Positions 1-56,361 of a stretch of 56,361 nucleotides of DNA are shown here, one piece after another. The notes under the pieces are model-generated. The model ran no database searches, was not told the DNA's origin, and saw only the letters and a program-made list of their open reading frames with translations. Origin of the DNA: a virus. Location of the stretch: the IMG/VR virus record IMGVR_UViG_3300025674_000049, positions 1-56,361 of that record; one strand, 5' to 3'. Made by a program: the position numbers and the translations under genes. Position 1 is the stretch's first letter. Each line of letters opens with the position of its first letter.

Positions 1-286
1 CATAATTGCCACGCTTGTAGCACTGCCAGACAGACAGCGGCGCTTGATGCCACTTGACATAGCAGGTCTTCTGCACGAAATGGGCACAGCCACCGCAGAC
101 AGAGACGTTTGAGCCGTCGCGGTAGCCAACGTTAGGGGCAACGTCCTGGCGCAGAATCCAGGTTTGGAGCATTGCGCCAGTCTTGTCGTTGGCTGATGAC
201 TGCGCTAAACCAGTCACGATGCAGACGATGGGAGCACCGTCGATGGGGGAGGAACCCTCCCAGAGGATGAGGCCGTTTTTGTTCAT
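1..286 (-). CDS. Conserved phage protein, partial (C-terminus outside window)
   Basis: Reads from ATG at 284-286 leftward and runs off the window edge, giving 95 codons without a stop. The protein begins MNKNGLILWEGSSPIDGAPI, continues with a TWILRQDVAPN stretch, a VCGGCAHF cysteine pair and CYVKWHQAPLSVW near the cut. The cysteines suggest a small metal site or disulfide. I recognise this as a type of protein found in many unrelated phages, but I know no function for it. It is the last visible member of the leftward small-gene operon and lies 54 nt beyond the stop of the preceding gene. A 70-codon reading frame overlapping it in another frame lacks these features. Confidence 0.75.
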   Translation of the reverse strand, partial: MNKNGLILWEGSSPIDGAPIVCIVTGLAQSSANDKTGAMLQTWILRQDVAPNVGYRDGSNVSVCGGCAHFVQKTCYVKWHQAPLSVWQCYKRGNY

Positions 287-340
287 GCCAGTAAGGATTA
301 GTAAAGGGTTCACAGTTCATTGACTGATAACAGTCATGAA

Positions 341-502
341 TCAAACGCGTTTGATCACGTCAATAACTGCGTCAGCAGGTGCGTCTACACCCCTGACATG
401 ATTAGCAAAGTGTTCAATTGCATCGTCCATATCGATGCACTCACTGATCTCGGTCCAGCCAAATAGGCCGGACTCGGTAGTCCATGTGATACTGAAAGTC
501 AT
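341..502 (-). CDS. Small hypothetical protein (53 aa)
   Basis: ATG at 500-502, stop TGA at 341-343. The product starts MTFSITWTTESGLFGW and ends VIDVIKRV; it is acidic in the middle (ECIDMDDAIEHF) with no membrane segment or cysteine cluster. The start overlaps the end of the upstream gene by 4 nt (ATGA), the usual sign of coupled translation in this operon. Function unknown; I do not recognise the family. It is supported mainly by the tight packing and by the absence of a better frame. Confidence 0.6.
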   Translation of the reverse strand: MTFSITWTTESGLFGWTEISECIDMDDAIEHFANHVRGVDAPADAVIDVIKRV

Positions 503-663
503 TCGCCTGATACCTCAATGGTGTGTTCGAGTGTTTCTACAATGTCCATGCAGTTGTTAAGCATTTGCACAACATTTGGGTGATAATCCTTGTCATTTAT
601 GACAAGCTGCTCCGCTTTGTGGAGCAGGTCCCACACTTCGAGTGCTTTTGAATAGCGGTCCAT
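499..663 (-). CDS. Small hypothetical protein (54-55 aa), helical
   Basis: Starting at ATG 661-663 the product is MDRYSKALEVWDLLHKAEQL followed by a second helix rich in N, M, V and E and the end TIEVSGE. A longer frame to 762 would add 33 residues (CSGRDAGVP..., PRDGVLL) that are antisense-like and overlap the upstream gene, so the internal ATG, whose first base abuts that gene's TGA, is preferred. Probably an all-helical small phage protein; function unknown. Part of the leftward operon. Confidence 0.6.
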   Translation of the reverse strand: MDRYSKALEVWDLLHKAEQLVINDKDYHPNVVQMLNNCMDIVETLEHTIEVSGE

Positions 664-836
664 CAGCAGTACCCCGTCTCGCGGATACGGACGTTGCGGA
701 CGTTGCGCATCGTGGAGTTGATACGGGACACCAGCATCTCGGCCTGAGCATGGGTGCCGCACACCCAGTGCGGCGGTGCCATATCCGCGCGGGGCGGAAA
801 GTAGTCGGCATCAACGTGGAATAGTTTTTCAGTCAT
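663..836 (-). CDS. Small hypothetical protein (57 aa)
   Basis: ATG at 834-836, stop TGA at 663-665. The product starts MTEKLFHVDADYFPPRADMA and has a HWVCGTHAQAEMLVSRINS segment before a basic C-terminus (RNVRNVRIRETGYC). Both ends overlap neighbours in TAATG/TGATG fashion, which favours this frame over competing frames that have high proline, arginine and cysteine content. No known domain recognised. Confidence 0.6.
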   Translation of the reverse strand: MTEKLFHVDADYFPPRADMAPPHWVCGTHAQAEMLVSRINSTMRNVRNVRIRETGYC

Positions 837-1027
837 TAGTTCACACAGTGGTGGTTGTTGTACCTGCGGAGCATTCGCATGTAGCGGGTCTCCTCTATTT
901 CGGCAGCTGTTCGCTTGGCTTCGAGCTTCGCGAGATAGTCCCGATCAAAATTCGGGACTTGCTTGTAGGACTCGACGAGAGACCGCGCATGGCGAGCATT
1001 CTCAAGGATTTCTGCTCCGACGTTCAT
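836..1027 (-). CDS. Small hypothetical protein (63 aa), helical
   Basis: ATG at 1025-1027. MNVGAEILENARHARSLVES is followed by a charged helix (DYLAKLEAKRTAAEIEETRY) and a short tail ending NNHHCVN. Highly helical and charged; could be a small DNA- or protein-binding accessory factor but nothing diagnostic is visible. Starts 4 nt inside the end of the upstream gene, and its TAA overlaps the next ATG. Function unknown. Confidence 0.6.
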   Translation of the reverse strand: MNVGAEILENARHARSLVESYKQVPNFDRDYLAKLEAKRTAAEIEETRYMRMLRRYNNHHCVN

Positions 1028-1248
1028 TTGAGGTTGGGACGATTGGGACGTTTTCTACGGGTTATTTCCATTCCGTATGTTGCGGCTTGATCGATGTAAT
1101 ACCCCTCACGAACGGGGTTCCAGCCCCGCATGGCGTCAGCTGCCTTATGGCAGTCGGACACGATGTAGCGGAGGGAATAGGAGTCCAGCGTCTTGGCATG
1201 GCACTCCCACCTATCGAAGTGCTCGGATGTGGCGTGCTGCTGGATCAT
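1024..1248 (-). CDS. Small hypothetical protein (74 aa)
   Basis: ATG at 1246-1248. MIQQHATSEHFDRWECHAKT opens the protein; the C-terminus is strongly basic (ITRRKRPNRPNLK), suggesting nucleic-acid contact. Aromatic and histidine content (DSYSLRYIVSDCHKAADAM) suggests a compact fold. Overlaps both neighbours by 4 nt. Family not recognised. Confidence 0.6.
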   Translation of the reverse strand: MIQQHATSEHFDRWECHAKTLDSYSLRYIVSDCHKAADAMRGWNPVREGYYIDQAATYGMEITRRKRPNRPNLK

Positions 1249-1463
1249 TGGCCTGCCTCAATCAAGGCAAACAGTTCCTGTTTGCAGTCGGCGACGGTGG
1301 AGCCGACCACGGTGTGGAGACCGTACATGCCGTAGTAGGCGCCTTCGGCCTCGGTGATCAGAGCGATGGCCTGGGGGCGGACGCCCTCCGGGCGGGGAAC
1401 ATCTGTGCGCCAGATGAACTCCAGGTATCCGTCCGCATCTGCGCGGCGGGAATCAAATTGCAT
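1245..1463 (-). CDS. Small hypothetical protein (72 aa)
   Basis: ATG at 1461-1463; first protein gene of the leftward small-gene operon, directly downstream (in transcription order) of the structured RNA region. MQFDSRRADADGYLEFIWRT begins an alpha/beta-looking protein with GAYYGMYGLHTVVGSTVADC near the end. No known domain. Probably expressed from promoters in 2130-2250. Confidence 0.6.
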   Translation of the reverse strand: MQFDSRRADADGYLEFIWRTDVPRPEGVRPQAIALITEAEGAYYGMYGLHTVVGSTVADCKQELFALIEAGQ

Positions 1464-1513
1464 GTGCTAAAACCTCAGCTAGGGGATGGGTGCCCGGTGA
1501 AATGCCGGGCAAT

Positions 1514-1603
1514 AGCAGCTAGGGGGACTTGAACCCCCATACAGAAAGCCCGCCTCCACCAGGAGACGGGCAGACTGCGCCTTGCCGCCGGAGCGGTAGC
1601 CGC
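1514..1603 (-). ncRNA. tRNA-like element without a recognisable anticodon arm
   Basis: On the minus strand, GCGGCTA (1603-1597) pairs with TAGCTGC (1521-1515) as a 7-bp acceptor stem with one G-U. A perfect T arm follows tRNA rules: stem GGGGG/CCCCC around loop TTCAAGT (1538-1522). A short D-like arm (CGC/GCG with GG in the loop) sits at 1595-1578. In place of an anticodon arm there is a 10-bp hairpin with 4-nt loop (arms 1571-1562 and 1557-1548). No 5+7+5 anticodon stem-loop fits, and CCA is not encoded. It may be a tRNA mimic, a decayed tRNA, or a domain of the larger RNA. Confidence 0.4.
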
Positions 1604-2089
1604 TAAATTCTTGCCTGACTGCCAGTCAGGGCTTTTAAGTTGCAGAGCCGGACGACAATCCGGGTTGCGTTATTCACAGGAAACCAACGGTTTACACCAA
1701 GGGCAGCGTGTTCAAGAGCTAGGTCGTTTGAGGACCGCACACTCAGAGAACCGGGATCATTGGATGAATCACCCGTGCTGCCTTGTCAGGCCGCAATCTC
1801 CTTCCCACTCACTCCCAGGTCGGTCAGGGCCACCGTGCTGATCCCTCAGCACCTGCTACACGCAACGTGGCTTGTCCCTCTGGTGGACAGAACTTGGGCG
1901 CTTTCCCGTAACGGTCAAGTGACCGCGTCCCTTGATTACACGAGCTCCGCAGAGCCACGCTTGGGGACCATCGTCCGGCAGAACCGCAGGCATCGCCGCC
2001 CTTGGATCTTTATCCGCGCTTACGTTCCGTTGCTGGCATCGCCAGCCGCAAGCTTGTTTTATGGGGCAGCTACTATCGGCCGCGGTTGC

Positions 2090-2114
2090 TTAATTCATAG
2101 ATGAGTGCCTCCTT
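2090..2114 (-). other. Consensus Shine-Dalgarno before a two-codon ORF
   Basis: Minus strand AAGGAGG (2114-2108) lies 9 nt before ATG AAT TAA (2098-2090), so the strongest ribosome site of the left region leads to a start-codon, one-codon, stop peptide. The site is at the 5' end of the hairpin-rich region. It might be a ribosome-docking or stalling device of the RNA, the remnant of a lost gene, or chance. Confidence 0.35.
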
Positions 2115-2125
2115 TAGGTGAGTTA

Positions 2126-2250
2126 AGTGTTGCATGGATTGACTGGATTGTCAACCAGTTGGCCGGGAGTGTTAGGTGGGACGTCTAAGCGTCGCATGAC
2201 CTGAACCCCTCGGTTGAATCAATGATGGCACAGGGTAGGGGATCTGTCAA
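2126..2250 (-). promoter_or_regulatory. Two sigma70-like promoters reading leftward
   Basis: First: TTGACA at 2250-2245, 17-bp spacer, CATCAT at 2227-2222 (4/6 to TATAAT). Second: TTGACA at 2154-2149, 17-bp spacer, weak AACACT at 2131-2126. Both point at the structured RNA region and the small-gene operon. The first sits immediately downstream of a TGAGTCTC palindrome (2271-2288), where a bound protein could block or activate it. The -35 boxes are perfect, the -10 boxes weak, so an activator may be needed. Confidence 0.4.
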
Positions 2251-2254
2251 GCAC

Positions 2255-2448
2255 TCAACTATGAATTAGTTGAGTCTCGTGAGACTCACTAGCACGCTGG
2301 GGGACCTTTCGGATTAGAAAGGAACCGCGCGCGCGCGGGTGTGCCTAACCCAGTATTGCACAGCACGGGCGAAAGCGCAAGCCCATTGGCTGAGTCTCAT
2401 GAGACTCATGTGAGGGTCACGAGTCTCAGGTGAGTCTCACACTGAGAC
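2255..2448. promoter_or_regulatory. Palindrome cluster: GAGTCTCA repeats and other inverted repeats
   Basis: An 18-bp perfect palindrome TGAGTCTCATGAGACTCA lies at 2391-2408; a near copy with 8-bp arms and central GT is at 2271-2288. Further direct GAGTCTCA units are at 2421-2428 and 2432-2439 and a half site at 2443-2448. Between them are TCAACTA/TAGTTGA (2255-2273), CCTTTC/GAAAGG (2305-2322) and a self-complementary alternating CG tract (2325-2338). The arrangement between the sigma factor gene and the leftward promoters fits operators for a dimeric regulator or an origin; no protein can be assigned. Confidence 0.55.
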
Positions 2449-2517
2449 AAACCCGAAGGGGGGTACACCTGTGCATATCACTACCAGGCCCTATAAAAAT
2501 GTATATATATGTCGTCC

Positions 2518-3390
2518 TTATTCTTGAACAAGATTGCTATCATCACATAGCCTTATCCGCAACTTGCGGATTGCCTTAGCATGTACAGCGGAGGCTTTGT
2601 GGCGAGTGAGCCCGAATTCAATAGCTAATTCTTTAAGGGATTTGCCATCAAAGAAATAACCGGTCACCAAAGCGCACTCGATGGGCTCCAAGGTGTCGAG
2701 TGCGACCTCGAGTTTCTCGTCGCGCTCGGTGATCAGAGCAGCTAGCTCCGGAGACTCGAAACCGCTCGGATCGGGCGACGTCAACACTTGGTCTATCGAG
2801 TTGTCACTAAAGCGAGACAACGCGTCAAGGGACAAACAATGGGCAGCGTCACAGTTACCCAGCACGTCTTGGATGCGAGCAACTGATAATTTTGTCGCTT
2901 TTGCTAAGTCTTGCACGGTCGGGTGTGTCTCCGTCTTAGCGTTGTGTGCTACTACTGCTCGTTGAATCGTGCGCATATCGTCCTGGACATTTATAGGTAT
3001 CCGAATTGTTTGAGCTGTGTTGTAGATAGCGCGGGATATTGATTGGCGGATCCACCAATAGCTATAAGTGCTAAAGCTGTAACCTCGTGCAGGGTCAAAT
3101 AACTCTAGACTACGCATTAAACCTAAGTTACCTTCTTGAATTAAATCACCTAAATCCAATCCACGTTGCGTGTACTTCTTTGCAATGCTTATGACTAAAC
3201 GAGCGTTGGTTTCTACCATAAGGCGCATAGAGCGCTGACCACGCAGCTTGACACTGTGTGGCGCATGCTCACGGCCCCCGGGGTAGTCGACATAATCGCG
3301 GATACGTCGACAGTGGTGGAGCTGTGCTTCTTTTGTTAGTACAGGGAACCGCGTAATACTGCGCATATACGCGTCTAGCTCAGATGCCAT
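2518..3390 (-). CDS. Phage-encoded sigma70-family RNA polymerase sigma factor
   Basis: 290 aa, without region 1.1. Region 1.2 is at about 2-35, region 2 at 58-122 with NARLVISIAKKYTQRGLDLG, DLIQEGNLGLMRS and the promoter-melting segment FSTYSYWWIRQSISRAI, region 3 at about 125-205 and region 4 at 222-280. Regions 2.1-2.4 closely follow primary/group-2 sigma factors of cyanobacteria, so core binding and a TANNNT-type -10 element are expected. In region 4.2 the usual SRERVRQIE recognition helix is replaced by TRHKASAVH (262-270), so -35 recognition is probably altered. It likely redirects host RNA polymerase to phage promoters. Eight nt separate it from the kinase gene upstream. Confidence 0.9.
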   Translation of the reverse strand: MASELDAYMRSITRFPVLTKEAQLHHCRRIRDYVDYPGGREHAPHSVKLRGQRSMRLMVETNARLVISIAKKYTQRGLDLGDLIQEGNLGLMRSLELFDPARGYSFSTYSYWWIRQSISRAIYNTAQTIRIPINVQDDMRTIQRAVVAHNAKTETHPTVQDLAKATKLSVARIQDVLGNCDAAHCLSLDALSRFSDNSIDQVLTSPDPSGFESPELAALITERDEKLEVALDTLEPIECALVTGYFFDGKSLKELAIEFGLTRHKASAVHAKAIRKLRIRLCDDSNLVQE

Positions 3391-3397
3391 GCGTAGT

Positions 3398-3937
3398 TCA
3401 GCGCAGCTGGGCGTGTAAATCTACTATAGAGCCATTATTGTGTATGGTTTTATTGAAGTTGAAACCTACTAAACGTTCGTCAGAACGGTGTGTGCTCTTA
3501 AACGTAGCCTCAACGTCAGCACGTCTAACTTCCCAAAGCTCACCTCCTTGTTCAGTTATTAGTTTAGCTTCATTAGGAAAACGCACATCGTCAACTACGA
3601 CAGGAAGAGCCGTGGCGCTTTTTATTTCGTGGTATCCGGCAAGCCAGCATTTAAGCCACACATCGGGGTGCACATGATCACGGCCCCATTCAGTACCGAG
3701 AGTGCGTAACAAATCTCTAACGCTTATGGGAGGATAAATACCTCTAACAGCGGCTGTTTTATGCATTAAAGCTTCTTTAGCTTCTTCAGGATCGTACCCA
3801 AGAGACATAAGAAATGTAGTCGTCATGTGCTTAATAGGAGTAGCGAAACTATGTATCTTGAAGCCACGCTGGGTTAAATACTGAGCTACAGTAGTCTTAC
3901 CACAACTAGGAGCAGGAGAATAAATACCAATGAGCAT
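3398..3937 (-). CDS. Deoxynucleoside monophosphate kinase-like P-loop protein
   Basis: 179 aa. The N-terminus LIGIYSPAPSCGKTTVAQYL is a Walker A loop (G-x4-GKT) followed by HSFATPIKHM, the arrangement of phage dNMP kinases (T4 gene 1 and relatives). VVVDDVRFPNEAKLI at about 112-126 is the second conserved signature, and an arginine-rich stretch (EVRRADVE) follows. The expected reaction is phosphorylation of dNMPs, including dTMP made by ThyX, to dNDPs. Lies in the minus-strand operon between the sigma factor and a small unknown protein. Substrate range cannot be told from sequence. Confidence 0.8.
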   Translation of the reverse strand: MLIGIYSPAPSCGKTTVAQYLTQRGFKIHSFATPIKHMTTTFLMSLGYDPEEAKEALMHKTAAVRGIYPPISVRDLLRTLGTEWGRDHVHPDVWLKCWLAGYHEIKSATALPVVVDDVRFPNEAKLITEQGGELWEVRRADVEATFKSTHRSDERLVGFNFNKTIHNNGSIVDLHAQLR

Positions 3938-3939
3938 GA

Positions 3940-4344
3940 TTAAGGGGTAGACGTGGGAAAGCCTTTGGGATTAAGCATAAGTAGAAAGATTGCGTACACT
4001 GAAGAAGCCGCGTCTTTGTACGCTTGCGGAGGTGTAGGTCCGCCTCTTTCGGGATCACCTAAGCTAAGCCAAAGTGACATAGCTATATTGTCTAAATTGA
4101 CGTTTAGTACAGATTCATCAGACATTAATTGGCAAATACTCATTAAAGCATAATAAGCTAATTCGCCCCAGCTAATCCCTAGCGTGGCACGCAGCACATC
4201 GGTTACTTCCACCGCTAAGGCTTGTAGTTGGTCTGACTTTAATAAGTCTGCAGGATCTAAATCTATGTGGCGCATGTAAGCCTCTAGGAACGCTCCATGC
4301 AACGTGTTAGCCACGTAGCCGTGAATAGGACTGATGTGAGTCAT
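3940..4344 (-). CDS. Hypothetical protein (134 aa)
   Basis: ATG at 4342-4344, overlapping the stop of the exonuclease gene by 4 nt (ATGA). The product is mostly helical (GISWGELAYYALMSICQLMS; NIAMSLWLSLG) with a proline-rich linker and a hydrophobic helix near the end (SVYAIFLLML), though this is too polar around its flanks to call a membrane anchor. No family recognised. Context between dNMP kinase and exonuclease suggests a role in DNA metabolism, which is inference only. Confidence 0.65.
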   Translation of the reverse strand: MTHISPIHGYVANTLHGAFLEAYMRHIDLDPADLLKSDQLQALAVEVTDVLRATLGISWGELAYYALMSICQLMSDESVLNVNLDNIAMSLWLSLGDPERGGPTPPQAYKDAASSVYAIFLLMLNPKGFPTSTP

Positions 4345-5012
4345 GCACGCGCTCGGGTGAATCGTTCTACTCGTGCCTTGAAGTGCAGCATGTACTGAGT
4401 GAGCTGCTTACGGTTGAGCTCTTCTATCTGGGGGGCTTCATCAGGGATCGCAACCACAATGAAAGCTCTGGTTATGTTCAACCCTTGAGGTTTGTAGACA
4501 TAGTTGGCCGCAGCAACATAGGCAGCTACTTGCAAGGAGTACTCGTACATTTTGGCGGGATTGCGCAGGCGGTCAGCCGTTTTCCAATCCAGTAACGAGG
4601 GCTGATCTTCATCGTCGTCCAAGTAAGCAATGCAATCAAACGCTCCGGCGTATCGCAGGGGGTGATACACCGCGCCTTCTGTTAAAAGCGTTTTGCGTAT
4701 TCGATCCAAAAACGCCCGGCTACTGTTCCAATAGGGCGTGTTTAGAAAGTCAAACTTAGGCTCTGTACCGTCTAAGAGATAGCGCTCGATCGCATCATGA
4801 TGCCGCTCACCACGGAAGCAGGCGAGATTACAAATATCATCAGCGCGTTCTTCACCTACGGCTTCACGCCATAGTTGAAGCTCAGTGTTATCTCGGGTAG
4901 CACCGAGGATTGTCGTAACAGAGCGGCACGCTCCCAGGGGAGTTGTATAAGTGCGTTCTCCGTCGACTTGGGCACGCACGGGCTCGTATTTAGGCAGTCC
5001 CTTAATTTTCAT
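4341..5012 (-). CDS. PD-(D/E)XK exonuclease (RecB/Cas4/MGME1-like)
   Basis: 223 aa. The nuclease core is visible in order: FRGERHHDAIERYLLDG (motif with the entry helix), YAGAFDCIAYLDDDED with the GxxD aspartate, SLLDWKTADRLR with the D-x-K catalytic strand, and YSLQVAAYVAAANYVY with the QxxxY of motif III. This matches phage-type exonucleases related to MGME1 and RecB nuclease domains. The expected role is processing of DNA ends during replication or recombination, alongside the neighbouring candidate ssDNA-binding protein. Starts at ATG 5010-5012 overlapping the HTH gene upstream by 4 nt. Confidence 0.85.
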   Translation of the reverse strand: MKIKGLPKYEPVRAQVDGERTYTTPLGACRSVTTILGATRDNTELQLWREAVGEERADDICNLACFRGERHHDAIERYLLDGTEPKFDFLNTPYWNSSRAFLDRIRKTLLTEGAVYHPLRYAGAFDCIAYLDDDEDQPSLLDWKTADRLRNPAKMYEYSLQVAAYVAAANYVYKPQGLNITRAFIVVAIPDEAPQIEELNRKQLTQYMLHFKARVERFTRARA

Positions 5013-5257
5013 GCGGCTTGACCTTCTTCCTCGTAAGGCACGCCTTCGATTGGCATTAGCAATGCGTTAGCGTCGCAGTTAAAGACGCGCATTAAATCAC
5101 TGATTAAGTTGGGGTCGATCAATCTAGTTTTACCGCTAGCAACTCGGCCAAGCGAATAAGCAGAAGCTCCTGTCTGCTTAGCCACAGATGTTAAAGACAG
5201 ATTCAAACGAAACAAATGAAAACGAATGTTGCGGCCTAGTAGTTTAGTAGTGTCCAT
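5009..5257 (-). CDS. Small XRE/Cro-like helix-turn-helix protein (82 aa)
   Basis: From ATG 5255-5257: MDTTKLLGRNIRFHLFRLNL, then the HTH segment SLTSVAKQTGASAYSLGRVAS and DPNLISDLMRVFNCDANALL, the second half of an XRE-type five-helix domain. A longer frame to 5350 would read through the terminator hairpin and its poly-T run (FFFFF), so it is rejected. Likely a DNA-binding regulator of the early genes. It follows a strong terminator, so it needs its own promoter or read-through. Confidence 0.75.
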   Translation of the reverse strand: MDTTKLLGRNIRFHLFRLNLSLTSVAKQTGASAYSLGRVASGKTRLIDPNLISDLMRVFNCDANALLMPIEGVPYEEEGQAA

Positions 5258-5266
5258 AGCATTAGT

Positions 5267-5302
5267 AAAAAAAAAAAAGAGGGAAGCGTATGCTTCCCTT
5301 TT
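5267..5302 (-). terminator. Rho-independent terminator (works on both strands)
   Basis: Perfect 7-bp stem GGGAAGC/GCTTCCC with loop GTAT at 5281-5298. On the minus strand it is followed after TC by twelve T (5278-5267), a very strong terminator for the 5313-5840 gene. On the plus strand it is followed by TTTT (5299-5302). Confidence 0.85.
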
Positions 5303-5312
5303 AGTAACTAGA

Positions 5313-5840
5313 TCAGACAGTCGGCGGAGTGAAAGGGTCTGTCCCGTCAAACAAATTATCTAGGTTGCAATAAAACTTTCCATAGCGATCTACTATTGTT
5401 GCGGGCAGGGCTTTAGGCGGTGAAGCAATAAGTGTATATGTAGTGTCTTTTTTAACACCTGTTTTGCTAATTTTAATATCGTAATTGGCTGGATCTCCGT
5501 AATCGGTGTCTTTGTAGTACTTAAACAACTGATCCATAAGAGTTTTTTGAGTCATCTGAAGAATCTTAAAACTATCAGATTCGTAGCTATAGACAAGAGC
5601 AGCTAAAAAACGCTTGATAGGCTGAAAGCCCTCTTGCACTTTAATGTTTGCCGGCAGCTTTGCTGGCTTAGTTTGCCAACGAACGGGCAAATTTTCGTCA
5701 GTCCAACCCTCGAAGCCAGTAATACCGGCACCGAGAATACGAAGACGAACTTCTTCTGTAATTTTAGCCGGATTAATGTAGTTGCTTTGAGACTCTTTCT
5801 GGATTGCTTCTACGTCGTCTAGGAGAAGAAAAGGGCTCAT
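5313..5840 (-). CDS. Putative ssDNA-binding-like phage protein (175 aa)
   Basis: The core reads KRFLAALVYSYESDSFKILQ then MTQKTLMDQLFKYYKDTDYG, DPANYDIKISKTGVKKDTTY and TLIASPPKALP. The order 'e.TQk.i...l..y..d.dyGDp..YDi.i...G...dT.Yt..a.P' is one I associate with a phage family sometimes annotated as ssDNA-binding, based on the OB-like strand pattern and position beside a nuclease. This identification is from memory and is uncertain. It is the first gene of the leftward operon, with a promoter at 5910-5938, and is insulated by a strong terminator downstream, a layout typical of an abundantly made small protein. Confidence 0.55.
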   Translation of the reverse strand: MSPFLLLDDVEAIQKESQSNYINPAKITEEVRLRILGAGITGFEGWTDENLPVRWQTKPAKLPANIKVQEGFQPIKRFLAALVYSYESDSFKILQMTQKTLMDQLFKYYKDTDYGDPANYDIKISKTGVKKDTTYTLIASPPKALPATIVDRYGKFYCNLDNLFDGTDPFTPPTV

Positions 5841-5909
5841 GGGGTGGTACTCAGGGGAAAAAAAGTGAAGGATGTGCCGAAGACCAGGAAGTTACCTGGC
5901 CTAAGGTCC

Positions 5910-5938
5910 AGTGTATGGGATAAAAGTGCATATGGCAA
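5910..5938 (-). promoter_or_regulatory. Sigma70-like promoter for the leftward early operon
   Basis: TTGCCA (5938-5933, 5/6 to consensus), 17-bp spacer, TACACT (5915-5910, 4/6). It lies about 70 nt before the start of the 5313-5840 gene. The leader contains the hairpin CCAGG/CCTGG (around 5884-5899). Confidence 0.5.
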
Positions 5939-5954
5939 GCATGTCTGTGAATCT

Positions 5955-5968
5955 GTCCTAGATAGGAC
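5955..5968. promoter_or_regulatory. Near-palindrome GTCCTAGATAGGAC, operator candidate
   Basis: GTCCTA and TAGGAC arms separated by GA, located 17 bp upstream of the leftward -35 box in the divergent region between the early operon and the replication block. The position suits an activator or a shared operator; the binding protein is unknown. Confidence 0.35.
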
Positions 5969-6041
5969 TAGGTTCGCGCAATCTTGATGCACCGCTTGTA
6001 CTTTCAGGCGGCTTTCGCTAGGCTTACAGAACGCTCCAGAC

Positions 6042-6067
6042 AAAAAAAAACCCTGCCATGGGCAGGG
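6042..6067 (-). terminator. Minus-strand terminator in front of the replication block
   Basis: Stem CCCTGCC/GGCAGGG with 3-nt loop (6051-6067) followed on the minus strand by nine T (6050-6042). It has no T-run on the plus strand. It would stop antisense transcripts crossing the primase gene from the right before they enter the leftward early operon. Confidence 0.75.
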
Positions 6068-6094
6068 GGAGCGCATTCACACGAAACTAGCTTA

Positions 6095-8851
6095 ATGAAA
6101 GATCAAGAAAAAGGCAAGCCTATTGCCTTACTTGAAGGAAGCGCCATTGAACTCCTAAGACGGGATGTCTTTCCTGACACTTGGGCTTTCGTGCCCGTAG
6201 CAGGAAAAGCCACCTACATCAAAGAGTGGACAACTAAGCCTCTCACTCGTGTTGAGTGCATGACGGCTTATCAACTAAGAAAAGACTACGTCGGCTTGGG
6301 TGTTGTCACGGGGGCATTCTCGGGTGGTCTAATCGCGCTCGATATTGATGGCTTTCAGGCCGATTCTCGCTACATGGATGTAGCGGGCGAAGCATACGAA
6401 GCTCACGGCAATGAAACCACCATTGCCTGGACTTCCGGTAAGCCGGGACGCCGCCAGATCTTCTATCAAGTTCCCCCTCACTTAGTCCTCGAGCTCGAGC
6501 ATGTGAAGACCTTGATCCTTCGGACGGAGGACGGCAAGTGGCATTTGGGACATGGGGACAAGAATCGTGGAGCAGGTGGTGAAGTCGCTGCAGCCGGCAA
6601 TGGTGCTTATGAAGAAGTCGTGCTGCGGTTCAATGCGTGTCAAAGCGTTGTTCCAGGCTCACCACATCCAGATACAAAGCTCCCTTACCGTTTTTTAAAT
6701 TACAACGCAGGAAAGGTGGCACCAATACCTTCCTGGATATTGGACGTTCTTAGAGAACACCGTAAGCCTGTTCAGTGGTTATCAGAAGCGCAGCAACGTG
6801 AAATTATTGAAGAACTTGGAGGGCAAACTGTTGTACCTCCACGTCAGATTCGTGGCTGGTTTTTTAAAGATGAAGTTCAGCGGCTATTACAACCACGGTT
6901 AGCTGATCTCATCTTTAAACATGAAGTATTCGACGAATACGGCTGGAAGGAAAGAGGCGGGGAAAAGCCTCAAAGAATGAGTGGCTGTCCATGGCACGGA
7001 GGCCAAAGTGGAACTACGTTTCAATACGCAGCCGAAACAGGGTGTTGGGACTGCAAAGCGTGCGGGGTAGGTGGTGACGTCCTCGATTTCGTGCACAAAG
7101 TCCGCACGAACGATATGCACGCAGGGCGGCCGACCGGGTTGGATCTGGAAACCTACGTCGCTGAGATAGCGGGGCAGCTCGGCTATGACTACCCAGCGTG
7201 CGCTACAGCCACTGAGGTCACAAATAAAGATGCACCTTTAAAACGCCTGAGTGGCGGTGACTTCTTCAATTCAGTCGAGAAAATCGTCAATGGTTACGAC
7301 AACGCTGAGCTAGCGCACTACCACCTCATGGAGCTGGTCCGGGATGCCGGGCTGACACACGTCTACAAGTCGGGGCCTCAGGTCGAATCAGCGCTCGAGA
7401 GGTACTTGCTGCACCAAGAGCAGGTTGAAGAGGATCCGAAGTGGCAAGAGAAAGTTCGGAATCAACGAGATTTTCTGATCCCAGACTTCATGTCGGCGCC
7501 AAGCTCGATCCTTATGCATGCTCGGGGCGGCATGGGCAAAACACGTATTGCTGTGCTCCTCAGCAAGATCGTGGGGCAGAAACTCCCAATGAAAGTGAGG
7601 GGTTTGACTGTTGAGCCGACGATCTCGGGGAATGTCCTGTTCATTGGCAACGACATGTCAATGACCGATTACGCCGAGTATCTAGATCAGCAAGGCATCG
7701 ACACCACAGGAGTTGATAAGTGGTTCCGGTTCAAACCACAATGGCAGCAGAGTCAATATCGCGTGCTACTGCGGTGGCTTCAGGAGATTAAGCCGGTACT
7801 CGTTGTCGTGGACTCCTTGACATCGGTGAGCACCATGATCGCGGCGAAGGAGTACGAGAAGGAATACTCCAACACGCTCTACCGCCTGGCGAGGGAGAAC
7901 GGGACCGCGTTCCCACCGACAACCTTCTTGTGGATCCACCACAACACCAAAGACGGCAGCAAGTTCAGAGGCACAGACACCCTCAGAAATGCAGTGCATG
8001 AAACCTGGGAGCTTAAAGAGCTCAGTGATGAGGAACGGGCGCAGTACGGCGACACAGCCATGGTTCTCGAAATCGACAAAAGCCGCGGCATGAGAGGTGG
8101 TGACCGCTTCCTGGTGCAGGAGGACATCGAGGAAGCACTGAGCATCGAAGACCTCACACCAACAGTGACGCGGGAGAACCACGGCCAGGGCGATGAAACC
8201 CCCCGCACGCTCGTTCTCGGGATCCTCAAGGCTGCAGAGGCTCCGATGACAGCCCAGGATCTCCGCTATGCCCTTAACGCGAAGCTGGCGGGGCTTCGGG
8301 GGCCGGGAGTCCTGGTCAGTGAAAAGACCGTAAAGCGATGGGCCAACAGGTGGGTGGTGGCCGGCCTCGTGGAGGAAGCATCTGTGAGACAGCCGGGATC
8401 TAAAGGGGGGCGCCCTAAGAAGGTATTCACCATCAAAATCCCTATATACGAGCCTAAAAATGTCCAAAACCTCCCCTCTTTCTTTGAGAGTCCTTCTGCC
8501 GGAGGGACTTTGAGTTTTGGACAGGGTTTGGAAAAAAGTGTCCAAAACCTCGAAGTGTCCAAAACCCCCGAGGACGAATTGGTTCAAGAGGGCACCGTCG
8601 CAACTGAGACGCGTGAGAATGATCCAGTTGGGGAAAACTTGGGGAAAACCACCCCTCAAAGCGGCTCTGAGGTTTTGGACATTTCGGACAAATCAGAGGA
8701 GTTGTCCAAAACCTCTGAGCCTGAAACCCTCTCCAGCACAGCAGTTCCCAAGAACGAGCCGGAGGTTTTGGACAATTCCTCAGGCATTAAGGGAGACCCG
8801 CCTTCTACGGAGTATTACGGAGATTGGGACTCTGAGTGCTGGGGGGCCTAG
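6095..8851 (+). CDS. PrimPol-type primase/replicative helicase fusion
   Basis: 918 aa from ATG 6095; an upstream ATG at 5984 would place the terminator hairpin inside the gene and is unlikely. Domains: PrimPol-like N-terminus with GVVTGAFSGGLIALDIDG (about 69-86, catalytic DxD), a CHC-type zinc finger starting CPWHGGQSG and holding WDCKACGVGG (about 297-333), a RecA/RepA-like ATPase with Walker A ARGGMGKTR (about 478-487), Walker B VLVVVDSL (about 568-575) and WIHHNTKDGSKFRGTDTLRN, then a winged-helix region (about 704-782). The last 135 residues are low-complexity and overlie an iteron-like repeat array. Expected role: primer synthesis and fork unwinding, and possibly origin recognition through the winged helix. 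First gene of the plus-strand replication block. Confidence 0.85.
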   Translation: MKDQEKGKPIALLEGSAIELLRRDVFPDTWAFVPVAGKATYIKEWTTKPLTRVECMTAYQLRKDYVGLGVVTGAFSGGLIALDIDGFQADSRYMDVAGEAYEAHGNETTIAWTSGKPGRRQIFYQVPPHLVLELEHVKTLILRTEDGKWHLGHGDKNRGAGGEVAAAGNGAYEEVVLRFNACQSVVPGSPHPDTKLPYRFLNYNAGKVAPIPSWILDVLREHRKPVQWLSEAQQREIIEELGGQTVVPPRQIRGWFFKDEVQRLLQPRLADLIFKHEVFDEYGWKERGGEKPQRMSGCPWHGGQSGTTFQYAAETGCWDCKACGVGGDVLDFVHKVRTNDMHAGRPTGLDLETYVAEIAGQLGYDYPACATATEVTNKDAPLKRLSGGDFFNSVEKIVNGYDNAELAHYHLMELVRDAGLTHVYKSGPQVESALERYLLHQEQVEEDPKWQEKVRNQRDFLIPDFMSAPSSILMHARGGMGKTRIAVLLSKIVGQKLPMKVRGLTVEPTISGNVLFIGNDMSMTDYAEYLDQQGIDTTGVDKWFRFKPQWQQSQYRVLLRWLQEIKPVLVVVDSLTSVSTMIAAKEYEKEYSNTLYRLARENGTAFPPTTFLWIHHNTKDGSKFRGTDTLRNAVHETWELKELSDEERAQYGDTAMVLEIDKSRGMRGGDRFLVQEDIEEALSIEDLTPTVTRENHGQGDETPRTLVLGILKAAEAPMTAQDLRYALNAKLAGLRGPGVLVSEKTVKRWANRWVVAGLVEEASVRQPGSKGGRPKKVFTIKIPIYEPKNVQNLPSFFESPSAGGTLSFGQGLEKSVQNLEVSKTPEDELVQEGTVATETRENDPVGENLGKTTPQSGSEVLDISDKSEELSKTSEPETLSSTAVPKNEPEVLDNSSGIKGDPPSTEYYGDWDSECWGA
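8461..8774. repeat. Iteron-like array of TGTCCAAAACCTC inside the primase-helicase gene
   Basis: Exact 13-bp copies at 8461-8473, 8539-8551 and 8703-8715 (plus strand) and 8669-8681 and 8762-8774 (inverted); degenerate copies at 8512-8523 (inverted), 8556-8568 and about 8889-8901. The direct copies are read in different codon frames (VQNL versus LSKTS), so DNA rather than protein sequence is conserved. This resembles origin iterons located inside a replication initiator gene, as in lambda O. Confidence 0.7.
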
Positions 8852-9055
8852 CTCCCTTGCATCTGACTCTCTAACCCCTCGCTTACCAGTCCAAAAACAC
8901 CAACTTCCGACTTTCCGGTCAAGCCCCAGTCGCCAAGGGCAAAGAGGCCACCCTCTGCGCCCTTGGTTTGCTACCCCCCGAGGTCGGGAGCAATCCGCCT
9001 AGCTTTTCACTGGATGGATTGAGGAGCCTTCTAGCCTGGTCGGCGCTCTTGCCGA

Positions 9056-9256
9056 TCAGCTCGACGAAGACCAGCTATCGCGGAGCGTGCCGTCTTTATG
9101 CAGTGACGGCAGAATTAACTTCCCTATGAAGTCACGGGCTTGAAAGTGAGAAGCTGCAAGCATTTTTGCTAAATTTTTTAGCTCGTCTATATTGGTGCAG
9201 TTATCGATTTGCCTAAAAGCAGCTTCTTTAGCAAAGCTACGTGTAAAATCGTTCAT
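9056..9256 (-). CDS. Small hypothetical protein (66 aa) on the opposite strand
   Basis: ATG at 9254-9256. The product MNDFTRSFAKEAAFRQIDNC is followed by TNIDELKNLAKMLAASHFQA and a short helical end. Two amphipathic helices with conserved-looking ELKNLAK spacing suggest a genuine small helical protein. It is the only minus-strand gene in the plus-strand replication block and starts 23 nt before the polymerase ATG, divergently. Function unknown; could be a small regulator. Confidence 0.55.
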   Translation of the reverse strand: MNDFTRSFAKEAAFRQIDNCTNIDELKNLAKMLAASHFQARDFIGKLILPSLHKDGTLRDSWSSSS

Positions 9257-9279
9257 CTCAAAACTGCGTTTATCTTAGT

Positions 9280-11229
9280 ATGCCGTCGCTAGCTACCCTC
9301 GACCACATCAAAGCACTACAGAATGTTGATTTCGACTTTATACGTAGTGGACAATCGGTAGCTCTGCTAAAGCTGCGTCTCACCGAGCTCGGGGAAGCTG
9401 AGGGTCCGCTAGGTATTGATACAGAGACCACGGGCCTTGATCCATTAGTCAATCAAGTGCGCCTGGTGCAAGTGGCGAGTAAGGATTACGCTTTGATTGT
9501 GGATCTGGATGGCTGGCGAGAGGAGGGTAAGCGTGACATTCCTTGGGCCTCACCCGGTCTCGTGCAGCTTAAAGCGCTGCTGGAAAGTTCTAAGCCGAAA
9601 GTACTACAGAACGCCGCTTTTGACTTGAACTTCTTAGCTGCAGAAGGTGTTGAACTGGGTGGTTCTCTTTTTGACACCATGATTGCTGCCAAGATCGTGA
9701 ATAACGGTACAGGCGCCAAAAACGATCTGGGTAGCCTTGTAAACCGTGTGCTCAAAACACCGCTTTCCAAGGAGCTACAGAAAGCTGATTGGGCAGGAGA
9801 CATTTCTGACGAAATGGCCCGCTACGCGGCGCGCGACGCGCTCTGCCTCCCGAGGCTGACCCCGCCTTTGGTTACCGCGCTCAAAGAAGCTGACACTCCG
9901 AGCCCAGGGAAGTTGTGGGCCGTCTTTGAGCTTGAGATGAAAGCACTCAGACCCATTGCCAGCATGTGGCGGAACGGGTTCGGGTTTGACGCCACGGCGG
10001 CTAGTACGTTGTACACTTCGCTGTCTGAGGAGGCTGAAACACTTAAACTGTCATTCTTGCAATCGTTAGATACAGCGATTAAAAAAGAGAACCCAGATGA
10101 CCCCACTGTTTGGTTACCCCGTGACAAAGACAATTCTTTTAACACCCGTGAAAAAGATTCAGGAGCTGTTCGATTAGGGACAAAGCGTTACAAAGGGTTC
10201 AATCCGCGCTCGCCTAAACAAATGGCGCTTAGGTTTGAGCAAGCTGGTATTTTATTGCCACCGGATAAAAAAGGCTTACCAAGTCTGGATCAGAACTTGC
10301 TCGCATTTTTAAAAGCGGAGTACGAGTTAATTGCTATGTACCTCGAGTGGAAAAATGCTGTGACTCGTGTGTCGCATGTAGAAAAGCTCCTTGATTCAGT
10401 AGGGCCTGATGGACGTATTCATGCGAGCTACCGGCAGATGGGTACGGAGACTGGTCGTCTCAGCTGTGCGGGTCCAAACCTACAGCAAGTGCCTCGGGGA
10501 AAGGAGTTTCGACAGCTATTTCGAGCTCGGGAGGGGTACAAACTGGTTGTGGCCGATTTCAGCCAAGTGGAGTTGCGGGTAGCTGCTGAATTGTCTGGAG
10601 AAGAAAAGATGTTGGATGCTTACCGGGCAGGTAGGGATTTACACACGGAGACTGCTGCTTTGATAACTGGTAAAGATGCTGACAGTGTTACTAAGGAAGA
10701 ACGTACCTCATCGAAAATCTGTAATTTTGGGCTTTTGTATGGGGCAGGTGCTGCTACTTTGCGTAAGCAAGCTGTTGCACAGTACGGTATTGACATGGCA
10801 TTAGAAGAAGCTCAGCAGCTTGTCACTGGGTTCCGTTCGGCATATCCACGGTTGCATGAGTGGCAACAAGAAGAAGGTACAAAAACAACGACATCTGTAT
10901 TTACTAAATATGGTAGACGTAGAGTTTTGGTAGGGTTTAACGACAAATACACTACTAGAATTAACACACAAGTTCAAGGTACAGCTGGTGACATCGCCAA
11001 AATTGCTATTGCCATGATCTGGGATTGCCTACGGGCGGCCAAAGCCACCGAAGCCTTTCTCATCGCCATGGTGCATGACGAGATCGTCCTCGAGGTCAGA
11101 GAAGGTACAGAAGGCCGTTGGATGGCTTCATTAGCCGGCGTTATGCAACGTGCTGGTTTACAAGTCTGCCATAAGGCTCCTATTGAGGCCGACGCGTCTT
11201 TTGGTTACACATGGGCGGATGCCAAATAG
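9280..11229 (+). CDS. Family A DNA polymerase with 3'-5' exonuclease domain
   Basis: 649 aa. Exonuclease domain (about 40-190): Exo I GIDTETTGLDP, Exo II LQNAAFDLNFL, Exo III ARYAARDALCL. Polymerase domain: YRQMGTETGRLSCAGPNLQQ, motif A ADFSQVELR (about 425-433), motif B RTSSKICNFGLLYGAG (about 475-490), motif C MVHDEIVLE (about 597-605). No 5'-3' exonuclease domain, as in other phage PolA enzymes. Copies the phage genome together with the PrimPol-helicase upstream. All catalytic residues appear intact. A leucine or tyrosine/phenylalanine at the motif B ribose-selecting position cannot be judged functionally here. Confidence 0.95.
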   Translation: MPSLATLDHIKALQNVDFDFIRSGQSVALLKLRLTELGEAEGPLGIDTETTGLDPLVNQVRLVQVASKDYALIVDLDGWREEGKRDIPWASPGLVQLKALLESSKPKVLQNAAFDLNFLAAEGVELGGSLFDTMIAAKIVNNGTGAKNDLGSLVNRVLKTPLSKELQKADWAGDISDEMARYAARDALCLPRLTPPLVTALKEADTPSPGKLWAVFELEMKALRPIASMWRNGFGFDATAASTLYTSLSEEAETLKLSFLQSLDTAIKKENPDDPTVWLPRDKDNSFNTREKDSGAVRLGTKRYKGFNPRSPKQMALRFEQAGILLPPDKKGLPSLDQNLLAFLKAEYELIAMYLEWKNAVTRVSHVEKLLDSVGPDGRIHASYRQMGTETGRLSCAGPNLQQVPRGKEFRQLFRAREGYKLVVADFSQVELRVAAELSGEEKMLDAYRAGRDLHTETAALITGKDADSVTKEERTSSKICNFGLLYGAGAATLRKQAVAQYGIDMALEEAQQLVTGFRSAYPRLHEWQQEEGTKTTTSVFTKYGRRRVLVGFNDKYTTRINTQVQGTAGDIAKIAIAMIWDCLRAAKATEAFLIAMVHDEIVLEVREGTEGRWMASLAGVMQRAGLQVCHKAPIEADASFGYTWADAK

Positions 11230-11272
11230 CTTAATGCGTGGTATGTTGTATGAGTGCACTGCTTTTTAGCTA

Positions 11273-11653
11273 ATGTTGACAGGTCAAGAGTTGCTTTCTT
11301 TCGTGGAAGCTAACAAAGATATGAATCACTACGACATGGCGCGTGCTACTGGCTACTCGCGCTCAACCGTAGGAAAAGCGGAACGTGTGCTTATTACCAA
11401 GTTCATGAGAGCTTTGTTAGAAGCTCAAGGCTTGACGCTCAAAAGTGGCGCAAAGCCCGGTAAAACTGCGAAGTATCTGACTACGGTGCATAGCACTGGA
11501 GGTGTTCTACTAGGCAAAACCTACGTGGAGCAGTTCGGGATGGAGCCCGGTGATAAGCTGCGCATTGCGGTCGACGAAGATTGCATTCGTCTGATTCCGG
11601 CACCCGTTGAGCCAGCAACAGCTTCCGATGAAGCCTGCACAGTCCCTGCATGA
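11273..11653 (+). CDS. cyAbrB-family transcriptional regulator
   Basis: 126 aa. The N-terminal half MLTGQELLSFVEANKDMNHY ... ARATGY ... KFMRALLEAQG follows the cyanobacterial AbrB pattern (LTGxxLLxKV...GY...F..A.L.AKG). The C-terminal half YLTTVHSTGGVLLGKTYVEQ then GMEPGDKLRIAV, CIRLIP is the SpoVT/AbrB-like DNA-binding fold that cyAbrB proteins carry at the C-terminus. In cyanobacteria such proteins regulate carbon, nitrogen and redox genes. A phage copy may control phage genes or interfere with the host regulators. Located right after the polymerase gene, 43 nt downstream, overlapping the next ORF by ATGA. Confidence 0.8.
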   Translation: MLTGQELLSFVEANKDMNHYDMARATGYSRSTVGKAERVLITKFMRALLEAQGLTLKSGAKPGKTAKYLTTVHSTGGVLLGKTYVEQFGMEPGDKLRIAVDEDCIRLIPAPVEPATASDEACTVPA

Positions 11654-11823
11654 ATAGTGCAAGTGAACTCCGAGCTCGGTTGTTGAAACGGCTAAACCAG
11701 CTTGCAGAACGCTTGCCTAATGGGCTCCTCCACCGTTTGGTAGAGGATGCCCAGTTTTTTTATGACTGGAATCTTAAAAAGAAAAAAGCTAGGTCGTCTT
11801 CGCGGCTGTCTCGGTATGAGTAA
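11650..11823 (+). CDS. Small basic hypothetical protein (57 aa)
   Basis: ATG at 11650-11652 overlaps the TGA of the cyAbrB gene (ATGA), implying coupled translation. MNSASELRARLLKRLNQLAE is followed by RLPNGLLHRLVEDAQFFYDW and a lysine/arginine-rich tail. Helical with a basic C-terminus, perhaps a partner of the upstream regulator. Last gene of the plus-strand block; ends 12 nt before the convergent deaminase gene. Confidence 0.65.
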   Translation: MNSASELRARLLKRLNQLAERLPNGLLHRLVEDAQFFYDWNLKKKKARSSSRLSRYE

Positions 11824-11839
11824 AAACAAACCACCTAGC
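11776..11839 (-). terminator. Probable terminator after the dCTP deaminase-like gene
   Basis: On the minus strand GCTAGGT (11839-11833) pairs with ACCTAGC (11794-11788), enclosing a 38-nt loop, and is followed by TTTTTTCTTTTT (11787-11776). The stem overlaps the deaminase stop codon. The long loop makes it less typical than the other terminators here. Confidence 0.5.
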
Positions 11840-12353
11840 CTTTGCTGCTTTGGACCCTTGTGTCACCGTTATAGCGCCCCGTCTTTGAGTAACTATTTAG
11901 AGGAATTTCGCTCATCCTCATGAACACAATCTGTCCTATACGAAGTCCAGGGTATAGCGGAAGATCGTAATGTCGCCTTACGTTTACTAGCTCAAGTGTA
12001 AGCTTACTGTTGCAAAAGCCTGGATCAATCCATCCGGCAAGAAGAGCCTCGTACCCCTCCCTGGCCCTGCTCGATTTCAGTGCAAACTGAGCGCAAATGT
12101 AATCAGGTATTTTTTTAAATGTTTCATGCGTTTCGGCCAGGACAAATTCTCCTGGGGTCAAGCGATAAGGGTTTTTCTCCGTCCTATTCGCGATGTCTAC
12201 ATGCAGCAGGTCTTTCTGCCCTGCGACTTCAATCATCAGTCTACTGCCCAGCCTCACATCAAGCGAGGCCGGGTTGATTAGATCTTCAGACCAATCTTCC
12301 ATCGCTCCGCCGTAGCAAAGCGATTTAATTTCCCAGTCACAAAGAACAGTCAT
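11835..12353 (-). CDS. dcd: dCTP deaminase-like protein (Dcd/dUTPase superfamily)
   Basis: 172 aa, close to the family's usual length. NPASLDVRLGSRLM (about 27-40), TPGEFVLAETHETF, QFALKSSRAREG, AGWIDPGFCNSKLTLELVN (catalytic glutamate expected at E121) and PGLRIGQIVFMRM are the conserved blocks of dCTP deaminase; the C-terminus YNGDTRVQSSKG is the nucleotide-closing tail. Produces dUTP (or dUMP if bifunctional) from dCTP, feeding ThyX. The sequence cannot show whether it is monofunctional or bifunctional. The stop of the endolysin gene abuts its start. Confidence 0.85.
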   Translation of the reverse strand: MTVLCDWEIKSLCYGGAMEDWSEDLINPASLDVRLGSRLMIEVAGQKDLLHVDIANRTEKNPYRLTPGEFVLAETHETFKKIPDYICAQFALKSSRAREGYEALLAGWIDPGFCNSKLTLELVNVRRHYDLPLYPGLRIGQIVFMRMSEIPLNSYSKTGRYNGDTRVQSSKG

Positions 12354-13424
12354 TTAATAATCCCAGCGGACCCACAAACCGCCCTCTCTTCGTCCTAGAT
12401 GGACGAAGCCACGCGATGCAGCGCAGCCAACGCTATGTGGCCAATTCTCCCTGCAGTACGACTGGACTTCCCAGATGTCAGCCCCTTTCACGTAGAAGTC
12501 CACGGCTCCAACGCCTTTCTTGTCGTATAAGTGCTCGCTGCGGAATGCACCGCCAACCTCGCGATTGATTGCCGGCGGCCTATAGCCAGACGTGATGACG
12601 ATCGGCTTGTCGCCAAATTTGACGCGAACACGCTCAAGGAATGCCGCCAGTTCAGCGGCCATATCCACTTGGTATTGATGCTCAAACCTGCGTGCCTCTT
12701 GGCCAAGCGCAAATTCACCTAGCGTTATGTGTGGGGTTAGCCGGGTGCTAAATGGCGACTCTGGCCGGATCGTTGCAGGTTCTGGCGCTGCAGCCTGTTC
12801 CCCAGTCCACAGCATGCCCTCAGCTTTGCGCCTGCGAGTAAGGCCCCCCTCGAATGAACTGCCCGGGTTGCAGTAGAGCAGCAATGCCGCCGGCACGCTC
12901 TTGTAGGTCCGTTCTCGCAAGCAACGGCTAATTGTCTCGAAGCCGCCTTGGCCGAAGAAATAGCTCCCCAGGTTGAATGCAAACGAGATCAGCGCCGATT
13001 GCTGATGCTCCTTCATGGCTGACCAGTAGGGGATTGAACCAGCCAATGCCGTAACAATCCCGTCGATGGTTTGCTGCAAAAGGGCGTCGCCGTCCTCTTG
13101 GCTGATCCGGTCGCCAGGGATCACCGGTGAACCGTCAGCCTTTGTCGTGTTCCCCCACCCAATCGACCACACCCCAGCAGGGCAGAGGTATGCGTCAGGG
13201 TGAAATGATTCAAAATGCTTTATAAGCTCAATTCCAGCTTGATAGTTGCGCTGTTTGCCTGATTGGCTCCATGTTGCGAACCAGCCTCGATCGCGACGCA
13301 TCGCAATTTCATAGCCGTTTTTGCCGAGATCTGTTTCTAGCTCCTGAATCGCTGCGGCTTGATGCGGCAACGCCTTGTAATACCTGAACAGCTGTTCAAG
13401 GCTGATCGGTTTGCTGTTCGTCAT
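12354..13424 (-). CDS. Modular endolysin: GH24 lysozyme plus M15-like peptidase
   Basis: 356 aa from ATG 13422-13424; a frame opening 31 codons earlier is arginine/cysteine-rich and overlaps the frameshift ORF, so it is rejected. An N-terminal helical segment EQLFRYYKALPHQAAAIQEL precedes the T4-type lysozyme domain: LIKHFESFHPDAYLCPAG with catalytic E72, VWSIGWGNT and ALISFAFNLGSYFF. The C-terminal domain has TSGYRPPAINREVGG, SEHLYDKKGVGAVDF and GFVHLG, the His/Asp/His zinc pattern of D-Ala-D-Ala carboxypeptidase-type M15 enzymes (or the related DUF882 fold). Cuts glycan and possibly peptide bonds for lysis. No signal peptide, so release depends on the holin candidate upstream. Confidence 0.85.
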   Translation of the reverse strand: MTNSKPISLEQLFRYYKALPHQAAAIQELETDLGKNGYEIAMRRDRGWFATWSQSGKQRNYQAGIELIKHFESFHPDAYLCPAGVWSIGWGNTTKADGSPVIPGDRISQEDGDALLQQTIDGIVTALAGSIPYWSAMKEHQQSALISFAFNLGSYFFGQGGFETISRCLRERTYKSVPAALLLYCNPGSSFEGGLTRRRKAEGMLWTGEQAAAPEPATIRPESPFSTRLTPHITLGEFALGQEARRFEHQYQVDMAAELAAFLERVRVKFGDKPIVITSGYRPPAINREVGGAFRSEHLYDKKGVGAVDFYVKGADIWEVQSYCRENWPHSVGCAASRGFVHLGRREGGLWVRWDY

Positions 13425-13632
13425 GCCAGGGCGATTTAATGTGCAGGTCGTCGATTTGGATTGGCGGCGGCATTGCTGGCGGCTGTGATTCATGCCATCG
13501 CTCAACCTCAGCATCAACCCGAGGTTTTAACGTGGCCTCGAATTTACGGCGTTGAATCTCGCGCTTCACGCCCTCGAGCGGTGACCGCGTCGAGAATCTC
13601 AGCAGCCACCGCCCGTCGGCGGGGATCAGCCC
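13396..13632 (-). CDS. Frameshift extension ORF of the holin candidate
   Basis: This frame lacks a usable ATG/GTG/TTG in its unique part but gives a sensible protein, GLIPADGRWLLRFSTRSPLE then basic helix VKREIQRRKFEATLKPRVDA and a proline-rich acidic end (PPAMPPPIQIDDLHIK). It is exactly in the -1 frame of the 50-aa holin candidate and is entered at the heptamer A AAA AAG (13638-13632), 4 nt before that gene's TGA. A shifted product would be 49 + 78 = 127 aa: a membrane segment plus a soluble tail. The end overlaps the endolysin start by 29 nt. Alternatively a non-canonical start (ATT or CTG) is used. Confidence 0.55.
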   Translation of the reverse strand, partial: GLIPADGRWLLRFSTRSPLEGVKREIQRRKFEATLKPRVDAEVERWHESQPPAMPPPIQIDDLHIKSPWHDEQQTDQP

Positions 13633-13638
13633 TTTTTT
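13618..13638 (-). promoter_or_regulatory. Candidate -1 programmed frameshift site, A AAA AAG
   Basis: Zero-frame codons GAA AAA AAG GGC TGA contain the dnaX-type slippery heptamer A AAA AAG at 13638-13632. A GC hairpin with arms CCGCC/GGCGG and loop GACG begins 9 nt downstream of it (from about 13622), and a purine-rich AAAGGA lies directly upstream. These are the three parts of an efficient bacterial -1 frameshift signal. Confidence 0.55.
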
Positions 13639-13778
13639 TCCTTTAGCGCCGCCAATACTTGAAAAATCAGCTGGATCACAGAGTTTGATTTCAGCGCTGG
13701 TGATAACGCAATGATCTCAGATGCCGCGGCAACAAGGATCCATGTGATCGGGGATGTCAGAAGCTCTTCCATGCCCAT
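13626..13778 (-). CDS. Holin candidate, 50 aa with one membrane helix
   Basis: ATG at 13776-13778, preceded by GGAGTG. MGMEELLTSPITWILVAAAS then EIIALSPALKSNSVIQLIFQ gives one clear hydrophobic segment (PITWILVAAASEIIALSP) and a second amphipathic helix, ending in a lysine-rich KEKKG. Short proteins with this layout directly upstream of an endolysin are typical cyanophage holin candidates. Translation may shift to the -1 frame at its end to give a 127-aa form, which could act as an antagonist or anchor. Charge-tipped topology cannot be proven from sequence. Confidence 0.6.
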   Translation of the reverse strand: MGMEELLTSPITWILVAAASEIIALSPALKSNSVIQLIFQVLAALKEKKG

Positions 13779-13789
13779 TGGTCACTCCA

Positions 13790-14071
13790 TTAATCTGGAT
13801 TGATTCTAGCTCTATAGCTCTCCAGCACAATTATTCGGTTGCCGTGATCGTTCAAGCGTTCGTAAATTTCGCGGCGATCAGCAGTGGCTTGAACCTTTTC
13901 CGCCTTCATGTCTTGGTGCAACTCTTCCAACTTACTTGCGATAGATTCCAACCCGGCACTAAGGCGAATAACCGCCTCACGGCTTTCACTGGTGCGTCTG
14001 GTAAAGCCGGATACGGACATGCCAGCGATACCAATCGAAGCGCCTAGGATTGCGGCGTAGATTTCAATCAC
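13790..14071 (-). CDS. Membrane-anchored coiled-coil lysis-cassette protein
   Basis: 93 aa, GTG start at 14069-14071. The N-terminus MIEIYAAILGASIGIAGMSV is a membrane helix; the rest (ASKLEELHQDMKAEKVQATA ... REIYERLNDHGNRIIVLESY) is a coiled coil. That layout fits XhlA-like hemolysin accessory proteins or the inner-membrane spanin (i-spanin) and it lies directly before the holin candidate and endolysin. It would link the inner membrane to the outer membrane or to the holin. No outer-membrane lipoprotein partner is visible nearby. Confidence 0.6.
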   Translation of the reverse strand: MIEIYAAILGASIGIAGMSVSGFTRRTSESREAVIRLSAGLESIASKLEELHQDMKAEKVQATADRREIYERLNDHGNRIIVLESYRARINPD

Positions 14072-14092
14072 GTCTTAGGCGCTCCTTCCTCG

Positions 14093-14221
14093 TCACTGTA
14101 GTGGATCTGGCTTGCCACTTAATATTGCCACTGCACGTTGATAAAACATGCATTCGGTTTTGCCTGCTTCGCGCAAGGCTTTTTCAATTTTCGCCCAGTT
14201 TTCTAGTTCCCTTGGCGTCAT
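14093..14221 (-). CDS. Small hypothetical protein (42 aa)
   Basis: Start ATG 14219-14221 lies 2 nt after the TAA of the upstream gene, preferred over a TTG at 14278 that would overlap that gene by 55 nt. MTPRELENWAKIEKALREAG is followed by KTECMFYQRAVAILSGKP. A short charged helix pair, perhaps a regulatory or lysis accessory peptide. Family unknown. Confidence 0.5.
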   Translation of the reverse strand: MTPRELENWAKIEKALREAGKTECMFYQRAVAILSGKPDPLQ

Positions 14222-14223
14222 CG

Positions 14224-14793
14224 TTACTGTTGGTCTCCCGCAAAAATACGGACTGGTGGGTTTGGGCTTACTAGACAAGAGTCCCAGCCATCAGGCAAGC
14301 CTGTTGTGAATTTAGCGTTGACGTGCCAAGCGTCAAATGTTGGGCCAAGATTATCGCTTGTATTAGTTGCAGGTTCACGGCCAATTACATTTTCTGGATC
14401 GTCTTCATCAAAAATTAAACGATCAACAGATAGGGTTCCGTTTCCCATGGTGGCTTCAAGCACCGCATAATCGTAATCACCCGTCAATTGATTTGAGAAA
14501 TTAACGTTGTAACTCGCGAGCAAAAGCTCTGAATGTTCAGTAGCAGTTGCGTTATAAACCCAACCGGTTTTGTCATCGTTTAAAGCAACATTAAAAATGA
14601 TGCCTTCATCTTCACCACTCCAGTTGATGCTGTTGCCTGTGAATGAAACTTGCACTAATGGGCCAAGCACATCCATGGTATGCGTGTGGGAGATTAATGC
14701 AGGCCGTGGATTGTTGTCGTCAATCCAAAGCCCAGCATCATGGCAAGCGTCGCGAAAGGTGGACTCATCAGTGAAGCGCAGAAAGTGGGTCAT
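14224..14793 (-). CDS. Virion-associated hypothetical protein (189 aa)
   Basis: ATG at 14791-14793, overlapping the stop of the long fibre gene by 4 nt. The protein is beta-rich with many Asn, Asp and Thr (PLVQVSFTGNSINWSGEDEG; YAVLEATMGNGTLSVDRLIF), the composition of tail-fibre or fibre-associated proteins. Translational coupling to the repeat-containing fibre suggests a fibre chaperone, cap or second receptor-binding subunit. No domain recognised. Confidence 0.6.
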   Translation of the reverse strand: MTHFLRFTDESTFRDACHDAGLWIDDNNPRPALISHTHTMDVLGPLVQVSFTGNSINWSGEDEGIIFNVALNDDKTGWVYNATATEHSELLLASYNVNFSNQLTGDYDYAVLEATMGNGTLSVDRLIFDEDDPENVIGREPATNTSDNLGPTFDAWHVNAKFTTGLPDGWDSCLVSPNPPVRIFAGDQQ

Positions 14794-17561
14794 TGCAGTA
14801 CGTCGTTGAGGTAAATGTCCCAGTTACGGGACTTAAGGGTGGTGATTGCAGTGGCTGTAGTGCCTGGGAGGGTTGTGCCGTCGTAGTCGACTGTGATCTT
14901 TCCATCATTAGTGCCTGTACCGCTAGGTGCGGAAACGCCGGAGGCAGCAATCGAAACAAAAATGTTATCGACTGAAGTTGCTGTGAGGCTTGTACAGTTC
15001 TTCCAAGTTTCATAAAAGCACTCATCAACAGGTGTCCCGGCCCATAAATCAAAGAAGCCAGCGGGAAAATCAGTAAGGCTGTTGCAGCCGTTCCAGGCGG
15101 TGTTGAAGTTAGTACCAGAAGACGTGTTGATTAGAGGGAAACTAGTAAGACTGCTGCAGTTAGTCCAAGCGGCGGCGAAGTTAGTACCTGATGAGGTATC
15201 AATCAACGGGAAGCTAGTAAGACTGCTGCATAAGCCCCAGGCGAAGTTGAAGTTAGTACCTGATGAGGTATCAATCAACGGGAAGCTAGTAAGACTGCTG
15301 CATAAGCTCCAGGCGCCGCTAAAGTTAGTACCTGATGAAGTATTAATCAATGGGAAGCTAGTAAGACTGCTGCATAAGCTCCAGGCGCCGTTAAAGTTAG
15401 TACCTGATGAGGTATCAATCAACGGGAAGCTAGTAAGACTTCTGCATAAGCTCCAGGCGCCGCTAAAGTTAGTACCTGATGAGGTATCAATCAACGGGAA
15501 GCTAGTAAGACTGCTGCATAAGCTCCAGGCGCCGCTAAAGTTAGTACCTGATGAAGTATTAATCAATGGGAAGCTAGTAAGACTGCTGCAGTTGTTCCAA
15601 GCGGCGGCGAAGTTAGTACCTGATGAAGTATTAATCGACGGGAAAGTGCCGTTTATACTGGAGCATCCCTGCCAAGCGGCGGTGAAGTTAGTACCTGATG
15701 AAGTATTAATCAATGGGAAACTAGTAAGACTGCTGCAGCTGTTCCAAGCGGCGGTGAAGTTAGTCACGTTTTGCGTTTGACCACCATCAGCAACAAAAAT
15801 TGCTGGCATAGAAGCCAAACTGCTGCATCCATTCCATGTGCTTGAGAAGGTCGTAGCTGCGGTAAAATCAAACGACGGGAAAGTTCCAGTAATACTGCTG
15901 CAATCGCGGAATGCATTTGCCCAGTCGGTAACAGCACTTGTATCAGGTCTGTTTGTAGTGCGGGCAGAGTTGCTGAAATCCATTTGGCTGCAGCCGTAAA
16001 AAGCACCGTTCATCGTGCTCGGTGCTGTGAGCATGTCGCCCGTGCCCCATTCGGTGATCAACAGCAAATCGTCTGGGTTAATGATGTTGTTATATTGAAT
16101 ATTTTGCATTTTCCCTTCGACCCAAACAGGGTAGATACCGGCAGAAGGGTAATCGTGCGTCAAGCCGATAGCGCCTAGTTCTGCAGCAGCGCCCTCAAGG
16201 CCGGATTCAGTGCCATCGCCCCATGTGATCACGATGTCGTTGTCGGTGGCGACGCTCTCGGCAGGCAGCGTGAAGGTCTTCTCACCGTCAGCAGCTGTGC
16301 CCTGGGTGTTAATTACCAGTGCTAATGACCCGGCTGGTCCAGTTGGGTCATATGTGTCGGTGTTAATGGCGTCGATTTCACCTCGCACCAATGCTTCAGC
16401 GACTTCAGGTGTTAGTTCACCGGACCATGCATAAACAGTGTTGATGTAGCCGTTAAATGCCTTAGTTGCATCTACTGCATCGTGGCCAATCGCCAGCTTG
16501 TTGAGGTTAGTAGGGACTGAGCTGCTTAATGAAGGGGCAAACCGTGATGCATCACGTCCATATTGATAGTTATTAGCGCCGTAGGTAATGATATTGCGTT
16601 CGCGGTCGGTGGTTGGCACCGGCAATGGCAGTGATGCTTTGCTAACACCGTCATAATTGGTAATTAGCGCCAGCGAATTGTAAGTAGCAGTGCTGGAAAG
16701 ATATGCAAGATCAACCTTGTCGTTGCTATCGTTTTTCAAGGAAAGCAAAGTGTCGTTTTCTTTTACATCAATGGCGCGAGCATCGATGTAAACCGAACCA
16801 GTAGCAGGTAGCGGGGCTTCAATTGATATAAGGTCTTGGGCACGGGTTACGGCGCTGGTGGTTGTGGGGATGTAGGAGGTGGTGGAGGAGCCGAGTTCCA
16901 CCTGGGAACCCCAGATATAAACACCAGCGCCAATACCACCAGTTACACTTAATCGTATGGCATCAACCCAATGTTCAATAGTAAAAATACTGCTTTCAGC
17001 CGCTTTTACGTAAATACTTTGCGCGTAAATTATGCTCAAGCCTGGTACAAAAGCACAACGAAACCAGCCATTCCCAACGGGAATTAACGAAGCCGAGAGC
17101 ACGGGTTTTTCTGTGGAAATATCCCCTGTCGAAAGATTAAACGTTGCACTGTAACCAGATCCAATATTGACACCGGCAATAAAATTTGGTCCCAGAATAT
17201 ATGCTCCAGCCGTATTGCTTAACTTTGTAGCGTCAAGCTGACCGCTTGGACCAATCGCCGCGTTTGGCGTAACAGTAGTTGTTCCATTTTGATTAAGGGT
17301 CCAATTTGTTGAGAAACTATTGCTGTACGTTTGTGAGTTCGTCCTACTCTCCTCAATCAACAACCCCAGACTCTCACCAGTCACGGGGTCATGATCAAAT
17401 CGTGGCTCGTTACCACTGGCTGTTTGAATGCTGCCATTAGCGTCTACAAAAGTGCCAATGGAATCCCGCGTAAACTTAAACCGTGGATCGATGCGCTGCG
17501 ATGCACGCGGATCTAACAGAACCCTTGGGCGGTTGTCGTAAAACAGTTCCTTGATGGCCAT
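14790..17561 (-). CDS. Tail fibre with LamG-like domain and BspA-type repeats
   Basis: 923 aa. The N-terminus LFYDNRPRVLLDPRASQRID and SLGLLIEESRTN resemble phage structural proteins; a jelly-roll/LamG-like region spans about 150-390 (SVYIDARAIDVKENDTLLSL; GYINTVYAWSGEL). A PKD-like segment follows (about 420-470: VITWGDGTESG, YPSAGIYPVWVEG). Residues about 490-880 are BspA-like (DUF285) repeats, of which about nine are nearly identical 24-residue units with the core CSSLTSFPLINTSSGTNF. LamG and BspA repeats are adhesive folds, so this is the best receptor-binding candidate. The near-identical DNA of the repeats suggests recent expansion and length variation. Confidence 0.75.
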   Translation of the reverse strand: MAIKELFYDNRPRVLLDPRASQRIDPRFKFTRDSIGTFVDANGSIQTASGNEPRFDHDPVTGESLGLLIEESRTNSQTYSNSFSTNWTLNQNGTTTVTPNAAIGPSGQLDATKLSNTAGAYILGPNFIAGVNIGSGYSATFNLSTGDISTEKPVLSASLIPVGNGWFRCAFVPGLSIIYAQSIYVKAAESSIFTIEHWVDAIRLSVTGGIGAGVYIWGSQVELGSSTTSYIPTTTSAVTRAQDLISIEAPLPATGSVYIDARAIDVKENDTLLSLKNDSNDKVDLAYLSSTATYNSLALITNYDGVSKASLPLPVPTTDRERNIITYGANNYQYGRDASRFAPSLSSSVPTNLNKLAIGHDAVDATKAFNGYINTVYAWSGELTPEVAEALVRGEIDAINTDTYDPTGPAGSLALVINTQGTAADGEKTFTLPAESVATDNDIVITWGDGTESGLEGAAAELGAIGLTHDYPSAGIYPVWVEGKMQNIQYNNIINPDDLLLITEWGTGDMLTAPSTMNGAFYGCSQMDFSNSARTTNRPDTSAVTDWANAFRDCSSITGTFPSFDFTAATTFSSTWNGCSSLASMPAIFVADGGQTQNVTNFTAAWNSCSSLTSFPLINTSSGTNFTAAWQGCSSINGTFPSINTSSGTNFAAAWNNCSSLTSFPLINTSSGTNFSGAWSLCSSLTSFPLIDTSSGTNFSGAWSLCRSLTSFPLIDTSSGTNFNGAWSLCSSLTSFPLINTSSGTNFSGAWSLCSSLTSFPLIDTSSGTNFNFAWGLCSSLTSFPLIDTSSGTNFAAAWTNCSSLTSFPLINTSSGTNFNTAWNGCNSLTDFPAGFFDLWAGTPVDECFYETWKNCTSLTATSVDNIFVSIAASGVSAPSGTGTNDGKITVDYDGTTLPGTTATAITTLKSRNWDIYLNDVLQ
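15090..15770 (-). repeat. Tandem 72-bp repeats in the tail-fibre gene
   Basis: The unit boundary AAGCTAGTAAGACTGCTGCA recurs at 72-bp steps (for example 15211, 15283, 15355). About nine 24-residue units are near identical in DNA, differing mainly at D/N and at the two residues before AW. The period equals exactly 24 codons, so unit gain or loss keeps the frame. Confidence 0.85.
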
Positions 17562-17570
17562 AGCAGAAAA

Positions 17571-20500
17571 TCAGGCGTTTGTGGTGGACTTGATGATTAC
17601 GAAATTAAGAACCACCGCTTCAGACAGTGACCCAGCGGTAAGGTTTCGCAGCGCAATCTTTACCGAACCGCCTGCGATGTCCAGCGTACTGACCGAATAA
17701 GCGCCAGCTGTAGCGCCGGATTTAATGCTGACAGCAATGACATCCTGCGGACCGACCTGGCTATTGGTCATTGTAAAGGGAACAGCACTACCTGCAGCAA
17801 GTGCAGCTCCGTTCATTGTGATCTGGCCGCATGGAGTGTTTAACGTTACGCCTGTAGATTTGCTAGTTGCTTGTGTAACAGCACCACCGCCTTGAGCGTA
17901 GCCGCACCACTCATCAACAAATGCCATACGCCCCAGCATCCCAGACACGGGCACCTCATCAGCACCAGTGCCAGCTTCAAAACTGAAGACCTTGCCGCTC
18001 AGTAATGCGTTGTACTCACGCCAATAGTTCAGGCTGAGGTTTGTGATCACTTTCGGCTGGTTGTTGTCCAGAATGCTTGGATTATCTAAAGCCTTTGCAG
18101 TGCCTTGAACATCTTCAATCGTTGCTAGCGATACAGGGCCAAGGGGATCTTCAGCTGTAGCCAGGTCGGCACTAAGAGTAAATTTTGCTTTGCCTTGGAT
18201 CGTAATATCGTTAAAGAAACTTTCGCCCTGAGCACTGATGCCAGATGGAAATTCTGTAACCGGATCTTCTTCAACGCTGGCCAGTGCTGTCAAACTTTGC
18301 TCTTGACCGGTATTCAGATCTTCGATGCCGGTGCTCTTAACGATGTAGCCCTCTTCATTAAAGCCAGATGGATAAACACGCCCCCCAAGCTTGTTGGTGA
18401 AGTAGTAACTAAATTTATTTAGCGGTGTTAGTTGTTGCTGCACAGCTGGGAACGCCTTGCTGTAATTCAGCGTTCCTGCCCATTCAAAAGCATGAGCGAA
18501 TAATCTTAAAACTGATGGCCTACGAAACTCGGCTGCCCAAGCGTTTTGTGATGTGGCTAAACCACCTGACGGAGCGGTAGGGAAGTCTGATGTACTGTTG
18601 ACTTTACGAATACGTTCATCAGTTGCTCTTGGCTGTAATGCTGCATGACTTGCGGCAATGCTGAAACCTAGCGCCCTCAAAAGCGCATAAGCGCCCTGGT
18701 AATCGTTGCTTGTCTGGTACTGATTTTGAATCGACTCAGTAACAGTGCCAGCACCTGCACTCGCAGTCCAAAGCGTTGAGAAATCAAAACCTAATGTTGT
18801 ACTAGACTGACTATTTGCAGTATCATTATCGAGGGTGATTGTATAGCTTTGATTGTCTAGTTTTTCGTCCGGGCTAAAACTACTAGACATATGAACAAAT
18901 GATTCCTGCCAGTCCGTTGAACTAGGACCACCAGAGCTGGGCGTAGTCACATCACGCAAAGCTGTAAAATGCTTTTCTGCGTAGATAGCAGTTGTGCCCT
19001 TGCGGTAAAAGGTGCTAGCCGCGTAGCTTACGGCTGGATTGGTACGGCGTATCTGGATCTCCATCCCTTTATAGATAGAGCTGAACTGCGGGAAGTCCGT
19101 TCCAGAAATGTCCTTTTGCGCGACAGTGGTAACTGCTAACGGATCGCTTGTAGATAACGTGCCATTCACATAAGGGTCAACATCACCAGCCAGAACTGGT
19201 GCTGTTGGATCAAGCTGCAAGATGTAGTCGCGCTGTACCACACGAGTAGATTCCTGCACAGCAAACATGCCGATACTTAACCGCCGTTCAGATGCTGTGC
19301 GAGTGTCTACTAATCGACGAACATAGACTCGACGACCAATTGCTCGATTAATTGTTGAGTTTGGTGGTATGCCTGGGCTTACATTGCTTTCATCCTGAAG
19401 CGGTGAGTTGGCCTTCAAAAGAATGCGATTAGGGTCGCTAGTACTCCATGCACTGGCGTTCAATTGTGCTCGCCAGTCGGTGCCATTGGGGTTTTCAACC
19501 CAGACGTAGCTGTCTTCGCGCAATGTGTACCCTAGGTCACCAAGAATCTTTGGCACTGTTGTAGAGCCATCAGCCGCAACTAGGTCTTGCGCCATGTCGA
19601 AGCGGAATTGACCATCTGCATAGTCACTAATTGTGCCGAGGAAATACTTCTGGACGTTGCCAGTTTTTTCGCTGATATTCAGCGGTACATTAAAATAAGC
19701 GAAACGCCATTCAGAATCGATACCGAATGCTTCTGTTTTGTAACCGCTAGACAATGCAACACAACCACCAAAGGAAGAGTTGCTGTTAGTAATACTTACT
19801 TCAGCGCCACTTTCAGTTGCATGGTGAATCCCTTGCCCAATTGCAAAAATTGAGACTTCTTGGATAAAAGCGTTATTAATGGCACGGATATGAAAGCTGC
19901 GCCGCGCTGGCTTCATCCGAACATTATTCGGATCGCTACTGATATAAGTCGCGTAATTAGGCATTGTGCCCCAGGCGCTGCCGCTATAAAGCTCCCAGCA
20001 GTCCATGTCTTTTTGAAGCGACACGCCCGTAAAATTCGCGGTCACCATTGATTTCAAACCTTCGACCTTCGCTCCATCAGCGTGGATGCCGCCTAGGCCA
20101 TACTCAGAACGGATTGAGCAGTTGAAAACGTATGGTGATGCTGATTGGGTCGTGTCCCATGCTGAAGTCGGTGTCCCCTCAATTGGGCCAACGATTTTAA
20201 ATTCAGTGTCACGGGTGACGGTTATCGCATCGCTTAAATTTGCAGGACTACCAACGTAGGTGCGGATCTTTGTGTAAAACTCATCGAGTTCCGCCTCACT
20301 AGCGAAACCAAAAGCAGACAACAAATGGTGGCTAGTTGTCGTATTTATTTTGTCAAAAACTGAGAAACCGAAGAAATAGCCCGTTCCAGTGATTTTAAAA
20401 ATTTCGCTACGATTGCTGCGGTCTGCAAGTTCGTCAGCAGGAGTTGGGACATAAGTCGGGCGGAATGTGCATTTACGCAAATCAGGACCGCACAGGCTGC

Positions 20501-21080
20501 ACCCACGCGGCAGTAATAGCCCCCCATTCGTCGGGTTAAACTCAATCAGGTCTGCTGGTGTCGGTTCATACCCATCGGTCCAAGTTACAGGCGTGCCAGT
20601 GCCTGGATCGTTGTAAATGGTGTGTACGCCTGGAGCAATAACGATTGAGACGCAATCAAGATGCGCTTTTGGATCTGTAATTGTGTACCAGTCTTTGCTG
20701 GTGATAATCGCAGCTTCAATCACTGCGCGGTTAATAGTCTTAAATGGACGCTGAGGACTGAAGCCACAGGTAAGGCGTTGTTTGTCTAGTCGCTTTAGTT
20801 TGGCTTCGATTATTTCTTCGTCTGTACTGCCACTGGGGGCTTCATAGGTGTTGTACGAACCACCGGCAAACGTATCCTCTCCGATGTATGGGTTGACATA
20901 TAACGTGAACGGAGCTGTTAGCGGGTCCACCATTTCAGTGCTACCGGCTGCCACGTTGGCAGTGCCAGCAACCTGACGCATCAAGTCATTGAGGGCTGCG
21001 ATCTGAACTCGGAACTCAGCCTGTGTTGCGTTGATATTGTCTAAAGCGCCGGTAGCGCCTGCAAGTTCTAGCGACGACAC
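17571..21080 (-). CDS. Large virion structural protein / beta-helical tail fibre
   Basis: 1169 aa, GTG start at 21078-21080. The N-terminal part has LYVNPYIGEDTFAGGSYNTY and FSPQRPFKTINRAVIEAAII, the start of a right-handed beta-helix fibre as seen in large cyanophage virion proteins; CVSIVIAPGVHTIYNDPG and GCSLCGPDLRKCTFRP continue the helix. The remainder is beta-rich, with Asn/Thr/Ser-rich loops and no transmembrane segment. Probably a trimeric fibre or tailspike-like protein working with the repeat fibre downstream. No catalytic residues for depolymerase activity could be assigned. Confidence 0.65.
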   Translation of the reverse strand: MSSLELAGATGALDNINATQAEFRVQIAALNDLMRQVAGTANVAAGSTEMVDPLTAPFTLYVNPYIGEDTFAGGSYNTYEAPSGSTDEEIIEAKLKRLDKQRLTCGFSPQRPFKTINRAVIEAAIITSKDWYTITDPKAHLDCVSIVIAPGVHTIYNDPGTGTPVTWTDGYEPTPADLIEFNPTNGGLLLPRGCSLCGPDLRKCTFRPTYVPTPADELADRSNRSEIFKITGTGYFFGFSVFDKINTTTSHHLLSAFGFASEAELDEFYTKIRTYVGSPANLSDAITVTRDTEFKIVGPIEGTPTSAWDTTQSASPYVFNCSIRSEYGLGGIHADGAKVEGLKSMVTANFTGVSLQKDMDCWELYSGSAWGTMPNYATYISSDPNNVRMKPARRSFHIRAINNAFIQEVSIFAIGQGIHHATESGAEVSITNSNSSFGGCVALSSGYKTEAFGIDSEWRFAYFNVPLNISEKTGNVQKYFLGTISDYADGQFRFDMAQDLVAADGSTTVPKILGDLGYTLREDSYVWVENPNGTDWRAQLNASAWSTSDPNRILLKANSPLQDESNVSPGIPPNSTINRAIGRRVYVRRLVDTRTASERRLSIGMFAVQESTRVVQRDYILQLDPTAPVLAGDVDPYVNGTLSTSDPLAVTTVAQKDISGTDFPQFSSIYKGMEIQIRRTNPAVSYAASTFYRKGTTAIYAEKHFTALRDVTTPSSGGPSSTDWQESFVHMSSSFSPDEKLDNQSYTITLDNDTANSQSSTTLGFDFSTLWTASAGAGTVTESIQNQYQTSNDYQGAYALLRALGFSIAASHAALQPRATDERIRKVNSTSDFPTAPSGGLATSQNAWAAEFRRPSVLRLFAHAFEWAGTLNYSKAFPAVQQQLTPLNKFSYYFTNKLGGRVYPSGFNEEGYIVKSTGIEDLNTGQEQSLTALASVEEDPVTEFPSGISAQGESFFNDITIQGKAKFTLSADLATAEDPLGPVSLATIEDVQGTAKALDNPSILDNNQPKVITNLSLNYWREYNALLSGKVFSFEAGTGADEVPVSGMLGRMAFVDEWCGYAQGGGAVTQATSKSTGVTLNTPCGQITMNGAALAAGSAVPFTMTNSQVGPQDVIAVSIKSGATAGAYSVSTLDIAGGSVKIALRNLTAGSLSEAVVLNFVIIKSTTNA

Positions 21081-21119
21081 AGGCTTAAAATCCTTCTTAT
21101 AACCAGTACAGCCAGTCTA

Positions 21120-22157
21120 TCAAGGTTCAAATTTTATCGCAATCTCCCCTGTTGCCACAAAGTCACTGGTGCCGGAGATGATGTCGGTGGCTTTTACGTC
21201 AATGCGCGTGTTCGTTAGCAAAATATCGCAGTCGTAGTAAGCAGTGGAACCTACCTGAGGCAGCACTGGATTGCGGTCTTTAAACAGATAAAACTTGGCA
21301 CTTGACTTGGCTTGCTTTTCCGTCAACATAACCAGCCTCAATAATGTCGTGCTGCTTTGATCTCCATCTACGTGGCGCTGATCAACCAGGAACGTAAGCG
21401 AACCAGCGCCACGCACCAGTGATTTTGTGTTCTCGCCAAACGTTTCGCCAATCGCGGTCATGTCTAGATTGCTTGCATCAACACTGAGTGCCCATTCCTG
21501 CAGGTCGCATTGAACAAGCCAGCCTCTGGAATCAGGGTTACTTGCCACGGCAGTCATTCCAGACGGCACCGTGATCACGTCTTCTAATTTTTGACTACTT
21601 GATGGTAGTGTTAGCGGCTTAATACTGGATGCTGCTAAGTCAATGGCACTGGAATATTCGGGTGTGTCGTTATAACGTGTGATGACAAGGTTTTCAGTAT
21701 TAACACTTTTTAGCGCAAGAATTTGGCTAGAATCTGCGTTATAAGCTGCAATCGCACTTTTATAGAGCTTGGCACGGTCTAGGTCGTCCATATTGATATA
21801 AGCATCGACCTGTGTTGTTAATCCAGTAGTGGCTGCAGTGTTATAAAACGGGACCGTATTAGTTGATTGGTAATAGTTAGCACTTGGAGCAGTTACATGA
21901 ACGCGAGCAGGCCCAAGGTCATAAATGCTGCCGTAATAAATGCCTTGTCCGCCTGGATTGCTAGCAAAACCATTGTCATTTCCGTCAATCGGCAGACCAC
22001 CCTCAGCCGCAAGAATTATGCGATCCCCAGTCCAATATTTGGGATCGTCGATGGATAGCGTTGCAGTAGAAATATTCAGCGCATTAGGAGCTAAAGCCCT
22101 AGGCTCCGGCCATTCACGGCTTAATTCAAGAATGCCACCGTTGCCAATAATTGCCAT
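21120..22157 (-). CDS. Distal tail structural protein (345 aa)
   Basis: ATG at 22155-22157, overlapping the previous gene's TGA by 1 nt. MAIIGNGGILELSREWPEPR starts a beta-rich protein with YWTGDRIILAAEGGLPIDGN and IGETFGENTKSLVRGAGSLT. The last part (SVDASNLDMTAIGETF; GDQSSTTLLRLVMLT) resembles the tube-protein fold of tail proteins. It sits with two other short tail proteins between the tail tip and the fibres, so it is probably part of the baseplate or distal tail. Specific family not recognised. Confidence 0.6.
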   Translation of the reverse strand: MAIIGNGGILELSREWPEPRALAPNALNISTATLSIDDPKYWTGDRIILAAEGGLPIDGNDNGFASNPGGQGIYYGSIYDLGPARVHVTAPSANYYQSTNTVPFYNTAATTGLTTQVDAYINMDDLDRAKLYKSAIAAYNADSSQILALKSVNTENLVITRYNDTPEYSSAIDLAASSIKPLTLPSSSQKLEDVITVPSGMTAVASNPDSRGWLVQCDLQEWALSVDASNLDMTAIGETFGENTKSLVRGAGSLTFLVDQRHVDGDQSSTTLLRLVMLTEKQAKSSAKFYLFKDRNPVLPQVGSTAYYDCDILLTNTRIDVKATDIISGTSDFVATGEIAIKFEP

Positions 22158-22573
22158 CAGAAGCTGCCAGTAGGCTTGCCAGACATTGTGAAACTGATCG
22201 GAACGGTGATCAGATCACCCACGCTTACGGATGCGCCGGTTGCGGTGATCAGGACAGAGCCCGAGATCGTGCCAGCGGTGCTGCCGGTGTCGAGCTTTAA
22301 CTGTATCGTCGAAAGAGCTTCAGTCTCGTCTAGGACTTGGTTGATGATGGCGGCAGTGCCACTATCAACGGGATCGTACAAGAGCGTGCCGCTGCCGCTT
22401 GTTCCACGGATGCCGTAGGCGTAGGTGCGGTCATTCTCGCCGATGCCAGTTGTTTCCAACGCATCGCGGTTGATGTTTAACGTGATGTCACGTACTTTTG
22501 CGATGGTTGTGTATGTGCCGGTGCCACTGGCACTGAAGCCTAATTGCGCAGTTGCGCCTGTCCGTACTGCCAT
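22157..22573 (-). CDS. Tail tube-like protein (138 aa)
   Basis: MAVRTGATAQLGFSASGTGT is followed by KVRDITLNINRDALETTGIG, YAYGIRGTSGSGTLLYDP and VLITATGASVSVGDLITVPI, the strand-turn pattern of small phage tail tube proteins (GTG..tt..v.di.l...r..iETT..G). Position beyond the tail tip, rather than before the tape measure, suggests a tube-fold protein of the distal tail or fibre attachment; the main tube is more likely the 34028-35047 product. Coupled to the next gene by TGATG. Confidence 0.65.
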   Translation of the reverse strand: MAVRTGATAQLGFSASGTGTYTTIAKVRDITLNINRDALETTGIGENDRTYAYGIRGTSGSGTLLYDPVDSGTAAIINQVLDETEALSTIQLKLDTGSTAGTISGSVLITATGASVSVGDLITVPISFTMSGKPTGSF

Positions 22574-22587
22574 AATCGTGCTGAGAG

Positions 22588-22995
22588 TTAGCTCATTCTA
22601 AGCTCTGCTGTCAGTTCAACAGTGACATTGGAACGGCCTGGAGCGACGCTTTCAACTCGTGGCGACGTGCCTTCGCTAAAAGACCACAGCAGGCCCGCCC
22701 CTGTAGCCGATGCATTCAGCCAGCTCTGTAACGTAGCGTCTGCACCAGCAAATATCTGCGACGGCAGCGTCAGGCTGTCAACTGAACCTTTCGCGCTGTT
22801 GTACGCGCTGAGGATTGCTGCTGTGTTGGTGTCGTTGACGTTGCCAAATGTCAGGCTGAGTTTTGCTTGGCTTGGCCTGCTGCCCCACAACCTGCGGGTG
22901 ATCACACCTGACTGCGATACCTGTGTTTTGGTCGGCCATGTCGGAGCAACAAAGCGCCGACTTGTTGGTTGAACTGCCGGGAACGTCGTTGCCAT
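22588..22995 (-). CDS. Tail-associated protein (135 aa)
   Basis: MATTFPAVQPTSRRFVAPTW then KTQVSQSGVITRRLWGSRPS and KLSLTFGNVNDTNTAAILSA form a beta-rich start of the kind seen in minor tail proteins that contact the tube. The C-terminus is VTVELTAELRMS. It lies between the tail-tip protein and the small tube-like protein. Exact role unknown. Confidence 0.55.
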   Translation of the reverse strand: MATTFPAVQPTSRRFVAPTWPTKTQVSQSGVITRRLWGSRPSQAKLSLTFGNVNDTNTAAILSAYNSAKGSVDSLTLPSQIFAGADATLQSWLNASATGAGLLWSFSEGTSPRVESVAPGRSNVTVELTAELRMS

Positions 22996-22997
22996 TG

Positions 22998-25900
22998 TTA
23001 GGTGATGCTCCAGTTGCCAGCGTTATCGAAGCCATCGGCAAGCTCAAGAATGTCTGAGCTGTTGGTTGGCATATGTACGGCTTCAATTGTAAACGTGCCC
23101 TCTTCAGTTGGCGTTATGCGCTCAATCTGATAAGTGCGAACCTGCGTGCTCGGCAACTTAACCGTGAATACAACTCCTGTAGGTGTTGCTGTCTTGCCAC
23201 TGTTGCTAACAACCAGCGTGGTGTCTGCTGGTGTTGTATCGGCGTCACCGTTCCAAGCAATTACGGTATAGGAACCATCAGCTAATGATTTTGTACTGAC
23301 TAGCGCGCCTTCAGGAGTTACGACGCCGTTATTGAACTCGTCGTACTCAGTTGCGTCCATCCCTACTTTTATGTAATCGCCCGGTGCCATTGCCATCAAA
23401 ACGCCTTCATGCGTTGTGGTGAAACTGATGGTGTGCGTTGGGATGCGACGCATCCTGATCACGAACTTGGCAGCATCGATCGCATGGTCGCGATTGGTGC
23501 AGTAGTCAGACACATCGATGGTTTCGAGCGCGACACTGGAGCTGGCGGATGATTCACGCACCAACACTTCGCGAACAGTCGGGAACATCCCTGGGTTATC
23601 CAGATTTGTGCTGGCACGCTCCTCGCGATAGCGCACAGACACTTGAATAGGGTCACGCTCTTCAGGGTCGAAATATTGAAGCTTGAAGCTATTCTCGACG
23701 ATATTACCTGCAGTAAAAAGACCTGTGATTGCAACAGCATCGAACTGCAGGGCTGGACGCAGGAAGAACTTGCCGTCAGACTCGCCAAATATCAACAGGT
23801 GCGTTGCTGCAACATCAGCGCACCATTGACGAATGTTGATTTTATCAGCAATCACGCCATCAAAGAAGTATTTGCGTGAATAGCACCAGTCGGCTGCAGC
23901 TGTGAACTCAGTAAAGTTCACCATGTCGTCAGTAATTAAATCGCCTCTCCCGTAGGTGCTGTTGGTCATTAAGTCCAACACAATGTCTGGGAGTAAATGC
24001 GTGGCTCCAACGGCCAAGCTGCTACGAAGTTGACGGCAGGTTTTACCGCCTGTCACATAGCAACTAAATTGGCTGAATTGTTGCCACTCAACTGAAGAGC
24101 TAATATTGACTCCGATTAAGGCAAGGTTGTCGTAGTTAGGTGCGTAAGTGTTTCCGTCGTTGTCAACATTTGAAACTATTTCGTTTACATAAGTCACCTC
24201 ATGTTCTGGTGCTGACGCTGATGAAACTACTTCGTCAAAGATAAATGACTCTGCAAGCTTGCCCCAAGTGTCAATTAATGATAAATCGTTATTTGAATAG
24301 CTTGCATCGCTTTGTGGATACTGGAACGGTACTGAAGCAGTGTCTAGCCCTGAGCCTCTTCTGCCCACGGAAATTGCGAACGTATCAGCAGTGCCCGCCA
24401 CAGCAGTCCCATTGAATCGAACTGTGAGCCCAGAATCACCAATCACTTGCTCAGGCAATCCAGCCTCTAAAACATAGAGCTGGTTATCTGATCGCTCCTC
24501 ACGGACCTCCCATCCTGAAAGCGGCTCAAGTTGAAACTCCCATATCTTTATGTCGCCATTGAATGAGATCTGAAAATAATTAAAGATATTCTCTGAGGTA
24601 GAGCCACGAACCCCATAACTGTATTGCAACTCTGTAAAGGTGCTGGCTCCGGCTTGACGGTAGTAGATTTTGAAGAATGAATACCTTTCGACTTGAGTAG
24701 AAATAGTGTTAGACCTATACTCAGTTGTATAAAGAGATGCGCCTTCGTCTAGAATGTTGCCTTTGTAGTCTAAACAAGCTTTATTGTCGCAAAATTTGTT
24801 GTTTTTTAGTGTATTAAATGCCGCAATATTGTTCACCCTAATTCCAAGTCTTGAGCGGATTCCGATCTCAACTGCGCCGCATGGCCTAGATGTAGAGAAT
24901 GAAGCAATTGCACATCGCATAATGTGGCCGTCAGTTGTTCCAGTATTGCGGCTCGGCCTAGAACTTGAGTCGTACCAATCATCACCATCAAGTTCAATAT
25001 CTGCTTGATTATTGGTCTGTACAGCCCCTGTCCTTACAGTTTTAAAGGTTGCGTTGACACTCTGGGGCAACTCTGTATCAGCATTAGAGGCGAAGGGGTT
25101 GCCTGTCCTGGCAGTGCAAACCGCCAGCCCGCTACCGATTTTGTATAGCTCACCTATGACAATTGAATTGTCCCAACTCTTCTGCCTTCCAGCGATTGAT
25201 GCTGCAATGTCTTCACATGTTTCAGCAAAAATATCTTTCAAGTTAATGTAAGAGACTAAAGTGTAGTAATTTGCAGTATCGTTAGCAGGCACCCTGCTCC
25301 ACTGGTAAACTGCATTCAGCGGACTTGCGCTTGTAACTTTTTCTTCATTAAGAAGCCCTCCTTGAAGGCTTACGCCGTTTAGCGCGGTATAAGTAGCTCC
25401 GTCAGCAGTAAAAGTAAAAGTGCTCTCGCTTATGGAAAAATTCTCGTCAACGTTATCAGTAGAAAGCTCTATGAAGCTGTCTGAAGTAACTGTCATTTGG
25501 TGCGTCTGAATGACCGTGATGTCATCTTCAGGGTCATCGGCAATTAAATCATTGGTCAGCGTAACTTTAAATTTTGATGCTTTCAACAGCTGCAACTCTT
25601 GCAAACTCATGCTGCTGGTATTTAATTCCACTTTCACTGCAATTGCTGCAATGTCTTCCTCTCTTGCCGCTGAATTATCTAGATTATCACTATAAGCAAC
25701 ATAACCCCAATCGTTTACAGATCCTGGCGTTACGCCTGGCCCTTCGCTGATCTCTTTAATAGTTGCCGTGAATCTGTTTAGCAGTTGCTGTGCGAGGGCA
25801 GCAGTGCCGCTGGAAGAATTGGTGTTGTTTGTGTCATCGTATTTAAACTTTATTTTTCCATTTCCACCTGAACTAGTGTTCTCCACCTCTAAAGTTGTCC

Positions 25901-27029
25901 CTGTTGTGTCAACACTTAGCTCAACATCAATGTCCCAATCGCTGATCGTAAAAATATCCCGAATCGCCCTACTAAAAGATGTGTTTTTATCGCTGCTTGA
26001 GTAAAGGTTGTATACTGTTTGCCCGCCAATTGTGTCAATACCCTGTGAGGTGATCCCACTTCTTGAGCTGTAAACTACTTGTTGTTTACGCCTAACTGCC
26101 CACTTCGATTCGTCTGTTATGCACTTGACTTTCGTCTCACCGTCTTTCTTATAGGGAACTAGCTGCGGCCTGACAATAGGCTCAAAGGTTGGATTGGGTC
26201 GGTATGCAAAATCATTTCCACAGAATCCATAAAGTCCAAACGTTGTCTGGTTAGCTGGCTTTTCAGCTGCTGAAAAATCTGATGTGACACTGCTACCAAC
26301 CTTGATTGCATAAACATTGCTTGAGCTTTCATTCCCAGGATCTTCACTAGCTTGCCTACCGTAAATGCGATCAGATGACTGAATGCGAGTAGTCAAGCCG
26401 CTGGCATAACGCCCATAAATGGTCATTCGGCTGCCTATGGAGTTTGCTGTTGTGCCGAAGTCGTAGCTAGTTAAAGTGTTACCACCAGAAGCAAAATTGC
26501 TAGGCTCAATAGCCGCTATTGGTCCCTCACCGACCAGAAAGATCGCCCGAAGCATTTGCGATCCACCAAGGCTATAAATTTGCGACCAGAGCAGCTGCGT
26601 ATTGACTCGAACGCCACCATAGGCAATAGATGCAATCGTTTCTTTGTTTGTATAAACAAGCGGTATAACTGATCCTAAAGTTGAAATCTCTTGCGTTGAA
26701 TTGAAACCGTATCTTGGTGCAAAGCGTTGGTTTTGTGTTGTTGTTTGGCCGCCGCTACTTGTTGCCCTTAGTTCAGGTGGTCTGCCCGGTTCATTCTGGT
26801 CAAATGAAGGCTTCGGTCTTAGCAGCGTCGAAACAACAACAGTGCCGACGCCAATCACTAAATTAACGATTGCAATCGCTAAAGCAACATCAAAAGTCCC
26901 CGCCACTACGGCAGGTTCAGGAGCTTCTGCGCTGCGCTTTCGTACCTCAGACTTAAACCAGGAATACTCCTCATCCGTTAGCCCCAGCATTGAGGCAAGA
27001 TATTTATCAGACGGGAGTAAATTGCTCAT
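22998..27029 (-). CDS. Tail tip / host-specificity protein (J-like)
   Basis: 1343 aa from ATG 27027-27029, whose ATGA overlaps the peptidase gene stop; a GTG at 27083 is less likely. The N-terminus has a hydrophobic helix AIAIVNLVIGVGTVVVSTLL (about 50-70), typical of J-like tail tip proteins, followed by LRPKPSFDQNEPGRPPELRA. The body contains the conserved J-like segment DIVLDLMTNSTYGRGDLITD then CYSRKYFFDGVIADKINIRQ and MAPGDYIKVGMDATEYDEFN. The position after the tape measure and NlpC/P60 genes matches lambda J order. It likely forms the central hub and first receptor contact. Confidence 0.8.
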   Translation of the reverse strand: MSNLLPSDKYLASMLGLTDEEYSWFKSEVRKRSAEAPEPAVVAGTFDVALAIAIVNLVIGVGTVVVSTLLRPKPSFDQNEPGRPPELRATSSGGQTTTQNQRFAPRYGFNSTQEISTLGSVIPLVYTNKETIASIAYGGVRVNTQLLWSQIYSLGGSQMLRAIFLVGEGPIAAIEPSNFASGGNTLTSYDFGTTANSIGSRMTIYGRYASGLTTRIQSSDRIYGRQASEDPGNESSSNVYAIKVGSSVTSDFSAAEKPANQTTFGLYGFCGNDFAYRPNPTFEPIVRPQLVPYKKDGETKVKCITDESKWAVRRKQQVVYSSRSGITSQGIDTIGGQTVYNLYSSSDKNTSFSRAIRDIFTISDWDIDVELSVDTTGTTLEVENTSSGGNGKIKFKYDDTNNTNSSSGTAALAQQLLNRFTATIKEISEGPGVTPGSVNDWGYVAYSDNLDNSAAREEDIAAIAVKVELNTSSMSLQELQLLKASKFKVTLTNDLIADDPEDDITVIQTHQMTVTSDSFIELSTDNVDENFSISESTFTFTADGATYTALNGVSLQGGLLNEEKVTSASPLNAVYQWSRVPANDTANYYTLVSYINLKDIFAETCEDIAASIAGRQKSWDNSIVIGELYKIGSGLAVCTARTGNPFASNADTELPQSVNATFKTVRTGAVQTNNQADIELDGDDWYDSSSRPSRNTGTTDGHIMRCAIASFSTSRPCGAVEIGIRSRLGIRVNNIAAFNTLKNNKFCDNKACLDYKGNILDEGASLYTTEYRSNTISTQVERYSFFKIYYRQAGASTFTELQYSYGVRGSTSENIFNYFQISFNGDIKIWEFQLEPLSGWEVREERSDNQLYVLEAGLPEQVIGDSGLTVRFNGTAVAGTADTFAISVGRRGSGLDTASVPFQYPQSDASYSNNDLSLIDTWGKLAESFIFDEVVSSASAPEHEVTYVNEIVSNVDNDGNTYAPNYDNLALIGVNISSSVEWQQFSQFSCYVTGGKTCRQLRSSLAVGATHLLPDIVLDLMTNSTYGRGDLITDDMVNFTEFTAAADWCYSRKYFFDGVIADKINIRQWCADVAATHLLIFGESDGKFFLRPALQFDAVAITGLFTAGNIVENSFKLQYFDPEERDPIQVSVRYREERASTNLDNPGMFPTVREVLVRESSASSSVALETIDVSDYCTNRDHAIDAAKFVIRMRRIPTHTISFTTTHEGVLMAMAPGDYIKVGMDATEYDEFNNGVVTPEGALVSTKSLADGSYTVIAWNGDADTTPADTTLVVSNSGKTATPTGVVFTVKLPSTQVRTYQIERITPTEEGTFTIEAVHMPTNSSDILELADGFDNAGNWSIT

Positions 27030-27406
27030 TTCACAAATCGACGATACTGGGATTCTCGCATGGCTCGTGGTGGTAACCAACACACGCCACGCTTGTGATG
27101 GACAACTAGAACCCCGTTCTCTACTACGATACCGACGCCAAGACCGTTTGCGCCATTTTTAAACATGCAAACTGCATACTCTTCCATTTCTGGCAATACC
27201 TCTGTTGCTGCGTTCCATAGCGCCTGCAATTCTTCCCATTTACCAGCAGTTGCTAATTCCATCCACCGGTAATCAAATGGCGGGTGATAAACACCAACTG
27301 AATCCAATATCGCCCAGACCATGACCACACAATCAGCGCCCCGACCATGCTTCGGATGCTCCCCGAATACGTGAGGCAGGCCCACCCAGGGCTTCCAATC
27401 GATCAT
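27026..27406 (-). CDS. NlpC/P60-family tail peptidase (lambda K-like)
   Basis: 126 aa. The catalytic cysteine is C26 in GRGADCVVMVWAILDSVG; the catalytic histidine lies in VLVVHHKRGVCWLPP (about 102-104), with the aspartate/polar third residue unclear. The family cuts peptide bonds in peptidoglycan and, as a tail-tip component, helps DNA entry through the wall. It lacks the Mov34/JAB domain that lambda K carries. Gene order L-like, K-like, J-like is conserved here, with all starts overlapping stops. Confidence 0.8.
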   Translation of the reverse strand: MIDWKPWVGLPHVFGEHPKHGRGADCVVMVWAILDSVGVYHPPFDYRWMELATAGKWEELQALWNAATEVLPEMEEYAVCMFKNGANGLGVGIVVENGVLVVHHKRGVCWLPPRAMRESQYRRFVK

Positions 27407-27879
27407 CAGCTAACTACCAGCGAACCAGATGTTGGTAACGCCCCAACAATTTCGGTATTCAAAACACGCCTTGGAACGTCTGACGCAACAGCATCCAGCG
27501 GTGACGTTAGTTTCAACAGCACCTTCTCTGTATCCATGTCGTAACTAGCGACACGCCATAGCTCAGATCGAATCAGTGCAACATCACTAAAGTTCGTCAC
27601 ATCGAGGCTGACAGTTTTCAAGTCCAATAACCAGCGGCTTTGAACGGCCTCGGCAAAAATGTTCACGCTGATTTCGTTAGTCGCAGCGCCTAGTACTGCT
27701 TCGGATCGGTCGCCGCCTTTACTGCCTGCACCAGTTGAAACAGCAAAGGGAAGAAAGCTGTACGTAACTCCGCCGTACGTCCTCGTTAAATTGACTGAAA
27801 AATTTTGATAGGCGTAAACGGTTGGTGTGGACGAGTCCTGCATAAACCGTGCATAGTTGACGAAGGCAAATGCGCTCAT
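27406..27879 (-). CDS. Minor tail protein (L-like position, 157 aa)
   Basis: MSAFAFVNYARFMQDSSTPT and LTRTYGGVTYSFLPFAVSTG open the protein; AVLGAATNEISVNIFAEAVQ and TEKVLLKLTSPLDAVASDVP then PRRVLNTEIVGALP follow, the last resembling the conserved end of phage minor tail proteins of the DUF1833/DUF2163/L group (LxxPxDAv...vPrr.ln). It sits between tape measure and NlpC peptidase, matching the place of lambda L. Probably joins tube end and tail tip. Confidence 0.7.
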   Translation of the reverse strand: MSAFAFVNYARFMQDSSTPTVYAYQNFSVNLTRTYGGVTYSFLPFAVSTGAGSKGGDRSEAVLGAATNEISVNIFAEAVQSRWLLDLKTVSLDVTNFSDVALIRSELWRVASYDMDTEKVLLKLTSPLDAVASDVPRRVLNTEIVGALPTSGSLVVS

Positions 27880-30800
27880 TAGCTAAGTCCTACCTTTTTT
27901 CTTGTTTTAACACTACCCTGCAGCGCCGAGAGTGTCAGTGATCTGCCGCGTTCAGCAGCTTGCGCCATGCCCTGACGATGCTGTTCCGCCGTAACGTATT
28001 CAACTCCATTGATGACCTGTGACTCAAAGCGTACATTGAGTGGTGCGGGATTACTGATCGCTTGCGCTGTTTCGCGTTCAGCTGCAACTATCGATGATTG
28101 TTCAGCATTACGAGTGAATGGCAAGCTCACTGTTTGCAATTGTTGGAAACTATTGCTGACACTTGAGTTACCACCACGTTGGAAACTGTTGCTGACACTT
28201 GAGTTACCACCACGCTGGAAACTATTACCGCTAGAAAATGCCATATCCGCAGAGCGGGTGTCACGCATCTGTGCTTCTAGGTCTTCGTTTGACGTGATAT
28301 TGCCTTGCTGGAACGGAACAAAAAGCTCCGGCCCACGTTCGCCCACGATGTAAGGCATGTTTGCGCTGACTGGGCCGCCGTTGGCTCTAAACCCACCAAA
28401 ATAACCGCCGCCAAAATCTCCGAGGGAGTTACCTGTAATGCTTGGTGCGCTGGGATTAAACCCAAGGCTACCACCGCCGCCACTTAAACCTGCAAAAACT
28501 CTGGCCAGCCCAATAGCGATATAAGTTGCAATCATCTTTGCAGCTTCCCTAAGCAGGATCTGCCCTATGTCTTTTAAAAAACTAGAAAAGACTTCTTGAG
28601 CTGTCTTTGTGCCTTCAACCAGACCCACAACGCCATCTGTGAGAGCGCTACCCACAGCATCTCCAATACTCTGTGAGACCCGAATTGCCAGCCCCTCGAG
28701 ATCTTCAAGCTCCCGTTTGGCGTCCCCTATGAAATTGGCAATCTTGACGCCAGGCTCAAGCGCTGCTTGAGCACTAGCATCCACAGCAGCAGCTTGCTTT
28801 TCAGCAGCAGCGCGGATACCTGCCCGCTGTTCGGGAGTTGCTTGCTTCAACAAGCGGTTCATTTCCCGCCGAATTTCGAGCTTTTTAAGCTCGGCTTGAA
28901 TCAGCTCGGGAGCGACTCCTTCAGCTCGTAAACTGTTACGCAATCTAAGGTTTTCGATTTCGCGCTCGATGTCCCTTACTTGTAACGCGCTCTGCTGAAT
29001 GAAATTCGTGGCTTCTTCCAGGGCAAGCGCCTTGCGCTTCAGCTCGTTAATTTTCTCGAGATCGGCCTTATACACCTCACTCTGCTTCAGCACGGCATCC
29101 ATCGCACGCTTGCGCTCGCTTTCACTTAACTGTTCGCGCTTAGCGATCCCTGCTTTGATCTCATCCAGCTCGCGGTTAGCAATTGCAATCTGAGCTATGT
29201 TCTCCGCTTCAAGAGCGGTGCGCGCTGGGGCGAAAGCAGCATCAGCGTTGGTTGAAACTGCGTCGTAAGTGAATTTGAGCTCTGCAAGCCGATCCTCGTA
29301 CTGCTCAACTGCAACTTGTGGGAACGCTGCTTTGGCGATGCGCTCAAAGGCTTCCGCAGTCTGTGCTTCGGTGATTGCAACCTGCAACAAACGTACGCGG
29401 TCCATGGCGCTAGCCACGTTACGCACAGCTTCGGCGTAGCGTTGCGTAGTAGCAGCTGCATCAGGAAGCTCAGTTTTTGCAGTGGAAGCTGTCTGGTTTC
29501 CGCTAGCAGGAGCAGCTTGTCCCTCAAGTGGGCTAGCTGTCGATTCTATGCTCCCGTGAAGGAAAACATTGCCTGTTTTAAGCGAAGTAGCTTGGACGCC
29601 GCCCGCACCACCTGAAAAGGGCGTACCTACAGGTGTAGGGACGAGCGTGCCAGCAGGTACAGCAATGTCAATAGCACCACCACCAGAGCGCCTGCCGTGC
29701 ACTTCCTGCTCTCGGGCCAGTGCTTTACGCAGCTCGGCCTCGTCAAACATGTTCTTAACATCGATCTTGGCATTGCTCAGCTGGATGTATTCAAGTCCCT
29801 GACCTTGCCAAGCCTTGATGATGGCGGTTGCCTCATCAATGACAGCCTGCTTATTGCCGGTTGGGCTTCGTATGTCAAGGTGGGGTCCGGTGCTACGCCC
29901 TGTGTTTCCAACCAGGAAACCAGCAGATACACCAGGGGCAGCGGGTGTAGTACCCCCGGCCGCCCGTTGCCGCGCATCGGCAGATTTTTGCTCATGATCC
30001 GCGGACTTTTTGCGAAGTTCTGCGATCTTCTTCTCAGTCTCGTAACGATAGTCGCTGATGCTTTTTTCTAAATTTGCGAGCTCAATCACAAGTGTCTTCT
30101 TGGCCGCCTCGATTTGAAGCTCTCCACGCTCTCGGGTGGCGATGTAGTTGTCGAGGGCTTCCAGAGCAGCACGAGAAGCACCTTCTTCTCCTTCGAGAAG
30201 CTTGGCGTTGGCCTTTTCGATCTGCTTGATGCGGATCGCGCCGGCGAGGCGGAAAATTTCGACTTCTTTTTGGGCTAAAGACTGGCGCTGTCCGAATAGG
30301 TCGTTGTCGTACTTGCGACGGAGCTCAAAAATCTCTTTCTCGAGATTGACGCGCTGGTTGGCCAGGAGCTTGACGTCCTTTTCACCCTGTTCGCGATCAC
30401 GTTCAGCATCTACCCCTTTGAGCAGCTCTTCAATTGCGGCTTCTTCAGCTCCTAGTCGTTTCAGTTTTGCACGGGCGAGTTCCTCAAAACGCCCTAATTC
30501 GGAGCCAGATATGGCGGACAAGAACTCACCGAAACTCTGAATACCGGGCTTAAGCTCTTCCTTTACTTTTTTTATTTTATTGCGTACCTCTTCTAACTTA
30601 TCTATATTGCGACTATAATTAGCATTGACAATAGCTAGCTCAAAATCACGAGCTGCTTTAGTGGCACTACTAGCTTCATCCCCCACATCTTTGTACGTGG
30701 TTTGCAAACGACGTAGCGCTTCAGCTGCTCGCTCGTTCGAGCGTTGATTTTCTTGTCCGCGTCGATAACGTCCAAAGAGGTCTATAAGGGCGGATAAGCC

Positions 30801-32723
30801 CACCTGAATGAGAGCTATCCAGCCCAGCGACTTAATAATAGATAGACCGGCGGCTTTAGCACTGGCTCCAAGGCCACGGAAGCTAGCAGCGGTTAGATTT
30901 AATTTAGTGCCTGCACCTACTGCTTGTTTACCAACAGTAACTAGTTCGACGCTTAATGCCTTAAGTGCAGCACCCACAGCTGGAATAATCGTAGCCGGGC
31001 CTACAAGTGCTGTAGCCAGTCCGGCAAGTAGAAGTATTAACTTACCTAGTGATACAATTACTGCTGCAATGGCAGCTACAAGTACACCTAACGTAGTACC
31101 TAAACCACCTACCGCAGGGATGACACTGCCAAAAATAAAACGAACGAATAGCGCTAACTGAGTTAGCGCGTCGAGCCCTACGCGCTTGAGGAGACCAAGA
31201 ACAGCAGCAACCTCGGAGAAATACTGGACGATGGGGGTGTTGAGGAAGCGCGCATAGAGGTTGAATACGGTCGCAAGGCTCGGGGCCAACGCACCTACGA
31301 CGCTGGCGATATTAGCGAGGGCGGACGCAAGCGCCTCAAAGGTGCCGACTTTGATCCTGACGAAAGCTTCAGCAATGTTTTTGAACGCATCAACAAGGAT
31401 CAGCGCAGTAGGTTTTAAAGCCTCAATCGCCTGGGCCAGCGCACCAACAGTGCGTTGAGCGACTTCTTCAAGCTTGGTAAACCCACGTTGCGCTACATCG
31501 GCGGCTGCAGCAGCCGCTTTGCTCGGATCGCCGGAGCCTATACCTGTGCGGCCGGCAGTGAGTCCGACAACGAGGCGACCGGCAGTCCCAATAGTCTTTC
31601 CAGCCGCAGAAGCAATATCAAAAAGCTGCTTGCGAATGCCAAATAGCGATTCAAAAACAGCAGATAGGCCAGCAAGCAGAGGATCGAGTAACCCACGCCC
31701 GAAGTTCTGACCGATCAGCTCCCCGAGATCGGCGATGTTAGAGACAACACCTGAGAAGCCCTCGGCAGCGATCTTTTGCCCTGCTACGGCAGCGGCGAGA
31801 CGCTCTTCAAGGAACTTTACTACTCCGCCAGAAGCTGTTTTTGCTTTTCTAATATCTTCGCTTCCAATACCTAGGGCTTTAGCTAGGTACGAATCCGGGC
31901 CGATGTCAGCACGAAGAATAGAACCAACTTCTTGACGAGCCTGATAAAGAGGAAGACCAAAAGTACCAAGTGCCGCAGCAAAACTAATCGCGAGATCTTC
32001 AGCTTCTTTTAGCCCGCCGCCAATCATGCCTATTTGCGAAGAGACAATACCGAAGACTTCAATAACCTCGTTGGAGGTCACGCCAGCCAGCGCGATAGAT
32101 CGTTCTCGGATCGAATCAACATTTTTCTTTACTGCACCAGTCAGTGTGACAATTTTTTGGTACGGATCTGTGATTTCTTTACCGTTAGCAAATACTTTAT
32201 TGGTAGATGCGAGTGTTGTTTGCGTTTTGAGAATAGTCTCGCGCAGCTTTATTTCACGACCGATTGTGTTGTTAAAAAAGCCGTTCCATGCAGACTGGAG
32301 AATGCCTACAGCTTCTTTTACTGCAAATGTAGCAAGACCTAATTTTGCGAGTACAGTAAGCAACGCGTTGCCTTTAGACGCGGCTAGCTGGAAGCTATTG
32401 GCAAGAATGTTGCCTGCTTTTGCAGATTCTTTTAAGTTAATACCTGTTTTAGCTGCTGCTGCGGAGCTCTTAGCTAGCTTTTCAAATTGTTCAACTTTGT
32501 CACTTAGACCTGGAACGTTTTTACTAATCCGGTAAAATGTTTTAATGTTGTTTGTTGCTGATTTTATATCACTGGTGACACTGCTTAGCCCTTTATTAAG
32601 CGAGCGTAAGTCGATATTAAGCTTGCGCTCTCTTGTGGCTTTATCCGCTACCTGCGCTACTTGATTTAGCTCACGTTGAGCAGCCTTAGTGTCAGCTATT
32701 ACGTTGAGCCGGAAATCAGACAC
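27879..32723 (-). CDS. Tail tape measure protein
   Basis: 1614 aa, GTG start at 32721-32723. Coiled-coil N-terminus (NVIADTKAAQRELNQVAQVA), hydrophobic membrane-like helices around 520-600 (GVLVAAIAAVIVSLGKLILL), long charged coiled coils, and a C-terminal PYIVGERGPELFVPF, a hallmark of tape measure proteins. At about 930-1050 GNTGRSTGPHLDIRSP and RRSGGGAIDIAVPAGTLVPT look like a degenerate M23/LytM peptidase module. By the usual ruler rule (about 0.15 nm per residue) the tail would be about 240 nm. Lies directly downstream of the frameshifting chaperone pair, as in other siphoviruses. A 36-bp repeat near the end encodes SNSFQRGGNSSV units. Confidence 0.9.
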   Translation of the reverse strand: MSDFRLNVIADTKAAQRELNQVAQVADKATRERKLNIDLRSLNKGLSSVTSDIKSATNNIKTFYRISKNVPGLSDKVEQFEKLAKSSAAAAKTGINLKESAKAGNILANSFQLAASKGNALLTVLAKLGLATFAVKEAVGILQSAWNGFFNNTIGREIKLRETILKTQTTLASTNKVFANGKEITDPYQKIVTLTGAVKKNVDSIRERSIALAGVTSNEVIEVFGIVSSQIGMIGGGLKEAEDLAISFAAALGTFGLPLYQARQEVGSILRADIGPDSYLAKALGIGSEDIRKAKTASGGVVKFLEERLAAAVAGQKIAAEGFSGVVSNIADLGELIGQNFGRGLLDPLLAGLSAVFESLFGIRKQLFDIASAAGKTIGTAGRLVVGLTAGRTGIGSGDPSKAAAAAADVAQRGFTKLEEVAQRTVGALAQAIEALKPTALILVDAFKNIAEAFVRIKVGTFEALASALANIASVVGALAPSLATVFNLYARFLNTPIVQYFSEVAAVLGLLKRVGLDALTQLALFVRFIFGSVIPAVGGLGTTLGVLVAAIAAVIVSLGKLILLLAGLATALVGPATIIPAVGAALKALSVELVTVGKQAVGAGTKLNLTAASFRGLGASAKAAGLSIIKSLGWIALIQVGLSALIDLFGRYRRGQENQRSNERAAEALRRLQTTYKDVGDEASSATKAARDFELAIVNANYSRNIDKLEEVRNKIKKVKEELKPGIQSFGEFLSAISGSELGRFEELARAKLKRLGAEEAAIEELLKGVDAERDREQGEKDVKLLANQRVNLEKEIFELRRKYDNDLFGQRQSLAQKEVEIFRLAGAIRIKQIEKANAKLLEGEEGASRAALEALDNYIATRERGELQIEAAKKTLVIELANLEKSISDYRYETEKKIAELRKKSADHEQKSADARQRAAGGTTPAAPGVSAGFLVGNTGRSTGPHLDIRSPTGNKQAVIDEATAIIKAWQGQGLEYIQLSNAKIDVKNMFDEAELRKALAREQEVHGRRSGGGAIDIAVPAGTLVPTPVGTPFSGGAGGVQATSLKTGNVFLHGSIESTASPLEGQAAPASGNQTASTAKTELPDAAATTQRYAEAVRNVASAMDRVRLLQVAITEAQTAEAFERIAKAAFPQVAVEQYEDRLAELKFTYDAVSTNADAAFAPARTALEAENIAQIAIANRELDEIKAGIAKREQLSESERKRAMDAVLKQSEVYKADLEKINELKRKALALEEATNFIQQSALQVRDIEREIENLRLRNSLRAEGVAPELIQAELKKLEIRREMNRLLKQATPEQRAGIRAAAEKQAAAVDASAQAALEPGVKIANFIGDAKRELEDLEGLAIRVSQSIGDAVGSALTDGVVGLVEGTKTAQEVFSSFLKDIGQILLREAAKMIATYIAIGLARVFAGLSGGGGSLGFNPSAPSITGNSLGDFGGGYFGGFRANGGPVSANMPYIVGERGPELFVPFQQGNITSNEDLEAQMRDTRSADMAFSSGNSFQRGGNSSVSNSFQRGGNSSVSNSFQQLQTVSLPFTRNAEQSSIVAAERETAQAISNPAPLNVRFESQVINGVEYVTAEQHRQGMAQAAERGRSLTLSALQGSVKTRKKVGLS
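28143..28214 (-). repeat. Tandem 36-bp repeat in the tape measure gene
   Basis: Two adjacent 36-bp units (28143-28178 and 28179-28214) differ at one base, with the beginning of a third unit after 28214. Each encodes the 12-residue SNSFQRGGNSSV. In-frame, so copy number can change without loss of the tape measure C-terminus. Confidence 0.85.
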
Positions 32724-32747
32724 GAGACACTATGCGCTACTCGTATG

Positions 32748-33245
32748 TTACGCAGAATCGGAAGCGCTAGCTGCTAACGCGGCGTAGACATGCAAAGGAA
32801 CCTGGCGTGTACGAACGAGCTCGGACAGAATGAACTTGGTGGGCGCATCGGGGCCATCGGCAGTAGCAGCCTCAGGCTTCCAATCAGGGAAGGGGAGAAA
32901 CTCGCGGGGCTGGATCTTGGGTGCAGGTCGTTTAGACCCGGAAAACCCATGAGCAACCTGTATAAGCACACCGGTGAGGCGCGCTGCGGTCACGCTATGT
33001 GTATTGGCACGTGCACAGTCATGGTCGTCGATCTGCCGCAGCAGCCAGCGAATTGTGCTGATTGGAGTACGAAGAAAGCGCTCGGGGGTGAAATCACCTC
33101 CGATAGCAGAGGACCGAACTCGGAAATAGACCGCGTCCCAGTCCGCCAGTGGAGCCCGAAGCGTGTCCTCGGCATCCTTCAGTATTTGCTCGGGGCTTAA
33201 CTCGGCTCTTCGGGCTCCGGGGCGTTTCCCTCCGACTTTGGCCAA
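32748..33245 (-). CDS. Tail assembly chaperone T domain, expressed by -1 frameshift
   Basis: The frame opens with a TTG (33245-33243) inside the end of the upstream chaperone gene and has no good ribosome site of its own. It lies in the -1 frame and is joined to the upstream gene at the heptamer G GGA AAC, so the normal product is a G-T fusion: about 170 residues of the first protein followed by RPGARRAELSPEQILKDAED and WDAVYFRVRSSAIGGDFTPE. Downstream is the tape measure gene. In lambda and many siphophages the minor fusion product coats the tape measure and recruits tube subunits. Confidence 0.75.
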   Translation of the reverse strand: MAKVGGKRPGARRAELSPEQILKDAEDTLRAPLADWDAVYFRVRSSAIGGDFTPERFLRTPISTIRWLLRQIDDHDCARANTHSVTAARLTGVLIQVAHGFSGSKRPAPKIQPREFLPFPDWKPEAATADGPDAPTKFILSELVRTRQVPLHVYAALAASASDSA

Positions 33246-33733
33246 CCATCGCGCTCCCAGGTAACCAGCTCGAAGATCTTCTCCATTAAGCGTCCAGGAA
33301 TCGCCTCGGTGTCGGCCTCAGTCCAGTCGGAGAGCTTTTGCCAATCCTTCGTACGAGTGCCTGGACTTCCGAGTAATTTTGCTTCGCCGCGATACTGCAT
33401 GAAAAGCGTAACAAAAGCGATTTGCTGCTCTACTGCACCGACCGAATCACGCTGTAGCTCTTCAAGTTCGCTGGCATAATCGTACAGGAGCTCCTGATTC
33501 TCTTCATCAGAACTACCAAGAAGCTCAATTGCTTCTTTTGTTGTAATTTTCTTATCTTGTGCTATACGCTTAGCAAGTTTAAGCGAACGGAATGTCGATT
33601 TGGATTGTTTACGACCTATCGCTTCAATACCCTTAGCTTCACCCGGGACGAGGTCGTGATACACCGGAAACCGGAAAGGACCAATCTCGTGGTACTCCTC
33701 AGGTGAAAAGAGCAGAGACGCGTACTTAGACAT
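33197..33733 (-). CDS. Tail assembly chaperone G-like protein
   Basis: 178 aa, MSKYASLLFSPEEYHEIGPF. Helical and acidic towards the end (GWPKSEGNAPEPEEPS). Position immediately before the tape measure, overlap with a -1 frame ORF and the slippery heptamer identify it as the G-like chaperone rather than sequence similarity. It is the major, unshifted product. Its ATG overlaps the end of the small gene upstream by 8 nt. Confidence 0.75.
   Translation of the reverse strand: MSKYASLLFSPEEYHEIGPFRFPVYHDLVPGEAKGIEAIGRKQSKSTFRSLKLAKRIAQDKKITTKEAIELLGSSDEENQELLYDYASELEELQRDSVGAVEQQIAFVTLFMQYRGEAKLLGSPGTRTKDWQKLSDWTEADTEAIPGRLMEKIFELVTWERDGWPKSEGNAPEPEEPS
33224..33230 (-). promoter_or_regulatory. Canonical -1 frameshift heptamer GGGAAAC
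   Basis: Zero-frame codons GAG GGA AAC place the heptamer G GGA AAC on 33230-33224 (X XXY YYZ), 27 nt before the zero-frame stop. Sliding back one base enters the 32748 ORF (GGG AAA CGC). Lambda G/GT uses the related GGGAAAG. Confidence 0.85.
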
Positions 33734-33959
33734 GGACTAAAGGGAGATCGATGGACCACGACCTGAAAGGCTCGGGTTGATTAACGAGCTCGTCAGGCAA
33801 TTCAACCATAACGCTAGCAGTTTCATACGCTAGGCGTATAGACTTGAATGGGATCAGGGGTTCCAGGAACAGGGCGCCGCAGTGCAATGCGTCGTCTTGT
33901 TCTTGGCAATTCACCGCATACACCATGTGGGCGGCGTCCATCAGAAGGTCGTGTTGCAT
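33726..33959 (-). CDS. Small hypothetical protein (77 aa), tail region
   Basis: MQHDLLMDAAHMVYAVNCQE then DDALHCGALFLEPLIPFKSI and VELPDELVNQPEPFRSWSID. Two cysteines and a short beta-like segment; no known domain. Lies between the major tail protein terminator and the chaperone gene, so it is transcribed by read-through or from a promoter within 33960-34030 that I cannot define. Overlaps the chaperone ATG. Confidence 0.55.
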   Translation of the reverse strand: MQHDLLMDAAHMVYAVNCQEQDDALHCGALFLEPLIPFKSIRLAYETASVMVELPDELVNQPEPFRSWSIDLPLVHV

Positions 33960-33969
33960 CGGATTGCGT

Positions 33970-33998
33970 AAAAAAAAAAGCCCTGCAAAAGCAGGGCT
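33970..33998 (-). terminator. Rho-independent terminator after the major tail protein gene
   Basis: Stem AGCCCTGC/GCAGGGCT with loop TTTT on the minus strand (33998-33979), followed by ten T (33979-33970, first T within the stem end). A strong terminator right after the 34028-35047 gene, as expected for a highly expressed structural gene with partial read-through. Confidence 0.85.
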
Positions 33999-34027
33999 AA
34001 AGGATTGGCTCCTCCTCAGTCTGACGG

Positions 34028-35047
34028 TTAAGCGGTCTTGAAGAGGCTTGTGAAACCTTCAAGTGAGAAAAGCACACCAGATGCAGAAGGGTTACCGCTG
34101 CCATCGAGGGCCTGCTTGATGGCTCCGTCTGCCACACGGAGGCGGTAGATGGTGTCAGCAGCCAGGTCGGCAGTGGGGTTGATAGTGACCACGTTGCCCC
34201 CGACACCGCCCAAGGTGACAGTGGCAGGTGCAAGGACGCCGGTGTCTGCAACCTCGAGGCGGAAGCCACCTCCATCGGTTTGGCCCAGGTTGAGCTGCGC
34301 GAGAGCAGTCGCACCGTCGCTGGTGTAAGTGACAGTGAGGTTGTCGCCCACAGCGATCGAGTCCGCGTTAGCTGCGGGAACCACGGCGTAGCGGCGATCA
34401 CCGGAGCCGGCTGCAGTGAACAGCAAGCTGGACTGCACCCCACCAAAGGCGAGCTGCGTGGAGCCGGCGTCATAACGGCCAAATACTGGACGTCCTCGGG
34501 ACATTAGGTCAAAGGACACCTCAGTGAGACCTTCGGCTGTGAGGTTTTCGTTGTAATTCATCACCACGGCGTTGAAGCCGGTGAAGTCATACATGTAGTT
34601 GCCGGACTCACCGTAAGCCTGACCGAGCTCCTTCAGAAACTCGACGTAGATCTCGAAATCCTTGTTGTAGCGGGCTTTTTCGATGAGGCTGAAACCTTCT
34701 TCGTAAGCACCGCGGAACTGGGGACAGTTCTGGCCGGCAGGGGTTTCTGTGTTCTTCAGGAAGTAGGCAGTCACAGATGCCTGCACCGTGGAACTGGTGA
34801 TCAGCGAATCACCCCAGCCATCGTCACCCAGGAGACGGAACTCCTGGTTGTTGTCGTTGATGGCGAAGCTGGTGTTGCTCACACCTTGCATCTCGACGTA
34901 TCTCGAGCCTGCGTCAAGGGAGGGCAGGGTAATCAGGCCGGCGGTGTCGCGCGTAGCGAAATAACGGCAGGGTGGGGTCAGGTCCACGGCGCGGACAAGG
35001 GTCCGGTGAGCCTTGTGGAAAGACAGCCCGATGGCATAATCAGCCAT
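34028..35047 (-). CDS. Major tail tube protein with Ig-like C-terminal domain
   Basis: 339 aa, MADYAIGLSFHKAHRTLVRA. The N-terminal 200 residues show the tube pattern (VEMQGVSNTSFAINDNNQEF, FRLLGDDGWGDSLITSSTVQ, YEEGFSLIEKARYNKDFEIY, YDFTGFNAVVMNYNENL). The C-terminal 110 residues (PATVTLGGVGGNVVTINPTA then DTIYRLRVADGAIKQALDGS) are an SbsA/Big-like Ig fold, commonly added to tube proteins and exposed on the tail surface. Position between connectors and chaperones and its own strong terminator agree. Strong SD-like AGGAG lies before the ATG. Confidence 0.8.
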   Translation of the reverse strand: MADYAIGLSFHKAHRTLVRAVDLTPPCRYFATRDTAGLITLPSLDAGSRYVEMQGVSNTSFAINDNNQEFRLLGDDGWGDSLITSSTVQASVTAYFLKNTETPAGQNCPQFRGAYEEGFSLIEKARYNKDFEIYVEFLKELGQAYGESGNYMYDFTGFNAVVMNYNENLTAEGLTEVSFDLMSRGRPVFGRYDAGSTQLAFGGVQSSLLFTAAGSGDRRYAVVPAANADSIAVGDNLTVTYTSDGATALAQLNLGQTDGGGFRLEVADTGVLAPATVTLGGVGGNVVTINPTADLAADTIYRLRVADGAIKQALDGSGNPSASGVLFSLEGFTSLFKTA

Positions 35048-35059
35048 GGTTTGTACTCC

Positions 35060-35533
35060 TTAGGGGATCGGGGGGTTGAGAACGGGCCCAAGAATGGACA
35101 CCGTCAAGGCCTCATAGGTGGCCTCAGTCCGGGGCGTGGGGGTAGCACGGTCCCGGGGGAAAACGCGAGCCAAACGTCTGCTGATGTCCAGCAGGGTGGT
35201 TGCCATACGTGTTCCCTTTTGCGTGCCATAGTTGGTAAAACGAATCGGCCAGCGCTCGAAGGACACAACGGCTCCGACAGAGCCGGGTGAAGTGATCTCA
35301 GGCATGTCCGAAATCGTGCACTCGATACCGGTGACTACCCAGTCAGAAGGCACCATGTAGGCCCCAACGACGTAAACCGCTGGGATACGGGTGCCGTTAG
35401 GCAGTGAGTAGTACCCCGGCCAGTCAGCCTCAGGACGCAAAGTGGTTCCGTCGCTCTCGTAAAGGTTCAGGATGTAGCGCTCGATTGTCGTGCGTACATC
35501 TCGGACCTGAGGGCATGCGGTGCTGACAGTCAT
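35060..35533 (-). CDS. Tail terminator / tail-completion protein (157 aa)
   Basis: From ATG 35531-35533, preceded by AAGGAGG: MTVSTACPQVRDVRTTIERY. A longer frame to 35611 overlaps the upstream gene and is rejected. AVYVVGAYMVPSDWVVTGIE, FERWPIRFTNYGTQKGTRMA and LDISRRLARVFPRDRAT suggest the alpha/beta fold of phage tail terminators; the position next to the HK97 gp10-like gene and before the tube gene fits. Family assignment is by context. Confidence 0.6.
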   Translation of the reverse strand: MTVSTACPQVRDVRTTIERYILNLYESDGTTLRPEADWPGYYSLPNGTRIPAVYVVGAYMVPSDWVVTGIECTISDMPEITSPGSVGAVVSFERWPIRFTNYGTQKGTRMATTLLDISRRLARVFPRDRATPTPRTEATYEALTVSILGPVLNPPIP

Positions 35534-35901
35534 TGCTGCTGCCTCCTTAATGCCTCTTGTACGAAACGCTGAAACTGTGCGGGGGCTTCCTCCAGAGGAA
35601 CTTTCGTCCAAGGGCGCCCGGGGAACCGGAGCCCAGAAGTAGAGACTCCGCCCTCGTGGACTTGCGCGGCATACTCCACAGGCCAGGTGAACGTAATCGA
35701 GCCATCTGGATTGATGACGCGCGTCTGGCTGGCGCGGAGGCGGCCGGTGTCAACGATGTCCCGCACTTGTGGCGGGGTGGGGTAGTCCCACTTGGCGGCG
35801 GAAATCTCATCCGTGAAGCGGGTATCGAGCCAGCTAGCGAGCTGCTGCGTTGCCTGGGCAGCGGCAGCGCGAAGCTGGTTGTTGAGCGGACGCTTAGCCA
35901 T
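35530..35901 (-). CDS. HK97 gp10-like neck / head-tail joining protein
   Basis: 123 aa, MAKRPLNNQLRAAAAQATQQ. TGRLRASQTRVINPDGSITF then PVEYAAQVHEGGVSTSGLRF and PGRPW is the arrangement of gp10-like neck proteins (tGrLr.S......g......Ya..vheG....G..f.gRpw). Such proteins sit between the connector and tail terminator. Strong match by pattern; overlaps both neighbours. Confidence 0.75.
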   Translation of the reverse strand: MAKRPLNNQLRAAAAQATQQLASWLDTRFTDEISAAKWDYPTPPQVRDIVDTGRLRASQTRVINPDGSITFTWPVEYAAQVHEGGVSTSGLRFPGRPWTKVPLEEAPAQFQRFVQEALRRQQQ

Positions 35902-36298
35902 TGTTCGGACCTCCGATTACACGAAATGTGCCTTGAATGGATTGCCGAATGTCCTGATAAGCAGCGTTATCCATATTGAGCTCAAAAACGAGCTCAAAAC
36001 GGCCGTGATAGCCGTTAATGACGGCTTCAGCTTGACTGCCATTGGTAATCCGCGTGTCTAAACGCGCAGGACTTAATAACCGACCACTGCAGTTGTAACT
36101 AGAGTTGTCAGCACCTGACTGCCCATTCCAAGAAGGAGCTTGAAGGTTTAGAGATGCCAGGTATTCGACAGTCTCAGACGTTTGAATCGTGTTTCCGGTA
36201 GCTGGATCCACGCTGATCTGAGTCCCACCGACCTCGAAAGCCAGCTGAGCATTCCCCCAAGGGGCGTAGTTGGCGATAGTGGTGGCGGAAATAGCCAT
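35894..36298 (-). CDS. Head-tail connector region protein (134 aa)
   Basis: MAISATTIANYAPWGNAQLA is followed by EVGGTQISVDPATGNTIQTS and YHGRFELVFELNMDNAAYQD. Beta-rich, no known domain. Position between the DUF4054-like adaptor and the gp10-like neck protein suggests the head-closure/stopper role, which is inferred from gene order only. Confidence 0.6.
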   Translation of the reverse strand: MAISATTIANYAPWGNAQLAFEVGGTQISVDPATGNTIQTSETVEYLASLNLQAPSWNGQSGADNSSYNCSGRLLSPARLDTRITNGSQAEAVINGYHGRFELVFELNMDNAAYQDIRQSIQGTFRVIGGPNNG

Positions 36299-36300
36299 GG

Positions 36301-36609
36301 CTACAGCGCGAAGCCAGCTAAAGGCAATGTGTCTTTCAGCCGTTCATACTCCTGTCCATAAAGACTGGCGTTGAAACCGGTGCCTAAAGGTTGCCCTGAT
36401 TGACTGCCGACCTGAAGGCCGACTTGCATCACTCGGGTGGAGAGACTATGGGCCGCCAGATAGCTGACAGCCTCGGTGTGGACTTCACCCCATTGCGTTT
36501 CTGGGGTGGCACGCCCCGCCTCTGCGATCGCTCCCTCGACAATGGCGAGAGTGAGCTCCCCGAACTCGGGGAACCGAGTCAGAAAATCGCTTGAGGTGGG
36601 GACAGCCAT
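36301..36609 (-). CDS. DUF4054-like head-tail adaptor (102 aa)
   Basis: PTSSDFLTRFPEFGELTLAI then VEGAIAEAGRATPETQWGEV and AVSYLAAHSLSTRVMQVGLQ match DUF4054 (F...FPEF.......v...I..A......WG......A..YlaAH.L). The C-terminal GTGFNASLYGQEYERLKDTL with the Y-G--Y pattern also fits. DUF4054 proteins form the first connector ring under the portal. Overlaps the upstream gene by TGATG. Confidence 0.75.
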   Translation of the reverse strand: MAVPTSSDFLTRFPEFGELTLAIVEGAIAEAGRATPETQWGEVHTEAVSYLAAHSLSTRVMQVGLQVGSQSGQPLGTGFNASLYGQEYERLKDTLPLAGFAL

Positions 36610-37022
36610 CAGCCCTTACCTTCCGAAATGGCCGCAACGCGCTTGTTAATCGCGTTGAGGACGCGGATGCGTTGCTCACCTCCCTCCCAGCGGCGGAGCT
36701 GGGTAACGTCGAAGCTGTCCTCCACAAGACTCATGGCCTGAGTTACAGGCATGTCGGCAAGGGAGTCAGTTTCAGCTGTGGAAGCTGCAGCTACCACAGC
36801 TGTTTCCTCGTCCTCGATGCGGAGTGCACCGAGTTTGAGCAGGGACTTGACGTAATCGTAGTTCTTGATTTTCTCCCAAATGGCTTCGGGGAAATCACGA
36901 TTGACTCCAGACGTGACCTTGATGTTTGATGGCTGCCCCCTTTCTTCAATGAAAGAGAAGCCAATCGTGCACTCTTTGTCCATCGGAGGACTTTCGAGTT
37001 CAGGTCGATAAACGAGAATCAT
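36609..37022 (-). CDS. Head-region hypothetical protein (137 aa)
   Basis: Start set at ATG 37020-37022; a TTG at 37052 would overlap the capsid terminator. MILVYRPELESPPMDKECTI begins a beta strand-rich part; SLADMPVTQAMSLVEDSFDV and LRRWEGGEQRIRVLNAINKR form the C-terminal helices. Located just downstream of the capsid gene and before the connectors. Possibly a capsid accessory or connector component; family not recognised. Confidence 0.6.
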   Translation of the reverse strand: MILVYRPELESPPMDKECTIGFSFIEERGQPSNIKVTSGVNRDFPEAIWEKIKNYDYVKSLLKLGALRIEDEETAVVAAASTAETDSLADMPVTQAMSLVEDSFDVTQLRRWEGGEQRIRVLNAINKRVAAISEGKG

Positions 37023-37043
37023 TACTACAGAGGTGAAAGAGCC

Positions 37044-37064
37044 AAAAAGCAAGCATCAGCTTAC
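37044..37064 (-). terminator. Terminator after the major capsid gene
   Basis: Minus-strand stem GTAAGC/GCTTGC (one T-G pair) with loop TGAT at 37064-37049, followed by TTTTT (37048-37044). Weak to moderate, fitting partial termination after a highly expressed gene. Confidence 0.5.
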
Positions 37065-37073
37065 TGACCTTTA

Positions 37074-37991
37074 TCAGGCCTTTTCGAGCACAAGCGTGCT
37101 CTTAGGGTAGTAGAGGGACATGCCACCGATGCGGGCGTGGGCTGCCACGGTGAACTCAAGCTCCTGCCGCGCAGGGGGGAAGAACTCGAGAGGCTGCGGA
37201 ATGTGCAGCTGCAGCTTGTCAGGGCTGCGGTCGTAACAGATAATCCTGTCTTTCGACAGGAAACCACCGGACTTGGAAGCCTCGAGCTCGTTGATGGGCT
37301 CAATAGCGGTGATCATCGGGTTTGTACGCAGGAAGAACTCCATCACCGTGGTGTCGGAGGTGGTGCTGCGTGGGGTTGTAGAGATGACGCGATACACGTC
37401 GTAGGGCACCAACATCGTGTTGGGCATCTCCTTCATGTTGCTGTTCTGCACAAGACGAGTAGGAGTCTCGTTGAGCAGCTGCAGCATCTCATCGGTGGTG
37501 ATGTCAGCAGTGTCGAACCAATGGTCCGGCACAAGCTTGTCCACCTGATCGTTGTTGAAGAAGCCCTTCATGCCTGAAGGAGCCTCGCCGAAATAGGCGA
37601 TCTCTTGAACTTTCTCCTCGTAAGCACGCCGCACAGCGTTGGCGCGGCGTTGCTCGAGGTTCATGCCCGGCACCATGGCGGCGGCGCGGGTTTCCTGCAC
37701 GGTGTAGGCGAAAGAGCCACCGAGGGAGCGGATCGGGTGCGTGACCTCCTTACGGAGCACGTCTGCCCGAGGCAGATCCTTGGCTTTGTCGCCAATCACC
37801 TTCATCGAGCCTTGCTTGTCGAAGACGCGATAGGTGTAGGAATCAGCGCCATTGCCCACCTCGGATGAGACGGGGATGATCGCGCTGTATTTGATGTCGG
37901 CGTACTCAACCTCGAAGGTGCGAGCCAGGATGGTTTCCAGTTCGCGGGCGAGAAAGAGACCGACCTCGTCATTACGTATTTCTGAGGTCAT
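37074..37991 (-). CDS. Major capsid protein (DUF2184-like, HK97 fold)
   Basis: 305 aa. LARELETILARTFEVEYADI then KYSAIIPVSSEVGNGADSYT, YRVFDKQGSMKVIGDKAKDL, PIRSLGGSFAYTVQETRAAA and LEQRRANAVRRAYEEKVQEI are the conserved start of the DUF2184 group of capsid proteins; FHIP-type end LHIPQPLEFFPPARQELEFT and AAHARIGGMSLYYPKSTLVL complete it. The order protease-scaffold, decoration, capsid upstream supports it. No N-terminal delta domain is present, so the scaffold is supplied by the 38641-39906 product. Confidence 0.9.
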   Translation of the reverse strand: MTSEIRNDEVGLFLARELETILARTFEVEYADIKYSAIIPVSSEVGNGADSYTYRVFDKQGSMKVIGDKAKDLPRADVLRKEVTHPIRSLGGSFAYTVQETRAAAMVPGMNLEQRRANAVRRAYEEKVQEIAYFGEAPSGMKGFFNNDQVDKLVPDHWFDTADITTDEMLQLLNETPTRLVQNSNMKEMPNTMLVPYDVYRVISTTPRSTTSDTTVMEFFLRTNPMITAIEPINELEASKSGGFLSKDRIICYDRSPDKLQLHIPQPLEFFPPARQELEFTVAAHARIGGMSLYYPKSTLVLEKA

Positions 37992-38007
37992 TGGAGGGGC
38001 TCCGTGA

Positions 38008-38628
38008 TCAAGTGTCGGCGGTGAAAGTTACCCCGGGGATGTCAATCTCCAGGAGTACCAGACCTGCGCCACTGGTTTCAGATAGCCAACGAGCTCCGCC
38101 AGTGAGAGCGAAGGTCTTGGCGGCTACAGCAGTGGTTGCAAAGCGGCCCACATAAGCACCCGATACAGTGCTGTTGTGGTCTACGCCGTAGAAGCGCACT
38201 GCATCACCGAGGGCGATAGCTTCGGTGGCGTACACCCAGACAACACCTTTGGAAAGGACGTTGACGGTCTGGGTGTCGGGGTAGCCGATACGGGAGGAAC
38301 CATCAGCGATGATGTTGGTGGGGTTCGGGGTGTAAGAGGAAGAACCGCTCACGCCCTCGAAGGTCATGCCGTCAATGGCAAGGCCCACAACGCCGGTGCC
38401 GCTGGTGGCCAGGGCGACCGCGAACGGATCGTTCGAGGTGGGGGTGTTGTCGGTGGCAACCAGGGAGCCGAAAGGAATAGCGGCACCAGACTGGTTGTAG
38501 TAGCTGCGGGACACATAAGCCTGCAGATCAGCAATCATGCCTTCGTGACCAGCGGTCAACTCGAGCGGATAGCTGCCTTGAGCACCAGAAGGACTGGTGA
38601 CAGTGGTAGGGGTGAAAGTTACGGCCAT
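38008..38628 (-). CDS. Head decoration / structural cement protein (206 aa)
   Basis: MAVTFTPTTVTSPSGAQGSY then GMIADLQAYVSRSYYNQSGA and IPFGSLVATDNTPTSNDPFA, VVWVYATEAIALGDAVRFYG, and the closing LVLLEIDIPGVTF. The pattern 'v.Sr.y.n.sgaaIpfG..v...........Gi....v......g....G..v.v....ai..Gd.vr' is that of phage cement proteins lying just before DUF2184 capsid genes. It likely binds capsomer surfaces and stabilises the head. Confidence 0.75.
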   Translation of the reverse strand: MAVTFTPTTVTSPSGAQGSYPLELTAGHEGMIADLQAYVSRSYYNQSGAAIPFGSLVATDNTPTSNDPFAVALATSGTGVVGLAIDGMTFEGVSGSSSYTPNPTNIIADGSSRIGYPDTQTVNVLSKGVVWVYATEAIALGDAVRFYGVDHNSTVSGAYVGRFATTAVAAKTFALTGGARWLSETSGAGLVLLEIDIPGVTFTADT

Positions 38629-38640
38629 TGAAGGGACTCC

Positions 38641-39906
38641 TTACTTGGTGGCGGTGAGGGGACGTTTCCAAGCCTCAGCCTGCTTGGCCTGGTAGGCAGA
38701 AACAGGGCTGGTGGCACCGCGACCGGCACCTTTCAGTGCGTCACGAAGAGCGTTGGTGCTGTCTTCGCGGTCAGCGGAGTCCTGATTGATGGTTTCGCTC
38801 TCGGAGTCCTCTTCCTCCTCGTCGACTTCCTCTTCAGAATCAACGCGAGCAGCGAGGATGCCTTCGACCACACCTTGGATGTAGGCGGGCTCGGCGTCTT
38901 CGCGAGGTGCGGAACCGGTCAGGTTCTCGTAAGCCTGGGTGTAGAGCGTGGCGTCGTCGATGCCGTCGAACTTGAAGTCCTCGGCAAAAGCAGGTGCCAA
39001 ATGCTGCAGGGTATCCAGGCGCTGCGCGACGAGCTGGTCGAGCTCGGCGGTATCGATGCGCGGGGTGTCGGAAGACTCGAGCTCTTCTTCAAGAGCGTCG
39101 GCACGACCTTCGGCGGCTTCTTTTTCGAGGGCCAGGGAATCGAAGTCGGCCTGCAGAGAATCAAGCTTGTTGGAAAGCTCATCTCGCTCGGTGGCGAGAG
39201 CCTCCAGCTGGCGCCCCATGTCCCGGGAGTAGGACTGGACCGCACTAGCTGTTTCTGCGGGCAAATCGATCTCCAGGCCGTCGAGTTTGACGGTTGCCAT
39301 AACGGGAGATGCAGTTGAACTGGACTGGGGCGCCATTTCTTGCTCGGCCGGGCTGGCTACAGCATCGGCTGCATCCATACGATCAAGCAAGAGTCGAACC
39401 TCCGGGCCAGCCCGGCCGCGGGGGACGATGGCGATGTGGTTCACACGGATGTTGCGCTGAACGCCGGCGTACTCTTCGCCCTCGGGAGTAACTCCGGGGG
39501 TTGGGTCGAAATCGACCTTGTAACCGGCGGATACCTCGCTGGCATCATTTCTCTTGATCTTTTCGATTGCATCGTCGTCTGTGACAACGAGCGCAACTTC
39601 TACAAAACCATCGTTGTACCTAACTTGACTACCGGAATAGCCAGTTTGGAACTTCTTAGTGTTTAGAGAATCGAGAAGAACAGGAGGGTGACCCCACGTT
39701 ACGGGTTTCATCCCGAACGTAGATAAAGAATCCGGGTTACTGACCTCTTCAGGAGGTCGGTACTCGCGGACCTGGGAACCATCAGCACGACGATATAGCT
39801 GCGTGCCTGCACGGGCGGCGCGGCACCACACTCGGAGATAACCCTCCGATGTGGTCTCGCTTCCCGTTATGGGCGCAAAATCATATCGGGTTACTGATGT
39901 TTCCAT
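38641..39906 (-). CDS. Capsid maturation protease-scaffold fusion (DUF2213-like)
   Basis: 421 aa. The N-terminal 180 residues, with YDFAPITGSETTSEGYLRVW, KPVTWGHPPVLLDSLN, DASEVSAGYKVDFDPTPGVT and NIRVNHIAIVPRGRAGPEVR, follow DUF2213, a phage prohead protease family; the conserved SAGY and NHIA(I/L)VxxGRAG blocks should carry the catalytic residues. The rest (210-345) is coiled coil (MGRQLEALATERDELSNKLD) and a very acidic stretch, typical of scaffold. A fused protease-scaffold would direct and then clear prohead assembly. The ATG overlaps the divergent repressor-like gene. Confidence 0.8.
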   Translation of the reverse strand: METSVTRYDFAPITGSETTSEGYLRVWCRAARAGTQLYRRADGSQVREYRPPEEVSNPDSLSTFGMKPVTWGHPPVLLDSLNTKKFQTGYSGSQVRYNDGFVEVALVVTDDDAIEKIKRNDASEVSAGYKVDFDPTPGVTPEGEEYAGVQRNIRVNHIAIVPRGRAGPEVRLLLDRMDAADAVASPAEQEMAPQSSSTASPVMATVKLDGLEIDLPAETASAVQSYSRDMGRQLEALATERDELSNKLDSLQADFDSLALEKEAAEGRADALEEELESSDTPRIDTAELDQLVAQRLDTLQHLAPAFAEDFKFDGIDDATLYTQAYENLTGSAPREDAEPAYIQGVVEGILAARVDSEEEVDEEEEDSESETINQDSADREDSTNALRDALKGAGRGATSPVSAYQAKQAEAWKRPLTATK

Positions 39907-40184
39907 GCGTTAAATCTTACCTGTTACTGTCAAATTTGGTAGCTTTATACGAAGAACGGCTATCGCAGTTGGCAATTCACAGGCAGTTGACGCTGTGCCG
40001 GCGCATCCGAGCGCTGCGGGAATATAATAAGTTCACGCAGGCGGAAATTGCAGAAAGACTGGGTGTTAGTCAGGCTGCGTATTCGCGGTTGGAAAAGGGG
40101 GAGATAGAGATTTCGATTATGAAGCTAATAGCATTGAGTGAAATTTACGATATTAGGTTGCAGGAGTTGGTTAAAGGTATCTAG
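39897..40184 (+). CDS. XRE-family HTH repressor-like protein on the opposite strand
   Basis: 95 aa from ATG 39897; an ATG at 39849 would start deep inside the protease gene. The HTH is classic: RRIRALREYNKFTQAEIAER then LGVSQAAYSRLEKGEIEISI, MKLIALSEIYDIRLQELVKG. The N-terminal YLLLSNLVALYEERLSQLAI is an extra helix. It is the only plus-strand gene inside the head operon, divergent from the protease gene with overlapping starts, so it may repress its own and the head operon promoter. Could equally be an orphan moron gene. Confidence 0.8.
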   Translation: MFPCVKSYLLLSNLVALYEERLSQLAIHRQLTLCRRIRALREYNKFTQAEIAERLGVSQAAYSRLEKGEIEISIMKLIALSEIYDIRLQELVKGI

Positions 40185-40189
40185 CTAGA

Positions 40190-40306
40190 GCTTGGATGGC
40201 GGTGTGTCGGAGCCGGTGAAAGCACCAAGCGGTCGGTCAATGGGGATTCCAGCTTGTGCCCCCGTGCCTAGCCACTGCAACTTCCGTGCTTAAGGCTGCA
40301 CCGACC
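40190..40306 (+). ncRNA. Candidate structured RNA after the repressor-like gene
   Basis: Stem 1: GCTTGG (40190-40195)/CCAAGC (40225-40230), directly followed by stem 2: GGTCGGT (40231-40237)/ACCGACC (40300-40306). Stem 2 encloses GGGG/CCCC (40242-40245/40259-40262) and AGCC/GGCT (40270-40273/40294-40297), a three-way junction. GGTG/CACC (40215-40226) competes with stem 1. A flanking T-G pair (40269/40298) slightly favours the plus strand. No ORF explains this stretch. Could be the repressor mRNA 3' end, or if minus strand, a leader element of the head operon. Confidence 0.3.
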
Positions 40307-40383
40307 AGGGACTGCATATGTCATGTAGTCACCGCTTCTTACGATTAGGTAGGATCAGGTCCATGATTCCCAAACAAGAGTCG

Positions 40384-40827
40384 TCACTCACCTCCGGGGA
40401 AAGGACGGTCGTATGCCGTAATTTCAGCAGGCCGTGAAGCAGCAAGTAGTTCCATGCTCACTAACAACGCAAGACCATCAGCAACACGTTGATCGTCAAG
40501 TGCAACTTTCTCAGCTGCTGTTAGTTCATCAAGTAATGCTTTGACTGCATTAGCTGCTGCGTTCTGCGCTTCAGAAGCTGCAAGAACATCTGCATATTCA
40601 GCTGGTGTGAATCGAGCAAAGAATCCTGCACTGGTAACAACACCGTAGCTGTTGGCATCGGCAAAGCGATGACCTTCTGTGGTTAGGAGTCGTTCAGCGT
40701 AGGCTTCTGGTGACATGCCAGCAGAATTGGCGGCAAAAATCAACCCGTCAATAGCGCGGGTGTTGGTCAGTGTGACAGAAAGCGTATTCATGGCTAAATC
40801 GGAAGAGGAATTTGAAGAGGATGTCAT
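40384..40827 (-). CDS. Virion-region hypothetical protein (147 aa)
   Basis: MTSSSNSSSDLAMNTLSVTL then DGLIFAANSAGMSPEAYAER, VVTSAGFFARFTPAEYADVL and a long alanine-rich helix. Coupled to the fibre-like gene upstream by an ATGA-type overlap. Small helical proteins of this composition (LTNxRAIDGLxFAANxAG) follow fibre genes in several phages I recall, but no function is known to me. Confidence 0.6.
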   Translation of the reverse strand: MTSSSNSSSDLAMNTLSVTLTNTRAIDGLIFAANSAGMSPEAYAERLLTTEGHRFADANSYGVVTSAGFFARFTPAEYADVLAASEAQNAAANAVKALLDELTAAEKVALDDQRVADGLALLVSMELLAASRPAEITAYDRPFPGGE

Positions 40828-42056
40828 CAGCCGATCCTCCAGTCAGTGCCGTCCGAATAGACAGGCGTAAAATTGCTGCCTCCACCTGCTACAACATCAC
40901 CGTGATGACTGGCCAGTGTATTCGTGGCGTCAGTCACAAAGGCTTTAGTGCCTGCACCAACAGTTGCGGCTGCAGTTAATGCACCAACAGTTGTAGGGAT
41001 AAGTTTTAGATAGCCAGTGCCAGCGGAACCGTCGGTTACTTTGACGACACCTGCGGAGTCACGGGCTAAACCAGTGTCGGGAGTACCGTTTGCTCCGGTA
41101 GTTGACGAAAACGAGTACGCGTAAGCAGACCCGACCGCAAAACCATCGCCCGCCAGCGCACGGGATCCAGCAGCTGTTGTTGATGCAAAATAGGTAGTGC
41201 AGTCTGCAAAAATTTGAGAAACACTGCCATCTATAGTTAGACCGTTGGTGCCACCTAGTGTTACTCGATCTGTTCCACCTGTTTGAATTGTCAGACCACG
41301 CGCAGTACCGGTACCATCATTTTCAGTGCCGATTTTGAAAACATTAGTATCCCACTTCAGGAATCCACGCTCGTAATTACTGGCGTCGGTGTAGGTGTTT
41401 ACAACGTAAAACTTGCCTGGCCCACCAGCCCTATCATCTAGCTGAAGGGTTCCAGCATCAATTGCCTTTAATTGAACATCAGCAGCAAAGCCCACTGACT
41501 GAAATGTAATTTTATTTGTCGTATACTCAATGGCTTTACCCCCGTCTAAAATGCATGATCCTAAAACGCCAACGCCTTGTGGCCAAGATAGCTCACCGTT
41601 CTCATTACATGAAAGTACAGTTCGATTGTAAAGCGTGGCGACAAGACTGAAGCTCCTAAAACTTATGCTGCTGGCTGCTGCCGTAGGCAATGCTATTTCA
41701 TTGTTAGAGGAAATGAATTTAAATTTACTCGTCCCACCAACCTGCAAATCCAGCAGGTTGCTATCGGCAGCACTTGCAGTATCAGTTACATTTAGCTTTA
41801 GCCCAGTGAATGTTGTGGCTGCATTATTCCATGTCTGACTAAGATTGATGATTGGCGCATCTGTCGTAACGGTTTTGCCGCCAACGGTTAAGGCGCCTGC
41901 AGTGTCGTTATAAGCTAGACCGCTGTCGCCAGCGAAGCTGCCGCCGTCATTAAATTGAACCTGGGTGTCCGCACCACCAGGAGTGGCAGCGCCGCCGCCT
42001 GCTCCTACCTCAACAAGATCGAGGTTTCCAGTGAACGGGTTGAACTTGAAGGCCAT
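40827..42056 (-). CDS. Minor virion/tail-fibre-like structural protein (409 aa)
   Basis: MAFKFNPFTGNLDLVEVGAG then GGADTQVQFNDGGSFAGDSG, LAYNDTAGALTVGGKTVTTD. This N-terminus is a widespread fibre start (FkFnPfTGnLDlv..g), and the Gly/Asn/Thr-rich repeats with PVYSDGTDWRIG at the end also occur at the end of many phage fibre and spike proteins. Located among head genes rather than beside the tail tip, so it could be a head fibre. Elongated beta structure expected. Confidence 0.7.
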   Translation of the reverse strand: MAFKFNPFTGNLDLVEVGAGGGAATPGGADTQVQFNDGGSFAGDSGLAYNDTAGALTVGGKTVTTDAPIINLSQTWNNAATTFTGLKLNVTDTASAADSNLLDLQVGGTSKFKFISSNNEIALPTAAASSISFRSFSLVATLYNRTVLSCNENGELSWPQGVGVLGSCILDGGKAIEYTTNKITFQSVGFAADVQLKAIDAGTLQLDDRAGGPGKFYVVNTYTDASNYERGFLKWDTNVFKIGTENDGTGTARGLTIQTGGTDRVTLGGTNGLTIDGSVSQIFADCTTYFASTTAAGSRALAGDGFAVGSAYAYSFSSTTGANGTPDTGLARDSAGVVKVTDGSAGTGYLKLIPTTVGALTAAATVGAGTKAFVTDATNTLASHHGDVVAGGGSNFTPVYSDGTDWRIG

Positions 42057-42059
42057 GAC

Positions 42060-42281
42060 TCAGCTCTTGGTGACGGAAGTCAGGTTGTTACCGCCGTCGT
42101 AGCCGAGGGTCAGTGTTGCGACGGTGGTGCCGCCGCTGCCACCGGACTTGTACACCACACCGGTGAGGTTGCTGCCGGTGTAGCTCATATCGATATAGTC
42201 GTGCACCGGTATATCGAGACCGGCCAGGGAAGCTGGGTAAATGACCTCGTAGCGGTCACCGTCTACAACACGCTGGCCCAT
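42060..42281 (-). CDS. Small virion protein (73 aa)
   Basis: MGQRVVDGDRYEVIYPASLA then GLDIPVHDYIDMSYTGSNLT and a Gly/Thr-rich beta end (YDGGNNLTSVTKS). The end 'l..v.ytYd..gnlt.v.' is common in small phage proteins that precede fibre genes. Its stop is 3 nt before the next ATG. Probably a small fibre-attachment or head-surface protein. Confidence 0.6.
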   Translation of the reverse strand: MGQRVVDGDRYEVIYPASLAGLDIPVHDYIDMSYTGSNLTGVVYKSGGSGGTTVATLTLGYDGGNNLTSVTKS

Positions 42282-42302
42282 GGGTACGAGGGGTTGTTTT
42301 CC

Positions 42303-43043
42303 TCAGACTACCCAAATCAGAGGGGTGTGCCGAAAGGCCGAGAACTTTCCCGGCGTCAGGCCGTCGCGGCGGGAGACTTTGCCGCTACAGCGCCACTTCG
42401 CTCTCGAGAGGCAGAGCGGGGTGTTGCGGTCCTTTCCTGAGCAGTCCTTACCGTGGGACTTCATGTCGCCAAAGCTGCGGGCGCAGTAGCGGTCGCCTTT
42501 GTCAGTGCCTGGGGCGATCTTGTACCCCTTGGCGCCGTAACGGACAATGCGAGTGCGGCCGGTCTTGGGGTTGCGGACCTTTTTGCTGTACTTTTTGCCG
42601 TCCTCGGTATCGAAACCAGCTGCCCAGGTGTCGGTTTTGGAGCTCACCATCACCGGAGCGCCGCTGCGCTCCTTGCGGGGATCCTCGCGCCGCTTGCGGG
42701 ACACCAGGCGGCGGCGTTCGGCGGGGGAAAGCGACATGGCCTTGGCGGCCGGTAGGCATTTAGGCTTACCTTCACCCTTGGAGCGGTCACCGCAAGGGCC
42801 CAGGATCCGGCCGCTGCTGCTCATGCGGACCCATTTCTCTTTGAACCACTTGTCCAAGCCGTCATTGCGGAACTTGCCACCGCGCTTTTTGTACTCGCGC
42901 ACCATCCAGGCGTTGGCGTACGCACTCGGGTAAATCTTGAATTTGCGCTTGGCGGCGGCTTTGACTTCTGCGTGCAGTTCTTTGTTGACGAAGCCAGTCT
43001 TACCCGGCGCGTCTTGACGCAAAGAAGCAGGAGTCAAAGTCAT
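42303..43043 (-). CDS. DUF5872-like basic protein, virion-associated (246 aa)
   Basis: PGKTGFVNKELHAEVKAAAK, RKFKIYPSAYANAWMVREYK, WFKEKWVRMSSSGRILGPCG and GKPKCLPAAKAMSLSPAERR. The 'W..EkW.........g.CG......yP.ClP..ka..ls' pattern is the one I associate with DUF5872, found in phages and large viruses. It is repeated loosely in the second half (KDCSGKDRNTPLCLSRAKWR). Very basic and Cys-containing, suggesting DNA contact inside the head or metal binding. Function unknown. Confidence 0.6.
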   Translation of the reverse strand: MTLTPASLRQDAPGKTGFVNKELHAEVKAAAKRKFKIYPSAYANAWMVREYKKRGGKFRNDGLDKWFKEKWVRMSSSGRILGPCGDRSKGEGKPKCLPAAKAMSLSPAERRRLVSRKRREDPRKERSGAPVMVSSKTDTWAAGFDTEDGKKYSKKVRNPKTGRTRIVRYGAKGYKIAPGTDKGDRYCARSFGDMKSHGKDCSGKDRNTPLCLSRAKWRCSGKVSRRDGLTPGKFSAFRHTPLIWVV

Positions 43044-43045
43044 GG

Positions 43046-43927
43046 TCAGATGGCGAGAGCGTCGGGTTCGGGGGCAAAACCGGCGGCGTACATGGAGTCA
43101 CGCTTACGGGTTTCTAGCGAGCTTGCTACAACTGCTCCAGCAGCTAAAGCACCACCAAGAACACGAGCTCCTGTTTGCAGTCGGCGATTAAACAGTTCGC
43201 GGCGAGCTAATGAACTTAAAGCTTGGTTTTGTGGGTCTTTACTGTTTTTATTTCCTTTAATAGCAGTTTTTAGAGCGCTGCTTTTTACTCTTGTTAAAAT
43301 TTGTTTTGTGGTTCTTCTCGTCTGTGTGCCACGTGTTTGCAACAGCAAAGCTGTTTGCTTTTTAGAAGTTTTAAGCGGTTGACCTGTTCTTGCAGCTTTA
43401 GCAATTAAATTACGCTCCATCTGACGGATTTCTTTGTTTGTAGGCTTCTTCGGCTTTACTTTGATAGCGGGCCCTTTAGTGCACTTCTCACCCTCAGAAA
43501 TAGCGCCTTTACCGCACTTCAAGTCGTTGCGGGCTTCAGCAGCGTCCAACCGAGCTCGGGTGTAGGTCGCGCTGCGGTCTTGGATACCCAGCTCACAAGC
43601 GGTCAGGTACTCCTGCGGAGTGAGCGAATCGCTGCGCTTACGCATAGATCCGCAGCTGCCATCGCACTTGCGGCCTTTCTTCTTACCGCAGCCGCACTCG
43701 GCATCCATGGGCTTCTTGCCGTACATGCCGCCATCCATGGGCTTCTTCATGCCGTAACCGTCGGCCGCCGGCTTGCGTCGTTTACGGGAGTGGCCAGGCA
43801 TCATGCCCATGTCCATCTCCTCTTCCTCAGCAGGTTTACTACCGCGGGAGCGCTTGGCCATCGCCGTGCCCTCGCGGATGCCCTTCTCGTAGGCTTCTGA
43901 CTTAGCGCGGCGGGCGGTGGCAGGCAT
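43046..43927 (-). CDS. Lys/Cys-rich virion protein with CG-I-C module (293 aa)
   Basis: Start taken as ATG 43925-43927 rather than a TTG at 43966. MPATARRAKSEAYEKGIREG, a Met/Gly/Lys-rich stretch, and a cysteine cluster ECGCGKKKGRKCDGSCG (about 75-92) suggest metal binding. CGKGAISEGEKCTKG (about 136-150) is a module also seen twice in the 902-aa protein. A C-terminal small-residue hydrophobic helix VLGGALAAGAVVASSLE follows a basic region. Probably an internal head or ejection protein; no enzymatic motif. Confidence 0.6.
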   Translation of the reverse strand: MPATARRAKSEAYEKGIREGTAMAKRSRGSKPAEEEEMDMGMMPGHSRKRRKPAADGYGMKKPMDGGMYGKKPMDAECGCGKKKGRKCDGSCGSMRKRSDSLTPQEYLTACELGIQDRSATYTRARLDAAEARNDLKCGKGAISEGEKCTKGPAIKVKPKKPTNKEIRQMERNLIAKAARTGQPLKTSKKQTALLLQTRGTQTRRTTKQILTRVKSSALKTAIKGNKNSKDPQNQALSSLARRELFNRRLQTGARVLGGALAAGAVVASSLETRKRDSMYAAGFAPEPDALAI

Positions 43928-43972
43928 GATAATGGGCCTGGAGTGTGCTTCTCCCAGAATAGCCAATTTGTG

Positions 43973-44842
43973 CTACTGCGTATCAAAGGGTTGCGGGGCT
44001 ACCTGTTCAAATACTGCTGCTCTGTTGAGATCAGCGGGGCCTACAGTTGCCACTTTCGACACTTCTTCACGGTGGCGTCGAGGTAATGCGGCGTAGGTGT
44101 CATCAATTGCTGCGATCTCGGGATCCCAGGGAGCTAGGTAACACCGACACCTCGGATGGCAAGGAGCTTGTGCATTAACACGCTTATAAATGCGCCCAGC
44201 GCGGGCGTTACAGATAGGACAGGTCCGATCATCGCTAGTGGCATACCACATCACTAGATCAATGCCGTTAGCTGCGTAGTACTGATTGCTGGCGTTGTTG
44301 TAAGCACGAAGTGACTCTGTGCGTGCAATAACATCCGCTCGGGATTTGACCACACCAAGGCGGAGGCGCAAATCATTCGTAATGACATCAGTGGGGCGAC
44401 CTTCCGCTACACCCTGAGCAACAAGCTCAGTAGCAGTCTCAGCAAAGGTTTCGCCGTGCCGGCGTAGGTAGCCCTTTGACTGTGCGGCAGCGGCAACCGT
44501 CGCCTCGATAGGAATAGAAACGCCAATGCGCCGGCGTGAAGGTGTGAGCTCTCGCATCGAGTCGCGCGCCACCCCAATTCCCTTTTGTTGAGAACTGCGA
44601 AGCAGCCCACGTAGGACTCGGTCGTAGGCATCTGTGCGCTGTGGGTTGAACGCAGGTACAAGTTGGCGGAACTCTTGCAGGAGAGCCATGTTTCGGTCAG
44701 CAGCTGGCTTACCACTGCGAATCTGGATACGGGTACGACGGATTAAACGATTGAAGCTGTTGTCGAGAATTCGATTGAGCTGCAAAATTGTTACGTCCTC
44801 AGAGAGGCGGAGGGCTTTGTTGTAGCGCTCAAAGAGTTGCAT
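43973..44842 (-). CDS. Head morphogenesis protein (Mu F / SPP1 gp7-like)
   Basis: 289 aa. Helical N-terminus, then the family core: ARTESLRAYNNASNQYYAAN, VMWYATSDDRTCPICNARAG and PCHPRCRCYLAPWDP, where the CPIC and HPRCRC cysteines/histidine form the conserved metal site of Mu F-like minor head proteins. It lies a short distance downstream of the portal, as usual, but separated from it by the 902-aa protein. Needed for head assembly and DNA delivery. Confidence 0.85.
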   Translation of the reverse strand: MQLFERYNKALRLSEDVTILQLNRILDNSFNRLIRRTRIQIRSGKPAADRNMALLQEFRQLVPAFNPQRTDAYDRVLRGLLRSSQQKGIGVARDSMRELTPSRRRIGVSIPIEATVAAAAQSKGYLRRHGETFAETATELVAQGVAEGRPTDVITNDLRLRLGVVKSRADVIARTESLRAYNNASNQYYAANGIDLVMWYATSDDRTCPICNARAGRIYKRVNAQAPCHPRCRCYLAPWDPEIAAIDDTYAALPRRHREEVSKVATVGPADLNRAAVFEQVAPQPFDTQ

Positions 44843-47537
44843 TAGGTTTCAACTTTGTATGCTGCGGATCTGCAGTGTCAGCGCGAACACCTCGAATGAG
44901 TTTAGCGACATAGTCAGCTTGCTCATCTGGGATTTCAGTAAGTTTTCCTAGGTTTTTAAGAGCCCACATATTGCCACCGCGAACGCCCCTTAATTCTTTA
45001 AACCCAAACTTTCTGTAAATAGCATTACGCTTGTTACCTAAACCATCGTATTTATATGGGTTGTTGAATAAAACTGCATTTTCAGGCATTTCGTTGAGTT
45101 GCGCTTTAAACATAGATTTAACTTGTTTTGCGACACCTAATCCCTGCGCTCTGCTCAGCCCTACTTTTTGATCAAAACTTAGATCTGTCTGAAACGCGAT
45201 ACCGAATTTGTCAAAAGAGCCTGCTTTACCACTGGGCGTAGAGACAAATGTAACAAGTGTGTCATCAATCGCACCCACACTCATGACATGTCCTGTTCGA
45301 GGATTTTTAAACGTACTAAAATTATTAACCGTATCTACTTTTGTCAGATTGAACCCTTGAGCATCAGCAGCTACAACAGCCAAACCTACTTTGGCTTTGC
45401 CTAGCAGTTTATTAGCCGGTCCTTGATATTTTTCAGGGAGCTTACTAATCGTATCTCTAACTTTTTTAGAAGACATCTTCTGAATACCGTTGTTAATATG
45501 CTTTGCTGTACTTTTGTACAAAGGTATATTCTGCCTATTTTTAAAAGTTGCTTTGCCACCTACAACAGCAGCCCCTGCAATAGCCGCAGCTCCTGCCGCA
45601 AGCGCTAACTTCTTACCACGGCTGCTGGACTTAGAAGATTTGCTTTCAGAAGCAGACGTTCCGCTTGCAGTTTTTTTACACTCATGGGCCTTCGGAATAT
45701 GCGAAGCTCCACAGGGCTTTCCCCGCAAGTCCTCTCTTACAGCTAGATACGCGTCAATCCTCGCTTGTTGAAGCTCATCCTTCCGCATACGCTTAAGCGC
45801 AGCCTCGGCAGCTTCACGCGTGGCATACCTAGGTGTCCCATCCTTGTTCTTCTGCCGCATTAAGTCAGCGATGCGCTGAGCATTCGAGCGTCGCCGCGCG
45901 GGTCTGTCTGGGCGCTCAGGTGAAGGTGTGCTTGCACGGACTCGGGATGCAGAGCCCCGCAAAGTGGTTAAACGCTCAAAGCCGTTGCTCCTCAAATAGT
46001 CAGCCGCGGGAGCTGTATTGCTGAAGCTGCGCCCTGAGAGCTCGGATGCTGCGAGCCGGATCTCTCGATCTGTGGCTGTGAACGTAGGGTTACTGACGAC
46101 CTTAGTGGAGTAATACTCCTTGGCTATCAGATCACTAAGGCCTTGACCCATCTTGTTTCCAACTGCTTCAGGCTTGTTCAAGCTCTTGGCTAAATAGCGC
46201 GACTGTCCAATACGTGCACTATTCAACAAATCGCTGTAGCCAGCTTTGCGTGCCTCAGCTGAAAGAGCAGCACCTACAGGTTGACGAACTTCATCAGCGA
46301 TTCGCCAAAAATACTGATCGAAACCAGCGCGAGTATCTCTGTAAATCGTGTCTGCGAGCTGCTTACGGCTGACTGCAGTCGAGCCTCCTCGGGGAGCATC
46401 TCCGATAATTTGGTCGAGGTTACTGACTGCACGTTCTCGTACGTCATCAGGGAAGTTAGCTGTGCTAGGCCCTACAACCCTGTTTAAAAAAGCATTGCGA
46501 GAATTCGCATCTTTAAGATTTACACCTTCTTGTCGTGCTAACGCTTGTAAGTTGCGCGCTTCACGGTTTAGCGCAGTAGCGACAGAACGTCGTACAATTG
46601 TAGCATCATCACCTTTTTTAAGTTTAAAGCCAAACTGGCGAGATAAATACTCATTTGTAGCGGGCCCGGAAAAGGTACTCCTGTCACCTGCACCCCCCGC
46701 ATTAGTACGAGTAGCTCCCCAAAAAGTTTCTAGGTTTTTCTGCCTCCATGTAGAGGCATTCATATCTAACGCTTTAGCTTCAATATCTAAGGCTTTAATC
46801 TTATTCTCTAGTACTTTTGCGTTTCCGTACTCTGTAGCACGACGTTCTAGTTGAGTAGGCGTACGAAGTACGGCACCTCGCATAGCCTCAGGGCCTCTAG
46901 CTGCTTCTCCTGTTGCTCTAGCCACTGCCTCACCAGCAGCAGCTCGGCCAGCAGCACGCCTCTCAGCCCGCCGACCTTCGATCCCAGGAGTGGTATCAAG
47001 CACACGGTTAATCCCAGCCGCTACCGCGTCATCAATCTGGCGGCCCACTCCATCTCGATAAAAGGGTGCCCTCTTCAGCTGGTTGTGGCTGAATAAACCA
47101 AAGCCAACAACTGCGAGGCCAACTGTGATGCCCCCAGCGCGGCGTTCAAGATTCGCCTGCAGTTTCTTCTTGCGCTGGATGTCACCAGGAGTGGCCTTCA
47201 CAACCCCGCGAACGATGGCACGCTTACCACCTTCGATCTCAGAAAAGCTCCCTTTACGCACACCTTTAAAGATACGCTTAACACCACGCTCAATGTTGGC
47301 CAAGCCACTAACAGGATCTGTACGAACTGCCCTCAGATGTGAATCCGGGCCTTTACCCTTCAGTCGGCAATCCCAATTAGGAGGAATGCACCGGCCACCG
47401 CACTTCACATTAGGTGGGGTGCACGTCACCCGGCGTCTAGTCTTCCCCGTGCGGCTCCGAGCAGAGTCCATCCGGGACTTGCTTTCCAGGTACGCCGCGG
47501 TGCGAAAGCCCTGGGGTGTGATGTTTGGTTGTGTCAT
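44829..47537 (-). CDS. Large virion/ejection protein with Cys modules and two hydrophobic helices (902 aa)
   Basis: MTQPNITPQGFRTAAYLESK, then CTPPNVKCGGRCIPPNWDCR (about 39-58), a hydrophobic segment RAGGITVGLAVVGFGLFSHN (about 130-150), long basic helical regions, a second module CGASHIPKAHECKK (about 607-620) and a second hydrophobic segment LALAAGAAAIAGAAVVGGKA. The last 160 residues look like a separate alpha/beta domain with NAIYRKFGFKELRG, resembling the end of a GNAT fold, though acetyl-CoA motifs are not clear. Sandwiched between portal and Mu F-like gene, so probably packaged in the head and ejected. Two halves share the same layout, suggesting fusion or duplication. Confidence 0.65.
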   Translation of the reverse strand: MTQPNITPQGFRTAAYLESKSRMDSARSRTGKTRRRVTCTPPNVKCGGRCIPPNWDCRLKGKGPDSHLRAVRTDPVSGLANIERGVKRIFKGVRKGSFSEIEGGKRAIVRGVVKATPGDIQRKKKLQANLERRAGGITVGLAVVGFGLFSHNQLKRAPFYRDGVGRQIDDAVAAGINRVLDTTPGIEGRRAERRAAGRAAAGEAVARATGEAARGPEAMRGAVLRTPTQLERRATEYGNAKVLENKIKALDIEAKALDMNASTWRQKNLETFWGATRTNAGGAGDRSTFSGPATNEYLSRQFGFKLKKGDDATIVRRSVATALNREARNLQALARQEGVNLKDANSRNAFLNRVVGPSTANFPDDVRERAVSNLDQIIGDAPRGGSTAVSRKQLADTIYRDTRAGFDQYFWRIADEVRQPVGAALSAEARKAGYSDLLNSARIGQSRYLAKSLNKPEAVGNKMGQGLSDLIAKEYYSTKVVSNPTFTATDREIRLAASELSGRSFSNTAPAADYLRSNGFERLTTLRGSASRVRASTPSPERPDRPARRRSNAQRIADLMRQKNKDGTPRYATREAAEAALKRMRKDELQQARIDAYLAVREDLRGKPCGASHIPKAHECKKTASGTSASESKSSKSSSRGKKLALAAGAAAIAGAAVVGGKATFKNRQNIPLYKSTAKHINNGIQKMSSKKVRDTISKLPEKYQGPANKLLGKAKVGLAVVAADAQGFNLTKVDTVNNFSTFKNPRTGHVMSVGAIDDTLVTFVSTPSGKAGSFDKFGIAFQTDLSFDQKVGLSRAQGLGVAKQVKSMFKAQLNEMPENAVLFNNPYKYDGLGNKRNAIYRKFGFKELRGVRGGNMWALKNLGKLTEIPDEQADYVAKLIRGVRADTADPQHTKLKPNATL

Positions 47538-47540
47538 TGA

Positions 47541-49370
47541 TCAGTACCCCTCGTTGTAAGCCCGGAAAGCGTCAGCCTCGGTATCGGGCACCTGTGAAAG
47601 CCCTACTACATTCTGCCCGGGAAACAGTTTCTGCACCGCAGCCCTTGCAGCGCGGAGTGCGTTGAACCCTGTGGTGTAGGGGCCGTCCGTAATAGCACTA
47701 TCAAGGCTGAAGCGCGCTCGGTAGAGCTTCCGCGCTCGGGTGCGGTGAGGTCCAATAATCAGAATGGGAGCTGCGGAGCTGCTATCGATGCGTTGCCCAT
47801 CAGGGCCGACCATAGGGCCCGCGACGACGTCATCAACACGATGGGTGATACGGATGCGGAGTCCTTCAGCAGAATCGAAGTGCGCGTCCCCGCGGTTGGG
47901 CGGCAAGATGCCTTGCTCCCCAGCCTCGGGGGCTGTCGGCTGCTCATCCGGCTGCTCAGCCACAGCTTCAGGTGGCTGTGCTGCTTGCTGCTGGGCTTGA
48001 TAGCCGGCCATCTGCGATTGGAATTGAGCGTCCGCAGACACGGCGAGCTGCTCGGTGATCACTTCATTGAGTTTTGTATCGATGCTGAACCCCGTGCCGC
48101 CGAAGCGGGACTCACGGACCTCCAGAGCGTTGAGCACACCGTATTGCAGGTACTGAATGTCGGAAGCTGCCGTGAGCTGTTTCAGCTCGGCCTTCTCCTT
48201 ATCGGTCTGCGTAAAGACCGAGGGAAACTGGACCGACCAGGACTCGGGGACACGGCCTCGGGTTGGTCCTTCGCGCGAAGCCAGGATGTAATTGAAGACC
48301 TCTGTGATAGGCGTGCGGCAGTAAACCTCTTGCCACTGCTCCACTAGTGAAGCCCACATGCGCTCCTCAAAGCGGCCTTCCTTACCCAGACCGCCAGGGC
48401 TGTCGCCCATCAGGATGGAGGCCGGCCAACCCGTAGAAGCTTGCAGATCCTTCACGAAGGGGTCCGTAGCCGTAGCGATATTGCTCAGTGCTCGGTTGAG
48501 GAAGTTCAACTCCTCTTCGGTGTCCACCACCATGCCGCCATAGACGCTACGGCTGAGGCTGTTGGCCTCCAGACGCTTACGCAGATCGCTCTCGTTGCCG
48601 GAGGCGATACGGTTGAAAAGCCCGGGGATCTTGTGCACGAACAGATCGGCATCCGACGTCATGGCCTCGAGGCCCGACATCGCGGTCTCATAGCGTTTGA
48701 ATGACTCCCAGATCAGCTGCAGCACAGACTGACCCCATCCTGTGTTACGGGAGCGCAGGTTCCATGGCAGATACAGACCGTCGAAGCGGGCTACGCGAGA
48801 GCTGTGCACGCGAAGATTGACGTAGCCGCTGGTCTGCTCTGGCGTGATGCGCTGACTGGTGGTGATCCGGTAGTGCGAAGGACGGGAGTAGTCCGTAATG
48901 GAGAAGTCCTCGGGGATCAGTTCGTGCCGCGAAAGGGGGATGTACCCACGCACTCCGCGGATGCGCTTGACCTTGACCGGGTCTGCAGGCTGCTCTCCGT
49001 CATCAATGAGCAGGACCAGGCCGGCGCCCCCATAAAGGCGCTGCAGCTTAATGACCTCAGAAAGCGCAAAGTGAAACTGTGTTGTCTGGAGATATTGATT
49101 AAACGAGGTGAGCATGGCAGCACTGTCGCTCGCTGCGTCTCCACCTAAAGCAATTGTGGGTACATGACGCAGGATCTCATCGCCGATGGCATCGACGTAG
49201 CGACGTGGGATGCCACTGGTGTATAAAGATTCGAGTTCAGCTTCAGTAAGAAGCGCGTTAAAACGTACTTTTGTAGCAACTGTTTTGTCTTTCTTAGCTA
49301 CGCCTAAACCTGTAAGTGTGTTAATTAACGCACCATCATTCCGGTAGTCTTCTGATGTTTGCGTGGCCAT
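47541..49370 (-). CDS. Portal protein (DUF1073-like)
   Basis: 609 aa. GIPRRYVDAIGDEILRHVPT, LQRLYGGAGLVLLIDDGEQP, RIRGVRGYIPLSRHELIPED, WGQSVLQLIWESFKRYETAM and ASTGWPASILMGDSPGGLGK are characteristic of the DUF1073 portal family. After a proline/glutamine-rich linker (about 455-500) an extra C-terminal domain of about 100 residues (ITHRVDDVVAGPMVGPDGQR; APILIIGPHRTRARKLYRAR) is attached, function unknown. Portals form the dodecameric DNA gate. Its start faces the 20-bp iteron array. Confidence 0.85.
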   Translation of the reverse strand: MATQTSEDYRNDGALINTLTGLGVAKKDKTVATKVRFNALLTEAELESLYTSGIPRRYVDAIGDEILRHVPTIALGGDAASDSAAMLTSFNQYLQTTQFHFALSEVIKLQRLYGGAGLVLLIDDGEQPADPVKVKRIRGVRGYIPLSRHELIPEDFSITDYSRPSHYRITTSQRITPEQTSGYVNLRVHSSRVARFDGLYLPWNLRSRNTGWGQSVLQLIWESFKRYETAMSGLEAMTSDADLFVHKIPGLFNRIASGNESDLRKRLEANSLSRSVYGGMVVDTEEELNFLNRALSNIATATDPFVKDLQASTGWPASILMGDSPGGLGKEGRFEERMWASLVEQWQEVYCRTPITEVFNYILASREGPTRGRVPESWSVQFPSVFTQTDKEKAELKQLTAASDIQYLQYGVLNALEVRESRFGGTGFSIDTKLNEVITEQLAVSADAQFQSQMAGYQAQQQAAQPPEAVAEQPDEQPTAPEAGEQGILPPNRGDAHFDSAEGLRIRITHRVDDVVAGPMVGPDGQRIDSSSAAPILIIGPHRTRARKLYRARFSLDSAITDGPYTTGFNALRAARAAVQKLFPGQNVVGLSQVPDTEADAFRAYNEGY

Positions 49371-49413
49371 GGAATGAAGGGCTCAAGGGAGCTGTGCTAA
49401 TCCTAGCGCTACT

Positions 49414-49510
49414 GTTACCAGATACAGATTGCTCTGGTAACTGACTCGATTATCTGGTAACACGCAGCTGTATCTGGTAATGTAGATTGGTATCTGGTAA
49501 CTGACTGCTG
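49414..49510. repeat. 20-bp iteron array (TATCTGGTAA units)
   Basis: Four units at exact 20-bp spacing start at 49431 (GCTCTGGTAAC), 49451, 49471 and 49491 (TATCTGGTAA each), with an inverted copy GTTACCAGATA at 49414-49424. Spacers between cores differ, so it is not a simple tandem duplication. The array lies between the divergent portal and HNH genes. A 20-bp step puts every site on the same face of the helix, as for cooperative protein binding: operator, packaging-recognition or origin site. Confidence 0.8.
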
Positions 49511-49561
49511 GGTTTGTACTACGGTTCAGACAGTTAAACTGAGTAAGCCACCCAAAAAGGA

Positions 49562-49891
49562 ATGGTTGACCATCAAATCGATGGGTCGAGTCTCCTAACC
49601 AAGCGGCAAGCCAAACAGCAATTTCGCGAAGGGATCCTCAGTAGCTGGGGATCCCTTTGTGCTTATTGCGGCCGCCCAGGAGACACGCTAGATCATGTGC
49701 GCCCTCGGAGTCGAGGTGGGTCTACTGACAGATGCAACCTTGTGTGCTGTTGCGCCTGCTGCAACCAAGCAAAAGGGAGCGAAAACGACTGGCGCCATTG
49801 GTTCAGGCAACAGAAATGGTGGTCCCCTTATAGAGAACACGCAATTCAGGTTTGGTTAAATACAGAGACTCAAGACTGGGCTACGGTCTGA
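49562..49891 (+). CDS. HNH endonuclease
   Basis: 109 aa. LCAYCGRPGDTLDHVRPRSR then GGSTDRCNLVCCCACCNQAK contains the HNH beta-beta-alpha metal fold with two CxxC knuckles (CAYC and CACC) and the catalytic DH. The rest is tryptophan-rich (WRHWFRQQKWWSPYREHAIQ). HNH proteins near terminase genes assist cos or pac cleavage in several phages; alternatively it is a homing-type gene. Plus strand, convergent with the terminase gene and divergent from the portal, preceded by AAGGA close to the ATG. Confidence 0.85.
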   Translation: MVDHQIDGSSLLTKRQAKQQFREGILSSWGSLCAYCGRPGDTLDHVRPRSRGGSTDRCNLVCCCACCNQAKGSENDWRHWFRQQKWWSPYREHAIQVWLNTETQDWATV

Positions 49892-49979
49892 GCCTCCACC
49901 GATACGTACCGCTGCCGACGCTCTCGGTTATACGAATATACGCGACCATGGGACTTAAAGACGGATCCCCCGCAACATT

Positions 49980-51383
49980 CTAAATGTTGTCGAAGAAACT
50001 TGCTGTAACTGGAGTGTCTGGAATTAAAGAGCAAGCAAACGCCAGCGCCATCACAGTGTCGTCGTGCGCTCCGTTAGCAGCTTGCCGGGCACCGTTCTCC
50101 TGCTGTTGAAATGCTCGTAGCTCGTCTGCGATAATGCCCGAAGGAAAGATCAACTCATCCCGCTCGAGAATATAAAGAATTCGATCTGTGGCTACGGTTT
50201 TGGACGACCTGCTCGTGTTGAAAGTCTCAATGGCGTAATTAGGTAATATGTTCTGCAATGCCTCAGCTATAACAGCACCCATCGCTTGTTTTTCAACAAT
50301 TACACGCTGAGGCATGTAGTCCTTTATTAGCTCACTTACATGCTTCAAGCTGTAATCAGTACTCTTGCCGTTCTCTCGATACATACCAACGATCTCGTAG
50401 GGCGTGGAAGTTATGTCCATCACCATTGCTACGAAATAGTCGTTCCCGCCGGCATTGGGATCAATTCCTATGACATAACTACGGTTAATCGATCCACACT
50501 CACGCCAGTGACCCCTCGCGGCTTTATTGATCAGCTCATTGGGGTAGATCTGGGTATCAGTGGCCCCAAACTGAAGCTCGTACTCGGAGTTCCATGCCGC
50601 CATGGTCATGCGGCGAGACTCACGAGTCTTACGCGCCCAGTCGGGGTCGGCACCGTAGATCGGGTGCTGCGAGTAGTGGATGGCGACTTTGTTCCAGTTG
50701 CCTTCGTCGGTGTGCCAGAGCTGGCCAAACCAGTCTTGTTCGGTGTCGGGCGTGGAGACCACGATCACCTTGGCGGCGTCACCCACCATGGAGAGTGTGG
50801 GCATGGCGCCGCGGTAGATCTCTGCAGCGCCCTCAAGATAGGCAGCCTCGTCCATGAACAGAACGGAGCAGCTCGGGATGCCCCGGGCAGCTCGGGGTGA
50901 GGCCGGCAGGAAGTACAGCGTACCCCGGCCTTCAAACGCCAGCTGCGTAGTGCTATCAGTGAGGTAGCGAATGGTCTCGCCCCGCAGGCTGTTCGCCATC
51001 GCACGCACACGCCGGCCGAGCTCGGAGGCGTCCTGCTGCGTCTTGCTGAAGATTACCGCAGCGAAGCCTCGTTCTGTCAACGCGCGGTCAAGCAGGTAAT
51101 TGCAGACGGTCTCGGAAACACCGGTCTGGCGTGATTTGTTGACCAGCGTGTTGGGGTTGGCGTTGATCGACCGGACCAGCTCTTCCTGGTACGGGTACGG
51201 GTCAAAAGGTGCCACCGTCCCACTTGTGCGGATCCAGGTGCGACGTGCGAAGTCAGTCCAGTGTTCGACTGTGGGCAACGTGGAGGCTATACCGGACTCG
51301 TAATTGGCAGCTCGCGCTTTGCGTCGCTCCAATTCTGTCTGCAACCGTTCGACGCGCTTGCGGAGGGCAGAAACGGAAACCAT
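49980..51383 (-). CDS. terL: Terminase large subunit
   Basis: 467 aa. ATPase: Walker A VNKSRQTGVSET (82-93), Walker B SVLFMDEAAY (173-182), motif III VIVVSTPDTEQDW. Nuclease: YVIGIDPNAGGNDY (D308), RVIVEKQAMG and NGAHDDTVMALAF, giving the three acidic residues of the RNase H-like fold. A coiled coil at 5-28 probably contacts the small subunit. Packages DNA into the head through the portal. Its ATG overlaps the small-subunit stop. Confidence 0.92.
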   Translation of the reverse strand: MVSVSALRKRVERLQTELERRKARAANYESGIASTLPTVEHWTDFARRTWIRTSGTVAPFDPYPYQEELVRSINANPNTLVNKSRQTGVSETVCNYLLDRALTERGFAAVIFSKTQQDASELGRRVRAMANSLRGETIRYLTDSTTQLAFEGRGTLYFLPASPRAARGIPSCSVLFMDEAAYLEGAAEIYRGAMPTLSMVGDAAKVIVVSTPDTEQDWFGQLWHTDEGNWNKVAIHYSQHPIYGADPDWARKTRESRRMTMAAWNSEYELQFGATDTQIYPNELINKAARGHWRECGSINRSYVIGIDPNAGGNDYFVAMVMDITSTPYEIVGMYRENGKSTDYSLKHVSELIKDYMPQRVIVEKQAMGAVIAEALQNILPNYAIETFNTSRSSKTVATDRILYILERDELIFPSGIIADELRAFQQQENGARQAANGAHDDTVMALAFACSLIPDTPVTASFFDNI

Positions 51384-51835
51384 CAGATGTCAATGACGTC
51401 GTCGGTCTCGGGAGCAGGCTCGATCTCGTCGGGGTCGTTGTACGCCGTGAGGCGAAGCAGCTGGCGCTCCAGATCTTGGATCTGACGCTCGAGGATCCGA
51501 CGTTCCTGATAAGCCTGTGCTCCACTCATCAGGGTCCGGGCCGCTGCGATGCGATCGGCTGCCCGGGCGTTTTCGTCGTTAATGATGGCGTCCAGCACGT
51601 TGATGGCATCAGGAATCGTGCTGATGTTCATGCCGCCGGTCTCAGAAAGCATGTCTTGCTGAATGCGTGAGATGGCCTGCTGCACTGGGGTGCGCTGACG
51701 CCAGGTGTAGATCGATTTCTCACTGACACCGATCTTGCGAGCTGTCTCGCGGATGGTGGTGCCCCGAGCAAGGTAGTTGGCGGCGATGCGTTGCCGTTCA
51801 TTCAGACCGTCGGGGCCATAGACACGGTCTACCAC
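51383..51835 (-). CDS. terS: Terminase small subunit
   Basis: 150 aa, GTG start at 51833-51835 with AGGAG 5 nt upstream. The N-terminal HTH GTTIRETARKIGVSEKSIYT (25-44) is followed by helical oligomerisation region and a coiled coil (RRILERQIQDLERQLLRL) and an acidic C-terminus, the normal layout of TerS. It should recognise the packaging site; the 20-bp iterons at 49431-49510 and the GTTCAGAC repeats just upstream of this gene are candidates. Confidence 0.85.
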   Translation of the reverse strand: MVDRVYGPDGLNERQRIAANYLARGTTIRETARKIGVSEKSIYTWRQRTPVQQAISRIQQDMLSETGGMNISTIPDAINVLDAIINDENARAADRIAAARTLMSGAQAYQERRILERQIQDLERQLLRLTAYNDPDEIEPAPETDDVIDI

Positions 51836-52138
51836 GAAGCTCCTATTGTGTTCAGACAGGTTCAGACTAACAGGTAAGAGTACGGATTATTATGAAGTAG
51901 GCAACATCTAATCCAGGTAGATCTCTGCTTGATGCAGGTTGGTGGAATAGCGGCACATACCGACAGCGCAGCTTCATGCTCTGTCTGTGTCAGAAGTGTT
52001 CATAGATTGTGCTAAGTTCTGTTTTCAACCCAATCAACAGGAGGAGTCTTGTCCTGATGCGATGGGGGAACGCATGAACTAAGCCACGCAGGCGCGAGAG
52101 CCGGTGGCATCCCCTCTTGAGGCGGCGTGATTCTTTTG
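51836..52138. other. Intergenic region between terS and thyX with GTTCAGAC repeats
   Basis: No convincing long gene. Two direct copies of GTTCAGAC lie at 51850-51857 and 51860-51867 (the second preceded by G), immediately upstream of terS; a third copy occurs at 49524-49531 before the HNH gene. A possible 36-aa minus-strand ORF occupies 51867-51977. The remaining 150 bp up to thyX contains only short ORFs and no clear terminator. Confidence 0.5.
51867..51977 (-). CDS. Possible 36-aa peptide upstream of terS
   Basis: ATG at 51975-51977, overlapping (ATGA) the end of a tiny upstream ORF. The product MKLRCRYVPLFHQPASSRDL then PGLDVAYFIIIRTLTC looks protein-like rather than random, with two cysteines and a hydrophobic end, but it is short and lacks a strong ribosome site. 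Function unknown; could be chance. Confidence 0.25.
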   Translation of the reverse strand: MKLRCRYVPLFHQPASSRDLPGLDVAYFIIIRTLTC

Positions 52139-52864
52139 TCATGGTGCTAGACGGGCCTTACCCCAGCGATTTTTTGTGTACCAGTCGTGCACTGGTGGGA
52201 TCCACTCTGCGAAATGAGGCATCATCAACTGACACAGCTGATGAATCTCTATCTGTGCATCAGCCTTGCCCCGCAGGTCAAGAAAGTGCATGAGGCTGCG
52301 AAGGTTAAATGTCACGACAAAGTGTTGACGGTAATCGAAAGGCAGCACTCCTCTAGCGTGTTCCTCCGAAATACCCGCATCCAAAGCTTGCTTATAGCGC
52401 CGAGCAGAATCCTCGCAGTGCTGCAGATCCTTAGCTCGTAGTCGCTCGTCGTATGTGTATCGCTTGCCTTGGCGGTTGGTGTAATTACCAACAGGTCGCA
52501 GGTAAAAGGCTTCCTCGACATCGACAATGCCCTCAGCCACAGCAGCAATGCGCTGGCCGGTGTAGCGCATTGATTGCACGTCCCAGCTTGTGCCGACCCT
52601 GTGAGTTCGAGCCTGTTGAATCACCGAGTGAGGGAAATAGCCCACGGCAAACGTGATGCTGGCGTGTTCGAGTGGGCCATAATGGCCGCGACCTCCCAGC
52701 AGTAGGTGCTTGACAATTCGATCACCAGCGTCTGGCTCGCTCAGCAGTTGGTCGTAAAACACCCAGCCCTCAGAGTAATCCTGGTGCATTGCCTGCCAGC
52801 AAAGCGTGGCTGGCTCCCTGGTTTGGCTCAAGATGCCAACCTGAAAACGTGGGTCAATTTTCAT
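52139..52864 (-). CDS. thyX: Flavin-dependent thymidylate synthase ThyX
   Basis: 241 aa. The ThyX signature is RTHRVGTSWDVQSMRY (86-101), a slightly extended RHRxxSxxxxSxR motif; HYGPLEHASITFAVGYFPHS precedes it and HARGVLPFDYRQHFVVTFNL and LMHFLDLRGKADAQIEIHQL follow, all conserved in the family. Converts dUMP to dTMP using FAD, NADPH and methylene-folate. Works with the dCTP deaminase-like protein and dNMP kinase. Coupled to a 38-aa ORF upstream whose end carries AAGGAG for the ThyX start. Confidence 0.93.
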   Translation of the reverse strand: MKIDPRFQVGILSQTREPATLCWQAMHQDYSEGWVFYDQLLSEPDAGDRIVKHLLLGGRGHYGPLEHASITFAVGYFPHSVIQQARTHRVGTSWDVQSMRYTGQRIAAVAEGIVDVEEAFYLRPVGNYTNRQGKRYTYDERLRAKDLQHCEDSARRYKQALDAGISEEHARGVLPFDYRQHFVVTFNLRSLMHFLDLRGKADAQIEIHQLCQLMMPHFAEWIPPVHDWYTKNRWGKARLAP

Positions 52865-52970
52865 TGATGATCTCCTTTACGAGCATTCTCAGTTCATCCT
52901 CTTCTAACGAATCAACGGCTGACAAGAATCCAGCTGTGATTGCAGTGACGAGACGTTGAGGGCTAATCAT
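52854..52970 (-). CDS. Small hypothetical protein (38 aa) coupled to thyX
   Basis: ATG at 52968-52970; MISPQRLVTAITAGFLSAVD then SLEEDELRMLVKEIIN. Its last codons overlap the ThyX start by 11 nt and include the AAGGAG ribosome site of thyX, so translation is probably coupled. A short acidic helix pair; family unknown. Divergent from the plus-strand gene at 52986. Confidence 0.5.
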   Translation of the reverse strand: MISPQRLVTAITAGFLSAVDSLEEDELRMLVKEIINEN

Positions 52971-52985
52971 TGCTAAAAACGCAAA

Positions 52986-53471
52986 TTGAGCGATATAAAG
53001 ACACCGATTCCCTCTGCAGACACTACTCCTGACCCACCGTTTGAAACCTCCGAAAATCGGATGTTTGAACCTAGGCCGTTGACACCCACTGGTGAGTTGT
53101 CGGATGAAGTCAAGGCCTTAATTAAACGCGAACAGCAATCCATGGCGGAACGTGTTTCTAGTGTTCGCCATCTTCGAGACTTCAATCAAGCTGCAATAAA
53201 GCACTGGGAGTATTTGCAGCGAAAGTACAAAAGCCAAGGCCGATCTGTCATCGCACATAACATGAAACTTGCTTCCGTTTCGTTGCGGCAGGATAAAGCA
53301 TTACAGCCTTGGGCTGAATCTTTGGGTATTCCAGTGAATTCTTCTTATGAAGATTGCATTTGGGTAACAATTAAATTAGCAAGAGATTTAGACAAGTCAA
53401 TGCGGCTGTCTTTGTATTTGGCTGGCTTTATCGATGCGCCTGGTCAGATGGATCGTCTCCATGACTCTTAG
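52986..53471 (+). CDS. Hypothetical protein (161 aa; 136 aa if from internal ATG)
   Basis: Either TTG at 52986 or ATG at 53061 (MFEPRPLTPTGELSDEVKAL). The fold looks helical: QQSMAERVSSVRHLRDFNQA, HWEYLQRKYKSQGRSVIAHN, and a C-terminal KSMRLSLYLAGFIDAPGQMD. The tail AGFIDAPGQMDRLHDS overlaps the start of the helicase remnant by 11 nt. Family not recognised; could be a helicase-associated or DNA-binding factor given its neighbour. Confidence 0.6.
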   Translation: MSDIKTPIPSADTTPDPPFETSENRMFEPRPLTPTGELSDEVKALIKREQQSMAERVSSVRHLRDFNQAAIKHWEYLQRKYKSQGRSVIAHNMKLASVSLRQDKALQPWAESLGIPVNSSYEDCIWVTIKLARDLDKSMRLSLYLAGFIDAPGQMDRLHDS

Positions 53472-53628
53472 ACCCCGCCAGCGCCAAGCGATTGAGGACA
53501 TCCGAGCTGCGTATCGATCAGGCCGTAAGGCTCCGATTCTTTGCGCAGCCACTGGGTTTGGTAAGACCCACACCTCAGCGCAGATTATCCGTAGTGCGCT
53601 TGACCGTGCAAGCGGGTTAAAAGGCTGA
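53461..53628 (+). pseudogene. Truncated DEAD/DEAH-type helicase (Walker A fragment only)
   Basis: 55 aa from ATG 53461: MTLRPRQRQAIEDIRAAYRS is the Q-motif start and APILCAATGFGKTHTSAQII the Walker A (P-loop AATGFGKT) of an SF2 helicase of about 450-500 aa as found in phages. Translation stops 20 residues after the P-loop (SALDRASGLKG), 15 bp before the end of the convergent gene; motifs II-VI are absent from all frames nearby. A truncation by recombination at about 53620-53645 is likely, though a short functional product cannot be excluded. Confidence 0.75.
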
Positions 53629-53643
53629 ATTTGACCTCAGGCA

Positions 53644-54240
53644 TTAGTTTTCCTCTTGGGTGTTAATTGGAGCTTCTTTGATAAGCCTCAGCAGAGTGTC
53701 GCGCTGACGGAGGCGGGTGGAAGCACAGGCGTCGGCGTCGGCGGCGGCGTAGGTGGCGTAGGTGGCGGCGTAGGCGGCGTAGGTGGCGTAGGTGGCGGTG
53801 GCGGTGCCGTAGGTGGCGGCGGACCAAGCAGCGCGGGTGGCGTCAGGCCACTCCTTGCCTTCTGCCAACAAATCTATCCCCTTAATGACTAAGTAAATAA
53901 CGGCTTGAATATCATCAGGAACGGGCGGCAACGCTCGCAGCTCTGCTGCGAGGAACTGCCAGCCGACGATGGTCAGATCTTTGTTGTCAGAGCCAATAGC
54001 CTGAGGAATCGCAGCAAAGAAATCCACCGCTTTATCCGCAGGTAACCCCTCAAAGATCGATTCAGCGATCCGGGTGACCATAAACGGGATGCCATATTCG
54101 TTCTCAATGAATTCAGGGTCGTCGTGGCCGTTGGCGAGACAACCAATAAAACATGTTTCGTAGCTACCTTGCGCAACGCGATCAGCTTTAACGTGATCTG
54201 AAACTTCTGATTGAAGCCATTCAAAGTTTTTAGTAAGCAT
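53644..54240 (-). CDS. Hypothetical protein with Ala-Thr-Tyr low-complexity tract (198 aa)
   Basis: Start at ATG 54238-54240 behind GGAGG; an upstream ATG at 54297 is inside the previous gene. MLTKNFEWLQSEVSDHVKAD then VAQGSYETCFIGCLANGHDD is a globular N-terminus; the C-terminus has an A/T/Y-rich stretch (about 143-175: YATYAAYAATYATYAAADA) encoded by an imperfect GTAGGTGGC-type repeat at 53740-53830. The tract length may vary between relatives by slippage. Convergent with the helicase remnant. Function unknown. Confidence 0.6.
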   Translation of the reverse strand: MLTKNFEWLQSEVSDHVKADRVAQGSYETCFIGCLANGHDDPEFIENEYGIPFMVTRIAESIFEGLPADKAVDFFAAIPQAIGSDNKDLTIVGWQFLAAELRALPPVPDDIQAVIYLVIKGIDLLAEGKEWPDATRAAWSAATYGTATATYATYAAYAATYATYAAADADACASTRLRQRDTLLRLIKEAPINTQEEN

Positions 54241-54253
54241 CAGTTGTCCTCCA

Positions 54254-54736
54254 TCAGTTATTCTCCAGTTGATTGATTGCTTGTCCTGAGCGGGCAAAGT
54301 CGGTGTCGCCGGAAGCTAGCCTGGCGCTGATCTCCCAAACGACCGCTTCGTGCTGATCGTTTGCGCGATCATTCGCGACGCGGATATCCGCGTCAACCTC
54401 TGAAATACACCACGGAGACTCGAAAGAAATCTCAAGGGAGAAATCGGCATCCCAATAGCGACCATCAAAAACAGCATGGAATGCCTTCGTTTCAAAATAC
54501 CGATCATCTTCAGGATCAGCGTGATACTCTTTATTAATAGGCAAGAAGTCGTAGCTTTTGCTGGTCCTAAAAAGGCCAACAGTGCTGACAACAATCCGTG
54601 TGTCCCCGCATTCCAGCAGGGTGTTGCGCCTGAAGCGGCAAGAATTGGCAAAACAGAAATGGCCAGCCCAGCCACGCTCAGTCCGTTGAATTGTTGATGC
54701 GAGCCTTGGTGAAGTGATGGAGTGTTGGTTAGTCAT
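54254..54736 (-). CDS. Conserved hypothetical protein (160 aa)
   Basis: MTNQHSITSPRLASTIQRTE then RGWAGHFCFANSCRFRRNTL, LECGDTRIVVSTVGLFRTS, ETKAFHAVFDGRYWDADFSL and EISFESPWCISEVDADIRVA. I recognise this conserved pattern (RGWaGHFicad.C.FRrNTLle.gd.riVVSTVG) as a widespread phage/bacterial protein of unknown function. The N-terminal MTNQH links it to the duplicated family to its right. Ends with LENN and the shared GGAG ribosome site for the next gene. Confidence 0.75.
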   Translation of the reverse strand: MTNQHSITSPRLASTIQRTERGWAGHFCFANSCRFRRNTLLECGDTRIVVSTVGLFRTSKSYDFLPINKEYHADPEDDRYFETKAFHAVFDGRYWDADFSLEISFESPWCISEVDADIRVANDRANDQHEAVVWEISARLASGDTDFARSGQAINQLENN

Positions 54737-54998
54737 TTAGTTTCCCTTTGCGTAAATCAATCAAAGCAAACTTATCATTTATTTGATGAATAATAAACCA
54801 CGAAGAATTTTTATCATCAATTATAGTTTCTATTTCATCACGAGTATCATACAATTTCAAAAACTCCCAATCACTCCACTCACCAGTAAGTTCATGTTGA
54901 GTTCCATTATCAATCCAAAACTGAAAAGAGTACGCAAAGTCCGTCTCATTTAAATTACGGATTTTATGTGTATCATTTAGGTATAGTAGTCCAGTCAT
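54729..54998 (-). CDS. Hypothetical protein (89 aa)
   Basis: Start ATG 54996-54998 overlaps the TAA of the preceding gene (TAATG); a frame to 55043 is rejected. MTGLLYLNDTHKIRNLNETD then YSFQFWIDNGTQHELTGEWS and DKFALIDLRKGKLND. Looks like a small beta-sandwich. AT-richer than neighbours. Function unknown. Confidence 0.65.
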   Translation of the reverse strand: MTGLLYLNDTHKIRNLNETDFAYSFQFWIDNGTQHELTGEWSDWEFLKLYDTRDEIETIIDDKNSSWFIIHQINDKFALIDLRKGKLND

Positions 54999-55252
54999 TA
55001 GTTGTCCTCCTGTGTTGGGCGCATTGCTTGTCTCAAAGAACATTCAATAGATTCAAAATCTATGGCAATCACGCCAGTGGTCTTGTTGTAGTAAAGACTG
55101 CCTAGAAACGCCTCTTGTGACTTAAGACATTCAATCACCTGCTCCAACTGCCGATCAGCAACATCACGCATTTGATCCTCATCGTAAGGACCATCGCCGT
55201 ATTTGTAGTAACTTTGAAGGAAAGAGTCAGTCAGTGGGTGTTGGTTAGTCAT
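54998..55252 (-). CDS. MTxQHPLTD family protein (84 aa)
   Basis: MTNQHPLTDSFLQSYYKYGD then DQMRDVADRQLEQVIECLKS and a C-terminus ending RQAMRPTQEDN. Same N-terminus and C-terminus as the two MTEQHPLTD proteins at 55387 and 55982, diverged in the middle. The core helix A-D-x-Q-L-E-Q-V-I-x-x-L is the constant element. Family known to me from picocyanobacteria and cyanophages without function. Confidence 0.75.
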   Translation of the reverse strand: MTNQHPLTDSFLQSYYKYGDGPYDEDQMRDVADRQLEQVIECLKSQEAFLGSLYYNKTTGVIAIDFESIECSLRQAMRPTQEDN

Positions 55253-55394
55253 CAGGAAGTGCCTCCAGTGCGCGACGGATGTTCCCCGCCTTGAACCCCA
55301 TGCCGTGATTGGCGAGATCAGTAATTAAGACTTCAAGGTCTTCCAGAGCCAACTCCTTCAGGCTCGGTGGCTTCGGGGGGTGTTGGTCAGTCAT
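55245..55394 (-). CDS. Small MTDQHP family protein (49 aa)
   Basis: ATG at 55392-55394, stop TAA at 55245-55247. MTDQHPPKPPSLKELALEDL then EVLITDLANHGMGFKAGNIR and ALEALPDD. Shares the MTxQHP start with its neighbours but has a different body, a single helix-turn-helix-like pair. Overlaps both neighbours by 8 nt, so the cluster is a continuous coupled string. Confidence 0.65.
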   Translation of the reverse strand: MTDQHPPKPPSLKELALEDLEVLITDLANHGMGFKAGNIRRALEALPDD

Positions 55395-55653
55395 CGTTGT
55401 TTTCCTGTGTTGTTGTTGTTGGGCGCATTGCTTTCAACTTTTGACCAAAATCAAGAAGATCCTGAATGTCAGTCCTTGGTGATTCCAAGCACTGCTCCCA
55501 GGCTGTAATCACCTTCTCAAGCTGCCAGTCAGCAGCAGCTCGCATGGTTCGTCGAGTCGCTGGACAAGGTTCCTGAAACTTTAGCCAGTTGTCTTTGTTG
55601 TCTTGCCAGAGTTGACAGCAGATTTCGTCAGTTAGTGGGTGTTCAGTCATCAT
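55387..55653 (-). CDS. MTEHPLTDEI family protein (88 aa)
   Basis: Starts with two ATGs (55651-55653 and 55648-55650); the second matches the TGATG junction used elsewhere. MTEHPLTDEICCQLWQDNKD, RAAADWQLEKVITAWEQCLE and the end KLKAMRPTTTTQENNDD align with the 55982-56230 product (TDEICC, WQLEQVVKALNQC, LEAMRPTTKTQENN). A recent duplicate pair. Function unknown. Confidence 0.75.
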   Translation of the reverse strand: MMTEHPLTDEICCQLWQDNKDNWLKFQEPCPATRRTMRAAADWQLEKVITAWEQCLESPRTDIQDLLDFGQKLKAMRPTTTTQENNDD

Positions 55654-55982
55654 GAGTCCTCCAATTGGTTGAACGTGTCAATCAGTTCTTGGTTGCCTGA
55701 TTCTTCAATGAGACGTTGAAGTTTCTCTTTAGGTGTTTCAACAAACTTCCACTTGCGACCGTTGATTGTGCCAAGGACAGTGCCTGCGACATTGTGTGCG
55801 ACATCGCCATAGACGGTGCCATGGACGGTGCCAAAGATAGTGCCTCCGATGTTGCCATCGACGTTGCCACTGATGTTGCCATTGACATCGCCATTGACAG
55901 AGAGGACTACCCATTCCCTGTCACCCGTGTCATGAAAAGTAACAAGCTTCAGGGCTTCTTCAAGTGTGATTTGTTTGGTCAT
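55650..55982 (-). CDS. Tetrapeptide-repeat (beta-solenoid-like) protein (110 aa)
   Basis: MTKQITLEEALKLVTFHDTG then a run of 4-residue units of the form V/I-x-G-N/T/D (VNGN ISGN VDGN IGGT IFGT; about 30-77) and a C-terminal GRKWKFVETPKEKLQRLIEE, ending FNQLEDS. The strict 4-residue, 12-nt periodicity suggests a narrow beta-solenoid or stacked-strand structure. A paralogue is cut by the right window edge. Function unknown; may mimic nucleic acid or form a surface, both speculative. Confidence 0.75.
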   Translation of the reverse strand: MTKQITLEEALKLVTFHDTGDREWVVLSVNGDVNGNISGNVDGNIGGTIFGTVHGTVYGDVAHNVAGTVLGTINGRKWKFVETPKEKLQRLIEESGNQELIDTFNQLEDS

Positions 55983-56230
55983 CAGTTGTTCTCCTGTGTT
56001 TTTGTTGTTGGGCGCATTGCTTCCAACTTTTCATGAAAAAGATAAATGACTTCAATGCAAGACCTTTTTTCTTCTTTGCATTGATTCAATGCTTTAACCA
56101 CCTGTTCCAACTGCCAATCAGCGCCAGCTCGCATACACATAAATTCGTCATCCTGCATGGCCCAATCAAGATCTAAATCTTCCTCAATTGCACAGCAAAT
56201 CTCATCAGTCAGTGGGTGTTGTTCCGTCAT
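55982..56230 (-). CDS. MTEQHPLTDEI family protein (82 aa)
   Basis: MTEQHPLTDEICCAIEEDLD, MRAGADWQLEQVVKALNQCK and LEAMRPTTKTQENN. Paralogue of the 55387-55653 product and partner of the solenoid gene downstream; with the cut gene at 56230-56361 it shows the two-gene unit repeated. Its 3' end supplies GGAGAACAACTGATG, the ribosome site and start for the next gene. Confidence 0.75.
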   Translation of the reverse strand: MTEQHPLTDEICCAIEEDLDLDWAMQDDEFMCMRAGADWQLEQVVKALNQCKEEKRSCIEVIYLFHEKLEAMRPTTKTQENN

Positions 56231-56361
56231 CAGTTGTTCTCCAGTTGGTTGAATGCGTCAATTAACTCTTGATTTTCAGTCTCATCAAGCAGTCGGCGGA
56301 ACTTCTGTTCAGGTGTCTCGATGAGTTTCCAAGCGCGACCAGCGATGGTGCCTCCGACACT
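56230..56361 (-). CDS. Tetrapeptide-repeat protein, partial (N-terminus outside window)
   Basis: 43 codons visible, from the right edge to TGA at 56230-56232. SVGGTIAGRAWKLIETPEQK then FRRLLDETENQELIDAFNQL ENN matches the end of the 55650-55982 protein (INGRKWKFVETPKEKLQRLI, NQELIDTFNQLEDS) closely. Hence the solenoid/MTEQHPLTD unit is tandemly duplicated and continues beyond the window. Confidence 0.8.
   Translation of the reverse strand, partial: SVGGTIAGRAWKLIETPEQKFRRLLDETENQELIDAFNQLENN

Follow-up and report, generated by a model that had tools for sequence, protein, structure and literature searches.

A large structured minus-strand RNA with a minimal-ORF leader, a tRNA-like 3' domain and an exchangeable core in a probable cyanophage

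What does a phage encode between a sigma-factor gene and a small open reading frame (ORF) where no convincing gene can be found? The question is raised by a virus contig of 56,361 bases (IMG/VR record IMGVR_UViG_3300025674_000049), analyzed over its whole length and referred to here as the window. The contig carries genes for terminase, portal, major head protein, tape measure, DNA polymerase, thymidylate synthase and a sigma factor. The virus is a probable uncultured cyanophage, since the best named-phage matches of its exonuclease are mostly Synechococcus phages (about 30-34% identity). On the minus strand, the RNA polymerase sigma factor gene (2518-3390; phrog_351, E 3e-54) lies upstream of the locus and a 72-aa ORF of no family, conserved in relatives, lies downstream (1245-1463). 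No convincing gene was found between the start of the small ORF (1463) and the end of the sigma-factor gene (2518), in agreement with the original prediction, which had proposed that 1491-2120 holds a large structured phage RNA (about 600 nt), probably read from the minus strand.

Relatives of the locus were collected from IMG/VR through their sigma-factor, exonuclease and small-ORF genes, and later also through RNA patterns. The DNA between the sigma gene and the promoters has features of its own. It holds the palindromes GAGTCTCATGAGACTC (2392-2407) and GAGTCTCGTGAGACTC (2271-2286), possible operator or origin elements, and many relatives have GAGACTC repeats at the same position. An AT-rich block, ACATATATATACATTTTTATA (about 2490-2515, minus strand), directly follows the sigma gene and is conserved in almost all relatives.

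Read from the minus strand, 1491-2120 specifies a large, structured RNA (about 600 nt) and not a protein. Its fold beats dinucleotide shuffles (z -3.4, with 0 of 20 as good; z -2.9 and 0 of 60 in a second run), whereas the plus strand folds no better than its shuffles (z -1.2 and -1.1). Because folding energy alone was only modestly better than shuffles in several RNA classes, and thus too weak to judge them, covariation was used as the criterion instead. Substitutions in homologues preserve pairing. Between the window and its relative L071, six fall in paired columns and all leave a standard pair (one column being unpaired in the window), and a C and a G inserted jointly make a hairpin longer by one pair. 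A protein-coding gene was rejected: substitutions between the same two sequences are distributed over codon positions as 9/3/6, with no third-position bias, and a plus-strand frame of 154 aa is broken in L071 by a 1-nt and a 2-nt indel. No conserved coding frame was found.

The core of this RNA, assigned to class I, occupies 1639-2059 on the minus strand. It is 421 nt in size and has multiple helices, some of them long-range. The consensus fold of three sequences (window, L071, L128) has 113 pairs, and 95% of cells pair. Changes on both sides are seen in 24 pairs against a shuffle mean of 8.9; none of 500 shuffles reaches 24, a count that is not to be read as a probability. When partners are slid by one column, pairing falls to about 40%, although this control favours the fold, which was derived from the same three sequences. 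The most conserved domain (1815-1883, minus strand) runs from CCRGAGGGACAAGCYRN through a hairpin with a GGGA tetraloop to NYRGCCCURACCGNCCYGG. In eight diverse sequences, 100% of its cells are paired and nine are double-changed, compared with 2.9 in shuffles; the tetraloop sits on a stem of differing sequence in most relatives. The many short-loop hairpins that were first noticed in the RNA are likewise backed by covariation.

These compensatory changes bear on the idea that the hairpins belong to a DNA-level element, such as a replication origin or packaging site. The palindromes GAGTCTCATGAGACTC and the AT-rich block just upstream (2392-2520) would suit such an element. However, pairing is kept across a 421-nt core with long-range helices, and the T-loop, terminators, promoter and minimal ORF described below all indicate one RNA strand, which makes a DNA element scarcely credible.

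From the anatomy of promoter and terminator, we infer that the structured RNA is transcribed. Promoter boxes had been predicted just upstream and are found there on the minus strand (2126-2154), with a -35 box TTGACA at 2154-2149 and an extended -10 box TGCAACACT at 2134-2126. While this site is absent from the list of a stricter consensus scan, nearly all relatives have a promoter of the form TTGAC..TGnnAnnnT in front of the RNA, at an unchanged position. Transcription is predicted to start at about 2119 on the minus strand; the originally proposed ends (1491 and 2120) nearly match this start and the end of the 3' hairpin at 1492. A second promoter-like site further upstream (2222-2250, minus strand; TTGACA, 17 nt, then CATCAT with TG; 10 of 12 matches) is one of two or three in tandem.

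The leader contains a minimal ORF (2090-2114, minus strand), in which a Shine-Dalgarno sequence AAGGAGG (2114-2108) precedes ATG AAT TAA (2098-2090). Such a frame, consisting of AUG, zero or one codon and a stop, is formed by the first AUG in 31 of 36 distinct leaders, whereas only 7 of the 180 other AUGs of these RNAs form one, a count that is not a probability because the leaders are related to each other. The promoters of these leaders were located by pattern, with three (L118, L128, L133) placed by eye. UAA, UAG and UGA are all in use as stops and some frames are AUG-stop without a codon between, which speaks for selection acting on translation, not on a constant DNA sequence. The second codon, where present, always ends in a pyrimidine (NNY) and varies widely (His, Arg, Asn, Ser, Asp, Ile, Val, Pro). 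Five of the 36 leaders are without a minimal ORF and several have no clear Shine-Dalgarno sequence. A GC hairpin, GCGGC-CGAUAGUA-GCUGC (2066-2083, minus strand), follows the frame and has analogues after the minimal ORF in many relatives. It is not universal: L002 lacks about 8-10 nt of the hairpin though its core is 99% identical to that of the window.

The 3' side of the RNA carries a tRNA-like domain at 1513-1605 (minus strand). The tRNA-like fold noticed originally is therefore real, as judged by covariation and by a match of 103 bits to covariance model R1, in which the window is included, though ARAGORN and Rfam call no tRNA there. The domain comprises an acceptor-like stem of 7-9 bp, a short hairpin followed by the D-arm-like GGCAAGGC, a long hairpin that replaces the anticodon arm, and a T-stem with the T-loop UUCAAGU (UUCAAAU in L089 and L112). 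Seven of the nine acceptor pairs are changed on both sides among five sequences. In the domain as a whole, 95% of cells are paired and 10 pairs are double-changed, against 4.0 in shuffles. The name tRNA-like is used descriptively, for an acceptor-like stem stacked on a T-arm, a UUCRANN T-loop and pairing under selection. There is no encoded CCA, the D-arm is degenerate, and the T-arm and acceptor resemble a cyanophage tRNA-Leu at an E value of only 0.8. A true tRNA was rejected, as no cloverleaf with a 7-nt anticodon loop is called by ARAGORN or Rfam. Beyond the domain lies a hairpin without a U-run, GCCCGG-CAUUUCA-CCGGGC (1492-1510, minus strand), with hairpins at the same place in L003 and L089.

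Some variants of the domain were also observed. In L112 (10835-10990), the 5' strand of the T-stem is interrupted by about 57 inserted nt. Weak matches to the tRNA-like model (E 0.01-0.09; L111:12008-12095, L118:4745-4830, L097:10593-10670) were not relied on. They include a T-arm-like hairpin, GGURG-UUCUGAU-CYACC, and lie within class II/IV RNAs whose 3' end is a terminator.

Seven loci (window, L002, L071, L003, L089, L112, L135) possess the tRNA-like 3' domain. The remaining distinct cores carry an intrinsic terminator at the 3' position, except for L072 and L083, which end at the contig edge, and L109, whose terminator differs slightly from the pattern used. When 41 distinct cores were grouped, the two kinds of 3' end never occurred in one locus. 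A stacked acceptor stem and T-arm constitute a minimal RNase P substrate, and for this reason we infer that the domain is an alternative way of forming the 3' end, through RNase P/Z. Its long arm is followed by TTTCTGT and scored as terminator-like; it could act as a weak terminator at which some transcripts stop. At L132 (3460-3560), an apparent duplication of the terminator-side element (CACAAACCATCTC...) suggests recombination at the 3' boundary.

The 3' ends also bear on the possibility that this is not a free RNA, but a cis-acting leader or attenuator of the downstream small genes (1245-1463 and on). We consider this unlikely. While the versions with a tRNA-like domain do lack a strong intrinsic terminator between RNA and ORF, and the order of RNA then small ORFs is common, a strong terminator precedes the next gene in most relatives. 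In addition, the downstream genes differ (L074, L080, L087, L094), cores are swapped whatever gene follows, and cis elements rarely form a closed fold of such a size (about 500-700 nt).

Taken with the leader, the tRNA-like domain invites another explanation, namely that the RNA acts in trans against host translation. The minimal ORF, like the lambda bar minigenes, would load and waste ribosomes or tRNAs, the tRNA-like domain would occupy tRNA-binding enzymes or sites, and the core would be a scaffold. This is a genuine possibility, though one to which we assign a minority share of belief. It gains from the strong enrichment of the minimal ORF over chance, from the selection on pairing in the tRNA-like domain and from the binding of ribosomes by the phage RNA GOLLD in pull-downs (PMC12286853); it loses from the absence of the tRNA-like domain in most relatives, of a Shine-Dalgarno sequence in some leaders, and of any single target tRNA given the variable second codon. 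As this codon varies, depletion of one tRNA in the lambda bar manner is ranked lower.

Homologues of the window core were found at twelve distinct loci including the window (11 further), between the sigma-factor gene and small ORFs, in one uncultured group, probably of cyanophages. The motif of the window-class core, GAGGGACAAGC-N-GCCCTRACCGNCC, is present in IMG/VR and was not found by pattern search in GTDB genomes, in which exonuclease relatives were not found either. Searches with the pattern GCGGCCGATAGTAG returned mostly chance matches, and neither the RNA region of the window nor a class III RNA had a BLASTN match among named phages.

Among the relatives, the identity of the core is uncoupled from that of the neighbouring proteins. 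The window core recurs in L071/L006, 94% identical across 565 nt, together with a sigma factor that is 49% and a nucleotide kinase that is 41% identical. In contrast, the sigma (88%), kinase and exonuclease proteins of L003 are 83-91% identical to those of the window, and its leader and 3' end are similar, but its core is different. This uncoupling points to exchange of cores between phages of the group by recombination. The 41 distinct cores form eight groups without detectable sequence similarity (BLASTN, shared ends trimmed), some of which could be very diverged homologues. Covariation evidence for structure covers two of these groups, the window class and class II; the class II core is itself a structured RNA, with 17 double-changed pairs against 8.5 in shuffles. 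A locus that holds different large RNAs between the same kinds of ends suggests an exchangeable RNA tool.

An inserted mobile element, of ribozyme or intron-like type, might also produce differing cores at one site and exchange between lineages. However, the promoter, leader and 3' end remain with the site and do not travel with the core, no gene is interrupted and no protein is encoded. Group I and group II introns and other Rfam ribozymes were rejected as candidates, with no model match in the window, L002, L003 or relatives. An element of this type is very improbable. A more tentative extension of the exchangeable-core reading, held at somewhat less than an even chance, is that the fixed locus is an RNA cassette. 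Its constant 5' part would comprise tandem promoters, the AUG-X-stop minimal ORF and in many cases a GC hairpin, its 3' part would be either an intrinsic terminator or a tRNA-like processing domain, and the two would frame at least eight dissimilar large cores. Phages would exchange these cores as they might rival weapons or countermeasures to defence, with the RNAs working as particles that are loaded with ribosomes and mimic tRNA.

The account that we prefer, and to which we give about an even chance in its entirety, is a stand-alone phage non-coding RNA gene with a stop-limited leader, a 3' end processed by RNase P/Z, a swappable core and a particle-like RNA that acts in trans. Minus-strand transcription would start near 2119. 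Ribosomes would bind the leader and stop after one codon, leaving the 5' end occupied and the fold behind it never unwound, and the core of about 420 nt folds into a compact multi-helix RNA. At the tRNA-like domain, which takes the position of the terminator in most relatives, host RNase P and/or RNase Z would most likely separate the RNA from the downstream small genes. The most likely mode of action of the mature RNA, by analogy with GOLLD and ROOL, is that of an abundant folded particle that works in trans and perhaps binds the translation machinery. The core is a module swapped among phages of the group.

Beyond the large structured RNA first proposed, this locus combines exchangeable cores with a leader and a 3' end that are both unusual. 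Phages have few structured RNAs of very large size; GOLLD and ROOL are those considered here, and no function is known for any of them. In close relatives, large RNAs that replace one another between constant ends provide many natural variants of one RNA gene, so that function is testable by swapping. In addition, the minimal ORF and tRNA-like 3' end are checkable clues to contact with the machinery of translation and tRNA processing.

Whether the RNA belongs to GOLLD or ROOL had been left open by the original prediction, and membership was not borne out. Their covariance models gave no match at E values up to 5 in window positions 1400-2600 or in the L003 RNA, and no Rfam family, these two included, reached its gathering score in the window, L002, L003, 12 relatives and sampled core classes (the best relaxed match, tRNA-Sec with 18.8 bits against a gathering score of 47, was no better than chance). 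By Rfam's defining test the RNA is not GOLLD or ROOL, but it is probably of the same broad kind. Both are phage RNAs without a known function that assemble into cages made only of RNA (PMC12286853). The RNA described here is also phage-encoded, with terminase, portal, major head protein and DNA polymerase genes on its contig. GOLLD and ROOL often lie next to tRNA genes, ROOL near tRNA islands (PMC12286853); ARAGORN found no tRNA or tmRNA in the window or in relatives, contrary to an initial hint of neighbouring tRNAs.

Like GOLLD, some examples of which come from aquatic metagenomes, the RNA is large and ornate with variable and conserved regions. It differs in its core of about 420 nt, its minimal-ORF leader, the lack of a model match and the lack of tRNA genes in the window. 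The linker of GOLLD in some cases contains phage tRNAs, whereas the present RNA has a 3' tRNA-like domain without an anticodon, not a complete tRNA. It shares with ROOL a phage or prophage location, a size of about 600 nt, many helices and no known protein partner, but has no model match or nearby tRNAs, and its cores are swapped at a fixed locus. The RNA also recalls tmRNA, likewise a large RNA that combines a tRNA-like domain with a short reading frame, but this candidate was rejected on the basis of no ARAGORN or Rfam match and no tag reading frame. In contrast to tmRNA, the RNA has no CCA and its acceptor closes only about 93 nt; an acceptor G3-U70 pair is present only in the window group and varies elsewhere. 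Eukaryotic long RNAs of the MALAT1/mascRNA type have a 3' tRNA-like element that can be cut by RNase P and Z, and the phage RNA resembles them in the tRNA-like end of a long RNA and, putatively, in its processing. Finally, the bar minigenes of phage lambda are minimal AUG-codon-stop frames in phage transcripts; the frame described here differs in being attached to a large structured RNA and in having varied second codons.
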